This document shows positions 1-64,000 of a stretch of 64,000 nt of DNA, in pieces. A program made the position numbers and the translations under genes. Location of the stretch: contig NZ_LT900217.1 in NCBI RefSeq assembly GCF_900199375.1, positions 2,480,001 through 2,544,000 on the forward strand. Reading direction: 5' to 3'. This DNA comes from Gordonibacter urolithinfaciens. GTDB taxonomy: Bacteria; Actinomycetota; Coriobacteriia; Coriobacteriales; Eggerthellaceae. The notes beneath the pieces were generated by a model that saw only the letters and a list, made by a program, of their open reading frames with translations, did not search any database and had not been told where the DNA came from. How positions within the stretch are numbered: position 1 is the first letter of the stretch; every line of letters starts with the position of its first letter.

Positions 1-184
1 CGCGGTTCCAGGTGAGCTCCACCTGGAAGTCGGTCTCGTCGTTGCCGATGAACACGTTCTCCCACGACCCGTCCTCGGGCCCCATGCGCCGCTGCACCAC
101 GAGGCCCAGCGCGCGCTCGTAGAACGCGAGCGATGCGTTCAGGTCGAGGACGTGGATGCAACGGTGGATCATCTTCGCTTTCAT
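1..184 (-). CDS. VOC-family protein, glyoxalase I-like (partial, C-terminus outside window)
   Basis: Only the first 61 residues lie in the window. They begin MKAKMIHRCIHVLDLNASLA and continue through FYERALGLVVQRRMGPEDGS to a segment ending in VELTWNR. The H-x-L-D-L-x-x-S-x-x-FY-x-x-x-LG pattern is the first beta-alpha-beta-beta-beta module of vicinal oxygen chelate (VOC) enzymes, and the spacing resembles lactoylglutathione lyase. His7 or His11 could be the first metal ligand. The ATG is preceded on the minus strand by GAGGAAGGAGCC, a strong ribosome binding site, so the start is secure. The substrate cannot be settled, since many VOC proteins in anaerobes are only glyoxalase-like. The spacer to the next gene (185-409) shows nothing else I can name. 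Confidence 0.75.
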   Translation of the reverse strand, partial: MKAKMIHRCIHVLDLNASLAFYERALGLVVQRRMGPEDGSWENVFIGNDETDFQVELTWNR

Positions 185-409
185 GGCGGCTCCTTCCTCG
201 GTGCGCCGTCGGGCAACGGGCGCGGTGCGTCTCGGCGACGGCTCCGTTGCGCGTCGGTTTCGGTTCGGCGACGGCGCTTCCATCGGAAGTATAAAGCAAC
301 GAGCGAGGTCGTTCGCGGCCAGCATGCGTTTCCATGCCGTCTCCGAACGTCGGGCGAAGGGGAATTCCCGCCGCCGACGCGGGGCAGCTGAAGAGAAGGA
401 CGTGGCAGG

Positions 410-1150
410 ATGCAGGATGTGCAGGAGAACCCGGCGGCGGGCCCCACGGGGACGTGCCCGATGGGGCCCGTCGACGCGAGCGGGCTGGGGGAGCGGGAGG
501 AAGCTCCGGAAGCCCCCTACTTGAGCGCGCGGGACCTCGAGCTCGAGACCTACGCCGGCTTCGTCTACCGCAACGTGGACCTCGACGTGTTCAAGGGCCG
601 GGTCACGGCCGTGCGCGGGCGCAACGGCAGCGGCAAGTCGGCGCTTCTGCTCACGCTGGCGGGACGCATGAAGCCCACGGGCGGCACGCTCTCCGTCGGC
701 GGCCTCGAACTCCCGCGCGAGCGCGCCAAGGCCGAGCGGCACGTGGGCCTGGGCCTGTTCAAGGGCCTGAACGACCTGCCGGAGAACCTGAGCGCCCGCT
801 CCGCGGCCAAGGCCGAGTTCGACCTGCACGGCCTCTCCGCGCGCGACGGGGCCGTGGAGGAGCATCTGTGCTGGTGGGGCCTCGGCGACGTGGCGCGCGT
901 GCGGGTGCGCGACCTCACGGCCGAGAAGCTCGCGCGCCTCGGCATCGCGCTCGCCTTCGTGGGGGACCCGGACGCGGCGGTGGTGGACGACGTCGAGGAC
1001 CAGCTCACCCTGTCGCAGTCGCGCGGGCTCATGGAGCTGCTCGCGCGGGCGGCCCGCGAGCGCCATGCGGCCGTGGCGGTGGCGGTGGTGGAGCGCGACC
1101 TGGCCCGCATGGCCGATTCGTGCGCGTACCTGGCGAAGGAAGGGGAGTGA
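410..1150 (+). CDS. ABC-transporter-like ATP-binding protein, degenerate
   Basis: A 246-residue protein. After a roughly 35-residue low-complexity leader, LSARDLELETYAGFVYRNVD and a Walker A (GRNGSGKSA, about residue 74) give a typical ABC nucleotide-binding start. The rest departs from the family. Where LSGGQ is expected there is DLTAEKLARLG. The Walker B position reads AAVVDDVED, so the usual Asp-Glu is Asp-Asp. The switch His is not seen (VAVVERDL). ATP binding is therefore likely, but hydrolysis is doubtful. The stop is one base before the ATG of the YhgE/Pip protein, so the two are almost certainly co-translated and may work together as an envelope export or remodelling pair. AGAAGGA lies nine bases before the ATG. 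It might instead be a regulatory ATPase. Confidence 0.7.
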   Translation: MQDVQENPAAGPTGTCPMGPVDASGLGEREEAPEAPYLSARDLELETYAGFVYRNVDLDVFKGRVTAVRGRNGSGKSALLLTLAGRMKPTGGTLSVGGLELPRERAKAERHVGLGLFKGLNDLPENLSARSAAKAEFDLHGLSARDGAVEEHLCWWGLGDVARVRVRDLTAEKLARLGIALAFVGDPDAAVVDDVEDQLTLSQSRGLMELLARAARERHAAVAVAVVERDLARMADSCAYLAKEGE

Positions 1151-1151
1151 C

Positions 1152-3641
1152 ATGGCGTTCGAAGGCGTGCGCTTCGCGAGCCTGGAATGGCGAAACCTCG
1201 CGGCCTCGAAGGTGATGTGGGTGGTGATCGCGGCCATCGCGGTGATCCCGCTCCTCTACGGCGGGCTGTACCTGGCCGCGTTCCAGGACCCCTACGGACG
1301 CCTGTCCTCGCTGCCCGTGGCGGTGGCGAACGAGGACGCGGGGGCCGTGATCGCGGCCGAGCAGCGCAACCTCGGCGACGAGGTGGTCGACGAGCTCAAG
1401 CGCACCGACAACGGCCTGGGCTGGCACTTCGTGTCAGCCGACGAGGCCCGGGCGGGCCTTGCGGACGGCACCTACTTCATGGCGTGCATCATCCCCTCGG
1501 ACTTCTCCGCCTCCGTGGCCTCGGTGGACGGCGACGCGCCGCGCCGGGCCCAGCTGAAGGTGGAGTACAACGAGAGCGAGAACATGCTGGCGTCCCAGAT
1601 AGGCCAGACGGTGTGGCGGCAGGTGCGCACGCGCGTGAGCGACATGGTGGCCGAGCAGTACTGGACGACGGTGCTCGGCCGCGTGGCCGATTCGGGCAGG
1701 CAGATCGGCGCTGCCGCGGCGGGAGCGCGCGACCTGGAGGGCGGCCTGTCCGCCGCGCAGGACGGCACCCGCTCGATCGCGACGAACCTGGGCACGCTCA
1801 AGAACGGTGCCGTCGAGCTCGACGCGGGGCTCGGTACCCTGGCAGGCGGCGCGGTCGCGCTCGACGCGGGGCTCGGCACGTTGGTGGGAGGCACAGGCGC
1901 GCTCGAGGCAGGGGCGGGCTCGCTCGCGTCGGGCGCGAGCCGGGTGTCGGACGGCGCGTCGGAGCTGCGGGACGAGGGAGGCGCGCCGCTGGCCGCCGGC
2001 GCGCGCGAGCTGGCGGACGAGACGGCCGGGCTGCCGGCCCAGGCGGCGCGGTTGGACGACGGCGTGCAGGCCGTCGTGGGCAGCGTGGGCGAGCTGTCCG
2101 CGGCGCTCGGGACGGACAGCGAACCGCAGACGCTCGTCGGCGGGTCGGCCGCCCTCGCCTCCGGGCTCGAGGAGCTGGCGGATCCGCAGACGGGCGCCCC
2201 TGCCTTGGCCCAGGGCGTGGAGGAGCTCTCCGGTGCGCTCGGCACGCTGCAGGACGGTGCGTCAGCGGCGAGCGCGGCGCTCGCGGGCGTGGACACGGAG
2301 GCCGTGCTGGCAAGCGACATGACGCCGGAGCAGAAGGAGGCCCTGCTCACGTCCCTCGGCACGGCGCGGGCCTACCTCGACGGGGCCGAGGGGCGCGCGG
2401 GCGTGGTCGACGGGCTCGCGCAGGCGAAGGGGGAGGTGGACGGCGCGCTTCTGCCCGGTGCGCTCAAGGCCGCCGACGCCGCATCGGAGCTTTCGGCGGG
2501 CGCGCGCACCTTGCACGAGGGGCTGGTGCGGACGCGCGACGAGCTGGCGTCGCAAGCTTCTGACCTGCAGGCGCTCTCCGCGGGTGCGGCGGCCCTCGCC
2601 CAGGCGGCCCCCTCGCTCGTCGGCGGCATCGACCGCTTGAGCGCCGGCGCGCAGGATGTGAGCGCCAACCTGTCCGTTCTCGCCGCCGGGGTCGCCGACG
2701 CCGCGTCCGGCGCTGCGCGGCTCGACGCCGGCGCGGCCGAGGTCGCCTCGGGCGCGCGGTCGGCCAAGGACGGCGCAGGCGAGCTCGCCCAGGGCGCGCA
2801 GTCTGCGCAAGGCGGCGCGGGGCAGCTCGCCACTGGCGCGGGACAGCTGCGTGAGGGAACGGACCGCCTGGTCACGGGCCTGCACGAGGCAACGGAGGGC
2901 GAAGGCGAGCTGGCCTCCAAACTGGCTGCGGGCGCCGAGGAGGCCGCCGATCAGACTCGAAACATCCCCGCGAAGGCCGAGGCCATGAGCGATCCGGTGG
3001 AGCTCGGCAACGACTACTACACCTCGGTGAGGAACTACGGCACCGGCTTCGCCCCGTACTTCATGGCGCTGGGGCTCTGGGTGGGCAGCCTCGTGTCGGG
3101 CTTCGTGTTCAAGCCGCTCAACGGGCGCCTCCTGCTGGCGGGCGCGAACCCCGTCACGGCGGCGTTCGCGAACTACCTGCCCATGGCGGCGTTCGCCCTC
3201 GTGCAGGCGGCGCTGCTCATGGCGGTCATCCAGTTCGGGCTGCAGCTGCAGATAGGCAACGTGCCCGCCTTCTGGGGCATGGGCTTTCTCACCGCGCTCG
3301 TGTTCGCGGCCCTCATGCAGCTGCTGCTGGCGGCGTTCGGCTTCCCGGGGCGGTTCCTCGCCATCATCCTGCTCATGCTGCAGCTCACCACGAGCGCCGG
3401 CACCTTCCCCATCCAGACGACGCCCGCGTTCTTCCAGGCGGTGAACCCGTACCTGCCCATGACCTACGTGGTGGAGGCGCTGCGTCAGATCATGACCGGG
3501 CTCGACTACGGCGTGGTGGGTTTCGACTGCCTCGTGCTCGCAGGGTTCGGCGCGGCCGCCTTCGCGCTCACGAGCATCGTGGCCTGGCGCAAGCGCACCG
3601 TGCGCATGCAGGACCTCCACCCCGTGCTGAAGCTGGGGTGA
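1152..3641 (+). CDS. YhgE/Pip-family membrane protein
   Basis: An 829-residue protein starting MAFEGVRFASLEWRNLAASK, behind AAGGGGAGTGAC. An in-frame extension further upstream lies inside the previous gene and has no reason to be used. One membrane segment (about residues 18-40) is followed by a very long extracytoplasmic region, and five or so membrane segments fill the last 200 residues (from YFMALGLWVGSLVSGFVF). The central region (roughly residues 190-610) is made of degenerate short repeats of the form D-x-G-L-x-x-L-x-x-G-A, typical of the YhgE/Pip family (phage infection protein, EsaA-like), probably forming an elongated helical stalk. The family is ABC-2-related and some members serve in type VII secretion. 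No WXG100 protein is visible nearby, so the role stays open. It is the partner of the degenerate ATPase upstream. Confidence 0.85.
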   Translation: MAFEGVRFASLEWRNLAASKVMWVVIAAIAVIPLLYGGLYLAAFQDPYGRLSSLPVAVANEDAGAVIAAEQRNLGDEVVDELKRTDNGLGWHFVSADEARAGLADGTYFMACIIPSDFSASVASVDGDAPRRAQLKVEYNESENMLASQIGQTVWRQVRTRVSDMVAEQYWTTVLGRVADSGRQIGAAAAGARDLEGGLSAAQDGTRSIATNLGTLKNGAVELDAGLGTLAGGAVALDAGLGTLVGGTGALEAGAGSLASGASRVSDGASELRDEGGAPLAAGARELADETAGLPAQAARLDDGVQAVVGSVGELSAALGTDSEPQTLVGGSAALASGLEELADPQTGAPALAQGVEELSGALGTLQDGASAASAALAGVDTEAVLASDMTPEQKEALLTSLGTARAYLDGAEGRAGVVDGLAQAKGEVDGALLPGALKAADAASELSAGARTLHEGLVRTRDELASQASDLQALSAGAAALAQAAPSLVGGIDRLSAGAQDVSANLSVLAAGVADAASGAARLDAGAAEVASGARSAKDGAGELAQGAQSAQGGAGQLATGAGQLREGTDRLVTGLHEATEGEGELASKLAAGAEEAADQTRNIPAKAEAMSDPVELGNDYYTSVRNYGTGFAPYFMALGLWVGSLVSGFVFKPLNGRLLLAGANPVTAAFANYLPMAAFALVQAALLMAVIQFGLQLQIGNVPAFWGMGFLTALVFAALMQLLLAAFGFPGRFLAIILLMLQLTTSAGTFPIQTTPAFFQAVNPYLPMTYVVEALRQIMTGLDYGVVGFDCLVLAGFGAAAFALTSIVAWRKRTVRMQDLHPVLKLG

Positions 3642-3650
3642 GGGGGGGGG
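3642..3650 (+). repeat. Poly-G tract (G9)
   Basis: Nine consecutive G residues start directly after the TGA stop of the YhgE/Pip gene. The tract lies outside coding sequence, so slippage would change only the 3' untranslated region. It is noted because two other long G/C homopolymers occur in this window. Confidence 0.9.
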
Positions 3651-3788
3651 CGGTCCTGCGCTGCCGGGCCTCCCTGAAAACATGCGTTTATTGAGCGGAT
3701 TCGGCTCCAGCCGGCCGTGAAAAAGAAGGGCGGGCTGCTCTTACCTTAGAATAGCGCTCGGAAAAGCGACGCGCGTGAGGAGCAGATT

Positions 3789-5618
<1,830 letters not shown>

Positions 5619-5637
5619 CTTTTCGACCTGCGGGTCC

Positions 5638-5724
5638 GCGGAAGGGGCCGGCGACGCCCAGTCGCCCGGGCAGTCCTCGCTTCGCTGCGGAACTCGCTTG
5701 GCGGACGTCGCCGGCCCCTTCCGC
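5638..5724 (+). repeat. Long hairpin with conserved loop, copy A
   Basis: Arms at 5638-5656 and 5706-5724 are perfect 19-bp reverse complements. The loop contains a 38-base core (GTCGCCCGG, GCAGTCCTCGCTTCGC, TGCGGAACTCGCTTGG) that recurs with two differences in copy B (14292-14378), although the stem sequences of the two copies differ. There is no T tract, so it is not a classic terminator. It lies between glmS and acpS. Confidence 0.75.
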
Positions 5725-5795
5725 TCCAAGCGGGGCGGGGCTTCGACTGAAGGGTCGCCGGGTTGCGGCATGGAGGGAAGAGAGAGGAATTACCT

Positions 5796-6356
5796 GTGAG
5801 CGATACTGAGTTGGACGAGGCGTTCCCCGCGGCCGAGGGGCAGGTGGGGCTGGGCGTGGACATCGTGGAGATCGCGCGGGTGAGGCGCATCCTCGAGCGC
5901 ACGCCGAGCTTCCGCGAGCGCGTGTTCTCGGAGGAGGAGCGCGCCTACTGCGACGCGACGGCGAACCCGGAGGTGCACTACGCCACGCGCTTCGCGGCGA
6001 AGGAGGCGGTGGTGAAGGCGCTCGGCACCGGCTTTACGCGCGGCATCGGCGTGCGCGACATCGAGGTGCGCCGCAACGCCAAGGGGCGGCCCTCCGTGGT
6101 GCTGTCGGGACGGGCGAAGGAGGTCGCGGCCGAGCAGGGCGTGCGGGAGCTTCCGCTGTCGCTTTCGTTCACGCACACCGACGCCGTGGCCTGCGCCATG
6201 GCCATCACCGAGGACTCGCTGCGCGCCGCCGAGAAGCGCGTGGACCCCATGGAGGAGCTCTCGCGCCAGTTCAAGGAGGCCCGCAGCCTGCTCGACGAGA
6301 TGGACGCCCCGCCGGCCGCGCCGGCGGGCGCGGCCTCTGGCACGCCTGGCCGGTAG
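5796..6356 (+). CDS. acpS: Holo-[acyl-carrier-protein] synthase
   Basis: A 186-residue protein that transfers 4'-phosphopantetheine from CoA to the serine of acyl carrier protein. The motifs are GLGVDIVEIARVRRIL (metal-binding Asp), FSEEERAYC, YATRFAAKEAVVKALGTG (catalytic Glu) and LPLSLSFTHTDAVACAMAI. The GTG at 5796 is chosen because AGAGAGG precedes it at normal spacing; an ATG 33 bases upstream has no ribosome binding site. The family is normally about 120-130 residues. Here an extra tail of about 55 residues (DSLRAAEKRVDPMEELSRQF onward, then Ala/Pro/Gly-rich) follows, possibly partly helical. The neighbours are glmS and an L,D-transpeptidase, a cell-envelope setting. Confidence 0.93.
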   Translation: MSDTELDEAFPAAEGQVGLGVDIVEIARVRRILERTPSFRERVFSEEERAYCDATANPEVHYATRFAAKEAVVKALGTGFTRGIGVRDIEVRRNAKGRPSVVLSGRAKEVAAEQGVRELPLSLSFTHTDAVACAMAITEDSLRAAEKRVDPMEELSRQFKEARSLLDEMDAPPAAPAGAASGTPGR

Positions 6357-6459
6357 GACGTCGCCGCAGAGGACTGTCGGCGGGGGCGCGGCGGCAAGGC
6401 GGGCGACTGCCGAACGGTGCACCGGGGCATCCGCTTTCCCCTTTTACCGTGGGGATGCA

Positions 6460-6488
6460 TTGAACTTGTGCGGCGAACCCATTATGTT
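6460..6488 (+). promoter_or_regulatory. Candidate sigma-70-type promoter of the L,D-transpeptidase gene
   Basis: TTGAAC (6460-6465), a 17-base spacer and TATGTT (6483-6488), four of six matches in each box. The ATG of the downstream gene is about 45 bases further on. Confidence 0.45.
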
Positions 6489-6533
6489 GGATCAAGGCAC
6501 GAGAGAGCGGCGGAGAGGCGAAGAGGTGAGCGC

Positions 6534-8066
6534 ATGGCGCCAGGAAACGGTTCGCAAGGCAGGCACGCAGGCAACGACGTGAAGGGCGAGGAGCCGTCGC
6601 GCGGTTTCCGTCCCGCGTCCGTCCCGCGTTCCGGCTCCGCTCCGCGGCGGCCGAAGCCCGGCCGCAAGGAGGGCATCATCGCCGCTTGCGCCGTGGCGGC
6701 CGTGCTGGTCGTCGTTTATCTGGCAGGCGCGTTCACGTTCATGGACCGCTTCATGCCCCGCACCACCGTCATGGGCGAGGACGTGTCGTTCAAGACGTCC
6801 GCCGAGGTGCAGGACCTGCTGGCCGACATCGCGAAGAGCTACGCGCTCGACGTGTCGGGGCAGGGGTTCTCGCTCAAGCTCACGTCCGCGGACATGGGCA
6901 CCGGCATCAACGTCCAAAACGTGACGGACGCCATGCACGCCGACGCGAACCCTTGGGCCTGGCCGGTGGAGGTGTTCGGCTCGCGCGACGAGACCGACAA
7001 GCTGGCCACCTCGAACGGAAAGCTGGAGCAGGCCGTGCGCACCGCCGTCGACGCGTTCAACGAGGGAGCCGTCCCGCCGCGCAACGCCGGGCTCGACTAC
7101 GACGCGGGCAGCTCGTCGTTCGTGGTGCGCACCGAGACGGCGGGCACGGCGCTCGATGCCGACCAGGTGCTCGAGGCCGTGAGCGCGGCCGTCGCCACTC
7201 TCGCGCCTTCTGCGACGCTCGGCGAGGACGCGCTGCAAAAGCCCACGCTCTTCGCCGACGACACGCGCTTGGCGAAAGCCGCCGACGACGCGAACGCCCT
7301 GCTCAAGGCCGACTTCAACCTGAAGCTTGCCGATACGGTCGTCGCGCGCGTGAACGCCGACCAGATAGCGGACTGGATGCGTCTGGGCGACGACGTGACC
7401 GTGGGAGTGGACGAGAGCCTGGTGGCGGTCTGGGTGCAGGACATCGCCTCGGCGTGCAACACCTACCAGGCGCGGCGCACATTCACGCGCGCCGACGGCA
7501 AGGAGGTCACCGTGTCGGGCGGCGTGTACGGCTGGATCGTCGACAAGGACCAGCTCAAGAAAACCGTGATGGACGGCGTGCGGTCCGCCCAGGCGGGCGA
7601 TGTGGCCATCCCCTGCGAGCAGGAGGCCGGCGCCTACGACGGCCTGCACGGGCGCGACTGGGGCAAGCGCTACCTTGACATCGACCTGGCCGAGCAGCAT
7701 GCGCGCTTCTACGGCGACGACGGCAGCTTGGCGTGGGAGTCCGATATCGTGTCGGGCACGCCCGACGGCGAGCACGACACGCCAGAGGGCGTATACGTCA
7801 TCAACGGCAAGGAAAGCCCTTCGAAGCTCATCGGCCAGATGGAGCCCGAGACGGGCAAGCCGGAATACCAGACGGAAGTGAAGGCGTGGATGCCGTTCGT
7901 GGAGAACTACATCGGCCTGCACGACGCCGACTGGCAGCCTGCATTCGGCGGCTCGCGGTACGCCTCCGGCAGCGGCAGCCACGGCTGCGTGAACCTGCCG
8001 GTGGAGAAGGCTACCGCGCTGTACGATCTCATCGCCACGGGCGACGTGGTGGTCTGCCACTGGTAG
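6534..8066 (+). CDS. L,D-transpeptidase (YkuD domain) with peptidoglycan-binding region
   Basis: A 510-residue membrane-anchored enzyme predicted to make 3-3 crosslinks or attach proteins to peptidoglycan outside the cell. The order is a charged cytoplasmic head, one membrane segment (IIAACAVAAVLVVVYLAGAF, about residues 45-64), a long extracytoplasmic region like the PG_binding_4 modules found before YkuD domains, and a C-terminal YkuD domain. The catalytic motif reads SGSHGCVNLP, with the nucleophilic Cys at about residue 485, and the upstream HDTPEGVYVINGKE and NYIGLHDADW segments fit the fold. The ATG at 6534 has AGAGGTGA just upstream; a further upstream in-frame ATG would overlap the predicted promoter. 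The gene is convergent with the next one. Confidence 0.92.
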   Translation: MAPGNGSQGRHAGNDVKGEEPSRGFRPASVPRSGSAPRRPKPGRKEGIIAACAVAAVLVVVYLAGAFTFMDRFMPRTTVMGEDVSFKTSAEVQDLLADIAKSYALDVSGQGFSLKLTSADMGTGINVQNVTDAMHADANPWAWPVEVFGSRDETDKLATSNGKLEQAVRTAVDAFNEGAVPPRNAGLDYDAGSSSFVVRTETAGTALDADQVLEAVSAAVATLAPSATLGEDALQKPTLFADDTRLAKAADDANALLKADFNLKLADTVVARVNADQIADWMRLGDDVTVGVDESLVAVWVQDIASACNTYQARRTFTRADGKEVTVSGGVYGWIVDKDQLKKTVMDGVRSAQAGDVAIPCEQEAGAYDGLHGRDWGKRYLDIDLAEQHARFYGDDGSLAWESDIVSGTPDGEHDTPEGVYVINGKESPSKLIGQMEPETGKPEYQTEVKAWMPFVENYIGLHDADWQPAFGGSRYASGSGSHGCVNLPVEKATALYDLIATGDVVVCHW

Positions 8067-8118
8067 GCCGCTCGGCCACGGAGAGCACACGTTCCGCCGT
8101 TTGAACCCGCCGCGTGCC

Positions 8119-8991
8119 CTACGCGCCCACGAGCTCCGCGAAGGCGGCGGGCAGGCACTCCACGACGTCCTCCGCGCACACGGCGATGGCCGACCAGCGG
8201 GCGGCCGCGGCGAGCCCTGCCCGCGCGTGCAGCTCGGCTCCCAGCACGGACGCCTCGAGCGCGTCCATCCCCTGGGCCAGCAGCGCCGCCACCATGCCCG
8301 CCAGCACGTCGCCCGTGCCCGCCTTCGCGAGCGCCGGCGTGCCGTGCGCCATGCGCACGGTCTGCTCGCCGTCGGATATGAAGGTGACCGGCCCCTTCAC
8401 CACCGCCACCACGCCGTAGGCGAGCGAGAGCGACCGTGCCAGCGCGCAGGGGTCGCCCGTAGGCAGGTCGAACGCGCGTGCGAGCCGTGCCGCCTCGCCG
8501 GCATGGGGCGTGACCACGGTGGCGTGGCCGTTCAGGAAGCGCCGCTTCAGCAGGCGGCGCCCCTTCTCCGAGACAAGGGCGCCCAGGCCGCTGCCGTCCA
8601 CCAGCACGGGCGCCTCGGCGTGCTTCAACACGAAGTGCACGAGCTTGGAGGACGCGCCGTCGTCCGCGTCGAACCCGCAACCTACGAGGTAGGCGTGCGG
8701 CTTGCCCGGCAGCGAGGGGGAGAGCTTCGGCGGGAGGGCCGAGCGCGGGCCCACCACGAGGGAGGGGCGGAAGCCCTGCACGAGCGGAACGGCTGCCGGA
8801 TGGGTGAACACCTGCGTGTAGCCGGCGCCCATGCGCTGGCTCGCGTAGGCTGCCAAGCATGCCGCGCCGGGGTAGCGCTCGCTGCCCACGACAGCGGTGA
8901 GCGTGCCCCGCGTGTACTTGTTCGCGTCGTCGGCCGGCAGGGGCACAAGGGCCACCAGCTCGTCGTTGCCGTATTCCCGAACGTCCTGCAT
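8119..8991 (-). CDS. nnrD: ADP/ATP-dependent (S)-NAD(P)H-hydrate dehydratase
   Basis: A 290-residue ribokinase-like protein that repairs hydrated NAD(P)H using a nucleoside phosphate. Diagnostic motifs are KYTRGTLTAVVGSERYPGAACLAA near the N-terminus, VVTPHAGEAARLA, VVAVVKGPVTFISDGE and the anion-hole/catalytic GTPALAKAGTGDVLAGMVAALLAQG. In many bacteria this domain is fused behind an NnrE epimerase domain. Here only the dehydratase is present and no epimerase is seen in the window. It converges on the L,D-transpeptidase gene and diverges from the HdeD-like gene. Confidence 0.9.
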   Translation of the reverse strand: MQDVREYGNDELVALVPLPADDANKYTRGTLTAVVGSERYPGAACLAAYASQRMGAGYTQVFTHPAAVPLVQGFRPSLVVGPRSALPPKLSPSLPGKPHAYLVGCGFDADDGASSKLVHFVLKHAEAPVLVDGSGLGALVSEKGRRLLKRRFLNGHATVVTPHAGEAARLARAFDLPTGDPCALARSLSLAYGVVAVVKGPVTFISDGEQTVRMAHGTPALAKAGTGDVLAGMVAALLAQGMDALEASVLGAELHARAGLAAAARWSAIAVCAEDVVECLPAAFAELVGA

Positions 8992-9129
8992 AGGCGACCA
9001 CCTTGTCCGTCGAAGGGTTCCCTCTTCCCATTCTACCGCGTATCGACGAAAGGCGCGAACGCTCGGTAGACCGTTGCCGTGCGAATTCGGACCGTTACGG
9101 TGCGGAAACGGTTGACCACCCCGCTCAGC

Positions 9130-9168
9130 TTGTTTTTCTCATTCGCTACAATCATATGATGAGAAAAA
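9130..9168 (+). promoter_or_regulatory. Promoter/operator candidate of the HdeD-like gene
   Basis: TTTTTCTCAT (9133-9142) and ATGAGAAAAA (9159-9168) form a perfect 10-bp inverted repeat around 16 bases that contain TACAAT (9147-9152). TATGAT (9155-9160) overlaps the right arm, with TTGTTT (9130-9135) 19 bases upstream. This looks more like an operator overlapping a promoter than a terminator, because no gene ends here. Confidence 0.45.
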
Positions 9169-9204
9169 AGGCGCATCAGCGCCGAACGATTCGAAGGAGG
9201 CATC

Positions 9205-9732
9205 GTGGATACGACGAGGAAGCATGACTGGGGTTTGATCGTTGCGGGCATTCTGCTGGTGCTGTGCGCCTTCTTCTTCGTGGTGGCGCCGGGGCTCACC
9301 CTTGTCACCATCACGGCCATCGCGGGCGCGGCGTTCCTCGTGTCCGGCATATTCGACATCATCAACTACGTGCGCTTCCACAAGGTCATGAACCTGTCGG
9401 GGTGGGCCATCGCCTACGCCGTGCTCGACATCGTCATCGGCCTCATGTTCTTGATCCATCCGCTGGCGTTCGCGGGCGTCATCCCGTGGGTGATCGGGGC
9501 GTTCTTCATCATCTTCGGCGCGTTCGAGGTCGTCGGCTCCTTTCGCATTCGCAAGACGGGCGTGCCTATGTGGGGTTGGATGCTGTTCTCGGGCATCGTG
9601 AGCGTGCTCTGCGGCATCACGTTCTTCGTGGCGCCAGCGTCGTTCAGCATATTCCTCTCGGTGTTCATACTCATGCGCGGCGTGTCGCTCGTATTCTACG
9701 GCTGGAACGCGAACAAGGGCATGCTGGCGTAG
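9205..9732 (+). CDS. HdeD/DUF308-family membrane protein
   Basis: A 175-residue, very hydrophobic protein with about six membrane segments, starting WGLIVAGILLVLCAFFFVVA and alternating short loops through to the C-terminal LVFYGWNANKGMLA. Glycines and aromatic residues at segment ends, and the repeated G-x-x-x-L-x-G/S-I-F-x-I pattern, match the DUF308 family that includes the acid-resistance protein HdeD. Its function in Gram-positives is unknown. The GTG start has AAGGAGG four bases upstream. A 10-bp inverted repeat sits over the presumed promoter. It is followed at 9804 by the ligA promoter. Confidence 0.85.
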   Translation: MDTTRKHDWGLIVAGILLVLCAFFFVVAPGLTLVTITAIAGAAFLVSGIFDIINYVRFHKVMNLSGWAIAYAVLDIVIGLMFLIHPLAFAGVIPWVIGAFFIIFGAFEVVGSFRIRKTGVPMWGWMLFSGIVSVLCGITFFVAPASFSIFLSVFILMRGVSLVFYGWNANKGMLA

Positions 9733-9803
9733 CCGGCGGCCGGGCCTTGCCGCAACCTCTGATGAAACCATGGGGCGGGTGCGCTGCCCGCTGCGACTCG
9801 TGG

Positions 9804-12014
<2,211 letters not shown>

Positions 12015-12047
12015 GGCGGCCGCCTGCGGGCGCGCGCGACGCGGGCG

Positions 12048-12190
12048 GCGATGCGGGCGTGCGGTCGCGATGCGGGCGGAGAGGCGCACGGGCGGTGGCG
12101 ATGCGGGCGGGCGCGATATGTGCGCTCGCGATGCGGGTGGTCGCGATTCAGGCGGAGATGCGTGCGGTTGGTCGCGATTCGGGCGGTCGC
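12048..12190 (+). repeat. Degenerate ~15-bp periodic repeat array
   Basis: GCGATGCGGGCGG-like units begin at 12048, 12067, 12098, 12128, 12143 and 12174, spaced 19, 31, 30, 15 and 31 bases, mostly multiples of about 15. The last two units read GCGATTC instead of GCGATGC. Short reading frames across it are low-complexity and I do not consider them genes. Confidence 0.6.
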
Positions 12191-12191
12191 T

Positions 12192-12350
12192 GCTACAAAA
12201 ACGCCCTTTTCGGCGGGCAAGCGCGGCGCTGGCGGCTTCGAAGCGGGTTTGGGCGCAAGGGTATCACGCCTGACCGGGGTTTTTCCGAGGGCTGTTTTTC
12301 GCTCGGGCTGAAACGCGTTTCGTACCCGCCGAAATCGGCGATTCTGTAGC
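12192..12350 (+). mobile_element. 159-bp element with imperfect terminal inverted repeats (MITE-like)
   Basis: The left end (GCTACAAAAACGCCCTTTTC, then GGCGGGCA) pairs with the right end (TACCCGCCGAAATCGGCGAT, then TCTGTAGC) at about 23 of 28 positions. The trinucleotide GCT flanks both sides (12189-12191 and 12351-12353), which could be a target duplication. No transposase is encoded. The interior has a second small palindrome (AAACGCGTTT). A structured intergenic repeat is the alternative reading. The remaining sequence to about 12500 shows nothing I recognise. Confidence 0.45.
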
Positions 12351-12504
12351 GCTGAAGGCGAGATTTCGGCTGGTTTGGGCCGTTCCCGCAAGCATGCCTC
12401 GATGGTTCATGCGAACCGCCCGTTAGCTTGTTCGCCCGTGCGCTGCTCCGCGTTCGCCTTTCGGTGCCTGCCGCTCGCCTAAGGAAGTTACGGAAATGGA
12501 AATC

Positions 12505-12564
12505 GTAACACCGTCGGTGTGATCTATCTGCTATAGTGTGTTACACAGTTCAGTTTCGTAACAC
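12505..12564 (+). promoter_or_regulatory. NikR-type nickel operator overlapping the ABC operon promoter
   Basis: GTGTTAC (12538-12544), 13 bases and GTAACAC (12558-12564) match the GTGTTAC-N13/14-GTAACAC operator class described for delta-proteobacterial NikR. A -10-like TATAGT (12532-12537) abuts the left half-site, so binding would block transcription initiation. A third GTAACAC (12505-12511) lies where the -35 would be. No nikR gene is in the window. A TetR- or MarR-type regulator could use a similar palindrome. Confidence 0.6.
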
Positions 12565-12622
12565 ATTTCGAGGTGCTGCGCCGGGCCGCGAGGGAGCCGT
12601 CGCAGCGGGTGGGAGGATTCGC

Positions 12623-14275
12623 ATGGCAACACTCACACGGCGCGACTTCGCGAAGCTGACGGGCGCAGGCGCGGCCGCGCTTTCGCTGGGCGGGATCTTG
12701 GCAGGCTGCGCGGGCGGCGGGAACGAGAAGCCGGCGGCAGGGACAGGCGCGACGGGCACGGGCGAGGCGGCCCCTTCGCAGGTGATCGTGTCCATGACCA
12801 CGGGCTCCGAGCCGGCGGCGGGCTTCGACCCGCTGGTCTCCTGGGGCTGCGGCGAGCACGTGCACGAGCCGCTCATCCAGTCCACGCTCATCGCCACCGA
12901 CACCGACCTTAGCTTCAAGAACGATCTCGCCACGTCCTACGAGTGCTCCGATGACGGCATGACCTGGACGTTTACCATCCGCGACGACGTGCGCTTCACC
13001 GACGGCGAGCCGCTCACGGCGCGCGACGTGGCGTTCACCTTGAACGGCATCCGCACGGCCGAGGCCTCGGAATGCGACCTGTCCATGGTGCGTGAGGCCG
13101 TCGCGCCGGACGACGCCACGGTGGTCATCCACATGGAGAAGCCGTTCAACGCGCTCCTGTACACGCTGGCCGTCATCGGCATCGTGCCCGAGCACGCCTA
13201 CGGCGAGGGCTACGGCGCCAACCCCGTCGGCAGCGGCCGCTATATGCTGGAGCAGTGGGACCGCGGCCAGCAGGTCATCCTGAAGGCCAACCCCGACTAC
13301 TACGGGGAAGCGCCTAAGATCGAGCGCGTGGTGGCCGTGTTCATGGAGGAGGACGCCTCGCTCGCCGCGGCGCAGTCCGGGCAAGTGGACGTGGCCTACA
13401 CCTCCGCGACGTTCGCCGCGCAGCAGCCGGCGGGCTACGACTTGCTGAACTGCGCGTCGGTCGATTCGCGCGGCATCTCGCTGCCCACCATCCCCGCGGG
13501 CGCGACGAAGACCGACGAGAAGGGCGAGGCTGCCGCCGGCAACGACGTGACGTGCGATGCGGCCGTGCGCCAGGCCATCAACTACGGCGTGGATCGCGAG
13601 CGCATGATCGACAACGTCATGAACGGCTTCGGCACCGTGGCCTACAGCGTGGGCGACGGCATGCCGTGGTCATCGCCCGACATGAAGTGCGCGACCGACG
13701 TGGGCAAGGCGAAGAAGCTGCTCGACGATGCCGGCTGGGCGCCGGGCGCCGACGGCGTCCGCGAGAAGGGCGGCGTGCGCGCCTCGATGAACCTGTACTA
13801 CTCGGCCGGCGACACCGTGCGCCAGGGTATTGCCGAGGAGTTCTCCAACCAGATGAAGGAGCTGGGTCTTGAATTCGCCATAAAGGGCGTGAGTTGGGAC
13901 GATCTGTACCCGCACCAGTTCACCGACCCGGTGGTGTGGGGTTGGGGCACGAACGCCCCCATCGAGACGTACAACCTGTTCTACTCCAAGGGTACGGGCA
14001 ACTACGCCTGCTACGAGAAAGCCGCCACCGACGCGTACCTGGACGAGGCGCTGGCCCAGCCCCGGGTGGAGGACTCGTTCGAGCTGTGGAAGAAGGCCCA
14101 GTGGGACGGCTCGACCGGCATCGCGCCGCAGGGCGACGCGCCGTGGGTGTGGTTCGCGAACATCGACCACCTGTACTTCGCGAAGGAGAACCTGAGGGTT
14201 GCCGAGCAGAAGCCGCACCCGCACGGCCACGGCTGGTCGCTCGTGAACAACGTCGACCAGTGGTCGTGGGCTTAG
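12623..14275 (+). CDS. Nickel/peptide-type ABC transporter substrate-binding lipoprotein (SBP_bac_5)
   Basis: A 550-residue extracytoplasmic solute-binding protein. The N-terminus TLTRRDFAKLTGAGAAALSL followed by GGILAGC combines a twin-arginine motif (Arg6-Arg7) with a lipobox (Cys29), so it is probably exported folded by Tat and lipid-anchored. The body has family-5 (OppA/DppA/NikA) features: DPLVSWGCGEHVHEPLIQST, DLATSYECSDDGMTWTFTIR, FTDGEPLTARDVAFTLNGI and NPVGSGRYMLEQWDRGQQV. The ATG at 12623 follows GGGAGG by six bases. It is the first gene of a five-gene operon behind a NikR-type operator, and a downstream ATPase carries a His-rich segment, so nickel or a nickel chelate is my first choice of substrate. 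Peptides remain possible. Confidence 0.85.
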   Translation: MATLTRRDFAKLTGAGAAALSLGGILAGCAGGGNEKPAAGTGATGTGEAAPSQVIVSMTTGSEPAAGFDPLVSWGCGEHVHEPLIQSTLIATDTDLSFKNDLATSYECSDDGMTWTFTIRDDVRFTDGEPLTARDVAFTLNGIRTAEASECDLSMVREAVAPDDATVVIHMEKPFNALLYTLAVIGIVPEHAYGEGYGANPVGSGRYMLEQWDRGQQVILKANPDYYGEAPKIERVVAVFMEEDASLAAAQSGQVDVAYTSATFAAQQPAGYDLLNCASVDSRGISLPTIPAGATKTDEKGEAAAGNDVTCDAAVRQAINYGVDRERMIDNVMNGFGTVAYSVGDGMPWSSPDMKCATDVGKAKKLLDDAGWAPGADGVREKGGVRASMNLYYSAGDTVRQGIAEEFSNQMKELGLEFAIKGVSWDDLYPHQFTDPVVWGWGTNAPIETYNLFYSKGTGNYACYEKAATDAYLDEALAQPRVEDSFELWKKAQWDGSTGIAPQGDAPWVWFANIDHLYFAKENLRVAEQKPHPHGHGWSLVNNVDQWSWA

Positions 14276-14291
14276 GGGTTTCGTTGCCGAC

Positions 14292-14378
14292 GCGGAGGGG
14301 GCGGACGGCGCCCCGTCGCTCGGACAGTCCTCGCTTCGCTGCGGAACTCGCTTGGTGGGCGCCGTCCGCCCCCTCCGC
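14292..14378 (+). repeat. Long hairpin with conserved loop, copy B
   Basis: Arms at 14292-14312 and 14358-14378 are perfect 21-bp reverse complements. The loop shares its 38-base core with copy A (5638-5724), differing at two positions, while the stem sequence differs. The hairpin sits inside the operon between the binding-protein gene and the first permease gene, where it could protect the upstream mRNA or reduce read-through. Confidence 0.75.
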
Positions 14379-14396
14379 TGACTTCGGAGGACCTGC

Positions 14397-14408
14397 GGGG
14401 GGGGGGGG
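14397..14408 (+). repeat. Poly-G tract (G12) in the spacer before the first permease
   Basis: Twelve consecutive G residues lie between hairpin copy B and the permease start. Tracts this long are prone to slipped-strand length changes. Because this one is non-coding, changes could alter only spacing, RNA structure or read-through. Confidence 0.85.
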
Positions 14409-14484
14409 ACTGGTCGGCGTTTTCCCTCGCTGAGGGGTGTTGTTGTCAGGTTTTCGGACAGGTGAGGTTATAGTAGTTTCCATC

Positions 14485-15471
14485 ATGGCCCGATTCATCC
14501 TTCGGAACATAGTGAAGTTCATCCTGCTCATGGTTGCCGTGAGCATGGTGACGTTCGTGCTGGTGAGCATATCCCCCATCGATCCGGTGCAGGCGAACGT
14601 GGGGCAGGCGGCCTACGTCAACATGAGCGAGGCGAAGCGGGCGCAGCTGGCCGAGTACTGGGGTGTGAACACGCCCTTGTGGGAGCGCTACGCCAGCTGG
14701 CTCGGCGACCTTTTGCACGGCGACCTGGGAACGTCGTTGCGCTTCAACGCGCCGGTGGCCGACGTCATCGCCACGCGGACGGTGAACTCGCTCGCGCTTA
14801 TGGCCACGGCCTGGGTGGTGAGCGGCGTGCTGGGCTTCGGCTTGGGCATCCTGGCCGGCGCCAACCGCGGGCGACCCATCGACCGTATCGTGAAGGGCTA
14901 CTGCTTTCTGCTGGCGTCCGTGCCCACGTTCTGGCTGGGGCTCGTGTTCCTCATCGTGTTCTCGGTGTGGCTGGGCTGGTTCCCGTTCGGTTTCTCGGTT
15001 CCCATCGGGGTGTCGGCCGCCGACGTGACGCTTGCGGACGCGTTGCACCATCTGGCGCTGCCCGCGCTCACGCTCTCGGTGGTGGGCGTGGCGAACATCG
15101 CGCTGCACACGCGCGAGAAGACCATCGACGTGCTGGAGAGCGACTACGTGCGGTTCGCCCGCACGCGCGGGCTTTCCACCTGGGGCGCCCTGCGCCACCA
15201 TGGGCTGCGCAACCTGGCGCTGCCCGCGCTCACGCTGCAGTTTGCCTCCATCTCCGAGATATTCGGCGGGTCGGTGCTGGTGGAGCAGGTGTTCTCGTAC
15301 CCGGGCCTCGGGCAGGCGGCCGTCACGGCGGGCTTGGGCGGCGACGTGGCGCTGCTCGCGGGCATCGCGCTGTTCTCGGCGGCGTTCGTGTTCGGCGGCA
15401 ACCTCATAGCCAACGTGCTGTACGGCGTGGTGGACCCTCGCATGCGCAAGGGGGCGAAGGCTCATGCGTAG
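14485..15471 (+). CDS. ABC transporter permease, DppB/NikB family
   Basis: A 328-residue inner-membrane permease with about six membrane segments. The N-terminus ARFILRNIVKFILLMVAVSM and the following TFVLVSISPIDPVQ are typical of DppB/NikB proteins, where a first helix precedes a large external loop. The transport-system motif is visible in SDYVRFARTRGLSTWGALRH followed by HGLRNLALPALT, and the family end signature appears as EQVFSYPGLGQAAV and VVDPRMRKG. I start at the ATG at 14485 because the N-terminus aligns with the family; the nearest purine-rich stretch (GGTGAGG) is far upstream, so initiation may be weak. The stop overlaps the next gene by eight bases. Confidence 0.9.
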   Translation: MARFILRNIVKFILLMVAVSMVTFVLVSISPIDPVQANVGQAAYVNMSEAKRAQLAEYWGVNTPLWERYASWLGDLLHGDLGTSLRFNAPVADVIATRTVNSLALMATAWVVSGVLGFGLGILAGANRGRPIDRIVKGYCFLLASVPTFWLGLVFLIVFSVWLGWFPFGFSVPIGVSAADVTLADALHHLALPALTLSVVGVANIALHTREKTIDVLESDYVRFARTRGLSTWGALRHHGLRNLALPALTLQFASISEIFGGSVLVEQVFSYPGLGQAAVTAGLGGDVALLAGIALFSAAFVFGGNLIANVLYGVVDPRMRKGAKAHA

Positions 15472-16363
15472 CGGAAAGGAAACCTGCGAGGCCGCCGGCT
15501 TCAAGGTGGCTGCAGCCCCGGTGCTCCACGCTTCCCGCGCGGCTCGGTGGGGGAACAGGAAGCTCACGCTGGCGGCTTTCGTGCTGGCGGTCGTCGCGCT
15601 GGCCGCCGTGGTGGCGACGGGCTTTGTGGCCGCCGACGCCGCGACGGCCACGGACTTTGCCCAGAAGAACCTCGCGCCCAGCTTGGCGCACCCCTTCGGC
15701 ACCGACTGGATGGGGCGCGACATGCTGCTGCGCACGCTGGCGGGCCTGTCCACGAGCGTGCTGGTGGGCCTTCTGGCCGCAGGCGCGTCCTCGGTCATCG
15801 CGCTCGTGCTGGGCGCGGTGGCGGCGCTCGGCGGCAAGAAGGCCGATGCCGTGGTAACCTGGCTCATCGACCTCATGATGGGCATCCCGCACATCGTGCT
15901 GCTCATCCTGATATCGTTTGCGCTCGGCAAGGGGTTCTGGGGCGTCACCATCGGCGTGGCGGTGACGCATTGGCCGAGCCTGGCCCGCGTGGTGCGCGCC
16001 GAGATCCTGCAATGCCGCGAGTCCACGTTCGTGGCCGTTGCGCGCAAGTTGGGGCAGAGCCCGCTGCGCATTGCCTTGAAGCATATGGTGTCCTATGTGC
16101 TGCCGCAGTTCATAGTGGGGCTCATCCTGCTGTTTCCCCATGCCATCCTGCACGAGGCGGCCGTCACGTTCCTCGGTTTCGGCCTGCCGCCCGAGCAGCC
16201 GGCCATCGGCGTCATCTTGAGCGAGTCGATGGCGTACCTGTCGGCCGGCATGTGGTGGCTCGCGGTGTTCCCGGGTCTCGCGCTCATCGCCACCGTGCTC
16301 TTGTTCGACGTGGCGGGCTCGAACCTTCGCAAGCTCATCGACCCGCACAGCTCGCAGGAATAG
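15464..16363 (+). CDS. ABC transporter permease, DppC/NikC family
   Basis: A 299-residue second permease subunit overlapping the preceding gene by eight bases, so the two are translationally coupled. A hydrophobic first helix (LTLAAFVLAVVALAAVVATG) is followed by the DppC/NikC landmark HPFGTDWMGRDMLLRTLAGL. The EAA-type loop reads RVVRAEILQCRESTFVAVAR followed by KLGQSPLRIALKH. The end contains EAAVTFLGFGLPPEQPAIGV and LRKLIDPHSSQE. About six membrane segments are visible. It should form the heterodimeric channel with the DppB/NikB-type subunit. Confidence 0.9.
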   Translation: MRSGKETCEAAGFKVAAAPVLHASRAARWGNRKLTLAAFVLAVVALAAVVATGFVAADAATATDFAQKNLAPSLAHPFGTDWMGRDMLLRTLAGLSTSVLVGLLAAGASSVIALVLGAVAALGGKKADAVVTWLIDLMMGIPHIVLLILISFALGKGFWGVTIGVAVTHWPSLARVVRAEILQCRESTFVAVARKLGQSPLRIALKHMVSYVLPQFIVGLILLFPHAILHEAAVTFLGFGLPPEQPAIGVILSESMAYLSAGMWWLAVFPGLALIATVLLFDVAGSNLRKLIDPHSSQE

Positions 16364-16372
16364 GAGGCGCGG

Positions 16373-17419
16373 ATGAGCGAGACGCAGAAGGGTGCGGCGC
16401 AGAAGGCGGCGCGGGCGGAAGAGACGCGGGCGGAGCAGGTGCCGGCCTGCGGGCGCGCGGCCGAGCTGGACGAGCTGGCCGACACGCTGTTCGGAGGGCA
16501 CGAGGCTCTCGAGCACGCCGACGAGCAGGAGCACCACCACCATACGCACGCGCCCGCGTCCCACCACGAGCATGGCCACCACCTGCTGCAGGTGGAGGAC
16601 TTGAGCGTGGGGTTCCGCATGTACGACGAGGACGCCCCGTTCTTCCGCGCAAGGCAGCGCTTCGTGGAGGTGATCAGCTCCCTGACCATCTCGGTGCATG
16701 CGGGCGAGATCGTGGCGGTGGTGGGCGCGTCGGGGTCGGGCAAGACGCTTCTGGCCGACGCCGTGCTGGGCTTGTTCGAGCCGAACGCCACCGTGCGCGG
16801 CCGCATCTGGTTCGACGGCGAGCTGCAGGACGCCGCGGGGCTGGCCGCGCTGCGCGGCAACGGCGTGTCGCTCGTGCCGCAGAGCGTGAACAACCTCGAC
16901 CCGCTCATGAAAGTGGGGCGGCAGGTGGAGGGCTTCGCGCACCCCGACGTGCCGCATGCCGAGCGTCGCCGCCGTCGGGCGGAGCTGTTCGAGCGCTACG
17001 GCCTGTCGGAGGAGACGGCGCAGCTCTACCCCTTCGAGCTGTCGGGCGGCATGGCGCGGCGCGTGCTCTTGTGCTGCGCGCTCATGGACGATCCGCGCGT
17101 CATCGTCGCCGACGAGCCCACGCCCGGGCTCGACCTGGATCTGGCCGTGCGCGCCCTCGACGACTTCCGCGCGTTCGCCGACGCGGGCGGCGGCGTCATG
17201 CTCATCACCCACGACATAGAGCTGGCCCTGCACGTGGCCGACCGCGTGGCCGTGTTCAAGGACGGCACCGTGGTGGAGGAGACGGCCGTCGCGAACTTCG
17301 CGTCCCCTGACACGCTCGCGCACCCGTTCTCGCGCGCGCTGTGGCATGCGCTGCCGGAGCACGGGTTTCGCGACCGCAACGTTGACGAGGGGTCTGGCAA
17401 GGGAGGTTTCCATGCTTGA
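16373..17419 (+). CDS. ABC transporter ATP-binding protein (DppD/NikD type) with histidine-rich N-terminus
   Basis: A 348-residue nucleotide-binding subunit. Walker A is VVGASGSGKTLLADAVLGLF, the signature is ELSGGMARRVLL, Walker B is RVIVADEPTPGLDLD and the switch is LITHDIEL, so all catalytic elements are intact. The unusual part is an N-terminal extension of about 70 residues with 12 histidines between residues 43 and 70, including HHHHTHA and SHHEHGHH, placed before the ABC domain (LLQVEDLSVGFRM). Such tracts commonly bind Ni(II), Co(II) or Zn(II), and here they fit a metal-import operon. The ATG at 16373 follows TAGGAGGCGCGG, which also contains the previous stop codon. The last eight bases overlap the next gene. 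Confidence 0.9.
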   Translation: MSETQKGAAQKAARAEETRAEQVPACGRAAELDELADTLFGGHEALEHADEQEHHHHTHAPASHHEHGHHLLQVEDLSVGFRMYDEDAPFFRARQRFVEVISSLTISVHAGEIVAVVGASGSGKTLLADAVLGLFEPNATVRGRIWFDGELQDAAGLAALRGNGVSLVPQSVNNLDPLMKVGRQVEGFAHPDVPHAERRRRRAELFERYGLSEETAQLYPFELSGGMARRVLLCCALMDDPRVIVADEPTPGLDLDLAVRALDDFRAFADAGGGVMLITHDIELALHVADRVAVFKDGTVVEETAVANFASPDTLAHPFSRALWHALPEHGFRDRNVDEGSGKGGFHA

Positions 17420-18011
17420 GGCGCGGGGCATCACCTACGCGTATCCCGGTGCGGCGCGCGCGCTCTACCAAGGCTTCGACCTGGCAGTTGCGCCCGACGA
17501 GCGGGTGGCCCTCTGCGCGCCCTCGGGCTTCGGCAAGACCACGCTCTGCCGCCTGCTGGCCGGCTACGAGCGCCCGCAAGCGGGCGAGGTCCTGGTGGAC
17601 GGCGAGCCCTTGCCGCGGCGCGGTGCGTGCCCCGTGCAGATGATATGGCAGCATCCCGAGGCCGCCGTGGACCCGCGCATGCGCATGGGCGCGACCCTGG
17701 CCGAGGCGGGCGAGGTGCCCGGCCGTCTGCTGGACGACCTGGGCATCCAGAAACGCTGGCTGTCGCGCTATCCGCACGAGCTGTCGGGCGGCGAGCTGCA
17801 GCGCTTCTGCATCGCCCGCGCGCTGGCCGCGAACCCGCGCTACCTCGTGGCCGACGAGGTGTCCACCATGCTCGACGCCCTCACGCAGGCCCAGATATGG
17901 CGCTTCCTCGTGGGCGAGACGAGCAGGCGGGGCATCGGGCTCGTGTTCGTGTCGCATTCCCCCGCCCTCACCGACCGCATAGCCACGCGCGTCGTGCGCC
18001 TGGGCGCGTAG
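17412..18011 (+). CDS. ABC transporter ATP-binding protein (DppF/NikE type), short
   Basis: A 199-residue second ATPase of the operon. Motifs: Walker A CAPSGFGKTTLCRLLAGYE, Q-loop MIWQHPEAAVDPRMRMG, signature HELSGGELQRFCIARALA, Walker B YLVADEVSTMLDALTQ and switch FVSHSPAL. The ATG at 17412 (MLEARGITYAYPG) has GGGAGG six bases upstream and overlaps the preceding gene by eight bases. It is far shorter than typical DppF proteins (about 320 residues) because it lacks the C-terminal oligopeptide-transporter extension, which fits NikE-like or minimal ATPases. It ends the operon. The following spacer to 18247 holds the modA promoter. Confidence 0.88.
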   Translation: MLEARGITYAYPGAARALYQGFDLAVAPDERVALCAPSGFGKTTLCRLLAGYERPQAGEVLVDGEPLPRRGACPVQMIWQHPEAAVDPRMRMGATLAEAGEVPGRLLDDLGIQKRWLSRYPHELSGGELQRFCIARALAANPRYLVADEVSTMLDALTQAQIWRFLVGETSRRGIGLVFVSHSPALTDRIATRVVRLGA

Positions 18012-18124
18012 GGCCGGGCGCCTTCCCGTTTCCCCGGCCTTTCCCGCTTGCCGCGCCTTCCTCCCTGCCCGATCCGCCGCCCTTCGTCGTTGCCGGCTTT
18101 CTGCTCAATTCGCGATATTTGTAA

Positions 18125-18153
18125 TTGACTATATACTATCAAAAGAATAATAT
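18125..18153 (+). promoter_or_regulatory. Promoter of modABC
   Basis: TTGACT (18125-18130), a 17-base spacer and TAATAT (18148-18153) in a locally A/T-rich stretch. CGATATTTG and CTATATACTATC around the -35 are loosely reminiscent of ModE boxes, but the symmetry is poor. A CAGGCGCCTG palindrome lies at 18174-18183 in the leader. Confidence 0.6.
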
Positions 18154-18247
18154 AGGGGTGCTCATACGCCGATCAGGCGCCTGTCAGGGGGCGGGGGCCG
18201 GCGGCACCGCGTGAGTCGAGTCAGAGAGAACCAGGGAAGGGGATCTT

Positions 18248-19168
18248 ATGAAGAAGCACCTCCGCATTGCGATGGCGGCTGCGTGCGCGTTCGCCATGGT
18301 GGGCGCGTTCGCGCTGTTCGGCTGCTCGTCCACCGAGCAGAAGGCCGACGAGCCGAAAGCCGACGAGCCCAAGGCCGAGAGCCACGAGGCCGTGGAGCTG
18401 CAGCTGTTCGCCGCGAACTCGCTGTCGAAGGCCATGGACGCCGTGCAGGAGCTCTACACGCAGGACCACGACTGGGTCACGTTCAAGGACACGCAGTACC
18501 TGTCCTCGGGCGAGCTCAACGAGCAGCTGGCCGGCGGCGCGTACGCCGACGTGCTGATATCGGCCTCCAAGGCCAAGATGGACGAGGCCGTGGACGGCGG
18601 CTACGTCGACGAGGCCTCGCGCTTCGATATGTTCAGGAACGACCTGGTCATGGTGACGGGCGAGAACTCCGAGCTGGCCGCGAAGTACGGCGCCGACCAG
18701 AGCTTCACGCTGGCCGACGTGGCGACGGGCGACTACGCCGTGGCCGTGGGCGACGAGTCCGTGCCGGCCGGCAACTACGCCGACCAGGCGCTGTCCACCG
18801 TGGGCTGCTACACCGACCCGTCCGGCAAGACCGGCAGCGATATCACGGGCAAGGGCGGCACGTTCGACGGCACGCCGCTCGACGGCAAGGTGAACCTGCA
18901 GACCTCCGTGGGCAACGTGTGCAAGCAGGCCGAGTCCGGCGCCGTGGACGTGGCCTTCGTGTACAGCTCCGACGTGTACCGCTTCGGCGGCGTGAAGGTC
19001 ATCGGCGTCGTGCCGAACGACACGCACAAGAAGATCATCTACCCGGCCGCCGTCTGCACGGACTCGAAGCAGGCCGAGGCCGCCGCCGAGTTCCTCGATT
19101 GGGCCACGACGGACGCCGACGCCAAGAAGCTGTGGCAGGAGTGGGGCTTCGAGCTCGTTACCGAGTAA
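18248..19168 (+). CDS. modA: Molybdate ABC transporter substrate-binding lipoprotein
   Basis: A 306-residue lipoprotein that captures molybdate (or tungstate) outside the membrane. The signal peptide ends in the lipobox LFGC with Cys26, followed by a charged linker containing two KADEP repeats. The mature domain has ModA hallmarks: ELQLFAANSLSKAMDAVQEL with the early Ser, YLSSGELNEQLAGGAYADVL, ISASKAKMDEAV, FRNDLVMVTGENSEL, VAVGDESVPAGNYADQAL, VDVAFVYSSDVY and the C-terminal FLDWATTDADAKKLWQEWGF. AAGGGGATCTT precedes the ATG. It is separated from modB by a strong hairpin. The molybdenum-cofactor genes moaA and moaC lie about 11 kb downstream. Confidence 0.95.
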   Translation: MKKHLRIAMAAACAFAMVGAFALFGCSSTEQKADEPKADEPKAESHEAVELQLFAANSLSKAMDAVQELYTQDHDWVTFKDTQYLSSGELNEQLAGGAYADVLISASKAKMDEAVDGGYVDEASRFDMFRNDLVMVTGENSELAAKYGADQSFTLADVATGDYAVAVGDESVPAGNYADQALSTVGCYTDPSGKTGSDITGKGGTFDGTPLDGKVNLQTSVGNVCKQAESGAVDVAFVYSSDVYRFGGVKVIGVVPNDTHKKIIYPAAVCTDSKQAEAAAEFLDWATTDADAKKLWQEWGFELVTE

Positions 19169-19195
19169 AGGGTCCCGCACATACGGTATCATGTG

Positions 19196-19229
19196 GGAAA
19201 GGATGGGCACTCGACTGCCCATCCTTTCC
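19196..19229 (+). other. Intra-operon hairpin between modA and modB
   Basis: GGAAAGGATGGGCA (19196-19209), a six-base loop and TGCCCATCCTTTCC (19216-19229) pair perfectly over 14 bp. No T tract follows, so it probably stabilises the modA mRNA or acts as a partial terminator. It ends 18 bases before the modB ATG. Confidence 0.75.
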
Positions 19230-19247
19230 GCGCGATAAGGAACAACC

Positions 19248-20795
19248 ATGAGAATCTCCCGAACAGACACCTGCGCGCGCCCGGTTGCACGGACGGCGCA
19301 GGGCTGCGCGAACAGGGTTGCACCCCCTCTCCCCTCCGCGCCCGCGACGGCTCGACCGGCTTTCGTCCAGCGGCGCGCCATATCGGGCGCCGCGGCCCTC
19401 GCCCTGGCCCTTGCCCTGATCCTCTCCTCGGCGCTTGCGCCCGGCCTCGCGTTCGCTGACACCGGCGATGAGGGCGATCCCGCCGCGCCGAACCCCGCCG
19501 CAGCGGGTGCCGACGGCGCGCAGGACGCCTCGGCCGCGGACGATGCCGTGAGCCTGGCCGCCGACGGCACGGCCGCCTCCTTGGACGGCAGCCCCTTCGC
19601 CCTCGAGGGCTTCTCGCGCTCGCAGGTGGGCAGCAACAGCGACATCGGCGGCGCCTACGCCGGCTACCGCTACCTCGTTTCCGACGAGCCGGGCAGCCTG
19701 GGCGTCATCGCAACCGATGCCTGCATCGTCGTGTACGTGCCGCACGGCGTCGCCGAGGAGAACGGGTTCGACAAGAGCTCCTCGGAGAGCCGATCGTACC
19801 TCAAGAGCCTGCTCATCGCCTTGGACTCCGAGAACGCCAAGGGCGGCTCGGTGCTGACGCGACAGGGCAACTGGATATTCACGAACGAGCCGATCGTGGA
19901 GCACGAGGGCGTCGAATACCGCTTCGACCAGGAGCTCAAGCCCGGCGAGTTCTATGCGTGCGTCATCGGCGCGGACGGCTCGGACGTGACCGACGCCGCG
20001 AACCCCGCTCACGTGCGGCTCACCCACGCCGACTTCGCCACGATGGCCCCCGCGGACAGCGTGGAGGTGGTGGGCGCCGCCACCGGCTTTGCCGCGCTCG
20101 CGGAGTTCCTGGGCGGCATCGACTTGAGCCCCTTGTGGGTCACGCTCAAGACCACGCTCACGGCCATCGTGTTCATCTTCATCTTGGGGCTGGCCGCGGC
20201 GTACTTCAGCCTGCGCATCCCCGCGCGGGCGCAGGACATCGCGGACTCCATCTTCACCATCCCCATGGTGCTGCCGCCCACGGTGTGCGGCTTTCTGCTG
20301 CTGCTCGCGTTCGGGAAGAACACGGGCGTGGGGCAGTGGTTCATCGACATCGGGTTCCCGCTCATCTTCAGCTGGCAGGCCACGGTCATCGCGGCCGTGG
20401 TGGTGGCGTTCCCGCTCATGTACCGCAGCGCGCGCGGCGCGTTCGAGAACCTGGACCCCAACATGCTGGACGCCGCCCGCACGCTCGGCTGGAGTAACGC
20501 GAAGATATTCTTCAAGCTGATGTTGCCGCTGTCGTGGTCGTCCATCGCGGCGGGCACGGTGCTCTCGTTCGCACGCGCCCTGGGCGAGTTCGGCGCCACG
20601 CTGTTCTTGGCCGGCAACTACTTAGGCATCACGCGCACCATTCCCATCGCCATCTACTTCGAGTGGATGAACGGCAACACCGACGTGGCCATCTTCTGGA
20701 CGATCGTCATCATGCTGTTCAGCTTCGTGGTCATCCTGTTCATCAACCTCTGGGGTAGGCGCACGACGAAGTACCGCAGGAGGGCCGAGGCGTGA
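19248..20795 (+). CDS. modB: Molybdate ABC transporter permease with large extracytoplasmic N-terminal domain
   Basis: A 515-residue protein. The C-terminal 225 residues (from SPLWVTLKTTLTAIVFIFIL) are a normal ModB permease with DSIFTIPMVLPPTVCGFLLL, the EAA loop in NMLDAARTLGWSNAKIFFKL, and SFARALGEFGATLFLAGNYL. Ordinary ModB proteins are about 220-230 residues and start near this point. Here about 290 residues precede it: a cleavable signal or anchor ending AFADTGDEGD (about residue 70), an Ala/Asp-rich linker, and a folded-looking domain of about 170 residues (GFSRSQVGSNSDIGGAYAGY onward) that I do not recognise. AAGGAACAACC lies before the ATG. The stop overlaps modC by four bases. Confidence 0.92.
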   Translation: MRISRTDTCARPVARTAQGCANRVAPPLPSAPATARPAFVQRRAISGAAALALALALILSSALAPGLAFADTGDEGDPAAPNPAAAGADGAQDASAADDAVSLAADGTAASLDGSPFALEGFSRSQVGSNSDIGGAYAGYRYLVSDEPGSLGVIATDACIVVYVPHGVAEENGFDKSSSESRSYLKSLLIALDSENAKGGSVLTRQGNWIFTNEPIVEHEGVEYRFDQELKPGEFYACVIGADGSDVTDAANPAHVRLTHADFATMAPADSVEVVGAATGFAALAEFLGGIDLSPLWVTLKTTLTAIVFIFILGLAAAYFSLRIPARAQDIADSIFTIPMVLPPTVCGFLLLLAFGKNTGVGQWFIDIGFPLIFSWQATVIAAVVVAFPLMYRSARGAFENLDPNMLDAARTLGWSNAKIFFKLMLPLSWSSIAAGTVLSFARALGEFGATLFLAGNYLGITRTIPIAIYFEWMNGNTDVAIFWTIVIMLFSFVVILFINLWGRRTTKYRRRAEA

Positions 20796-21904
20796 GCCTG
20801 GAAGTCAACATCAAGAAGAAGTACCCCTCTTTCACGCTGGACGTGGCGTTCACGGCGGGGGACGAGACGCTGGGGTTCCTCGGTGCGTCGGGGTGCGGCA
20901 AGAGCCTCACCATGCGCTGCATCGCCGGCATCGAGACGCCCGACGAGGGGCGCATCGTGGTGAACGACCAGGTGTTCTTCGATTCCGCGCAGCGCGTGAA
21001 CCTCACGCCGCAACAGCGCAAGACGGCGCTTCTGTTCCAGAGCTACATGCTGTTCCCGAACCTCACCGTGGCCGAGAACGTGGGCGCGGGCATCGAGCCC
21101 GCCGTGCCGCGCGGCGTGCGCGATGCCATCGTGGCCACGGAGCTCAAGCGCTTCGGCCTGGAGGGCTTCGACAAGCGCTACCCGGCGCAGCTCTCCGGCG
21201 GCCAGCAGCAGCGCGTGGCGCTCGCCCGCATGCTGGCGGCGCGGCCGGGCATCCTCATGCTGGACGAGCCGTTCTCCGCGCTCGACGCGCACCTCAAGGG
21301 CGTGCTGGAGCAGAACCTGGTGAGCCTGTTCGACGCCTACGACGGCACCATCCTGTACGTGAGCCACGACATCGACGAGGCGCTGCGCTTCTGCGACCGC
21401 ATCGCCGTGGTGGAGGCCGGGCGCATCATGGAGACGGGCACGGGCGACGACCTGGTGAACCGCCCGCAGTCGCTCGCGGGCGTGAAGCTGTCGGGCTGCA
21501 AGAACGCCACGCCGGCCGAGCGGATGGGCGAGCACCGCGTGAGGCTGCCGAAGTGGGGCATCGAGGTGGCAACCGCCGCGCCGGTGCGCGAGGACGTCAC
21601 CCACCTCGGCGTGCGCGCGTTCTACCTCGAGCGCGCGTCCGGCCCCGGCGAGAACTGCTACCGGGTGCGCGTCGACCGCGTGAGCGACTCGCGCTTCGAC
21701 CGCACGGTGCTTCTGGGCTTCCTCGACCGCGTCCAGGACGAGGCGCCCACCGTGAGCGCCGACGAGGACGAGATGAAGTACCTGCACCAGCATCTGTTCT
21801 GGCGCGTGGACAAGCTGAAGGCCGGCCCCGGCGAGCTGCCCTCCGAGGGCGACGAGCTGTGGATCCGCATCCCTCCCGACAAGGTGTACCTGGTGTCGCG
21901 GTAG
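20792..21904 (+). CDS. modC: Molybdate ABC transporter ATP-binding protein
   Basis: A 370-residue ATPase with a GTG start overlapping the modB stop (GTGA), indicating translational coupling. Motifs: Walker A FLGASGCGKSLTMRCIAGIE, Q-loop LLFQSYMLFPNLTV, signature QLSGGQQQRVALARMLA, Walker B ILMLDEPFSALDAHL and switch YVSHDIDEALRFCDR. The roughly 140 residues after the ATPase core (from about ERMGEHRVRLPKWGIEVATA) occupy the place of the MOP/TOBE-type regulatory domain of ModC, though the sequence is not a close match by eye. It completes modABC. A hairpin follows at 21913-21972. Confidence 0.95.
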   Translation: MSLEVNIKKKYPSFTLDVAFTAGDETLGFLGASGCGKSLTMRCIAGIETPDEGRIVVNDQVFFDSAQRVNLTPQQRKTALLFQSYMLFPNLTVAENVGAGIEPAVPRGVRDAIVATELKRFGLEGFDKRYPAQLSGGQQQRVALARMLAARPGILMLDEPFSALDAHLKGVLEQNLVSLFDAYDGTILYVSHDIDEALRFCDRIAVVEAGRIMETGTGDDLVNRPQSLAGVKLSGCKNATPAERMGEHRVRLPKWGIEVATAAPVREDVTHLGVRAFYLERASGPGENCYRVRVDRVSDSRFDRTVLLGFLDRVQDEAPTVSADEDEMKYLHQHLFWRVDKLKAGPGELPSEGDELWIRIPPDKVYLVSR

Positions 21905-21912
21905 GCGGCGCG

Positions 21913-21972
21913 GCGCACGCGCCCGAACATCCCTGTTTCAGCCTCTGCCCGTTCGGCGGATGGCGCGTGCGC
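21913..21972 (+). terminator. Hairpin downstream of modABC
   Basis: GCGCACGCGCC (21913-21923) pairs perfectly with GGCGCGTGCGC (21962-21972), and CGAAC/GTTCG (21924-21928 and 21951-21955) extends the stem. There is no T run, so termination would depend on Rho or on structure alone. Confidence 0.5.
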
Positions 21973-22290
21973 TGCATTGCCCCTACCGCGATACCGCGGC
22001 GGCAAGCGCCGACCAGCCGCCGTCTCCCCATCGTCCGAACATCGAAATAACAATAAAAAACAACATTCCCTTGAGAAAATTTCGCCCGAAAATATTGACG
22101 GGGGGATGGTGTAAACTTATTCTTCAAGGTAGATCGACGCAGCAAATTTTCATTTATATGCGTGTGAACAGGTTATTTATAACGGATTCGATCTTCAAGG
22201 AGCAGCATCGCCCCTCTTTCGCGAAGAGGTGGAGGCGATGCGGTCAGAGCATGCGCGACGACGTATGGGCACGGGGAAAGGGCGGACCGC
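21973..22290 (+). other. A/T-rich leader of the giant surface-protein gene
   Basis: From about 22040 to 22200 the sequence is clearly richer in A/T than its surroundings. TTGACG (22095-22100) with TTATTC (22117-22122) at a 16-base spacing is the best promoter candidate, and a TTTATA-type stretch follows near 22150-22180. The leader to the ATG at 22291 would be about 160 bases. I see no gene in it. Confidence 0.4.
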
Positions 22291-25200
22291 ATGAAGTGGA
22301 AGAAACAGGCCAACCAATCGCTGGCGATCGCACTGACCTTCGCCCTCGCCCTCACGATGAACGTCCCCTTTGCCGCGTGGGGTGCCGGCGATTCGGAGTC
22401 GGTGGCAGAGGTTCAGCAATCCGACGATGACCGTGTCGCATCGGCGACGCAGCCGTTGGAAAGTCAAGCGACGCCCGAGGACGACAATCGGAGCGACCCC
22501 GCCAATAACGGCCCGGTACCCGAAAACGGGAACGCCATGGTCGGGGAGCCGTCGACCCGCGCGCTTCCGTCGGCTTCTCCTGCTGGAGAAACGGTAGGCG
22601 CGATCGGACCACTGCGCATCTTCTATACTCTCGACTCTGGTGGTGAGCGACAGATCGGCAGCGGCTTGAACGATGATGAGAAAAGCGTTCTCGATGAGCT
22701 GAATCTTGACCCAGCGGCGTTCGAGGTTCTGCATCTCCGTCTTGTCGCAGCGGAGGGCTTCTCCTTCGAGAAGGGCTCAGGCTACCAGCTCACGGACGTA
22801 TCGGTTTCCTGGCAGGCCATCACGGCCGATGGCATGACTCTTTCCTACGGAATCGACCTGCGCTCGGAAGGCGATTCCCTTGTGTGCGACATCCCTTCGG
22901 TTCTCCTGAGGAACGTCTCCAATGGCGAGTACGAGCGGTTCGCCATCTCGTGGACTGCGGATGGGGCGCCTCCCGAGATCCACGGCGCGGCTTTCGGGTC
23001 GTATCTGGGCTTCAACCTGTTCAAGACGGGCACGGCTGCAGCGTTCGAAACCGACTCGATCATGGGAACGTACGTTTCAGGGAATGGCACGGCCATAGTG
23101 ATCGCGAAGTCGAGCGGTGGGCGCACGATAGCTATTGCCGACGAGGTTGGGTCCAATGGAAGCCCTGCGGTTTCGACCTTCAAGGACGTGGCGATAGCCT
23201 GCGATTCTGCCGGCGAGCCGTACCGAACCGAGGTCAGCGTGAACTACAGCGCCAATGCCAAGTTCGAATTGGGGGCGGATGCCGATGGCAACCGCACGCT
23301 CACGTCGTTGGAAAGCTGCACGTACCGTACCGCTCAGGGGCCCAATGCGGGCTCTATTTCCGAGGGCCAGGTGTTCACCCAGGCTATGGTGGCGAGCGTG
23401 CAAGGTGCGAAGTACCCAACGGTTCAAGCGGCCATCAACGCGGCCCAGACTGGCGAGACAGTCATCCTGCTTGAGGACGTGCAGGAAAACGTCATCGTTC
23501 CTGCGGATAAGAGCATCGTGCTCGACCTCAACGGACAGGTTGTGGAGGGTGCTCCGAACGCTGATACGGTAACCGTAGAAGGCGCGCTCACGGTTAAGGA
23601 CGACACGGCCGATGCAAATCCTGTTGTAAGCGACGATTACGGCTCTGTTACCTATGCTGCGGGCAAGATCCTCGGCAAGAGCCCGACAACCGAGCCTTAC
23701 GCAAAAGCGCTTCATGTTCAGAACGGAGGCTCGGCCACTATCGAGGGCGGCATCGTGGAGTCCGAGGACAGCGATGCGGCCTTCGTGAGCAAAGGTTCGA
23801 CCCTCACGGTAAACGGGGGTTACTTCCACAGCGCTGAATTCGGAATCGGCGTGCAAGGCGAGGGTGCGACGCTCGTGATGAGCGGTGGAGTGGTCGTTGC
23901 CGACAACAACGCTGCCATCGGAGGAAATGGCAAAGATGAGGCGGAGTCTCGCGACACGTCCATCTCGATCAGCGGTGGCACCGTCATCAGCCACATCAAT
24001 GCTGATGGATACATCGCCTGCGGTATCTACCATCCCCAGCGCGGCAAGCTGAGCATCACCGGCGGCACCGTGTACGCCGACAACGGCGTCGGCGTCCTTT
24101 TGCGCGGCGGCACGCTCGACATGACGGATGGCACGGTGATCGCCACCGGCAACGCGAGCGGCCAGGTGGGCGACAGCGCGATCGTGCAAAGCTGCTACGG
24201 CGTGCAAATCGACGGCGCAAGCGCCTACTACGACAGCGCGAACGCCAAAGCGACAATCACGGGCGGCCTCGTGAAAGCCGGCGAAAACGTCCCGGCCCTC
24301 AACGTGGTGGCACCCGGCACCATGACCGCGAACGGCGGCACGTTCTCAAGCGACGTGACCGAGTATTTGGGAGCTGGCCGAATTATTAAGGAAAACTCTG
24401 ACGGCATGTTTGTCGTGGAGAGCGATCAAGTGGCGAGCATCACCGGCGCAAACGGCGAAGTTCGGGAAACGTTCAGCTTTCTTTCCCGGGCTTTCAGTTC
24501 GGTCAAAGACGGCGAAACGGTTACTTTGCTCAAAGATGTTCCTGCAGCGGACGCTCAATACTCCGTCAGCAATAAGTCTTTCACGCTTGATTTGAATAAT
24601 TACAGCATTGACGGCACGAGATATTTCACGTTGTATATCAATAGATACGGGGAGCCTGTCGATGTTATCATCAAAAACGGCACGATAAGAAACACGTGGA
24701 ATGGGGCCGACAACGGCCCTCTCGGGATGGCGGTTTGGGCGAACCAGAATGTCAATCTGACGCTTGACAACGTGATCCTTGAGGCTGCTGAAGCGCCGGG
24801 GGGCAAACAAAGCTTCGGCCTGCGCATCGGCAACGCGTCAGGCAACACCTCCAACCCCTCCGTCACGATCAAAGGCGAGGATACCGAGATTGCCGGTGCG
24901 ACCGCCGGCATATCCGTTATCGGAAACGGCGCGAGCGCCGTGTCTTCCCTCACGCTTGAGGCCGGGACGGTTTACGGTAGCGACTTCGGCATCGTCGGCA
25001 ACGGCGATTGCGACGGCACGAGCATCGAGATAAAGGGCGGCACCGTGCGCTCGACGTCCGAAGACGGTTGCGCCATCTACCATCCGCAGGACGGCGGCTT
25101 GACCGTCTCGGGCGGCACGCTGGAAGGTGCGAACGGCGTGCAGTTCTGCGGTGAGGGCAAGCTGAGCATAGAGGGTGGAAGCATCAACGCGACGGCTGCC

Positions 25201-28200
25201 GAGATTGCCTCATCCGATACCACGACCACGAGCTCGTCCATCCTTGACGGCGCGGCGCTGTCCCTCGTTTCGCGTGGCGGTGGGGGGTACGGTGCCGCGG
25301 GCACTGCCGAGGTGTCCATCACCGGCGGCACGCTGACTAGCGCAAACAATGCCGCTATTCAGGAATACGCTGTCGGCGACGCGGGCTCGCTAATCAAGTC
25401 GCTTGCTATCTCGCAGCCCGAAGGCAAGACCCTCACGGTTTCCAGCGCCTCCGGAAAGCCCGCAGTCTCGCTCTCGGCCCTGACCGGCAACGCCTCGAAG
25501 GTGATCGCTGGCGGCACATTCTCAAGCGATCCTTCGGACTACGTCCGTGTGCGCTACGTTGCGAATCAGATAGACGGCGGGATGTACCATGTTTCGCCGA
25601 AGGGCTCCATCGAGGTGTGGAACGACTTTCTGTACAATAACCCGAATGATTCGCACTACAAGGGTACGTTTGACTCCCTGTCCGAAGCGTTGCGTGCCGC
25701 TGGCGAGCTTTCCGATGCTAACAAGGTTGTTTACATTCGCGGTGACCACATGCTTACCGAGGATGCGACCATTCCCGAAGGCGTGTACCTTTACGTGTAC
25801 GACAATGCGAAGCTGACGGTAAAAAGCGGCGCGACCCTGACGGTCGAAGCAACGTCGAAAAAGCTTGCCGTGAATGCTGGGTCTTCGCTTGCGGTTGAAG
25901 AAGGCGGGAGGGTGCTGTTGAAGCCCACGGGAAGCGTCTTGTTCTCTCGCGGTCTTGTTTCGTTGAACGACGGTTCGACGTTCGAAGGGATTCTAAGCGT
26001 CGAAGATGGTAGCTATCTTTGCCAAAATGGCTCCAACTTCTATGCGTCGACCTCGCCGGTTGTCGAAATCTTGCGTGCGAATGGTAGCACCGTGTATGCC
26101 GACACGATTTCCAGCGCGACGATCAAAGATGGGGACACCGTTACGCTTCTCGGTGATGTTACAGGACAGAGGACGATTTCGGCAAACGATGTCTATGTCG
26201 ATCTCGATGGGCATACCTGGAGCGGGTCGGCGACAACTTCGTATTCAACTATTGCTGTTTCGGGCAACAAAGTTACAATAGCGCACGGAACGGTGAAATC
26301 GCCATCCTCTTCGGCTTTGGAAGTGTCCGGCACAGATTCTCGCGCGATTATCGCCTCCGACGCGATCGTTGAGAACGACGGGGCTTCCAAGCCGGCCGTG
26401 TTCTTGAAATCCAACGGTTCCCTTGAAGTGCAAGGCGCCATTCTTGCCCACAACAACTTCGCCATCTCGGGGAATGGGATTGGTGCCGACAACACATCCG
26501 TCGTTATCAAGGACGTTGCCTCCGTCAGGTCCGAAGCCGCGGCAGCAATCTACCATCCCCAGACCGGCACGCTCGAAGTGAGCGGAGGGGCTATCGAGGG
26601 CGTCACCGGTGTCGAGATGCGCTCCGGTACGCTGAACGTCTCTGGGAACGCGAGCATCACTGGGACGGGATCGCCGTTTGCCGTAGCATCGAACGCAAAC
26701 GGCGCCACGACTACCGGTGCCGGTATCGCCGTTGTGCAGCATGTGACGAAAAACAACATCGACGTGACCATCTCTGGCGGCACGATTTCGGGTGCGTCGG
26801 CGCTTAGCGTGAGCAATCCGGAAAACAACGATGAAGCCGACATCGCCAAAGTCAAAGTTTCCGTGATAGGCGGCACGCTCAATGCCATCAACGGCGGTGC
26901 GGATGTCGTGCAGAGCATCAAGGAAGATTTCATCACCGGCGGCACGTTCAACAAGGTGCTTGATACCAAGTATTACGAAGAGAGCATCTACCAGCAGAAC
27001 GCGCAGGATGCAACCGATGAGCCTGGCAGCGTGGTGCCGCGAGCGTTCGAGATCAAGTACGACTTGGGTGGCGGCATGCTGGCAGGCACTGCGAAGAACC
27101 CTGCTTCTTACACGTATTTCGACGAGAGCTTCACGCTGGCCAACCCGGAGCGGGCGGGTTATACGTTCGCGGGTTGGACAGGTTCCGGCATCGATGATGG
27201 AGCAGAGTCTGTGACCATTGCGAAGGGGTCGACGGGCAACCGCTCCTACACGGCCACTTGGACGGCGAACACGAACACGGCTTACACGGTGGAGCATTAC
27301 CAGCAAAATCTCGACGGCACGTATGCGTTGGCCGAAACCGACAGCCTGACGGGCGAGACGGACGCGACGGTCACCGCGGCCCCCAAGGCCTACGAGGGCT
27401 TCACCCTCAACGAGGACGCACAGGGGACGGTTGCTTCCGGCACTATCGCCGGTGACGGGTCGCTCGTTTTGAAGCTCTGCTACGACCGCAACGCATACGA
27501 CGTCACCTACAAAGTGATCGGTTCCTATTTCGCAAACGACTCTTACCAGGTCGACAAGAACGTGCGCTACGGTGCGGAGCTCGCGCTGATAGGCGACGAC
27601 ATGTCACAGGTAGGCTATGTGTGGAATGGTTGGTCGGGGCTGCCCGCTACCATGCCTGACAATGCGGTCACAGTCACGGGCTACTATACCGCGGCTGATG
27701 ACACCGCTTACACCGTCAGGCATTTCTTCCAGAACATAGAGGACGAAGGGTACACCCAAAACGGCGTGGATGAGATGACCGGCACCACCGGCGCGAAGAC
27801 CAAAGCTGCGGCCAAGTCCGCTACCGGCTTCACGGCCAAGCCTTTCGAGCAGGCCGATATCGCCGCCGATGGATCGACGGTCGTCGGCATCTACTACGAC
27901 CGCAATGTGCATACCGTGTCCTACCGGTACAAGGGGAAGGTTCCCGCAGGGGCTTCGACGCTTCCTGATCCTCAGGAGTACCGCTACGGGGCTAATATCG
28001 CCGTCGCGCCTGCCGCCACGGCTCCCGGGTACACGTTCGCCGGTTGGAGCGAGGCCGACGAGCTGGTCATGGGCGACGCCGATGTCGTCCTGTACGGCTC
28101 GTTCACGGCGCTCGGCGACACCGCCTACAAGGTGGAGCACTACCAGCAGATGCTTGACGGTACCTACGAGCTGGCCGAAACCGACAGGCTGAAGGGCCAA

Positions 28201-30063
28201 ACAGACACGACGGCCACCGCGGCCCCCAAGGTCTACGAGGGCTTCGCCCCCAACGAGGACGCACAGGGGACGGTTGCTTCCGGAACTATCGCTGGCGACG
28301 GTTCGCTCGTGCTGAAGCTCTACTACGATCGCAACTCATACGAGGTCTCGTACGCCTACACGGGCGACGCCCCGGCCTCGGCGCCGGCTCTGCCGGCAAA
28401 GGCGACCGCCAAGTTCGACGAGACGGTGACGCCGGCCGCCACACCGACCATGACGGGCTACACGTTCTCCGGATGGTCGCGCGCCGAGGCCTTCGCCATG
28501 CCTGCCGGGAACGTAACGATCACCGGCTCGTGGGCGGCAAACACCGACGTGGCCTACACGGTGCACTACTACCTGCATGGCACGACCACGAGGCTTTCCG
28601 ACGACAAGGTCGTGGAAGGTCGCACGTTCGGGCAGTCCTACGACGAGCAGGCTCCCGCCATCGAGGGCTACGCGCTTGAGGGCGCCGCCGTCCAGCGCAT
28701 CGTGCTCGACGCCTACGGCAAGGAGCTCACGTTCTCCTACACCGCCAAAGAGGCGCGCATCGCGTTCGAAGTGAACGGCGGCTCGCAGGTTGCCGACCTC
28801 GTAGGCAAGACGGGCGAGCAGGTGGCGGGGTCTTTGCCCGCGCCGTCTCGCGAAGGCTACGCGTTCGCCGGCTGGTATGCGGACAAGGCCCTGACGGAAC
28901 CCGTTTCGGCACTTCCCGCCACGTACCCGGCGGGCGCGACCACCTACTATGCCAAGTGGAACGCCGTTCCGCTGCCGCCCGGCGAGACGGGCAACGTGGA
29001 GATCCAGGTGGAAGTGCCCGCGCCGCCCGCGGACGGGAGCCCCCATGCGACCGTGACCGAGGAGTCGGTCGAGGCTGCGGCGAAGCATGCCGCGAGCGTC
29101 CTCGAGGCCATCGAGAAGGACGAGGCGCCCGTCGGCATGACGGCAGAGGATGCGCAAAAGGTGGCCGGGCTCGTGTCCGGTGCCGACACGGCCGACGTGC
29201 GCGTGGTCGTCTCGCTCGGCTTCGAGAAGAAGGGCGAGGATGAGGTCGACGACAGCGAGAAGGATGCCATCGGCGGTGCGGCATCGGACGGCGAGTCGGT
29301 GCAGCTCTACCTCGACCTGTCCGTCAAGATGGTCGTTCAGGTGGTGAAGGACGGCTCGGTCCAGGCCGAGCACGAGGCCGTTCTCGGCGAGGTCGAAGAG
29401 CCTCTGCTGTTCGAGGTCCACGTCGATCCTGGCCTGGTCGCAAGCAAGAGCGTTCGCATTGCTCACGTGCATGGATACGAGCACGACACGGAGATCATCG
29501 TGCCCGAGAGCATCGATCGTGACAGGGGCATCGTGCGCTTCTACGCGAGCAAGTTCTCCACCTATGCGCTCCTCGCCTCCGAGAGCGTTGCCGTGGATTT
29601 CGAGGCGAACGGCGGCTCGGCCGTTGCCTCCCAGACGATCGGCTTCGGCAGCAAGGTTGCGAGGCCGGACGACCCGACTCGCGCGGGCTACACGTTCGGC
29701 GGCTGGTTCGTCGACGAGGGCTGCACGCAGGCGTTCGACTTCGGCACGCCCGTCGAGCGCCCGCTCACGCTCTTCGCCAAGTGGACGGCCGTCGATCCCG
29801 GCCCCGGCCCGAACCCTGATCCGGATCCGAGCCCGAATCCCGATCCAGACCCCGGTACCGACTCCGGCGCCGATCATAAGCCGGGCGACAACGGCGGGTC
29901 GGACCTGAAGCCCCTCGACGCCTCGTCGAAGGCCGTCGGCACCAAGCGGCTCGTGGGCACCGGTGACGGCACGGGTGCCTTCGCGGCGTCGCTCGCGGGC
30001 GTTGCGGCGCTGGCCGTCGCGAGCGCCCTGGCCGCCGCACTGCGACGGCGGCGCAGCCGGTAG
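22291..30063 (+). CDS. Giant secreted surface protein: beta-helix, MucBP/InlB-type repeats, LPXTG-like anchor
   Basis: A 2,590-residue protein. A signal peptide (QSLAIALTFALALTMNVPFA, cleavage near residue 32) precedes about 340 residues of unknown fold. From about residue 375 (YPTVQAAINAAQTGETVILL) to about 1560 runs a pectin-lyase-like beta-helix rich in GGT-V-x-x-G turns, with IYHPQ-x-G landmark repeats near residues 580, 930 and 1420. Between about 1580 and 2230 are Listeria-Bacteroides (InlB) repeats (GYTFAGWTG) and MucBP-like modules (AYTVEHYQQNLDGTYALAET). A domain of about 190 residues, one more InlB repeat and a Pro/Asp linker precede KRLVGTGDGTGAF, a hydrophobic helix and RRRRSR, an LPXTG-like sortase anchor lacking Pro. 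The body is less GC-rich than its neighbours. It is probably an adhesin; no ligand can be inferred. Confidence 0.9.
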   Translation: MKWKKQANQSLAIALTFALALTMNVPFAAWGAGDSESVAEVQQSDDDRVASATQPLESQATPEDDNRSDPANNGPVPENGNAMVGEPSTRALPSASPAGETVGAIGPLRIFYTLDSGGERQIGSGLNDDEKSVLDELNLDPAAFEVLHLRLVAAEGFSFEKGSGYQLTDVSVSWQAITADGMTLSYGIDLRSEGDSLVCDIPSVLLRNVSNGEYERFAISWTADGAPPEIHGAAFGSYLGFNLFKTGTAAAFETDSIMGTYVSGNGTAIVIAKSSGGRTIAIADEVGSNGSPAVSTFKDVAIACDSAGEPYRTEVSVNYSANAKFELGADADGNRTLTSLESCTYRTAQGPNAGSISEGQVFTQAMVASVQGAKYPTVQAAINAAQTGETVILLEDVQENVIVPADKSIVLDLNGQVVEGAPNADTVTVEGALTVKDDTADANPVVSDDYGSVTYAAGKILGKSPTTEPYAKALHVQNGGSATIEGGIVESEDSDAAFVSKGSTLTVNGGYFHSAEFGIGVQGEGATLVMSGGVVVADNNAAIGGNGKDEAESRDTSISISGGTVISHINADGYIACGIYHPQRGKLSITGGTVYADNGVGVLLRGGTLDMTDGTVIATGNASGQVGDSAIVQSCYGVQIDGASAYYDSANAKATITGGLVKAGENVPALNVVAPGTMTANGGTFSSDVTEYLGAGRIIKENSDGMFVVESDQVASITGANGEVRETFSFLSRAFSSVKDGETVTLLKDVPAADAQYSVSNKSFTLDLNNYSIDGTRYFTLYINRYGEPVDVIIKNGTIRNTWNGADNGPLGMAVWANQNVNLTLDNVILEAAEAPGGKQSFGLRIGNASGNTSNPSVTIKGEDTEIAGATAGISVIGNGASAVSSLTLEAGTVYGSDFGIVGNGDCDGTSIEIKGGTVRSTSEDGCAIYHPQDGGLTVSGGTLEGANGVQFCGEGKLSIEGGSINATAAEIASSDTTTTSSSILDGAALSLVSRGGGGYGAAGTAEVSITGGTLTSANNAAIQEYAVGDAGSLIKSLAISQPEGKTLTVSSASGKPAVSLSALTGNASKVIAGGTFSSDPSDYVRVRYVANQIDGGMYHVSPKGSIEVWNDFLYNNPNDSHYKGTFDSLSEALRAAGELSDANKVVYIRGDHMLTEDATIPEGVYLYVYDNAKLTVKSGATLTVEATSKKLAVNAGSSLAVEEGGRVLLKPTGSVLFSRGLVSLNDGSTFEGILSVEDGSYLCQNGSNFYASTSPVVEILRANGSTVYADTISSATIKDGDTVTLLGDVTGQRTISANDVYVDLDGHTWSGSATTSYSTIAVSGNKVTIAHGTVKSPSSSALEVSGTDSRAIIASDAIVENDGASKPAVFLKSNGSLEVQGAILAHNNFAISGNGIGADNTSVVIKDVASVRSEAAAAIYHPQTGTLEVSGGAIEGVTGVEMRSGTLNVSGNASITGTGSPFAVASNANGATTTGAGIAVVQHVTKNNIDVTISGGTISGASALSVSNPENNDEADIAKVKVSVIGGTLNAINGGADVVQSIKEDFITGGTFNKVLDTKYYEESIYQQNAQDATDEPGSVVPRAFEIKYDLGGGMLAGTAKNPASYTYFDESFTLANPERAGYTFAGWTGSGIDDGAESVTIAKGSTGNRSYTATWTANTNTAYTVEHYQQNLDGTYALAETDSLTGETDATVTAAPKAYEGFTLNEDAQGTVASGTIAGDGSLVLKLCYDRNAYDVTYKVIGSYFANDSYQVDKNVRYGAELALIGDDMSQVGYVWNGWSGLPATMPDNAVTVTGYYTAADDTAYTVRHFFQNIEDEGYTQNGVDEMTGTTGAKTKAAAKSATGFTAKPFEQADIAADGSTVVGIYYDRNVHTVSYRYKGKVPAGASTLPDPQEYRYGANIAVAPAATAPGYTFAGWSEADELVMGDADVVLYGSFTALGDTAYKVEHYQQMLDGTYELAETDRLKGQTDTTATAAPKVYEGFAPNEDAQGTVASGTIAGDGSLVLKLYYDRNSYEVSYAYTGDAPASAPALPAKATAKFDETVTPAATPTMTGYTFSGWSRAEAFAMPAGNVTITGSWAANTDVAYTVHYYLHGTTTRLSDDKVVEGRTFGQSYDEQAPAIEGYALEGAAVQRIVLDAYGKELTFSYTAKEARIAFEVNGGSQVADLVGKTGEQVAGSLPAPSREGYAFAGWYADKALTEPVSALPATYPAGATTYYAKWNAVPLPPGETGNVEIQVEVPAPPADGSPHATVTEESVEAAAKHAASVLEAIEKDEAPVGMTAEDAQKVAGLVSGADTADVRVVVSLGFEKKGEDEVDDSEKDAIGGAASDGESVQLYLDLSVKMVVQVVKDGSVQAEHEAVLGEVEEPLLFEVHVDPGLVASKSVRIAHVHGYEHDTEIIVPESIDRDRGIVRFYASKFSTYALLASESVAVDFEANGGSAVASQTIGFGSKVARPDDPTRAGYTFGGWFVDEGCTQAFDFGTPVERPLTLFAKWTAVDPGPGPNPDPDPSPNPDPDPGTDSGADHKPGDNGGSDLKPLDASSKAVGTKRLVGTGDGTGAFAASLAGVAALAVASALAAALRRRRSR

Positions 30064-30092
30064 GCGGGCGCAGGCAGGCACGGTACGGTTCC

Positions 30093-30124
30093 AAGCGGGC
30101 CCCGGAGCGATCCGGGGCCCGCTT
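30093..30124 (+). terminator. Hairpin terminator after the giant surface-protein gene
   Basis: AAGCGGGCCCCGGA (30093-30106), the loop GCGA and TCCGGGGCCCGCTT (30111-30124) pair perfectly over 14 bp. The 3' arm ends in TT with no longer T run. Confidence 0.65.
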
Positions 30125-30160
30125 CGCTAGATTGCCTCTCGCAATCGAGGATACTTGGCC

Positions 30161-30166
30161 TATAAT
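30161..30166 (+). promoter_or_regulatory. -10 box of the moaA promoter
   Basis: A perfect TATAAT, 30 bases before the moaA ATG. No convincing -35 lies 16-18 bases upstream, which suggests an activator. Short inverted repeats CTCG-CAAT-CGAG and TCTC-ACAC-GAGA flank the box. No molybdenum-cofactor riboswitch could be recognised. Confidence 0.5.
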
Positions 30167-30196
30167 ATTCTCACACGAGAAGGGAGAAGGGGCCCT

Positions 30197-31198
30197 ATGA
30201 AAGACAGCCATGGTCGCACCATCGACTATTTGAGGATATCGCTCACCGACCGCTGCAACTTCCGGTGCATCTACTGCATGCCCGAGGACGGCGTGCAGTC
30301 GCTCGCCCACGAGGACATCCTGCGCATCGAGGAGATCGAGCAGGCCGTGCGCGTGGCGGCCGGCATGGGCATCCGCAGCATCCGCCTCACCGGCGGCGAG
30401 CCGCTCGTGCGCCTGGGCGTGGTGGACCTCGTGCGGGCCATCGCGCACACGCCCGGCATCGAGAACGTGTCCATGACCACGAACGGCGTGCTGCTGCCGA
30501 AGATGGCGGCCGAGCTCAAGCAAGCCGGCCTCTCGCGCGTGAACATCTCGCTCGACACGCTCGACCCGGCGCAGTTCAAGCAGATCACCCGCCGCGGCGA
30601 GCTCCAGCAGACGCTCGACGGCATCGAGGCGGCGCTCGAGGCGGGCTTCAACCCGGTGAAGATCAACGCCGTGGCCGTGCGCAGCCTGGACCAGGACTAC
30701 CTGGCGTTCGCGAAGCTCTCCCTCGACCGCCCGCTGCATGTGCGCTTCATCGAGTACATGCCGGTGGGCGAGAGCTCCGGCAGCCACGGCTGCGGCTGGG
30801 GCAAGGACGACGTCGTGCCGAGCGAGGAGCTGTTCGGCATCATCAACGAGCGCGCCCGGGCCGCCGGTATGGACGAGCTCGTGGCCGCCGGCGACGACCG
30901 CCCGCTCGGCTGGGGGCCGGCGCGCTATTTCCAGTTTCCGAACGCGCAGGGCACGGTGGGCTTCATCAGCCCGCTGTCGCGCCACTTCTGCAGCGAGTGC
31001 AACCGCCTGCGCCTCACGGCCGACGGCAAGCTGCGCCCGTGCTTGTTCTCGGACGACGAGTACGACCTGCGCACCGCGCTGCGCTCGGGCGACGAGCAGG
31101 CCGCCCGCACCGTGTTCGCGCAGGCCTTGGGCGCCAAGCCCGACGAGCACCACGATAAGGTAGGAACCGAACGGGGAATGTCCCAAATTGGAGGCTGA
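30197..31198 (+). CDS. moaA: GTP 3',8-cyclase (molybdenum cofactor biosynthesis)
   Basis: A 333-residue radical-SAM enzyme that converts GTP to 3',8-cyclo-7,8-dihydro-GTP, the first step of molybdopterin synthesis. The SAM cluster is in TDRCNFRCIYCMPEDGV (Cys20, Cys24, Cys27). RLTGGEPLVR, SMTTNGVLL and RVNISLDTLDP are present. The second Fe-S cluster ligands are in HFCSECNRLRLTADGKLRPC. The protein ends in the functionally important GG (RGMSQIGG). The ATG at 30197 has AGGGAGAAGG six bases upstream. It is followed by a 101-base hairpin and then moaC. The nearby modABC operon supplies the metal. Confidence 0.97.
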   Translation: MKDSHGRTIDYLRISLTDRCNFRCIYCMPEDGVQSLAHEDILRIEEIEQAVRVAAGMGIRSIRLTGGEPLVRLGVVDLVRAIAHTPGIENVSMTTNGVLLPKMAAELKQAGLSRVNISLDTLDPAQFKQITRRGELQQTLDGIEAALEAGFNPVKINAVAVRSLDQDYLAFAKLSLDRPLHVRFIEYMPVGESSGSHGCGWGKDDVVPSEELFGIINERARAAGMDELVAAGDDRPLGWGPARYFQFPNAQGTVGFISPLSRHFCSECNRLRLTADGKLRPCLFSDDEYDLRTALRSGDEQAARTVFAQALGAKPDEHHDKVGTERGMSQIGG

Positions 31199-31242
31199 GG
31201 GGTACCAACGGCCTGCCGGTCGTCGGAACCTGCCGATGCTGC

Positions 31243-31343
31243 GAAGGGCCGAGGCGCGCCGCCTTCGCGCGATCCCAAGGGCTCGCGTACCAAAGCACGC
31301 TTCGCCCTTGCGATCCCCCGAAGGCGGCACCCCTCGGCCCTTC
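31243..31343 (+). other. 101-base multi-stem hairpin between moaA and moaC
   Basis: Nested complementary blocks pair in order: 31243-31254 with 31332-31343 (12 bp), 31258-31267 with 31319-31328 (10 bp), 31271-31274 with 31312-31315, 31276-31282 with 31304-31310, and 31285-31288 with 31297-31300, closing an eight-base loop. Only short bulges interrupt it. No T tract follows. It is similar in design to hairpin copies A and B but has a different core. Confidence 0.7.
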
Positions 31344-31407
31344 TCGCTGAGTTACTAGCGCCAACCTGCGATTTTCAACCTGTGATATCGAGCCAAAGGA
31401 GCACTCC

Positions 31408-31911
31408 ATGACCGAACAGCAACTCACCCATATCGACGAGCACGGCGACGTGCGCATGGTGGACGTGTCGCAGAAGGCCGACACCGAGCGCGTGGCCGTG
31501 GCCGAGGGCTTCATCGCCATGAACCCCGCCACGCTCGCGCTCATCGTGGAGGGCAAGGCCGCCAAGGGCGACGTGCTGGCCTGCGCGCGCGTGGCGGGCG
31601 TCATGGCCGCCAAGCAGACGAGCAGCCTCATCCCCATGTGCCACCCGCTGAACATCACGAAGGCCAAGGTGGAGTGCGCGCCGGTGGAGGCGGGCGAGCG
31701 CGAGGACGGCCGCGTGGGCATCCACGTGACCACCACCTGCGGCGTCACGGGCAAGACCGGCATCGAGATGGAGGCCCTCACCGCCGCGAGCGTGGCGTGC
31801 CTCACCGTGTACGACATGTGCAAGGCCGTGGACCGCGGCATGGAGATCATGGACGTGCGCCTGCTGAAGAAGGACGGCGGCAAGACCGGCCTCTGGGAGC
31901 GCGAGGCTTAG
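31408..31911 (+). CDS. moaC: Cyclic pyranopterin monophosphate synthase
   Basis: A 167-residue enzyme that, with MoaA, forms cyclic pyranopterin monophosphate. Family hallmarks: [40 protein letters not shown] with [16 protein letters not shown] (catalytic region with His and Cys), and [20 protein letters not shown] with [14 protein letters not shown] (the EMEAL and Asp-Met-x-Lys active-site stretches). The length is typical. AAAGGAGCACTCC precedes the ATG. The gene is convergent with the metallophosphoesterase gene, with a hairpin terminator between them. No other moa or moe gene lies in the window. Confidence 0.96.
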
Positions 31912-31948
31912 CGCGCCGCAAAAAGACGCCGCCCGTTTTCGGGAACCA

Positions 31949-31983
31949 GGCGCCCCTTCGACGGTCGAGGTCGAAGGGGCGCC
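31949..31983. terminator. Terminator hairpin between convergent genes
   Basis: GGCGCCCCTTCGAC (31949-31962), a seven-base loop and GTCGAAGGGGCGCC (31970-31983) pair perfectly over 14 bp between moaC and the minus-strand metallophosphoesterase gene. It could serve both strands. Confidence 0.7.
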
Positions 31984-32000
31984 GTGCATGCGGAGAGGAG

Positions 32001-34844
32001 CTAGCGGGATTCCTCTTCGGAGAACTCGCCTTTCCAGAAGCTGCGGGCAACGCAGATCGCCGCGCCGGCAGTGGCCATGAGGCCGACCAGTGCGCCGCCC
32101 GCCTCGATGCCGTCCCCGGTCTTGGCCAGCCTCGATCCGCCGGTGCTCCCGGGCGCGGTTCCGCTTCCGCCCGTGCCCTGCCCGGAGCTGCCGGTGCCGC
32201 CGCCTGCACCGTTGCCGGGAGCGGGATCGGGGTCGGGTGTCGGATCGGGCGTGGGCTGGGGGTCGGGCGTCGGTTCAGGATCGGGGTCGGGCGTCGGCTC
32301 GGGATCGGGGTCGATCGGGGCTGCCGCCACGGACACGGTCAGGGACGCTTGGGAATAGCCGGCGCGGTAGGTGACCGTATGGTTTCCGTCGACGGTTGGA
32401 ACGAACGAGTACAGCGTGGTCCCCCTAGCTGCTGCGGCCGCGAGGGCGGCGGCGCCCTCGGGCACCGAGGTGAGGTAGAGGCCCACGGGGTTCCCCTCGG
32501 GGTCGATGACGCTCGGCACCGCTTCGATAGGGGTCCCGTTCGCGGTCGTGGCCGCGGCCGCGGGTATGACGCAGGCTGCGCCGACCTCGGGTGCGCCGAA
32601 GGCATCCGGCTCCGGCAGCTCGATGGTCGACGGGGCGCAGGCCCGGTAGTTCGCGGCCACCTCCTCGGCAGTCGCCACGGTGCCATGCGTCAGCTTTGCG
32701 AACGCCACCTTTGCGGCGCTGAACGCCTGGGGCTCTCCCTCCCCGCCGCAATCGGCTCCTATGTACCAGCGCGCCTTCGATGCGTTCGGCGCGGCGATGG
32801 CCCCCGCCGCCGCGGTTTCTCCCGCCAGCACGCCATCCTGGTAGATCTTGAGGGATGCGCCGTCGTAGGTGGCGGTGATGTGCGTCCACACCCCCGGCTC
32901 GACCGGCGTCGACACATTGGTGGAGCCGTCGGTGAAGTAGTAATGCAGCTTGCCGGTGGGATAGTACTCCAGCCACTGGCCGCCCCCCTGCCCGCAGGAG
33001 AAGATGTCGGTGTAGCCGGAGCTGGGTTTCGCCGTGAACTGCACGAGCAGTTCGGCGGTGGTGGAGGTTGCCAGCTTGGCGAAGTCCTCGGCCGCGAAGT
33101 CGTAGCCGAAGGCGGCCGTCGCGCCGTCGAAGACGGCCACCTGGCGGCCGAATTCCTCCACGGTCTCGAACGCAGGGCTGCCGAACGGGGTCAGGACATG
33201 CGGCGTCTCGGAGAGGTCGGCGGCGGACCCTTGCGAGAAGTCGACGGACAACAACGGCGTTGCCGGGACGGCCTCGCCTCCGGCGGTGGTGAAGATAACC
33301 TCGCCGATGAGCGTTTCCTTCTCCCAGGGGTTGCGCGCGTAGGCTTTCAGGCTGTAGGGGCTTTCGGGGGCGAGCGCGGCGCCGAACAGCGGGCGCACGA
33401 ACTCGGCGGGCTGGTTGGCGGGGGCGTTGTAGTAGTCGGACATGTAGCAGGCGTTGTACACCTCGGCCCCCTGGGCGTCCAGCACCACGATGCGATAGCT
33501 CATCACCACGTCGTCGGACAGTCCCGACGCGTCGGGCCTGATCTTGTCGGCGGCGATGGCGAACGACGCCCCGGTTTGCGTGATGGAGTCGGCCGGTATG
33601 CGCACGGCCGCGCCCTCCTCCAGAATCGGGGGAAGGCTGCGCGCCTCCATGGCGGCGTGCGTGTACGTCCAGGTGGACTTGTCGGACACCTTGAACGTCC
33701 AGGGGGTTCCCAGATAGGCTCCCTGGCGGAAGTCCATGCGCCGGATGGTGACTTCGTGTCCGTTGGCGGCGTCCACCTCGACCAGCAGGCACTGGCTTGC
33801 GTCGTAGCCGTCGGACGGGTGTCCGCCCGTGCCGCCGTTCTCGTCGTAGCCGTCGGCATCCTTGCCGCCACGCATCCAGAAGTTATCGCCGAAGGTGGCC
33901 GTCTGCACGAGCGTGAACCCGTCGACGTCCTGGAAGATGGAGCGCGGGTCCTCCTCGGGGATGTGCGTGTGCCCGGAGAAGTGGACGAGCTGCGGGTACT
34001 TCGCCTTGAGCTCGTTGTAGAACGCTTTGGAATTGCGGTCGTCCACAGGGCCGTAATCGCCGATCCAGCCGGCGTTGAACGACGTGGGGGAGTACCAGAC
34101 GGTGTCGGGGAAGGGATGGTGCGTCATGAAGAAGATGGGCTTGGTGCCCGTGGGGTCGTCGGCTGCGGCGGCGGCGATCTCGCGCTTCATCCAATCGAGG
34201 ATGGTGATGGGCGTCGTGCCGTCGTCGTCATAGGTGGTGTCGCCGTACCAGTAGCCCCGCCCGCAGCTGGCGGCGATCACGTGGTAGCCGCCTATTTCGG
34301 TATGGACGTTCAGCTTGCCCTCGAAGGCGCCGCCTGGTTTCTGATAGGCATCCGCGCAGGTCAAGTGCGAGAGGAAGTACTTGAAGTTCGTCACGGCGTT
34401 GCCCTCGAGGGGGCTGCCGCCTACGCCGAACTCGTGGTTGCCCATGACGAACAGGGCCGGCTTCCTGATGGCGGCGTTCGCTCCCGCCAAAAGCGCGTCG
34501 AACTCGGCGGTCGTGCCGGTGTTCACCGAGTCGCCCGCGAAGACGTGCGCGGCGCAGTCGGGTACGGCCCGGTAGATGGTCTCGAAGGCGAACGGCAGCT
34601 TCTTCTCCACGTCGCAGCAGGTGAAATGAGTGTCGCTGTGCACGGTGAAGCGCACTTTGCCGGCGGGGAGCTCGGGCCAGCTGGGGTCTTCGGGCTCGGT
34701 GAAGGCCGCGTCGGCGTGCTGGCCGGGGAATGCGAGCATGCCGCCCATGGCCGTCACCCCGCAGGCGGCGGCCAGTTTCACGAACGTGCGGCGCGATACG
34801 CCGAACGTGCCGTGGTCGTAGATCGAGGAGAGCTGGGAATCCAT
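32001..34844 (-). CDS. Tat-exported, wall-anchored metallophosphoesterase with LamG-like domain
   Basis: A 947-residue protein. A Tat motif (VSRRTFVKLAA, Arg18-Arg19) starts the signal region. The calcineurin-like phosphoesterase domain shows all metal motifs: HSDTHF (Asp71, His73), FAGDSVNTG, MGNHEFGVG, MTHHPFPD and FSGHTHIPEED. Then come an unassigned linker, a concanavalin/LamG-like domain (FDGATAAFGYDF; GVWTHITATYDGASLKIYQD) and an Ig-like segment. A Pro/Asp repeat linker and SRLAKTGDGIEAGG with a hydrophobic helix and charged tail form an LPXTG-like anchor. The ATG is placed at 34844 because AAAGGACATC precedes it; a longer in-frame reading has no ribosome binding site. It probably hydrolyses phosphoesters at the cell surface; the substrate is unknown. 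Confidence 0.88.
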   Translation of the reverse strand: MDSQLSSIYDHGTFGVSRRTFVKLAAACGVTAMGGMLAFPGQHADAAFTEPEDPSWPELPAGKVRFTVHSDTHFTCCDVEKKLPFAFETIYRAVPDCAAHVFAGDSVNTGTTAEFDALLAGANAAIRKPALFVMGNHEFGVGGSPLEGNAVTNFKYFLSHLTCADAYQKPGGAFEGKLNVHTEIGGYHVIAASCGRGYWYGDTTYDDDGTTPITILDWMKREIAAAAADDPTGTKPIFFMTHHPFPDTVWYSPTSFNAGWIGDYGPVDDRNSKAFYNELKAKYPQLVHFSGHTHIPEEDPRSIFQDVDGFTLVQTATFGDNFWMRGGKDADGYDENGGTGGHPSDGYDASQCLLVEVDAANGHEVTIRRMDFRQGAYLGTPWTFKVSDKSTWTYTHAAMEARSLPPILEEGAAVRIPADSITQTGASFAIAADKIRPDASGLSDDVVMSYRIVVLDAQGAEVYNACYMSDYYNAPANQPAEFVRPLFGAALAPESPYSLKAYARNPWEKETLIGEVIFTTAGGEAVPATPLLSVDFSQGSAADLSETPHVLTPFGSPAFETVEEFGRQVAVFDGATAAFGYDFAAEDFAKLATSTTAELLVQFTAKPSSGYTDIFSCGQGGGQWLEYYPTGKLHYYFTDGSTNVSTPVEPGVWTHITATYDGASLKIYQDGVLAGETAAAGAIAAPNASKARWYIGADCGGEGEPQAFSAAKVAFAKLTHGTVATAEEVAANYRACAPSTIELPEPDAFGAPEVGAACVIPAAAATTANGTPIEAVPSVIDPEGNPVGLYLTSVPEGAAALAAAAARGTTLYSFVPTVDGNHTVTYRAGYSQASLTVSVAAAPIDPDPEPTPDPDPEPTPDPQPTPDPTPDPDPAPGNGAGGGTGSSGQGTGGSGTAPGSTGGSRLAKTGDGIEAGGALVGLMATAGAAICVARSFWKGEFSEEESR

Positions 34845-35357
34845 GATGTCCTTTCGGTCGACTGCGCGAGATGCGTCGCCGTGGCTCCGCATGCGCGAAG
34901 TCCGCCGGGCGTCGGTGCGCTCTATCGTAGGCGCGCAAGGTAAGGCCCCGGCAAGGGGGAGGTCACGCGAGTGAAAGGATCAGGTAAGGATTCGCTCAAG
35001 CCTCCTGGTGCGAAAAGGCTGGCGGCGGGCCTGGGCGGCGGCCGGCCGAGACTACATCGTCCTCGTCCTCGGCTGCCCGCAGGCAGATCAACCATGATCG
35101 AAAACATCATGGACAAGAATCAGGTCGGTGGCACGATGCTCGGCGAGAAGGTCGCTTCCCGCGGTTTGCCACCAGGCGTTTTTCCAGCACAACCCAAGAA
35201 AGCGGCTTCGAACGAGGCCGCTTTCTTGCCATAGCCCCCGATCTCGTCCAGGCGGTCGGGCGCGCCTGGACGTGCGGGGATGCGCCCGAGGGAGAGGGGA
35301 GGTCGTGCGGCGCATTCCGCACCCGTCTGCGCGTGCGCGAGCGGGCGGGCGGTGCGG
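34845..35357. other. Intergenic region upstream of the metallophosphoesterase gene and downstream of bfr
   Basis: About 510 bases without a convincing gene. A minus-strand -10-like TACGAT lies at 34929-34924 for the phosphoesterase gene. A short plus-strand open frame at 34971-35234 has no ribosome binding site and reads as low-complexity sequence running into a hairpin. The only strong structure is the hairpin at 35195-35228. Confidence 0.5.
35195..35228 (-). terminator. Terminator hairpin of the bacterioferritin gene
   Basis: CAAGAAAGCGGC (35195-35206), a 10-base loop containing TTCGAA, and GCCGCTTTCTTG (35217-35228) pair perfectly over 12 bp. On the minus strand it lies about 130 bases beyond the bfr stop and has a T-rich 3' arm. 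Confidence 0.6.
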
Positions 35358-35822
35358 TTAGTTCTGCGTGGACAGGAACGTGGGCAGCGTCATCTGCTCG
35401 ATCTGGTCCTGCAGCTCCTCCAGCTCGTCGAGGTGCTTGTCCTCGTCGCGCAGGATGGCCTCGAGGATGTCGCGCGTGGCGTAGTCCAGCACGTTGCCGG
35501 CCTGCACGATGGCCTCGTTGTACATCTTGATGGCGGTGAGCTCTGAGGCGTGGTCGTTGTCCACCTGCTGGGGGATGGTGGCGCCGATGTGGATGTCGTC
35601 CAGGTTCGACACGATGGGCGTGCCCTCCAGGAACAGGATGCGCTCGATGAGGTGCTCCGCATGCGTCATCTCGGTGATCGAGCGCGTCTTGAAGTTCTTG
35701 CTCAGGCGCTCGTAGCCCCAGTCTTCGGCCATTTCCGCGTGCACCATGTACTGGTTGATGGCGGCCAGCTCGCTGGCAAGCAGGTCGTTCAGCGTGTCGA
35801 TGAGTTCAGGATTTCCTTTCAT
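35358..35822 (-). CDS. bfr: Bacterioferritin
   Basis: A 154-residue four-helix ferritin that stores iron in a 24-subunit shell. It begins MKGNPELIDTLNDLLASELA, continues AINQYMVHAEMAEDWGYERL, and has the diiron ligands in ASELAAINQY (Glu18), EMTHAEHLIERILFLEG (Glu51, His54) and LEAILRDEDKHLDELEELQD (Glu and His). Met52 is at the position of the haem-ligating methionine of E. coli Bfr, so haem binding is likely. The length matches the family. AAAGGAGCACTGCC precedes the ATG on the minus strand. A TACAAT -10 at 35900-35895 is the likely promoter. It stands alone between a phosphoesterase gene and yebC. Confidence 0.95.
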   Translation of the reverse strand: MKGNPELIDTLNDLLASELAAINQYMVHAEMAEDWGYERLSKNFKTRSITEMTHAEHLIERILFLEGTPIVSNLDDIHIGATIPQQVDNDHASELTAIKMYNEAIVQAGNVLDYATRDILEAILRDEDKHLDELEELQDQIEQMTLPTFLSTQN

Positions 35823-36127
35823 GGCAGTGCTCCTTTTGGTTGACGGGCGGTCAGGGAGGAACCGCCGGACGCCGGCGTCCCTCGTCTTCCAGCCATTGTA
35901 GGGGCGTGCTGCTGAATCGGCGGCTCGGTCACGGTACCGTAGGCACGCCGTCGCACGTCCGTCAACTCGCCCCGTGCGAGCCCGCGCCTGGACACCCGGC
36001 CGTCCGGCCCGACTGGCCCGGCCGGGCCGTCGCAGGCCGTTTTTTGAAGACCGTGCGATAAGCGAGCAGGGTATTTGACGGATGTGCTAGAATATTTGGC
36101 CGATAGTGCTCTGTGGAAGGGAAGTAT
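35823..36127. promoter_or_regulatory. Divergent promoter region of bfr and yebC
   Basis: For bfr (minus), TACAAT lies at 35900-35895. Between it and the gene are GGCGGT/ACCGCC (35846-35851 and 35861-35866) and a perfect 14-base palindrome GGACGCCGGCGTCC (35867-35880), a possible operator or leader hairpin. For yebC (plus), TGCTAGAAT (36085-36093) is an extended -10 without a good -35. I see no recognisable Fur box. Confidence 0.5.
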
Positions 36128-36928
36128 ATGTCTGGGCATTCTAAGTGGGCTACAACGAAACACCGCAAGGCGGCGCAGGACGCGAAGCGCTCGGCCTTGT
36201 TCTCCAAGCTGTCGCGCATCATCACGGTGGCCGCGAAAGAGGGCGGCGACCCGAACCCCGAGAACAACGCGTCGCTGGCGGCCGCCATCGAGAAGGCCAA
36301 GGGCTACTCCCTGCCGAAGGACAAGATCAAGACCGCCATCGACAAGGCGTTCGGCTCCGGCAAGGATGCCGCGAACTACGAGGAGGTCGTCTACGAGGGC
36401 TACGGCCCGGCCGGCATCGCCGTATACTGCGAGGCGCTGACCGACAACCGCAACCGCACCGCGGCCGACGTGCGCAGCGCGTTCTCGCATGCGGGCGGCT
36501 CCCTGGGCACCTCCGGCTCCGTGGCGTTTCAGTTCGAGCGCAAGGGCCAGATCATGGTTCCCAAGGAGGTCGAGACGGGCGACAAGAAGAACCCCGTGAA
36601 GCCGAATGGCGCCGCGGCCGACGAGGAGGAGTTCATGCTCGCCGTGGCCGAGGCCGGCGGCGACGACTACGAGGACGCCGAGGACGAGTGGATCATCTAC
36701 ACCGGCCCCACCGACCTCATGGCCGTGAAGAAGGCGCTGGAAGAGGCCGGCACCGAGACGAAGGGCGCCGAGCTCACCATGATCCCCACCACGCCCACCC
36801 AGGTGAGCGTGTCCGACGCGAAGAAGGTCATGCGCCTGGTGGACAAGCTGGAGGAGCTCGAGGACCTGCAGAACGTCTACCACACCATGGACATCACCGA
36901 CGAGATCGCCGAGGCGCTCGACGAGTAG
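36128..36928 (+). CDS. yebC: YebC/PmpR-family transcription/translation regulator
   Basis: A 266-residue protein of the TACO1/YebC family, members of which act as DNA-binding regulators or as translation factors at proline stretches. The N-terminal signature MSGHSKWATTKHRKAAQDAK is followed by KLSRIITVAAKEGGDPNPEN, GYSLPKDKIKTAIDKAFGSG, VYEGYGPAGIAVYCEALTDN with RNRTAADVRSAFSHAGGSLG, and a C-terminal LVDKLEELEDLQNVYHTMDI. GGAAGGGAAG precedes the ATG at 36128; five more upstream codons are in frame but lie in the ribosome binding site. A perfect intrinsic terminator separates it from ruvC. yebC next to ruvC is a widely conserved arrangement. Confidence 0.95.
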   Translation: MSGHSKWATTKHRKAAQDAKRSALFSKLSRIITVAAKEGGDPNPENNASLAAAIEKAKGYSLPKDKIKTAIDKAFGSGKDAANYEEVVYEGYGPAGIAVYCEALTDNRNRTAADVRSAFSHAGGSLGTSGSVAFQFERKGQIMVPKEVETGDKKNPVKPNGAAADEEEFMLAVAEAGGDDYEDAEDEWIIYTGPTDLMAVKKALEEAGTETKGAELTMIPTTPTQVSVSDAKKVMRLVDKLEELEDLQNVYHTMDITDEIAEALDE

Positions 36929-37017
36929 GGCTCCGGCAGCCTGACGACCGCCGAAACCGATCGGCGCCCTTTCGCGCCCTGCCGCGAGGCGTGGTCGGCG
37001 AACGATGGATTACTTGA

Positions 37018-37044
37018 AAGACGCGCTCCCGGCGCGTCTTTTTT
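37018..37044 (+). terminator. Intrinsic terminator after yebC
   Basis: AAGACGCGC (37018-37026), the loop TCCCG, and GCGCGTCTT (37032-37040) run straight into six T residues, a canonical Rho-independent terminator. Confidence 0.9.
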
Positions 37045-37058
37045 GTGGTAGGATAGCA

Positions 37059-37072
37059 CGAACAAACGTTTG
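37059..37072 (+). promoter_or_regulatory. LexA-like SOS box before ruvCAB
   Basis: CGAACAAACGTTTG matches the Gram-positive/actinobacterial SOS box CGAAC-N4-GTTYG, with the four central bases fitting the RNRY pattern. It lies 17 bases before the ruvC ATG and just after a TAGGAT -10-like box (37049-37054), well placed to block transcription. Confidence 0.6.
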
Positions 37073-37089
37073 CGAACCGAAGGGAACGG

Positions 37090-37620
37090 ATGGCGCGCAC
37101 CGAACGGACGATACTCGGCATCGACCCGGGCCTGGCGGACACGGGCTGGGGCGTGGTGGCGCAAAGCGGGCCGCGGCTGGCGTGCGTGGCCTACGGCTGC
37201 ATCTCCACGCCGGCCCAGGCGCCGCTCGCGCGGCGCTTGGGCAAGATACACGAGCAGATGGCGGCCGTCATCAGGCGGTTCGCGCCCACATGCGTGGGCA
37301 TCGAGACGGTGTGGTTCGGCGCGAACGCGCAGAGCGCCTTCGCCACAGGCCAGGCGCGCGGCGCGGCGCTCGTGGCGTGCGCCGAGGGCGACCTGCCGGT
37401 GGGCGAGTTCTCGCCCAGCCAGATCAAGCTGGCCGTGGTGGGCGCCGGCTCGGCGGACAAGGAGCAGGTGCAGTACATGGTGCGCCAGCTGCTGGCGCTC
37501 GAGGCGGTGCCGAGCCCCGACCATGCGGCCGACGCGCTGGCGGCCGCCATCTGCTACACGACCCACGAGGGCTTCGCGGCGGCGACCGCCGCGGCCGCAT
37601 CGGGAGGAGGCGCGCGATGA
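37090..37620 (+). CDS. ruvC: Holliday junction resolvase RuvC
   Basis: A 176-residue endonuclease that cuts Holliday junctions during recombinational repair. The RNase H-like catalytic carboxylates are visible: ILGIDPGLADTGWGVV (first Asp), VGIETVWFGANAQSAFATGQ (Glu) and PSPDHAADALAAAICY (last two Asp). The length matches the family. AAGGGAACGG precedes the ATG. The stop overlaps the ruvA ATG (ATGA), so the two are translationally coupled. A LexA-like box sits in the leader, in keeping with SOS control of ruv genes in many bacteria. Confidence 0.96.
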   Translation: MARTERTILGIDPGLADTGWGVVAQSGPRLACVAYGCISTPAQAPLARRLGKIHEQMAAVIRRFAPTCVGIETVWFGANAQSAFATGQARGAALVACAEGDLPVGEFSPSQIKLAVVGAGSADKEQVQYMVRQLLALEAVPSPDHAADALAAAICYTTHEGFAAATAAAASGGGAR

Positions 37621-38216
37621 TCGCGTTCTTGAAGGGAAGGCTGGCGGGCAAGACCGCCGCTGCCGCGTTCATCGACGTGAACGGGGTGGGCTATGCCGTG
37701 GGCATGTCGCAGGCCAGCCTGTCGAAGCTGCCCGAGGCGGGCGCGTCCGTGGAGGTGCACACGTACCTGCAGGTGCGCGACGACGCCATCGCCCTGTACG
37801 GGTTCATGACGGTGGAGGAGAAGGCGCTGTTCGAGCGTCTTATCGGCGTGGGCGGCGTCGGCCCCAAAGTGGCCTTGGCGGCGTTGTCGGTGTTCACGCC
37901 GCAGGCGCTCGTCGCGGCCATCGCCGCGCAGGACGTGGCGGCCGTGTCGAAGATACCGGGTGTGGGGAAGAAGACGGCCTCGCGCATCATCCTGGAGTTG
38001 AAGGGGTCCCTCGACCAAGGGCTCGCGAGCCTGTTCGACGAGGGGGAGGTGCCCGCCGCCCGCGCCGCCGAGCAGCTGCGCGGCGCGCACGAGGCGCTGC
38101 TGTCCATGGGGTTCACGGCGGCCGAGGCCGACCTGGCCTTGAAGGGCGCGCCGGAGGGTGTCTCTGACAGCGCCGTTCTCCAGTACGCCCTCAAACGGTT
38201 GGGAACCGAGCGCTGA
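37617..38216 (+). CDS. ruvA: Holliday junction branch migration protein RuvA
   Basis: A 199-residue protein that binds four-way junctions as a tetramer and loads RuvB. It starts MIAFLKGRLAGKTAAAAFID, followed by VNGVGYAVGMS of the OB domain. The two helix-hairpin-helix motifs are LIGVGGVGPKVALAALS and VSKIPGVGKKTASRIILEL, and the C-terminal RuvB-contacting domain is EALLSMGFTAAEADLALKGA. GGGAGGAGG precedes the ATG. It overlaps ruvC by four bases and lies 70 bases before ruvB. Confidence 0.96.
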   Translation: MIAFLKGRLAGKTAAAAFIDVNGVGYAVGMSQASLSKLPEAGASVEVHTYLQVRDDAIALYGFMTVEEKALFERLIGVGGVGPKVALAALSVFTPQALVAAIAAQDVAAVSKIPGVGKKTASRIILELKGSLDQGLASLFDEGEVPAARAAEQLRGAHEALLSMGFTAAEADLALKGAPEGVSDSAVLQYALKRLGTER

Positions 38217-38286
38217 CGCGCGCGGGCGCGTGTGGTACCTTGGTAGGCGAAGCGACGGACGGGACGGCTTGCGAAGTTAGGCGGTT

Positions 38287-39354
38287 ATGGCGCACGACGA
38301 CATCGAGATAGAGGGCCTGGGCTACGTGGCTGACGGCGCAGACGCGGCGTCGGTGCCGCCGCGTGCCGTGACGGCCGAGCTCACGGAGGACGACCTCGTC
38401 CTCGACCGCAGCCTGCGCCCGAAGCGATTGGGCGACTACCTGGGCCAGACGAAGGTGAAGGAATCGCTCGCCATCCTCATCGAGGCGGCGCGGGCGCGCG
38501 GCGACGTGGTCGACCACATCCTGTTCTCGGGCCCTCCGGGCCTGGGCAAGACCACGCTCGCCACCGTGGTGGCCAACGAGTTGGGTGCCAGCATCCGCAC
38601 CACGAGCGGCCCTGCCATCGAGCGCACGGGCGACCTGGCCGCCATCCTCACGAACCTCGAGGAAGGCGACGTGCTGTTCATCGACGAGATACACCGCCTG
38701 AACCGCATGGTGGAGGAGGTTCTCTACCCCGCGCTCGAGGACTTCGCGCTGGACATCGTGGTGGGGAAGGGGCCGGCCGCGCGCTCCATCAGGCTCGACC
38801 TGCCGCATTTCACGCTCATCGGCGCCACGACGCGCACGGGGCTGCTCACCGGGCCCTTGCGCGACCGCTTCGGCATGGTGTTCCGGCTGGCGTACTACAC
38901 GCCCGAGGAGCTGGGCTCCATCGTGTGCCGCTCTGCGGCGATCCTCGGGGTGGACATAGCCGAGGACGGCGCGCTGGAAATAGCGCGGCGCAGCCGTGGC
39001 ACGCCGCGCTTGGCTAACCGCCTGCTCAAGCGCGTGCGCGACTGGGCCCAGGTGCGCGGCGACGGCACGATCGACGAGGATGTGGCCGCTCAGGCCCTAA
39101 GCTTCTTCGAGGTGGACGCGCTCGGCCTGGACGCCGTGGACAACCGCATCCTGGAGCTTCTGGCCGTGCAGTTCGGCGGCCGGCCCGTGGGGCTCTCGAC
39201 GCTCGCCTCGGCACTCTCGGAGGACCAGGATTCCCTTGAGGATGTCTACGAGCCCTTCCTCATGCAGCAGGGCCTTATGGTGCGCACCCCGAAGGGCCGC
39301 CAGGCCACGCCGCGTGCCTACGAGCACTTGGGTATCGCCCTCCCACCTGCCTGA
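38287..39354 (+). CDS. ruvB: Holliday junction branch migration helicase RuvB
   Basis: A 355-residue AAA+ motor that drives branch migration with RuvA. Motifs: [20 protein letters not shown], Walker [21 protein letters not shown], Walker [17 protein letters not shown], sensor 1 [11 protein letters not shown], the arginine finger region [12 protein letters not shown], sensor 2 in [19 protein letters not shown], and a C-terminal winged-helix domain ([20 protein letters not shown]). The N-terminus has about 25 extra acidic residues before the conserved start, a modest extension. The gene completes ruvCAB. In many bacteria queA or tgt would follow; here a DUF6483-type gene and accessory genes come next. 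Confidence 0.96.
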
Positions 39355-39444
39355 CGACGGCCGGGAGGGCCGGCGCAAGCGCCGCGGGGCGCCTCCGGCG
39401 CTTCCCGCCAGCCGATTTCGACCTGCGACGAAAGGACGAGCCCC

Positions 39445-39918
39445 ATGCTCGAACAGGACTACCTCATGCGCATCTTCCTGCAGTTCGCCGAGATACTGCG
39501 GCGCAGCTGGTTCAAGGCGCGCGACGAGCACGACCCGAAGGCCGCGGCTGACATGCTGGAGAACGCCGTGGGCGACGCCGTGGACATCGACGGCGCCACG
39601 CTGCTGTCGCTCGCGCCGGAGTCCATGGCCGCCATCCTGCAGGTGTCGGGCACCGACCCGCGCGTCACCGAGTACGTGGCGCGCAGCCTCATGCTGGCGT
39701 CCGCCTACCTGCGCGAGGCGGGCGAGGACGCCGTTGCCGACCTGCGGCTTGGGCAGGCGCGTGCCCTGGCCGATGCCTACGGGCTCGAGCTGCCCGACGA
39801 CCCGGCCGAGATGGCGGGCCTGCTGGACGACGTCCCGGAGCCTGCCATCGTCGACATCGCCTCGGCCGACGACCCTCGCTCGCCCTCCGTCGAGGCACCC
39901 GAGAGCCCAACCGAGTGA
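39445..39918 (+). CDS. Hypothetical protein, DUF6483-like
   Basis: A 157-residue soluble, acidic, mostly alpha-helical protein beginning MLEQDYLMRIFLQFAEILRR. The opening and the later SLMLASAYLREAGEDAVADL remind me of DUF6483 proteins (small TPR-like helical proteins of Firmicutes and Coriobacteria), but this is pattern memory, not a search result. The last 35 residues (DDVPEPAIVDIASADDPRSP...) look disordered. CGAAAGGACGAGCCCC precedes the ATG. It is 90 bases after ruvB and probably transcribed with it. No catalytic motif is visible and no function can be given. Confidence 0.7.
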   Translation: MLEQDYLMRIFLQFAEILRRSWFKARDEHDPKAAADMLENAVGDAVDIDGATLLSLAPESMAAILQVSGTDPRVTEYVARSLMLASAYLREAGEDAVADLRLGQARALADAYGLELPDDPAEMAGLLDDVPEPAIVDIASADDPRSPSVEAPESPTE

Positions 39919-40052
39919 CGCAGGCTCGGCTTCTGCCCCGCAGGCTTCCCGTATCCTAGCCGGGCCCTTCGGGCGCCCGCCCTCCCGGCGCCCTGCGCTC
40001 CGTGCCGTGCGCCGCCGGCATCCGCAACACCTCGCCGAACCGTGATTTGTTA

Positions 40053-40076
40053 GATCATGGTGACTCTGTGATGATC
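40053..40076 (+). promoter_or_regulatory. Inverted repeat upstream of the Bcr/CflA transporter gene
   Basis: GATCAT (40053-40058) and ATGATC (40071-40076) are separated by 12 bases. A -10-like TAGAGT follows at about 40112. This is a candidate operator about 95 bases before the start codon. The arms are short, so chance is possible. Confidence 0.3.
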
Positions 40077-40171
40077 GGCGGATCGCGCCCTCATCCGGTT
40101 TCGTTCCGCTAGAGTAATCGCCTCGTAATCCCGTTACGGGTCGCCTTCGGAACCTAGAAGGAGAACTCACC

Positions 40172-41497
40172 ATGAAACAGAAGATGCAGCAATGGCTCGT
40201 CCGGCCGCAAGGAAAGCTCGGGCCCTTGGGGCTTGTCGTCCTCCTTGTCGCCGCGAGCCTGGTTACACCCCTCTCGCTCGACATGTACACCCCTGCCGTG
40301 CCCCACATGACGGAGGCCTTCGGCACCACGGCGGGCACCGTGAACCTCACGCTTGTGGGATACTTCCTGTTCTTCGCCGTGGGCTTGCTCGTGTTCGGGC
40401 CGCTGAGCGACCGCTACGGCCGCCGCCCCGTGCTGCTGGCCGGCGTGGTTACCTACACCTCCGCAAGCGGCCTCTGCGCGCTCGCGCTCGATATCGAGAT
40501 GCTCATCGTGTTCCGCGTCGTGCAGGCGCTGGGCGCGGGCGCCGTGAGCGCCGTTGCCACCGCCGTGGTCAAGGACGCCTTCAAGGTCGAGAAGCGCGAG
40601 GCCATCCTTTCCATCGTGCAGGTCATGTTCGTGGTGGGGCCCGTGCTGTCCCCGGTGGTGGGCGCCCTCATCCTGCAGGTGTTCGACTGGCGCATGACGT
40701 TCTGCGCCCTGGGCGCCGTGGGCCTGTTCTGCTGCGCGCTCGCCGTGCTGTTCGAGGAGACGCTGCCGCAGGAGGAGCGCTACCGCGGCACCGTGCTCGG
40801 CAGCATCGGGCAGCTGGGCGCCGTGGCCAAGAACAAGGGCTTCTCCTCGTTCTTGGCCATCGTGGGCCTGTACAACCTTCCGTTCATGGCCTACATCGCC
40901 GTGGGCTCCTACGTGTACATCTCGTTCTTCGGCTTAAGCGAGCTGGAGTACAGCGTGTTCTTCGCCGTGGCGGCGCTGCTCACTGCCGCCGGCCCCTTCA
41001 TCTGGCTCAAGGCCTCCCGCTACGTGAGCGCGCGCCGCTTCACCGGCATCCTGCTGGTTGCGGCTGCACTCTCGGGCGTGGCCATGCTGCTGGCAGGCGA
41101 GCTCTCGCCCGTGCTGTTCTGCCTCACGTTCCTCGTGTTCGCCCTGACGGAGGCCTGCATCCGCCCCTACAGCACGAACATCCTGCTATCTCAGCAGGAA
41201 GGCGACACGGGCGCGGCGTCATCGCTCATCAACTTCGCCCACACCGCCATCGGCTGCGTGGGCATGCTGTTGGCCGTGCTGCCGTGGTCGAGCTATGTGC
41301 AGGGCATCGGCGTGCTCATCGTGGCGTCCATGGCCTTTGCGGGCATCGGCTGGATCGCCCTGCTCAAGTCACGGATCCCGCTTGCGGGCATCAAGGGCGC
41401 CTCGCCGTCCGGGCAGGCGGCTCCGCTTGCCCGGGACGGCCGGCCTGGCCAGGGCGCCGTGGATGCATCCTCTCGCGCGAAGGGGAGTGCCCGGTAG
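40172..41497 (+). CDS. MFS transporter, Bcr/CflA drug-resistance family
   Basis: A 441-residue major facilitator with twelve predicted membrane segments, acting at the cytoplasmic membrane as a proton-driven exporter. The first segment is followed by SLDMYTPAVPHMTEAFGTTA, and the MFS loop 2-3 motif is GPLSDRYGRRPVLLAGVVTY. RVVQALGAGAVSAVATAVVK (motif B) and VGPVLSPVVGALILQVFDWR (motif C) match the Bcr/CflA (DHA1) branch. The C-terminal 45 residues are hydrophilic and probably cytoplasmic. AAGGAG lies eight bases before the ATG. Substrates of this family are hard to predict. Confidence 0.9.
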   Translation: MKQKMQQWLVRPQGKLGPLGLVVLLVAASLVTPLSLDMYTPAVPHMTEAFGTTAGTVNLTLVGYFLFFAVGLLVFGPLSDRYGRRPVLLAGVVTYTSASGLCALALDIEMLIVFRVVQALGAGAVSAVATAVVKDAFKVEKREAILSIVQVMFVVGPVLSPVVGALILQVFDWRMTFCALGAVGLFCCALAVLFEETLPQEERYRGTVLGSIGQLGAVAKNKGFSSFLAIVGLYNLPFMAYIAVGSYVYISFFGLSELEYSVFFAVAALLTAAGPFIWLKASRYVSARRFTGILLVAAALSGVAMLLAGELSPVLFCLTFLVFALTEACIRPYSTNILLSQQEGDTGAASSLINFAHTAIGCVGMLLAVLPWSSYVQGIGVLIVASMAFAGIGWIALLKSRIPLAGIKGASPSGQAAPLARDGRPGQGAVDASSRAKGSAR

Positions 41498-41704
41498 CCA
41501 GTGCGTTGCGGCCCGCGGCCTGCGGGCCGGGCAGCGTCGGGAAGCGGATGCGCCGGCCGGCCCTGCTGATACGGTCGGCCGGCCGCGCTGCCCCGCTCTT
41601 GCCGCGCCGGCGCGGTCGGCGCCCTGCTTTTCCCCTCTGCGCTTCACCGGGCGGCTGCGGTACGCTACCATGTTCCCGGGAGAAACTACGGGAGGGGATC
41701 GTTC

Positions 41705-43345
41705 TTGTCCGTCGAGAAGGCGAAAACGCTGCTGCGGTCGCTGCGGTGGCATCATCTGGGGTTCGCGTTCGTGTGGGCCATCACGTTCGCGGGCCTCTCG
41801 GCACCCGACGGCTTCGCGGGCCAGCGCCTGTTCAGCTTGAGCGACCAGCTGTGCGCCCTGGCGGCCGTGGGCGCCGCCGTGCTCTACGAGCGGCGGCGCA
41901 TGCCCTTTCCGCCGCGATCCGCCCTGATGGTGGGCATGCTGCTGGCCGCAGGTTCGGCCGCCTACTACCTGGCGGCCAACGGTATCGTGCCCGTCCTGCC
42001 CGGCTCGCTTGCGGCCGGCGTGCTGGTGGGCCTTGCCTTGGGCTCGTCCTACGTGCTGTGGCAGCAGTTCTTCGCCTCCGAGGGGGCATCGCGCACGGCC
42101 GTGTTCATACCGCTGTCGGCCCTGCTCTCGGTGGTGCTCAGCGTTCTTTTGGCGCTGCTGCCGGACGCCGCGCGCGCCCTGTGCTCCGTGGCCGTCCTGC
42201 CCGTCGCTGCCGCCGTGTCGCTCGGCCGCTGCCTGCGGGAGATCGTGCCCGCCGACCCGCGGCCGCGCATGACGGGCACGGCCGCCGCGGCCACGGTGCG
42301 CATGCTGTGGAAGCCGGTGTTCTGCACGTGCGCCATCGGCTTCGTGTGGAAGCTCGTCTCGCATCTCTTCGCCGTGCCCGGCGGCATCGCGTCGCCGCCC
42401 GTGCTGGCCGGCATGGCGCTGGCCGTGGCGGTGGTGGTGCTCATCGAGCTGCTCTCGGAGACGGGCTTCGCGGTGCTGCGCGTCTACCAGATATTGTTTC
42501 CGCTGGTCACCGGTGCGTTCTTGCTTCCTACGCTGTTGGGGGTGCAGTTCGCGCCCTTCGCTTCGGGCATGTTGCTGTTCGGCTTCGAGATAGTGAACCT
42601 GCTGCTCATCGTCACCAGCGCCGTGTACGCGAGCGAGCGCTCGCTGCCCTCGACCCAGGTGTACGCCCTGTGCGTGGGGCCCACGCTGGCCGCCATGCTC
42701 GCAGGCGATGTCGTGGGCACGGGACTGAGCCCGCTTGCGGCCTACGACTTCGCGCTGGCGGTGAACGTGCTGTTCGTCTGCGTGTACGCGCTGTCGCTCG
42801 TGCTGTTCTGCGTGGCGTTCACCCGCAAGGGCCACCGCGGGCGCGTGGCGGCCGAGGCCGAGCACGACATGGCCGTGGTGGGTGCGGCTGCGTTCCTCTC
42901 GCCGGGCGTCCTGCCTGCGGGGGCCGCTGGCCGCTCGTCCGCGAGAGGGTCGGACGCCGTCGCGGGCTCTGCCGCAGGCGCGATCGGCGCGCCGGTGCCG
43001 GCGGCTGCCGGGGAGCCGGGTCCTCGGGCGGGCTCTGCAGGCGCGCCGTCTGGGCCGGGCGCGGAGACGTGCCCGGAGAGGCTGCCGGGCGAGGGCGCGG
43101 CGACCGCGCCCGGCGCCGACGGCATCGCGACGCTCATCGAGCGGCGCATGGACGCGCTGGACCTGGCCGAGCCGTTCAGCCCCCGCGAGCGCGAGGTCGT
43201 GGCCCTCGTCCTGCGCGGCAACAACGTGCCCGCCATCGCCCGCAAGCTCTACATCTCCGAGAACACAACCCGCGACCATATGAAGAGCATCTACCGCAAG
43301 GCCGACGTCCACTCCCGCCAGGAGCTCATCGACCTGTTCGACTAG
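41705..43345 (+). CDS. Multi-pass membrane LuxR-family transcriptional regulator
   Basis: A 546-residue protein of a type abundant in Eggerthella and relatives. About 11-12 hydrophobic segments fill the first 380 residues (FAFVWAITFAGLSAPDGFAG onward), then an Ala/Gly/Pro-rich linker of about 90 residues, then a C-terminal LuxR/NarL helix-turn-helix: FSPREREVVALVLRGNNVPA, IARKLYISENTTRDHMKSIY, then RKADVHSRQELIDLF. No receiver domain is present, so sensing is presumably through the membrane part. The TTG start is supported by GGGAGGGG seven bases upstream. It lies directly before a Tat-exported FAD reductase gene, and in this group such regulators often control the neighbouring reductase; the ligand is probably that enzyme's substrate. 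Confidence 0.9.
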   Translation: MSVEKAKTLLRSLRWHHLGFAFVWAITFAGLSAPDGFAGQRLFSLSDQLCALAAVGAAVLYERRRMPFPPRSALMVGMLLAAGSAAYYLAANGIVPVLPGSLAAGVLVGLALGSSYVLWQQFFASEGASRTAVFIPLSALLSVVLSVLLALLPDAARALCSVAVLPVAAAVSLGRCLREIVPADPRPRMTGTAAAATVRMLWKPVFCTCAIGFVWKLVSHLFAVPGGIASPPVLAGMALAVAVVVLIELLSETGFAVLRVYQILFPLVTGAFLLPTLLGVQFAPFASGMLLFGFEIVNLLLIVTSAVYASERSLPSTQVYALCVGPTLAAMLAGDVVGTGLSPLAAYDFALAVNVLFVCVYALSLVLFCVAFTRKGHRGRVAAEAEHDMAVVGAAAFLSPGVLPAGAAGRSSARGSDAVAGSAAGAIGAPVPAAAGEPGPRAGSAGAPSGPGAETCPERLPGEGAATAPGADGIATLIERRMDALDLAEPFSPREREVVALVLRGNNVPAIARKLYISENTTRDHMKSIYRKADVHSRQELIDLFD

Positions 43346-43527
43346 CCACCGTGGCGACATCTGTCCTCCGGCGCTCCTGCGGGCGCATCCGGCTATCCCC
43401 GGCTCGCCTCGAGCCGTCGCGAGCCTTTCCGCACAGGTTGCGTCCTGCCCTCGGACACCGCTTCGCAACGCTCGACCAACGCTCACTTTTTAGAGGATAA
43501 CCTGCGGAAACGCGAAAACAACCCAAA

Positions 43528-43547
43528 GTATGGGATGGTGCGGGGCG
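43528..43547 (+). repeat. 20-base repeat, copy 1
   Basis: GTATGGGATGGTGCGGGGCG occurs here, 81 bases before the FAD-reductase ATG, and again identically at 54397-54416. The flanks differ. Confidence 0.8.
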
Positions 43548-43627
43548 CCCTTCGCGCGCTAAGCTGGCCCTGTTGGCGGGCGGGGGAAGCCGCCCGCGCA
43601 AGCGATGGATCGATCCAAGGAGGGAAC

Positions 43628-45310
43628 ATGAGCGAAGAGAACAAGGGAATCTCGCGACGCAGCCTGCTCAAGGGGGCGGCCCTGAGCGCGGCGAGCGTGG
43701 CCGCGCTCGGCATGATCGGCTGCGCCCCGAAGGAGGCCGGCTCGGCCGACGACGCCAAGGCGGGCGCAGCGGGCGGCGCCGACGGCAAGCACACCTGGGA
43801 GGTCAAGCCCGAACCCATCCCGGCCGACAAGGTCAAGGAGACGGTGGACACCGAGGTGCTCGTCATCGGCGGCGGCTACTCGGGCACGTGCTGCGCGCTG
43901 GCTGCGGCGGAGGGCGGCGCCAAGGTGACGCTCGTGGAGAAGGACGCCATGCTCAACGGCCACGGCGTGGGAGGCACGGGCGCCATCGCCTCGCGCGAGC
44001 TGGACAAGCTGGGCATCAGCTTCGACAAGGCCGTGGAGATGGAGCGCTGGGTGTCCACGTGCGGCAACCGCTGCCGCGAGTCGCTCGTGGCCAAGTGGTT
44101 CCGCGAGTCCGAGCGCTGCATGAACTGGTTCCTCGACCTGGCCGAGAAGAACGGCGCGAAGTGCATGGTCACGGTGGGCTCGCGCTCTGCCGTGCACCCC
44201 GAGATCGACTGCTACCACATGATCTTCGGCGGCGAGATCTTCGAGCAGCACACCATGGCCGATTTCGTCGAGTACCTGTTCGAGAGCGAGGCCAAGCAGC
44301 ACGGCGCCGAGTTCGTGTACGAGATGCCGGCCGTGCAGCTCGTGCAGGACGACGCCGGCAAGGTCACGGGTGCCATCTGCCAGAACAAGGACGGCGACTA
44401 CGTGCAGTACAACGCGCCGAAGGGCGTGGTGCTGGCCACGGGCGACGTGAGCTACAACGACGAGTACCTCGACGAGTTCGCCCCCATCGCAAAGAAGGTC
44501 ATGACCCGCCTGTGCTCCGACCAGGGCAACGTGGGCGACGGCCACAACATGGCCGCCTGGGCCGGCGGTGCGTTCCAGGACGGCCCGTGGCCCACGATGA
44601 TGCACCCCCAGGCGGCCGCCACGTTCCACGGCCCCTTCATGTTCGTGAACCCGGCCGGCAAGCGCTTCATGAACGAGGCCACGTGGGTGCAGGGCAAGTG
44701 CGTGGGCGTCATGGTGAACGGCGGCTCGGACCACGCGTGGTCGGTGTTCGACGCGAACTGGCAGACGGACCTGCTGGACAGCCTGCAGTACGGCGGCGGC
44801 ATGTTCTGGGACTCGTTCCGCGCCTACGGCACGGACTACCAGGTGGCGGTCAGCTCGCATGCGAAGACGGTCGAGGGCGGCCTGGAGAAGGTGCCCGACT
44901 ACTACAAGCGCGCCGACACGCTGGAGGAGCTGGCGGAGATGCTCGACGTGGACAAGGACGAGTTCCTGAAGTCGGTCGAGCGCTACAACAAGATGTGCGA
45001 GCAGGGCGAGGATACCGACTTCTACAAGGAGGGCCACTTCCTCTATCCCGTCAAGGAAGGCCCTTTCACGGCCTGCATGGTGGCGCCGGGCCTGTTGGGC
45101 GTGTGCGGCGGCATCCACATCTCGGACAACTTCGAGGTGCTGGACGCCGAGGACCAGCCGGTCGAGGGCCTGTACGCCATCGGCAACTGCGCGGGCGACA
45201 TTTACGCCTACGACTATCCCATCAACGTGCAGGGCAACAGCCACGGCCGCTGCCTCATCGAGGGCAAGTGCCTGGGCGAGCAGCTGGCGGGCGTGTACCA
45301 GGAGATCTAG
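43628..45310 (+). CDS. Tat-exported FAD-dependent reductase (fumarate reductase/KsdD flavoprotein family)
   Basis: A 560-residue flavoprotein. The N-terminus GISRRSLLKGAALSAASVAA followed by LGMIGC has a Tat motif (Arg10-Arg11) and a lipobox Cys32, so it probably acts outside the membrane as a lipid-anchored terminal reductase. FAD binding: EVLVIGGGYSGTCCALAAAE followed by GGAKVTLVEKDAMLNGHGVG, and near the end GLYAIGNCAGDIYAYDYPIN. The family is FAD_binding_2 (FrdA, urocanate reductase, KsdD). The usual HTTGG-type substrate loop is not evident, so the substrate is unclear. No CXXCH haem motif or separate cytochrome gene is visible, so the electron donor is unknown. AAGGAGGG precedes the ATG. 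It lies 282 bases after the LuxR-type regulator. Confidence 0.88.
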   Translation: MSEENKGISRRSLLKGAALSAASVAALGMIGCAPKEAGSADDAKAGAAGGADGKHTWEVKPEPIPADKVKETVDTEVLVIGGGYSGTCCALAAAEGGAKVTLVEKDAMLNGHGVGGTGAIASRELDKLGISFDKAVEMERWVSTCGNRCRESLVAKWFRESERCMNWFLDLAEKNGAKCMVTVGSRSAVHPEIDCYHMIFGGEIFEQHTMADFVEYLFESEAKQHGAEFVYEMPAVQLVQDDAGKVTGAICQNKDGDYVQYNAPKGVVLATGDVSYNDEYLDEFAPIAKKVMTRLCSDQGNVGDGHNMAAWAGGAFQDGPWPTMMHPQAAATFHGPFMFVNPAGKRFMNEATWVQGKCVGVMVNGGSDHAWSVFDANWQTDLLDSLQYGGGMFWDSFRAYGTDYQVAVSSHAKTVEGGLEKVPDYYKRADTLEELAEMLDVDKDEFLKSVERYNKMCEQGEDTDFYKEGHFLYPVKEGPFTACMVAPGLLGVCGGIHISDNFEVLDAEDQPVEGLYAIGNCAGDIYAYDYPINVQGNSHGRCLIEGKCLGEQLAGVYQEI

Positions 45311-45434
45311 CAGGTTGACGGCGGGGCTGGGCGGCGGCGTGCCGGCATCACCGGGCGCGACGTCGCCCGGTGGCCGGAGCCGGCGCCGCCGGCCCGGCCT
45401 GCCGTCTCGGGCGGACCACGGAAGGACCGAGGGC

Positions 45435-46013
45435 ATGGACGAACCGAAGGATGCGGGGACGGGCGCCGGCGCGGCCGGGGCGGGCACGTGCGTGACGGCG
45501 GCCGACGGAAGCGCGGAGGCCGCGGGCACGGATGCCTCCGAGGAGGCGTTCGACCAGCTGCAGCGGCTTTACGATCAGCTTCCCGCCATGGAGGAGCGCG
45601 GCGCGCTGCTGGCACGTGCGAAGGCTGCGGCTGCGGCGGTTCGTCTCGAGGACGAGCTGCGCACGGCCCGTATCCTCCTGGACGAGGCCGAGAAGCGCGA
45701 GGCTGCGGCCCGCGCCGCGTTCGAGCGGGCGGAGCAGGGAGGCGCTCCGGCGCTTGCCGACGAGTGCCGCCGGGCCCTGCTGCATGCCGGCTCGCTGCGA
45801 GGGTTCCGCGTCGGTCCCGCGCGCAACGCCGAGGCAGCCCTGGCCCGCGCGCTCGAGGAAGGGTGCTTCGCCGATGCGGCGGAAGCGCATGCCGCCCTCT
45901 TGGAGCCGGCCGAGCTAGCGTCTGTCCAGTCGGAGGTCGAAGCCTACCGGAGCGCCTACGCCGAGGCCCTTGCCCGGTGCGAGGCGCTGGAGACGTCTTG
46001 TCCCGAAGACTGA
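45435..46013 (+). CDS. Hypothetical alpha-helical protein
   Basis: A 192-residue, Ala/Glu-rich, soluble protein. After a low-complexity first 35 residues, EEAFDQLQRLYDQLPAMEER to LRTARILLDEAEKREAAARA looks like a long coiled coil, followed by shorter helices. No domain is recognised. I place the start at the ATG at 45435, with GACCGAGGGC upstream; an in-frame upstream extension is low-complexity. Codon usage and GC agree with its neighbours. It lies 124 bases after the FAD reductase gene and might be transcribed with it. Confidence 0.65.
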   Translation: MDEPKDAGTGAGAAGAGTCVTAADGSAEAAGTDASEEAFDQLQRLYDQLPAMEERGALLARAKAAAAAVRLEDELRTARILLDEAEKREAAARAAFERAEQGGAPALADECRRALLHAGSLRGFRVGPARNAEAALARALEEGCFADAAEAHAALLEPAELASVQSEVEAYRSAYAEALARCEALETSCPED

Positions 46014-46096
46014 TGGCGTGGCGCCGGCCGTATCTTACGAAACGGTAAAAAACGGGCTAAACCGAGAATCCCGAGCCTTTTTCTCTCTGGATAGCG

Positions 46097-46179
46097 TATA
46101 GTATTCTCGTGCTCTCGAGGTGAGGGCGAGTGCTGCCGCCATGCAGCATGCAGTGTTGCCTCCTTGAAGGGTCAAGGAG
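46097..46179 (+). promoter_or_regulatory. Promoter and structured leader of the cold-shock gene
   Basis: TATAGT (46097-46102) is the likely -10; the -35 region is a T-rich stretch near 46078. The mRNA would have a leader of about 90 bases. CTCCTTGA (46160-46167), AGGG, and TCAAGGAG (46172-46179) form an 8-bp hairpin just before the ribosome binding site. Long structured leaders are typical of cspA-type genes. Confidence 0.55.
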
Positions 46180-46196
46180 AGGAAAGAGGATTTAAA

Positions 46197-46400
46197 ATGG
46201 CAGAAGGTACCGTGAAGTGGTTCAACCCCGAAAAAGGCTATGGGTTCATCTCTCAGAACGATGGCGAAGACCTCTTCGTCCACTTCTCTGAGATCAAGAT
46301 GGACGGCTTCAAGACCCTCGATGAAGGCCAGGCTGTGCAGTTCGACGTGACGACCGGCCAGAATGGCAAGCTCCAGGCTAGCAACGTGACGAAGGCGTAA
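46197..46400 (+). CDS. cspA: Cold-shock protein, CspA family
   Basis: A 67-residue single-domain RNA/DNA chaperone. The sequence [20 protein letters not shown] contains RNP1 (KGYGFI), and [20 protein letters not shown] contains RNP2 (LFVHF). It ends [14 protein letters not shown]. Length and motifs are standard for the family. AAAGAGGA lies six bases before the ATG at 46197; an in-frame ATG 33 bases upstream falls in the leader hairpin. A canonical intrinsic terminator follows, so it is a monocistronic unit. Confidence 0.96.
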
Positions 46401-46423
46401 AGCAACCTCACATAAACAAGCCG

Positions 46424-46454
46424 AAATGGCCCCGCAGTGCGGGGCCATTTTTTT
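46424..46454 (+). terminator. Intrinsic terminator of cspA
   Basis: AAATGGCCCCGC (46424-46435), AGT, then GCGGGGCCATTT (46439-46450) running into seven T residues (46448-46454). Confidence 0.93.
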
Positions 46455-46512
46455 GCGTCGAGGTCGCGGTTCGGGTTCTCCGCCGAGTTGCCCCGGCCCA
46501 CGAAGGTCATGC

Positions 46513-46564
46513 CGGCTATCGCTGCGTACGGCAGCCTTCTGTCTGCCGAATGCAGCGATAGCCG
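46513..46564 (-). terminator. Large hairpin downstream of queA
   Basis: CGGCTATCGCTGC (46513-46525) pairs with GCAGCGATAGCCG (46552-46564). Inside, CGGCAG (46529-46534) pairs with CTGCCG (46543-46548). It lies about 57 bases beyond the queA stop on the minus strand and probably ends that transcript, although no T run is present. Confidence 0.55.
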
Positions 46565-46620
46565 CTGGGGCGAGATCGCATGCCTCCTTCGGCCGTCTTG
46601 GTCGAGGGTCCTCGGCGAGC

Positions 46621-47700
46621 CTAGCAGATGAGCATGGCGTCGCCGAACGAGAGCAGGCGGTAGCGCTCGGCGATGGCATGCCGGTAGGCGGCCATGATGT
46701 GCTCGCGCGTGGAGAAGGCGCTCACCAGCATCATGAGGGTGGAGCGGGGCACGTGGAAGTTCGTGACCAGGGCGTCCACCACGTGGAACTCGCTGCCGGG
46801 CAGCAGGTAGAGCGACGTGGCCTCGCGTTCGCGGGGCGTCACAATGCCCGCTTCCGCGTCCCAGGCGCTCTCGAGGCTGCGCACGCTCGTGGTGCCCACG
46901 GCCACCACGCGGCCGCCGCGCTCGCGCGTCGCGGCGATGGCGTCCACGGTGCGGGCGGGCACGCTGTAGCGCTCGGTGTGGATGACGTGCTTCTCGGGGT
47001 CGTCCTCGTCCACGATGCGGAACGTGTCCAGGCCCACTTCCAGCTCCACGGTCTCCCAGCCCACGCCCTGCTTGTGCAGGCGCTCGATGAGCTCGGGCGT
47101 GAAGTGCAGGCCGGCCGTGGGCGCCGCCGCCGAGCTCTCGCGACGCGAGTACACCGTCTGGTACAGCTCTTCGTCGCCGGCGTAGTCCTTGATGTAGGGC
47201 GGCAGCGGCGTGTGGCCCACCGCGTGCAGCGCCTCGTCGAGGGAGGGGAGCGGCGTGATGAGGCGTGCCAGGCGCTCGCCCTTCTGCGCGTCAGCGATCC
47301 AATCCACGATCTCGGCGGAAAGCGCCACCTGGCCTGCGGCGTCCGTGAAGTCCACGATGGCGCCCGTGCCGGGCTTGAGGCGCTTGCCAGGGCGCACGAG
47401 CACCTCCCAGAGCGCGCTCTTGTTGTCGAGGGGCGTGCCGTGCTGGCGCAGCAGGAACACCTCGGCCGCCCCGCCGGTGCCGCGTTTCGCGCCCAAAAGG
47501 CGCGCCGGCATGACGCGCGTCTCGTTGGCCACCAGAAGGTCGCCGGGGCGCAGGTACTCCGCGATGTCGCGGAATACGCGGTCCTCCAGCGCGCCGGTCA
47601 CGCGGTCCATGACCAGCAAGCGGCAGCCGTCGCGTTCCGCGGCGGGCTCTTGGGCTATGAGCTCTTCGGGCAGGTCGTAGTCGAAATCGGAGGTCTTCAT
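46621..47700 (-). CDS. queA: S-adenosylmethionine:tRNA ribosyltransferase-isomerase
   Basis: A 359-residue enzyme that transfers and isomerises the ribosyl part of SAM onto preQ1 in tRNA to make epoxyqueuosine. Hallmarks: MKTSDFDYDLPEELIAQEPA, LLVMDRVTGALEDRVFRDIA, DLLVANETRVMPARLLG, VEVFLL-type strand AAEVFLLRQ, the HTPLPPYI motif, YQTVYSRRESSAAAPTAGLH followed by FTPELIERL, and FHVPRSTLMMLVSAFSTREH. Full length. The genes for the later step (queH) and the earlier base exchange (tgt) lie within 5 kb, so this is a queuosine locus. It is transcribed leftward, opposite to tgt. Confidence 0.96.
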   Translation of the reverse strand: MKTSDFDYDLPEELIAQEPAAERDGCRLLVMDRVTGALEDRVFRDIAEYLRPGDLLVANETRVMPARLLGAKRGTGGAAEVFLLRQHGTPLDNKSALWEVLVRPGKRLKPGTGAIVDFTDAAGQVALSAEIVDWIADAQKGERLARLITPLPSLDEALHAVGHTPLPPYIKDYAGDEELYQTVYSRRESSAAAPTAGLHFTPELIERLHKQGVGWETVELEVGLDTFRIVDEDDPEKHVIHTERYSVPARTVDAIAATRERGGRVVAVGTTSVRSLESAWDAEAGIVTPREREATSLYLLPGSEFHVVDALVTNFHVPRSTLMMLVSAFSTREHIMAAYRHAIAERYRLLSFGDAMLIC

Positions 47701-47748
47701 GCGGGCGGGTCCTTCGTGCGGTTCGCGGTCGGTTCGTCGAAGAGCCTA

Positions 47749-48198
47749 TTATAGGCGTTCCGGCTCCGCCAAGGGCCCCATTCCCAATTCCTCCCACGTC
47801 ATCTCATACCACGACTCGATGGAAAGCCCCGGCACGCGCTTGAACTCGTCCACGTTGTTCGTGACGAGGACTGCGCTGTTCGCGAGCGCCGTGGCGGCGA
47901 TGAGGAGGTCGTTTGGTCCGATGACCTTGCCCGTCATTTCCAGTTCCCCTCTTATGCGCGCATAAATGTGCGCGCATTCGGAATCGAACGGAAGGACTTC
48001 GAAGGGAAGCATGAATTCATCGACGAGCCATCGCGTTTTTTCCGATTGCCTGCTTTTCACTATGCCGAGCCTCAGCTCTCCCTCCACGATGGCGGGAATT
48101 TTGAACAGGCGAGGGTCGCTGCTGCGCATCAGATCGTAAGCGTAGGGGAGGTGTCCGTGCATGAAGTCTATGCAAATGTTGGCGTCGAGGAGGTACAT
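47749..48198 (-). CDS. vapC: VapC-family toxin, PIN-domain ribonuclease
   Basis: A 149-residue PIN domain. The acidic active-site residues are visible: Asp5 in MYLLDANICIDF, Glu41 in VEGELRLG, Asp97 in IGPNDLLIAATA and Asp117 in VTNNVDEFKRVPGL. VapC toxins cut initiator tRNA or rRNA. The start is nine bases downstream of the antitoxin stop, and the upstream GGAGG-like sequence overlaps that region. It belongs to the two-gene vapBC operon read leftward and lies between queA and queH, splitting the queuosine genes. Confidence 0.9.
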   Translation of the reverse strand: MYLLDANICIDFMHGHLPYAYDLMRSSDPRLFKIPAIVEGELRLGIVKSRQSEKTRWLVDEFMLPFEVLPFDSECAHIYARIRGELEMTGKVIGPNDLLIAATALANSAVLVTNNVDEFKRVPGLSIESWYEMTWEELGMGPLAEPERL

Positions 48199-48207
48199 GC
48201 GCGCCGC

Positions 48208-48441
48208 CTACAGCGTCTTGCGAGGCGCGTCGAGCTCCCAGGGAATCTCCGGAGGCACTACGAACGTGTCGTCGTCGCAGGCTCCGTACAGATTGAAGAA
48301 CCCTGGCGGCCAGCCGTTATGTTCCTTGCGCCCGCGCAGCACGCCCGCCGCGTACTTCGAGAGCGTCTTCCCCTCGCGCGCGGCATCGCGACGCAGATCT
48401 TCCATCGTGGAATCGTCCACGTACAACGAAAGCTGGGCCAT
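48208..48441 (-). CDS. vapB: VapB-type antitoxin (ribbon-helix-helix)
   Basis: A 77-residue protein beginning MAQLSLYVDDSTMEDLRRDA and continuing AREGKTLSKYAAGVLRGRKE. This beta-strand plus two-helix pattern is that of ribbon-helix-helix antitoxins that bind DNA as dimers. The C-terminal half (GWPPGFFNLYGACDDDTFVV...) would wrap the toxin. The start at 48441 is chosen because GGGAGGGTGAC precedes it; a longer in-frame reading would include the operator. A near-perfect palindrome over the promoter supports autoregulation. Confidence 0.85.
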   Translation of the reverse strand: MAQLSLYVDDSTMEDLRRDAAREGKTLSKYAAGVLRGRKEHNGWPPGFFNLYGACDDDTFVVPPEIPWELDAPRKTL

Positions 48442-48457
48442 GTCACCCTCCCTTCGG

Positions 48458-48503
48458 TAGCAAATATACTTGTGAGTATACTTGCTAAAACCTTGGAAAG
48501 CAA
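48458..48503 (-). promoter_or_regulatory. vapBC promoter and palindromic operator
   Basis: TAGCAAATATACT (48458-48470) and AGTATACTTGCTA (48475-48487) are inverted repeats matching at 12 of 13 positions around TGTG. On the minus strand, TTGCTT (48503-48498), a 17-base spacer and TATACT (48480-48475) form a good promoter whose -10 lies within the palindrome, the classic autoregulated toxin-antitoxin layout. Confidence 0.75.
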
Positions 48504-48560
48504 GCCCATGCTTTGGCACGCGACGGCAGGGCTTGCGAGGCGCTTTGGCCGAAGGCCGGG

Positions 48561-51437
<2,877 letters not shown>

Positions 51438-51610
51438 GCAGGGCCCTCGAGCTGCTCTTTTTCGGAAATCGCCGAATATTTCCGGACAAGTATAGTTTAA
51501 CCGCAGGGAAGTGTTCCCGGCGGTCGATTTGTGGCACAATAGGACAGTTGACGTGGCGGAGCCGCTCCGCGCGCCTTTGAATGGAAAGAATCAACGAGGG
51601 AGAGCTCTCC

Positions 51611-54388
51611 ATGGCGACAGCCCAGAAATCGAAGAAGAAGCCCGGCCGTTCGGTCGACCGGCGCAACGTCTGGCTCCTCATAGCCACCACCTTGCTGGTG
51701 GTGGGTTCGATCTTCATGTTCGCGCCCCCGCAGGAGAAGATCAACCAGGGCCTGGACATCCAGGGCGGCCTGTCGGTCGTGCTCACGGCGAAAGGCGAGA
51801 ACGGCCAGGCCGTGTCGACCGAGGACATGGAGAAGAGCCGCGCCATCATCGAGAGCCGCGTGAACGCGCTCGGCGCCTCGGAGGCCGTGGTGCAGGTGCA
51901 GGGCACCGACCAGATCCTCGTGCAGATCCCCGGCCTCACGAACACCGAGGACGCGCTCGACACCATCGGCAAGACCGGCAAGCTGGAGTTCGCGCGCCTC
52001 GACTCGTTCACCGACCAGGACGTGAAGACCAAGATAGAGAACGGCCAGTACGGCAACGAGGCCACCATCACCGACGAGCTGGGCAACTCGCTGCCCTCGG
52101 GCAAGACCGAGCACCTCAAGGTGGAGGACGGCACCTACACGCCCCTCGTTTCCGGCGCAAACATCACGAACGTTTCCATCGGCAAGGAGAAAGAGGCCTC
52201 CGCCGACTATGCGGTGAACGTGAAGCTGGACGGCGAGGGCACGAAGGCGTTCGCCGAGGCTACGAAAGAGCTTGCGCCGACGAAAGGCAAGATCGTCATC
52301 ATATTGGACAACGAGGTGCAGTCCGCGCCGGCAGTGCAGTCCGAGATCCCGAACGGCGACGTGTCCATCACGGGCGGTTACTCGCTCGACGAAGCCAAGT
52401 CGCTGCAGACCGTGCTGGAGAGCGGGTCTTTGCCCGTGAGCTTCGAGTACGCGCAGAGCCAGACCGTGGGCCCGACGCTCGGCCAGGACGCGCTGGCGTC
52501 CGGCGTGCTGGTGGCGCTCATCGGCCTGGCCGTGGTCATGCTGTACCTGCTGTTCTTCTACCGCGGCCTTGGCCTCATCACGGCGGCGGCCATGGGCATC
52601 TTCGCCGTGCTGTACCTGGGCATCCTGGCCACGCTCTCGGCGTTCGGGCTGTTCAGCCTCTCGCTCGCGGGCATCGCGGGCATCGTGCTGACCATCGGCA
52701 TGGCGGCCGACTCGTCCATCCTCACCATGGAGCGCTTCCGCGAGGAGATCCGCATGGGCCGCAGCGTGCGCGCCGCGTCCATCACGGGCGTGCGGCACGC
52801 CATCGTCACGTCGGTGGACGCCGACCTGGTGACGCTCGTGTCGGCGCTGTCTCTGTTCTTCCTGGCCACGGCCTCCGTCAAGGGCTTCGGCCTGACGCTG
52901 GCGCTGGGCATCGTGTGCGACATCGTCATGATGCTGCTGTTCAAGGCCCCGCTCATCCGCCTGCTGGCGCCGAAGGTCATCGCGGGCCATCCCGGCTTCT
53001 GGGGCGTTTCGGACGCCGAGGCCGCCGCGAAGGACTACGAGGCGCTGGCGCTGGCCGAGGGCACGAGCACGGCTGCGGCCGAGGCGGGCGAGGCTCTGAA
53101 CGCCGCCGAGAGCGAGCGCGTGGCCGAGAAGCATGCGGGCGCCGCCGGCGAGGCCGCCGCGAAGGCGGCGCGCAAGCCGCGCGGGCGCTTCATCAAGCGC
53201 GACATCAACTTCCTGGGCTACCGCCGCATCTTCCTCACGGTGGCGGCCGTGCTCGTGTGCGCGTCGTTCGCCGTCGTGGGCGTGAAGGGGCTGAACTTCG
53301 GCATCGAGTTCGTGGGCGGCACCTCGGTGGCGTTCCACAACACGGGCGACGTGACCACCGAACAGCTGCGCGCCTCGTTCGATGCGGCCGGCGAGCCCGA
53401 CGCCGTCATCCAGACGACGAACGCGGACGGCCAGGAGGGCTTCCTCGTACGCACCACCACCACGAGCGCCGAGGATGCCACGGCGCGCGCGAACCAGGTG
53501 GCGGGCGACCTGGGACTGTCCACCGACAGCTTCGAGGTGACCACCATCGGGCCCGACTGGGGCGCGAGCGTCATCCAGTCATCGCTTATCGCGTTCCTCG
53601 TGTCCATCGTGCTCATCATCATCTACATCGCCATCCGCTTCGACTATAAGATGGGCATCACCGCCATCGTGGCGCTCCTGCACGACCTGGTGCTGGTCAT
53701 GGGCATCTACGCGCTGGTGGGACGCGAGGTGAACCCGAACACTATCGCCGCGCTGCTCACCATCCTGGGCTATTCGCTCTACGACACGGTGGTCGTGTTC
53801 CACCGCATCAACGACAACATGCAGGGCGACGACATCAAATGCACGTTCATGACGATGGCGAACCACTCCATCAACCAGGTGCTCGTGCGCACCATCAACA
53901 CCACGCTCACGTCGCTCATCCCGGTGCTGGCCATGCTGTTCTTCGGCGGCGAGACGCTGAAGGACTTCGCGTTCGCCATGGCCATCGGCCTGATCTGCGG
54001 TTCGTACTCGTCGGTGGCCGTGGCCACGCCGCTGTACGCCATGTGGAAGACGCGCGAGCCGAGGAACGCGAAGCTCGTGAAGAAGTACGGCACGGAGGTG
54101 GGCCGCTTCGAGTTCGCGAACCCGGGCGCCATGGCGGCCGCGTCGGCGAAGCCGGCGAAGGCGGCCGCGGGCAAGCCGTCCAAAGGCGCGTCTGCCGTGA
54201 AGCCGGCATCGAAGGCGGCCGTGGAGACGACGGCTGCCGCCAAGAAGGGCACTGCATCCAACGGATCGGCAGAACCTTCTGCGGGAACCAGTCCGTCGAG
54301 CACTGTGCAGCCCCACGGTGCCAGTGCCTCCAAAGCCGGTTCCAAGCCGCCGAAGGCGAAGCGCAAGAAGCGATCCAACAAGAAATAG
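51611..54388 (+). CDS. secDF: Protein-export membrane protein SecDF (fused SecD and SecF)
   Basis: A 925-residue fusion with twelve predicted membrane segments that uses the proton gradient to help SecYEG export proteins. SecD half: first helix (VWLLIATTLLVVGSIFMFAP), the P1 head domain with KINQGLDIQGGLSVVLTAKG and SRVNALGASEAVVQVQGTDQ, then SGSLPVSFEYAQSQTVGPTL and GIVLTIGMAADSSILTMERF followed by REEIRMGRSVRAA. SecF half from about residue 530: DINFLGYRRIF, LNFGIEFVGGTSVAFHN, TIAALLTILGYSLYDTVVVF then HRINDN, and ARTINTTLTSL-like VRTINTTLTSLIPVLAML. A Lys/Ala-rich tail of about 95 residues follows. The ATG at 51611 has GAGGGAGAG upstream. It follows tgt without the usual yajC. Confidence 0.95.
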   Translation: MATAQKSKKKPGRSVDRRNVWLLIATTLLVVGSIFMFAPPQEKINQGLDIQGGLSVVLTAKGENGQAVSTEDMEKSRAIIESRVNALGASEAVVQVQGTDQILVQIPGLTNTEDALDTIGKTGKLEFARLDSFTDQDVKTKIENGQYGNEATITDELGNSLPSGKTEHLKVEDGTYTPLVSGANITNVSIGKEKEASADYAVNVKLDGEGTKAFAEATKELAPTKGKIVIILDNEVQSAPAVQSEIPNGDVSITGGYSLDEAKSLQTVLESGSLPVSFEYAQSQTVGPTLGQDALASGVLVALIGLAVVMLYLLFFYRGLGLITAAAMGIFAVLYLGILATLSAFGLFSLSLAGIAGIVLTIGMAADSSILTMERFREEIRMGRSVRAASITGVRHAIVTSVDADLVTLVSALSLFFLATASVKGFGLTLALGIVCDIVMMLLFKAPLIRLLAPKVIAGHPGFWGVSDAEAAAKDYEALALAEGTSTAAAEAGEALNAAESERVAEKHAGAAGEAAAKAARKPRGRFIKRDINFLGYRRIFLTVAAVLVCASFAVVGVKGLNFGIEFVGGTSVAFHNTGDVTTEQLRASFDAAGEPDAVIQTTNADGQEGFLVRTTTTSAEDATARANQVAGDLGLSTDSFEVTTIGPDWGASVIQSSLIAFLVSIVLIIIYIAIRFDYKMGITAIVALLHDLVLVMGIYALVGREVNPNTIAALLTILGYSLYDTVVVFHRINDNMQGDDIKCTFMTMANHSINQVLVRTINTTLTSLIPVLAMLFFGGETLKDFAFAMAIGLICGSYSSVAVATPLYAMWKTREPRNAKLVKKYGTEVGRFEFANPGAMAAASAKPAKAAAGKPSKGASAVKPASKAAVETTAAAKKGTASNGSAEPSAGTSPSSTVQPHGASASKAGSKPPKAKRKKRSNKK

Positions 54389-54396
54389 CCTTCTTG

Positions 54397-54416
54397 GTAT
54401 GGGATGGTGCGGGGCG
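54397..54416 (+). repeat. 20-base repeat, copy 2
   Basis: Identical to 43528-43547. It lies nine bases after the secDF stop in the 180-base spacer before the convergent histidine-kinase gene. No terminator hairpin is visible in this spacer. Confidence 0.8.
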
Positions 54417-54568
54417 TTTCTATTGGTAATTACGAAAGCCGAAATGCGGTTGTCTTGCGGGTATCCGCTGCCGAAGTGGTGAACAGGGGAGCCGACGGCG
54501 GCCGTTGGGCGTAGAAGGTGGGACGGCATCGCTTTTGAAACGGCCGCGCCCTGACACGCCCTGGGATG

Positions 54569-55999
54569 CTAGCGAGCGCCGCTCGGGCGCAGCAGCACGC
54601 GAACCGTCGCCGCGTGCTCGTCGGCTTCAACCTGCACCTCGCCTCGGTAGCGCTTCGCCAGGGTCGCTACCGAGGTCAGCCCGATGCCGTCGCCTTTCCG
54701 CTTGGCCGAGCGTGCGCCGCTCGACAGCACGCCTTCCGGCGCCGCGGCGGCCAGCGCGCGGGCATCGGCGGACGTGCAGCTGTTGCGCACGGAAACCAGC
54801 ACGGCGTTGCCCTCGATCCGCGCTTCGGCGTCCACAAAGAGCGGGCGCGCCCCGTCCGGCGCCGCCGATCGGCCGTCTGTCCCCGCCTGCGCGCTCCCCG
54901 CAACCTGTGCATCCTCAGCCGTCGCACGCTCACAGGCTTCCACGGCGTTCTCCAGCAGGTTCGCCATCGCCATGCAGAAATCTGCTTCGGGCAGCGGCAG
55001 GCGTTCGGGCAGTGCGAAGGCAAGCGAGACATCGGCACCGAAGGCTCGCGCCCGCTCGGCGAAATGCGCGGCCACGGAGTCCAAAGCGAAGTTGAGCGCG
55101 TAAGCGCCCGGCTCGTGTTGCGCCTGGCCGGCTCCGTGTTCGTCGAGGTACGCGCGCAGGCCCCGTACGTCGTCCTCGTCGACAAACGATCGAATGACCA
55201 GCATCTGGTGGCGAAAGTCGTGGCGCGCCTTGGCGGTGTCGCGCAGGGTGCGGCGCAGGTTCTCGTAGCGCTCATGCTGCAGCTCTTCCAACTGAGCCGT
55301 CTCGCGCAGGCGCGCGTTCTCCATGACGGTGCGCAGGGCCGAGAACAGCATGATGTACGACGCTACCATCAGGAACGCCAGGACGCTCACCGCCAGCGCG
55401 TACAGCACATCCGAGCCGAACGATAGGAATTCCACCGCGTATGCGAACAGGTACAGTGCGTTCGCTGCGACGAAGAACCCTGCGGGCACGGCGGCCAGGC
55501 GTCGCCAGAGCGCGGGGTCGTCCACCTGATCGACGCCCCAGCGGATGGTTCGCGCGAACAACGGCGTCAGCACGAGCGGGCCCGCGGAGCACACGACGGC
55601 ATCCAGCACGCGCCGCGCCCCGAAGTTCCATTCCAGCGCTACCGTGCGCAGCAGTACGTCGTAGGCGAGGATGGCGATGGCGGCGGCGGTCGCGGCGCTG
55701 AAGAAAACGAACAGGCGCTTGCCCCACGGCAGCTTCGTCAGCGCGGCCAGCGACAGCAGCGACACGGCCAGCACGGGAACCGTCGCCCAGACCCCTTCCT
55801 CGCCGGCGAAGGCTGCTACGCCGATGCCGCAGGCCAGGCTGACGGCGGCGACGATGCCCAGCGCGATGCCTACGGTGGCCTTGAGAGAAAAGCGCAGCCG
55901 GCCGCGCACGGACAGCAGCATGAGGAAGAACATCGCCAGGAACGTGGGCGCGTTGCGCACGACGTACCACAGAACCCCTCCGGCGACGTCCTCTCCCAT
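54569..55999 (-). CDS. GHKL sensor histidine kinase of a LytTR two-component system
   Basis: A 476-residue membrane kinase. Six or seven hydrophobic segments occupy residues 10-225 with no large external domain, as in AgrC-like and related peptide-sensing kinases. A coiled linker (TAQLEELQHERYENLRRTLR) leads to the phosphoacceptor region AKARHDFRHQMLVIRSF (His260). The ATPase part has an N-box MANLLENAVEACERA, a G-type box GDGIGLTSVATLAKRYRG and a long acidic insert (AQVAGSAQAGTDGRSAAPDG) between strands. GGAGGTAGG precedes the ATG. It lies six bases downstream of its response-regulator gene. The signal is unknown, and no peptide pheromone gene is seen nearby. Confidence 0.9.
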   Translation of the reverse strand: MGEDVAGGVLWYVVRNAPTFLAMFFLMLLSVRGRLRFSLKATVGIALGIVAAVSLACGIGVAAFAGEEGVWATVPVLAVSLLSLAALTKLPWGKRLFVFFSAATAAAIAILAYDVLLRTVALEWNFGARRVLDAVVCSAGPLVLTPLFARTIRWGVDQVDDPALWRRLAAVPAGFFVAANALYLFAYAVEFLSFGSDVLYALAVSVLAFLMVASYIMLFSALRTVMENARLRETAQLEELQHERYENLRRTLRDTAKARHDFRHQMLVIRSFVDEDDVRGLRAYLDEHGAGQAQHEPGAYALNFALDSVAAHFAERARAFGADVSLAFALPERLPLPEADFCMAMANLLENAVEACERATAEDAQVAGSAQAGTDGRSAAPDGARPLFVDAEARIEGNAVLVSVRNSCTSADARALAAAAPEGVLSSGARSAKRKGDGIGLTSVATLAKRYRGEVQVEADEHAATVRVLLRPSGAR

Positions 56000-56005
56000 G
56001 GAAGC

Positions 56006-56725
56006 CTACCTCCGTACGTGGGCGAACAGGTAATCGAAATAGCGGCTGCGCGCCTCGGCGCGCGACGAGCGGCGCACGGGCAGCTTCGAGCCGTCGTTCA
56101 TGAGAAAGCAGCCGTCGTCGGTGAGGTCGTCCACATGGGCGAGGTTCACCATGATGCCGCGGTTGCAGGCGAACAGCTGCGGATACGGCGCCACCATGTC
56201 CGCGAGCCGGCCGAACGACTGACGCCAGCGCAGCGGCCCGTTCGCGGTGTTGAGGTTCAAGTAGTGCCCGTCGGCGGTGATGGAGCGCACCTGCGACAGC
56301 GGCACATTGATCACGGCCGATCCGTCGTGGATGCGCAGCATGGTCTCGTCTCCGGCGAGGCGCTCGATGGCCTCGTCCAGAGCGGCGGCGATGTCGTCGG
56401 GCGTGAACGGTTTGGTCAGGTAGTGGAACGCGCGCACACGGAACCCGTCCACGGCGTGTTCGCTGGACACGGTGGTGAAGATGATGAGGCCGGGGTAGTT
56501 CTCGCGCCGCAGCCGTTCGGCGATGTCGATGCCGTTGGCGCCGTCCAGGAACACATCCAGGAACACGAGGTCGAAGGCGAGCGCGTCGGCTGTCTCGAAC
56601 AGGTCGTCGCCGCCGCGGAAGCGGCATATCTCGCAGGTGCGTCCTCGCTTGTCCAGGTGGGAGCGGATCGCGTCTTCGAGGGTTTTGGCATCGGGTGCGC
56701 AGTCATCAACGATGGCGATTCTCAT
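56006..56725 (-). CDS. LytTR-family response regulator
   Basis: A 239-residue protein. The receiver domain starts MRIAIVDDCAPDAKTLEDAI and has the phosphoacceptor Asp57 in DLVFLDVFLDGANGIDIAER, the switch Thr in IIFTTVSSEHAVDGF and the conserved Lys in YLTKPFTPDD. The C-terminal LytTR DNA-binding domain follows (MLRIHDGSAVINVPLSQVRS, ITADGHYLNLNTANG, FACNRGIMVNLAHVDDL, GSKLPVRRSSRAEARSRYFD). The start at 56725 is the family start; the longer in-frame reading has no homologous residues. A pair of direct repeats that could be its own binding site lies 123-153 bases upstream, and the same pair precedes the surface-protein gene at 58786. Confidence 0.92.
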   Translation of the reverse strand: MRIAIVDDCAPDAKTLEDAIRSHLDKRGRTCEICRFRGGDDLFETADALAFDLVFLDVFLDGANGIDIAERLRRENYPGLIIFTTVSSEHAVDGFRVRAFHYLTKPFTPDDIAAALDEAIERLAGDETMLRIHDGSAVINVPLSQVRSITADGHYLNLNTANGPLRWRQSFGRLADMVAPYPQLFACNRGIMVNLAHVDDLTDDGCFLMNDGSKLPVRRSSRAEARSRYFDYLFAHVRR

Positions 56726-56847
56726 CGGTCTCTTTCTTCGATACATGCCGGCAGGGAGGGGTTCGCCTGAACGGCGCATATCGGTTATGCGACGCGTCAT
56801 GGAACCTCCATTCCATTTTGGCGGTATCGTCGAAAAGCGACGGATGT

Positions 56848-56878
56848 TTTCGTGCCAGATCGGCGCGTTTCGTGCCAG
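56848..56878 (+). promoter_or_regulatory. Paired direct repeat, candidate LytTR operator 1
   Basis: TTTCGTGCCAG at 56848-56858 and again at 56868-56878, start-to-start 20 bp. LytTR regulators bind pairs of direct repeats about two helical turns apart. The site is upstream of the regulator gene but oriented toward the plus strand. A perfect TATAAT (plus, 56931-56936), overlapped by TATACT on the minus strand (56934-56929), lies 53 bases beyond it. Confidence 0.65.
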
Positions 56879-56975
56879 GCTGTGCAGGGACGAAAATCGC
56901 CCACGTGCGGGCGGATCGTCTTGCGAACAGTATAATGCAACGCGCTGCCCCGGAAGACTAAGAGCCAGCCCAACA

Positions 56976-57015
56976 CTCTTTACAGCTCTTTACAGCTCTT
57001 TACAGCTCTTTACAG
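56976..57015. repeat. Four perfect tandem copies of a 10-bp unit
   Basis: CTCTTTACAG is repeated exactly four times from 56976 to 57015. The last copies contain the stop codon of the minus-strand AlbA_2-type gene. Such arrays can change copy number by slippage. Confidence 0.92.
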
Positions 57016-58443
57016 CTTGGCAGGAGGACCGTAGTATTGAAAAGGATCGGTTTTGTTTTTGCCATGCCAGACGAGCAGTCCTTCGTCAACCAAGTTCTTC
57101 AACACGCGAGATGCCGTTGGCTTGGACACTCCCGCCTTTTCAACGAGGCTTGCCGAGGTCACCCGACCCTCCTCCGCAGCGAGCCGAAGAGCGAGCCTCT
57201 CGTTGTCGTTCAGCTTTGCAAACGTTTCGAGGGGCACAGCTTGTCCCTTGCCATGGGACAAAACATCTTCATCCATAGCCCCTTCTTGTGCTCGCCTGAA
57301 AATGTTCACTCGAAACATATTGCCGATTTCGCGGAACTCGGGTTCCGGGAGGCCGGCTTCCTCGCAGGCGTCTTTGATTCGCCTGAGTCCGGTCCCCCAG
57401 CTTTCAAATAGATCCATCTGCATGAAGACTTCAGCGATCAAGGGATTCCTTAGCGCAGTGGCACCTTCGAGTGCCTGCTCTATGGTTATGCCGCCAAAAA
57501 GTGCGCCGGGAGAAGTCACCTCAAGTCGGTCGTCGAACAACGCCACCTGTACGCACGAATTCGATTGTAGGTTTCGATGCACCACGGCGTTGACGATGGC
57601 CTCTCGAATGGCCTCCAGCGGTAACTCGTATTCGTCTTTTCGATAGAGACCTTTGATCTCGGCACCGAGCCGTATATTGCGCAGCACAAACTGAACCGCC
57701 TCGTCGACTTGTTCATAGAGCGGTCCGCCGTACTCGCGACGATCAAGAAAAACCACGCGGTCGGTGCCCTTGAACTGAGCGCACTGTATCCGGGCAAAGC
57801 GATATGAATTGCGGGTGAGTAGAATCAAGGCCCGTGCGGGAGCCCTCTTGCCGTCGATCAATTTGACAAGCCCCCAATTCTCAAGATTGCGAATAGTCGC
57901 TTCGCGTCTGCCGTCATCCGTGCGACGCCGGTTTATCTCGTCGCAAAGAAGCTGTGCTTCCTTTTCGAGGAACGGCTCCTCTGGACAAACCTGCTCATCA
58001 TATGATTGAGACGACCCTCGAAGCAAGAGCTCTTTGAGAGCCGTCTCGTCTGCCATGCGGGTCGTTGCTCCGACGCGCACATAAGTCCCTTTACCAACGT
58101 CTTTGCCCTTGAAGTGATACGGCACTGATGGGCCCGGCTGGACCTCTGCTATTACAATCTCACGATCTTCGAATTGAGCAACTCGAATACGGGGAGCCAG
58201 AAGAGGCTCGCATAAATCGGAGAGCGCATTTGCGATTGTATCTGCAACCTGCGAAGCGTTGGCTATGCCAACGATCTTCCTGTCTTCATTGCGTACGCCG
58301 ACGATGAGCTTGCCGCCAGCAGAATTAGCAAATGCGATGAGGGTCTTGACGTATTTCTCGCTCTTTGGAGGAAGGGTTTCCTTTAGTTCGAGGGTTTTCG
58401 TTTCCCCGTCGTCTATTTCCCGCAACAAGCTCTTATCGTCCAT
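57010..58443 (-). CDS. AlbA_2 / ATPase-like domain protein with C-terminal winged helix (putative transcriptional regulator)
   Basis: A 477-residue protein of the family often called ATP-dependent DNA helicase-related or Schlafen-like AlbA_2 regulators. N-terminal AlbA_2 domain: ETKTLELKETLPPKSEKYVK then TLIAFANSAGGKLIVGVRNE. The middle has a GHKL-like part with EAIREAIVNAVVHRNLQSNS and MDLFESWGTGLRRIKDACEE. The end is a winged helix (ASLVEKAGVSKPTASRVLKN). Despite family names, no helicase motif is visible. Base composition is clearly lower in GC than its neighbours, suggesting recent acquisition. The C-terminus and stop lie in a 10-bp tandem array. It sits between the LytTR system and its presumed target gene. 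Confidence 0.85.
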   Translation of the reverse strand: MDDKSLLREIDDGETKTLELKETLPPKSEKYVKTLIAFANSAGGKLIVGVRNEDRKIVGIANASQVADTIANALSDLCEPLLAPRIRVAQFEDREIVIAEVQPGPSVPYHFKGKDVGKGTYVRVGATTRMADETALKELLLRGSSQSYDEQVCPEEPFLEKEAQLLCDEINRRRTDDGRREATIRNLENWGLVKLIDGKRAPARALILLTRNSYRFARIQCAQFKGTDRVVFLDRREYGGPLYEQVDEAVQFVLRNIRLGAEIKGLYRKDEYELPLEAIREAIVNAVVHRNLQSNSCVQVALFDDRLEVTSPGALFGGITIEQALEGATALRNPLIAEVFMQMDLFESWGTGLRRIKDACEEAGLPEPEFREIGNMFRVNIFRRAQEGAMDEDVLSHGKGQAVPLETFAKLNDNERLALRLAAEEGRVTSASLVEKAGVSKPTASRVLKNLVDEGLLVWHGKNKTDPFQYYGPPAKL

Positions 58444-58682
58444 GACGGCTCTTTTCGTATCTCGTCATAATCCTATCGACATTCTAGCAGGAACAAAGTC
58501 CGCTGCCGCATCATGCGGTGAGAGCTGAGGCATTGAAGATGAAAATCGCTTGTCCAATAGAGAGACACGGTTTTTCAGATGTGCAGGCAGACCGAGGCAA
58601 GCGTGCGACGCGCCTGCGAACGAGTGCCCCTTTCGTCATCTCCCCCGACCTCCTCCCGCCGCTCGGGGGTTGCGGGGGTGCG

Positions 58683-58713
58683 TTTCGTGCCAGGGAGGTT
58701 CGTTTCGTGCCAG
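58683..58713 (+). promoter_or_regulatory. Paired direct repeat, candidate LytTR operator 2
   Basis: TTTCGTGCCAG at 58683-58693 and 58703-58713, again 20 bp start-to-start, with CG before each copy (CGTTTCGTGCCAG). It ends six bases before the presumed -35 region of the surface-protein gene, a typical activator position. Confidence 0.7.
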
Positions 58714-58718
58714 AAAAC

Positions 58719-58757
58719 GGTTTTCGATCTTGCGCCTCGGTAAACTTCACTTGAAGT
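58719..58757 (+). promoter_or_regulatory. Promoter candidate of the surface-protein gene
   Basis: GGTTTT (58719-58724), a 16-base spacer and TAAACT (58741-58746). The weak -35 fits activator dependence. ACTTCA/TGAAGT (58744-58749 and 58752-58757) forms a small palindrome at the start-site position. Confidence 0.5.
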
Positions 58758-58785
58758 GTGCTTTCCTGCGAGAACGGAGTACGGT

Positions 58786-60117
58786 ATGGGCCGGATACTG
58801 AGGCGTGAACATGAAAGCGAGCGGTCGGCGTTCGCCGCGCTGCTCACGACGGGCATGCTCGTCGCGATCCTCGTGCTCGCTGGCCTCGCGGCTCCCTCGC
58901 CCGCCTACGCGGGCGAGCTGCAAGGCACGGGCACGGCCGAAGACCCCATGCTCATCTACAACACCGGCGACCTCATCGCGTGGTGCAACAAGCTGAACGA
59001 GATGGGCCAGGACCAAGAGCGCCAGCAGCACGCGCGCCTCATGAACGACCTCACCGTCCCTGGTATCGACGGCACGGAATACGGCGGCGCCGTCACCAAC
59101 GATGTCATCGCCGCCATGAACCACCCCGACTTGCAAGTGACCGAGTTCGACGGCAACGGTCATTTGATCGAGCTCCAGCTTACCGGCAGCAGCGCCCTCT
59201 TCCAAACCGGCGGCAAGCCTGACGACACGGGCGTTACAACGATCAAGGACCTCCACGTCATCGGCTCGGTGAGTCACGGCAGCAGCGCGGGCACGCTGTT
59301 CGGGAGCATCGGCGAGGAGGGCAACCCTTCCGAAAACCGCCGGATCGAGATAACGGATTGCACGAACCAGGCGAACGTGGAGGGCGGCCCGAGCGCCGGC
59401 GGCTTCATAGGCTCGTATTACGACAATGAGTCTGGCGAAGGCAGTATCGACATCGAGCGCTGCTCGAACTTCGGCGATATCCTGTCCTCGCAGGGGCACG
59501 CCGGCGGCCTGGTGGGCAGCCTTGTGGAGTACAGCAGTGAATTTCTGGCCTCTTCTCACAGAAGTAGTTTGGAGTACTGCTCGAACAACGGCGCGATCAA
59601 GTCGATGGGCGGCAGCTTCTCCACGTTCTATGACGTTTATGAAAAAGACAAGCCAGAAACAATCGGGGGATGCGCCGGAGGCCTAGTGGGGTATTCGTCG
59701 TATAAATCTACCCATTTTGTCATTGGTCACGACTACAACCAAGGGGAAATCTATAGCGCGAGCGGCATCGGATACTCCGGCGGTTTGGTGGGATTCTCCG
59801 ATACCACTACCTATGATCAGCATACTATTTCGTATTGCTACAACTCAGGTACTATCAAGACCAACGCCGCAGAAGCCGGGCATGCCGGCGGCCTCTTCGG
59901 GTTCACGTTGTACCATGTAAATAATCCTAACGGCTGCCAGACCTTAGAAGGCAGCGTGCCGGCGGACGCCGTCAGCGGCACGAACAACGGCAGCATTGTC
60001 AGCAAGATTAATATGGCCTATGGCCACGGGTATACCAGTAAACAGGTACTTGAGGGCGTCGGTGTCGGCAAGAGCATCAAAGTGACGGTGATAACCCCCC
60101 CTATCCAACAAGTATGA
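58786..60117 (+). CDS. Giant GLUG/InlB/Fn3 surface protein, N-terminal part (frame ends after a C7 tract)
   Basis: 443 residues. A signal peptide (LLTTGMLVAILVLAGLAAPS then PAYAG, cleavage near residue 43) is followed by ELQGTGTAEDPMLIYNTGDL, the usual opening of GLUG-type adhesin domains. Repeats of the GLUG pattern follow: SAGGFIGSYYDNESGEGSID, HAGGLVGSLVEY, CAGGLVGYSSYKS, YSGGLVGFSDT and HAGGLFGFTLY. The ATG at 58786 has CGGAGT six bases upstream. The reading frame ends at TGA 60115-60117, 14 bases after seven C residues, in the tail VITPPIQQV that looks unrelated to what precedes. The protein continues naturally in the +1 frame. As written, the product would be a secreted fragment without an anchor. 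Confidence 0.82.
   Translation: MGRILRREHESERSAFAALLTTGMLVAILVLAGLAAPSPAYAGELQGTGTAEDPMLIYNTGDLIAWCNKLNEMGQDQERQQHARLMNDLTVPGIDGTEYGGAVTNDVIAAMNHPDLQVTEFDGNGHLIELQLTGSSALFQTGGKPDDTGVTTIKDLHVIGSVSHGSSAGTLFGSIGEEGNPSENRRIEITDCTNQANVEGGPSAGGFIGSYYDNESGEGSIDIERCSNFGDILSSQGHAGGLVGSLVEYSSEFLASSHRSSLEYCSNNGAIKSMGGSFSTFYDVYEKDKPETIGGCAGGLVGYSSYKSTHFVIGHDYNQGEIYSASGIGYSGGLVGFSDTTTYDQHTISYCYNSGTIKTNAAEAGHAGGLFGFTLYHVNNPNGCQTLEGSVPADAVSGTNNGSIVSKINMAYGHGYTSKQVLEGVGVGKSIKVTVITPPIQQV
60095..60101 (+). repeat. Poly-C tract (C7) at the frameshift
   Basis: Seven C residues lie in the coding region. With six (or nine) C residues the upstream and downstream frames would join as ITPLSNKYDYEQVGWSKT, continuing the same large protein. 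With seven, translation stops at 60115-60117. Confidence 0.85.
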
Positions 60118-63100
60118 CTACGAGCAAGTCGGTTGGAGCAAGACTTTCCACGGTGGAGACAGTTATCCGCCGGAGGGCTACCGTGTGCTCTATTGGACGC
60201 GCGAAGCGCTCGACGCGAACGGCACGTGGAGCGAGCCGCCCAAGGAATACAAGGCCGACTCCGACGATATACACGATCGTGTCTACGGCGGCGAGCCCGT
60301 TTTCTACGCCTACTGCGTGCCCTCTTCGGCTACCGTGAAGTTCGACCTGAACGAACCCACCGGCGGTTATACCTGCTCATTGGATCCGAAAGACGCGACC
60401 AAGACCTTCATGAAAGGCGAGCCGGTAGGTGCGCTGCCCACGGCTACCTGCGTCAACCCTAACGACAAAAAAGATACCCGGGCGTTTTTGGGCTGGGCGA
60501 CCAAGAAAGATGGAAACGACCCGAAAGCGGAATGGATAAGCGAAAACTCCGACAACCTGTACGATTTCCGAGACGATTCCCATACCATCACACTGTATGC
60601 GCAGTGGGCCGATACGAGCGTGCCGTTCGAGATTCTCCGCCAACCCGAAGACTGCTTGGTTTCCGCCGTTGCCGAAGGCGTAAATCATGAGGTTTGGTTC
60701 GATTTCTACACCACGTACGACTACTATTCTGCGACGCTGCAGTTCAAGAAGGAGGGGAGCAGTAGCTATAAAGACCTCGACGTCCCCCACGCCGCCATGG
60801 CAGACCAGTTCCATTTCTACCTTGAGTCCTCAACGGAAGCCATGGGGGACTACCGCATCAAGATAGAGTACTACGATTTCCTCGAACCGTTAGGCACGCT
60901 CTACACCAGTTCTGCGAACATCGTGCTGGACATTCCGCAGTCGGAAGCGAAAGTCAGCAGCATCACCTTGGAGGAGGATAGTGAAATCGACGAGGTTTTG
61001 GGAACGCACTCCTACAACGTGAACGGGAGCATACTGGGCGACCTCCCATCGCTCATAGACGAGTCCGTTCCGGGGAACTTCGCCCATATGGCGTGGATTG
61101 AGGGCGGTCTTGGCGGCATCTTGCCGGCTACCACCAACACGGCAAAACTGTACGTTGACGACGTGCGCGGCTTCACGTTGGCGGACCAGAATTTGAGGGA
61201 GGGGCAAACCTACACGCTATGCGTGTCTCGCGTGATGGACAACTATTATCTACTCGGACGCTACACGGGCGAAAGCGAGCCGTACCGTGTGCCGTTCGTG
61301 GTGCCCTACGCAGACAGCGTGGCGGCCAGCATCACGGCGGTGCAGGTGACGGAAGAACCCGTGGTGCAAAATGGCAAGGCACTCGACTTTGATACCGACT
61401 ATAACGTGTTAGTCAACGGAACGTTCAACCTAGCCTCGGATGTGCAGTACACGCAGGCGCAGACCGACGGCCGCGAGGTGTCTGCCCAGTGGCAGTATTG
61501 CATAGGCTCTAGCGGTTGGACCGACGTGCCCGACGAGCTGTTCGCTCAAGACGAGAAGGGCAAGCCGGTTCGCGGCATTGCGTGGAGCGATGACCGCAAG
61601 AGCGCGCGTTTGTATGCCACGCTGAACGCCCAGGCGAAGCTTGATGAGGCGTACTTCCGGGTGAAGCTGTCCACGCCGCCGGCGTCCGTCGACACGGCAA
61701 GCGCTCAGTCGAAGAAAGCCCTGAACCTGTCTGTTCCCCAGCCGAAGATAACGGACTTGAAGGTGACGAACGACACACATGTGAGCGTTACGTGGGAGTG
61801 GGAAGATGCCGCGGGGAACAAGTTGCCGAGCGATGGCTACTACGTGAGCATCGAACGCGACGACTCGTCAAGCTCGGGGGAAGAAAATTGGGTGGAGGTG
61901 AACCGCGGTCGGGTGTATACGTACACCTACGATGCAACCCTCGATCCTCAGCAAAAATATCGCGTGTCTGTGCGAGCCGACACGGAAGGTCTTCAAAGCT
62001 CATCAGTGCAAAAGGAGTTTTCCACGTCCGGCACGACGGTGCTTGCGTGGGACGATACCTACTGCACGGCCTACCTCCCCTCGGAAAATAAGAACGACAA
62101 AATTTCCGTGGATTACGATTGGGCGAGCTACAAAGACGGCAAACACGTCGCCCTGTACACGTGGCATCTCAGTACGGAGAAGTACGCCGAAACAGCGTAC
62201 CAGAAGTTCTTCACCACGGAATCTGACACCGCGAGCTTCCCGGAGGACTTCCGGAAAGCCTATGACGAGAGCGCCCATCCGGAGACACTGTGCGATCCGA
62301 TGGACGCGTGGTGGGTGTGGTTGGAGGCCGAGGTGTACAACCTTGACGAGAAGGGCAACCCGACGTATGGCATCACTGAAACCATCGCGCGTACATCGGC
62401 CCTTCCCGTGGTGCACCGCACCTCCGAGACGCTGAGCCCGAGCACGAAGGATGTCGGGTCGCACAGCATGACGATATGCTGGGATGCGCCTGCGGAGGGC
62501 CTGGTGCGCGAATACGAGGTTGAAGTGGACGACCGCATCTGGATCGTCCCGTCGGAGCAGGCAAAGGATGGCCATTTCGAGCTGAAGGTCGACGGCCTAC
62601 CCAGCGATACCTGGTGTGATGCGGGTATCGGCACCACCGATTCGCGCATACCGACCTACACGGGCTCTTATACGTGGATCAAGAATGACACGACGCTGCC
62701 CAGCCCCGAGGTGGGCACCTGGACGGCCACGGCCAACCCGAGCGACGCCAAGCAGGGCGACGAGATCACGCTTTCGGCCTCCTATGCGGCGAACAGCGGG
62801 AAGTTCCCGAAGGCTGCCGAGCTGCAATGGTACTCTTGGCGCGAGGGCGACAAGGATTGGCGGCCTGAGGGCGACCCGGTTACGCTTGGCGATGCCAGTC
62901 AGGATTACACGACGACCCTGAAGCACACGGTGGCCTCCGAAGATTACGGGCGGCAGTGGAAGCTGGGCGTGAAGGCGACCTCGCCCGACGAGTCGGTCAC
63001 GGACAGCTCGAACGTCGTGACGGTGGCCATCACGCCGCCCACGCCGACGGACGTCGCGTTCGGCACGTCGACGCCCACGAGCCTCCCGGTTTCGTGGACG

Positions 63101-64000
63101 CCGGTTGAGGCTGCGGAGGGGTACCAGATCAAGTGCGCGAAGCTGGATGCCGACGGCAATCCGGTGAGCGCGACCACGTATTCGGTGGCTGCGAGCAGCT
63201 TGACGCCGGACGCCGACGGCAAGCTGTGCTATGAGGTGCTGGGCCTTGAGCCGAGCACGCCCTACCAGGTGAGCGTTGCCGCGTTCACGCACGGCGTGAC
63301 CAGCGACTTCTCGACCGCGCTCGACGCGATGACGTTGGCAGAGCCCACCATCGAGACGCCCGCATTCTCGCAGGTGCCCAAGACGACCTGGGTGGAAGCT
63401 GGCGAGGCTGCGACGTTCACGGCGCAGGCCAGCGTGAGCGACGGCGGCACGATTGCGTACGCCTGGCAGCGCAAGGGCGCAGGCGAGCAGGACTTCGCCC
63501 CCCTTGCGGCGGGCGACAAGTACGTCATGAGCGAGAAAGACGGCGTGGCGACGCTCACGGTGAAGAACGTGGGCGCGGGCGACGTGGGTGCGGCGTTCCG
63601 CTGCGTGGCGACGAGCACCAAAGAGAACCAGACGGCGAACGCCGCCAGCGCGGCGGCCTACCTGACCGTGACTCCCGTTGCGCCCACGAACGCGGAAGCG
63701 CGGGCAACCAGCGCGACCGCGGGCGAGGTTACCTGGACGGCGAACGGCATCGTGCGTCGCTTCGTGGTGACGTGGCAGCAAACCGATGGGAACGGTTCCA
63801 AGGGGTCCGAATACTCCAGGATCGTTACCATCTCCGACGTCGCAGCGCAAGGCAGCTGTCAACTCGACGGGCTGCTGCCCGGGGCAAGCTACGGGGTGAC
63901 GGTGTACGCCGCGCCGCAAGCCGGCTTCCGGTCGGAGGCGGCTAACGCATCGCTCGATACGCCGCTTGCAAGCACGCTCGAAACGGCCACGGTGAACCCG
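60095..64000 (+). CDS. Giant GLUG/InlB/Fn3 surface protein, continuing part in the +1 frame (open at window edge)
   Basis: 1,302 codons with no stop up to the end of the window, beginning just after an in-frame TAA at 60092-60094. The sequence is protein-like throughout: NKYDYEQVGWSKTFHGGDSY, an InlB/Flg_new repeat (SATVKFDLNEPTGGYTCSLD to SHTITLYAQWADTS, about 60315-60620), several beta-rich modules, a fibronectin III-like domain (PKITDLKVTNDTHVSVTWEW, about 61740-62035), another Fn3 (PTPTDVAFGTSTPTSLPVSW, about 63025-63340), an Ig-like domain (TWVEAGEAATFTAQASVSDG, about 63385-63670) and a further Fn3. It has no start codon or ribosome binding site of its own, so it needs the upstream part. 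Any C-terminal anchor lies outside the window. Confidence 0.8.

Follow-up and report, generated by a model that had tools for sequence, protein, structure and literature searches.

We analysed a stretch of 64,000 nucleotides of the Gordonibacter urolithinfaciens genome (the window) and found an 11-bp sequence, TTTCGTGCCAG, that forms perfect direct pairs in two places: upstream of the gene of a LytTR response regulator and upstream of the gene of a giant surface protein. This layout is very likely that of a LytTR operator common to the regulator and one surface gene. Our preferred reading, which we hold to be probable, is that the conserved core of the pair, TTTCGTGCC-N11-TTTCGTGCC, serves the adjacent regulator as its operator, that the bound regulator would activate the surface gene and, with less certainty, brake its own gene, and that the predicted regulon consists of these two sites.

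Repeat pairs in the genome

Both perfect 11-mer pairs lie on the positive strand, with 20 bp from start to start. The predicted surface-gene operator, TTTCGTGCCAG-N9-TTTCGTGCCAG, occupies positions 58683 to 58713 (+), and the predicted regulator-proximal operator, positions 56848 to 56878 (-), reads CTGGCACGAAA-N9-CTGGCACGAAA toward the regulator and is located 47 bp upstream of the regulator ATG. TTTCGTGCCAG alone among the 11-mers of the window formed direct pairs (spacing 15-30) at two distinct sites, and in 40 first-order Markov simulations of the window no 11-mer was paired in that way. A search of the whole genome, a single contig of 3,294,868 bases, for TTTCGTGCCAG-N9-TTTCGTGCCAG with up to 3 mismatches over the 22 bases returned just the two sites; the reversed-pattern control, run on the whole genome at the same threshold, returned none. 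A chance origin of the pairs was rejected on the grounds of this search, its control and the simulations. Single copies of the 11-mer with up to 1 mismatch were at chance level (37 matches vs 40 for the reversed control), therefore only the paired form carries the signal. A preliminary description of this DNA had placed the pair beside the regulator gene and beside the promoter of the surface gene, and in these two places only; both statements were borne out, and no wide occurrence unrelated to promoters was found in the genome.

With respect to the gene that it precedes, the pair has opposite orientations at the two sites: GGCACGAAA reads toward the regulator and TTTCGTGCC toward the surface gene. 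A shared RNA leader element was rejected for this reason. Between the two pairs, outside the conserved unit, there is a gene on the negative strand (57010 to 58443) whose product contains Schlafen/AlbA_2, HATPase_c_4 and winged-helix domains according to Pfam. Just past its stop codon, at 56976-57017, we noted an 11-bp unit, CTCTTTACAGC, in four near-perfect copies.

The regulator, its kinase and their relatives

The regulator gene (56006 to 56800, negative strand) has 264 codons from the ATG at 56800. This is the best placement of the start, as judged from the Shine-Dalgarno sequence GGAGG and the ATG, both kept in relatives; the conserved core of the protein begins at the ATG at 56725. The product is a LytTR response regulator, with a receiver domain (Response_reg, E 1.5e-15, 57.8 bits, cut-off 30.2) and a LytTR DNA-binding domain (E 4.8e-8, 33.6 bits, cut-off 22.6), and the genome holds five other LytTR matches. 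The most conserved LytTR motif is FhRhHRS at the DNA-contact loop (PMC4227749). At the right position, the window regulator has LFACNRG and the orthologs of two relatives (G063 and G065, see below) have FFTCHRG, two to four residues away from that motif. Comparison with solved LytTR structures gave just a weak match to 3d6w, of no use for mapping contacts.

A scan of 138 genomes of the family found an ortholog of the regulator (63-99% identity; next best relative 36%) in exactly seven: the genome studied here, Enteroscipio rubneri (G062, L003), Gordonibacter sp. 28C (G068, L004), Gordonibacter sp. Marseille-P2775 (G066, L005) and three further genomes, G063, G065 and G020. More distant relatives of the regulator were present in 132 of the 138. 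The pair, with up to 3 mismatches, occurred in 6 of the 7 ortholog-bearing genomes and, as weak matches, in 3 of the other 131 (Fisher p ~7e-8, calculated over genomes that are related and not independent). E. rubneri and the two other Gordonibacter species have both pairs, in the same orientation and period, within a divergent region of ~280-305 bp between regulator and surface gene, and their regulator-proximal repeats are identical to ours. G063 has one pair, shared by regulator and surface gene, between the two genes and a second one before a tandem second surface gene; in G020, the seventh genome, diverged pairs were found beside the regulator, where the pair is likewise shared, and before a further surface gene. 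In these five genomes the position and orientation of the surface-gene pair were kept (two pairs each in G063 and G020). The exception is G065, where a diverged pair precedes the regulator and neither a surface gene nor a kinase adjoins it; a perfect core pair lies on another contig (C45), before a gene of the sodium:neurotransmitter-symporter type (L131 6745-6775), and its geometry differs. This may represent a change of target.

Alignment of the surface-gene pairs in one orientation showed that the conserved core corresponds to two 9-bp repeats, TTTCGTGCC-N11-TTTCGTGCC. Between our genome and G066, each repeat is 9/9 identical, as compared with 5/11 in the 11-bp spacer and 37/100 (ungapped) in the 100 bp upstream. 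In published LytTR sites, 9-bp repeats are separated as a rule by 12 bp, and in some cases by 11 or 13 bp (PMC6193735). The repeats in our genome and in the relatives, with their 11-bp gap, match this description and agree with the earlier proposal of LytTR-type direct repeats about two turns apart. Core matches with 3 mismatches in the seven genomes were about as common as those of the reversed control, and a wider regulon was rejected.

Identity of the regulator is 99% with that of E. rubneri, which is assigned to another genus, and 83% with those of G066 and G068, of the same genus, and the genes flanking the locus differ; a horizontal transfer of the regulator locus is possible.

Downstream of the regulator gene lies the gene of a membrane sensor kinase of the GHKL type (54569 to 55999, negative strand; HATPase_c_5, PF14501, E 1.4e-10). 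Its ortholog adjoins the regulator in our genome, G062, G068 and G063 (4/7), and a close ortholog is absent from G065, G066 and G020 (3/7), though the regulator is kept there, so control by phosphorylation would not be a constant feature of the system. The proposed pairing of a membrane-sensing kinase with the regulator holds as to the type of the kinase, but not as a constant partnership. AgrB (PF04647) had no match in the genome, and an Agr-type peptide circuit was rejected on this basis.

Promoters and reading frames of the predicted target genes

The putative promoter of the surface gene has a -10 element, TAAACT, at 58741-58746 (+), whose first base lies exactly 29 nt past the second 9-bp repeat; a TTGACA-like -35 was not seen. 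The same offset was found at all eight surface-gene pairs, which represent three lineages, and it was kept although the intervening sequence has diverged between lineages. The -10 sequence is TAAACT in our genome, G062, G066, G068 and both G063 copies, and TAGAAT in both G020 copies. By comparison, none of 22 other pairs presented TAnAnT at 29 nt. These were 13 weak core matches in the seven genomes, the pair before the G065 symporter gene, and eight pairs from elsewhere in the order, one of them (G143) a perfect core pair; the last eight had no matching surface gene adjacent to them and were discarded as further sites. Only 27 of 20,000 shuffled sequences reached the three-lineage -10 score at any offset. 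With a 17-bp spacer, a distance of 29 nt to the -10 puts the end of the second repeat 6 bp before a -35, and published LytTR sites precede the -35 by a few bp (PMC6193735). The surface-gene operator would thus span about -70 to -42 relative to a transcription start near 58753. This location upstream of the -35, at a fixed distance, is the layout of published LytTR activator sites and for that reason we read the site as an activating one; activation of the surface gene by the regulator is likely, judging from the geometry.

The regulator-side pair does not fit this upstream-activator layout: it is not located a few bp upstream of a -35 in that orientation, and no -10 was found at 29 nt, either in our genome or in the relatives. 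A candidate -10 of the regulator promoter, TATACT (56929 to 56934, negative strand), lies instead upstream of the pair. In six of the seven genomes the sequence TA[TC]ACT, pointing to the regulator, lies upstream of the pair at a varying distance of 32-54 nt; it was not found in G020, and no conserved -35 was seen in the regulator upstream sequences. The pair would then sit in the leader of the regulator gene, which suggests a repressing roadblock, or brake, on the regulator. The position and conservation of the pair make it probable that the regulator controls itself, as had been proposed, but the absence of an activator-type -10 there sets this site apart from the surface-gene one. The proposed circuit of self-control plus one adhesin is maintained as to its targets, since the regulator and one surface gene were the only ones in the genome, and with lesser certainty as to the self-control.

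The giant surface protein gene starts at 58786 (+), a start codon conserved in G062, G066 and G068. Its first part, with a signal peptide (by eye) and a GLUG motif, ends its frame at 60117; the second part continues in another frame from 60095 to 64000 and past the end of the window, giving 3,377 codons in all (L167 2096-12229). The product, as read in L167, is a sortase-anchored surface protein with many fn3 repeats, a LAPTGD sortase motif (LAPTGDPLG...RLRRRR), a membrane anchor and an arginine tail; the same layout was found in G068, G063 and G020. The reading frame breaks at a C7 tract (60095 to 60101, +), which the preliminary description took for a second gate on expression of the gene. 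The window gene is indeed frameshifted there, but the orthologs in G062, G066 and G068 lack the tract and are open across the place, so C7 is not a conserved switch and its role is doubtful for the window gene; the frameshift may mean that the gene is in an off phase or damaged, or it may be a sequencing error. Other homopolymers were seen in the region: a C14 run followed directly by A8, intergenic and ~250 bp past the surface gene (L167 12483-12504), a G12 tract at 14397-14408 of the window, ~90 bp upstream of an ATG, and a G9 tract at 3642-3650, just after a stop codon, these last two being longer than other runs of the window.

The surface genes of two relatives carry tracts of another kind, compared here in one genome per species. 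Both operator-linked surface genes of G063 have C9 right after the start codon, and both are in frame (L133 5986-5994 and 8226-8234). The second surface gene of G020 has G10 right after its start codon (L132 12020-12029), in frame at the tract with the frame lost later, and the third, which has no clear operator, has G9 and is out of frame (L132 13450-13458); the G10 and G9 tracts are at homologous codons and differ in length. These genes of G063 and G020 are likely phase-variable, and it is plausible that regulation is combined with tract switching in both relatives.

Proposed mode of action and comparison with known systems

According to the preferred reading, two LytTR domains would occupy the pair of 9-bp repeats, which are about two helical turns apart. 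The surface-gene operator would directly precede a non-consensus -35, with a weak -10 at a constant distance, and the regulator bound there would recruit RNA polymerase for transcription of the sortase-anchored fibronectin-type protein. The second pair, between the candidate regulator promoter and the regulator gene, would provide self-control, most likely as a brake that blocks transcription, and the regulon of this genome would comprise the two sites. The repeat sequence is unlike the AgrA-type consensus, which counts against the operator reading. A broader proposal is tentative and, taken as a whole, rather doubtful: one operator pair activates the surface gene and brakes the regulator from its leader, the unit of operator, promoter and surface gene is duplicated in tandem, in some species each copy is set on or off at random by a homopolymer tract, and the kinase is dispensable.

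Other explanations were considered. The regulator could bind the pairs and repress the surface gene, for example when unphosphorylated, the gene being on without it. Activation does not follow from a weak -10 and a missing -35 alone, and regulators without a kinase persist in three genomes, as this explanation would allow; it is unlikely, however, because the site does not overlap the core promoter and stands at a constant distance upstream of the -35, where LytTR proteins are known to activate. Very unlikely is the use of the pairs by a different DNA-binding protein, such as another LytTR protein or an unlinked factor, with the regulator as a mere neighbour. The five further LytTR matches in the genome offer candidates for that role, but such relatives are nearly universal in the family whereas the pair tracks the regulator ortholog across the 138 genomes, and the AlbA_2 winged-helix gene is not at this position in the pair-bearing relatives. 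Since the pairs flank the AlbA_2 gene in the window, they might also be recombination footprints or target sites duplicated when it was inserted. This is exceedingly improbable: E. rubneri and the two other Gordonibacter species (G066 and G068) have both pairs with no such gene between them, which led us to reject a target-site duplication, and before tandem surface genes the pair recurs with its promoter geometry unchanged.

Bacteria of the Gordonibacter/Eggerthella type are gut inhabitants that modify drugs and plant compounds. In the literature searched, neither a LytTR regulon nor surface genes switched by homopolymers were described for Gordonibacter or Eggerthella relatives. The analysis gives the predicted operator as a specific sequence, with its promoter layout and a short list of targets, a rare case in which a whole predicted regulon, two sites in one genome, can be read from the sequence. 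In gut Actinobacteria a signal may turn on the giant surface proteins, with chance playing a part as well in some species.

Three groups of known systems resemble the one described here. The homopolymers right after the start codon in G063 (C9) and G020 (G10 and G9), and the frameshift of the window gene at C7, recall contingency loci, in which the length of a tract varies among clones of a strain and determines the reading frame. The window tract, however, is short, lies mid-gene and is not conserved in orthologs, and in the one genome per species compared an effect on the frame was seen but no variation in length. The LytTR Regulatory Systems HdrRM and BrsRM of Streptococcus mutans (PMC6193735) share the 9-bp repeats 11-13 bp apart, immediately upstream of the -35, and a site next to the regulator gene. 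In those systems the partner of the regulator is a membrane inhibitor instead of a kinase, whereas the regulator studied here has a receiver domain and, in four of the seven genomes, an adjacent GHKL sensor kinase, and its regulator-side site is without the upstream-activator geometry. AgrA of Staphylococcus aureus also combines a receiver with a LytTR domain, has a GHKL kinase partner and uses paired direct repeats that precede a promoter whose core is poor. The repeats from which it activates P2 and P3 directly precede these promoters, and at bsaA it acts as a repressor, from a site that closely follows the promoter (PMC4227749). This is the same double use of upstream and downstream sites by one regulator that we propose here. 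The differences are another repeat sequence, the lack of an AgrB homolog, a neighbouring surface protein as the target and the absence of the kinase from some relatives. The control scheme is a known one; what is new here is the recognition sequence and the targets.
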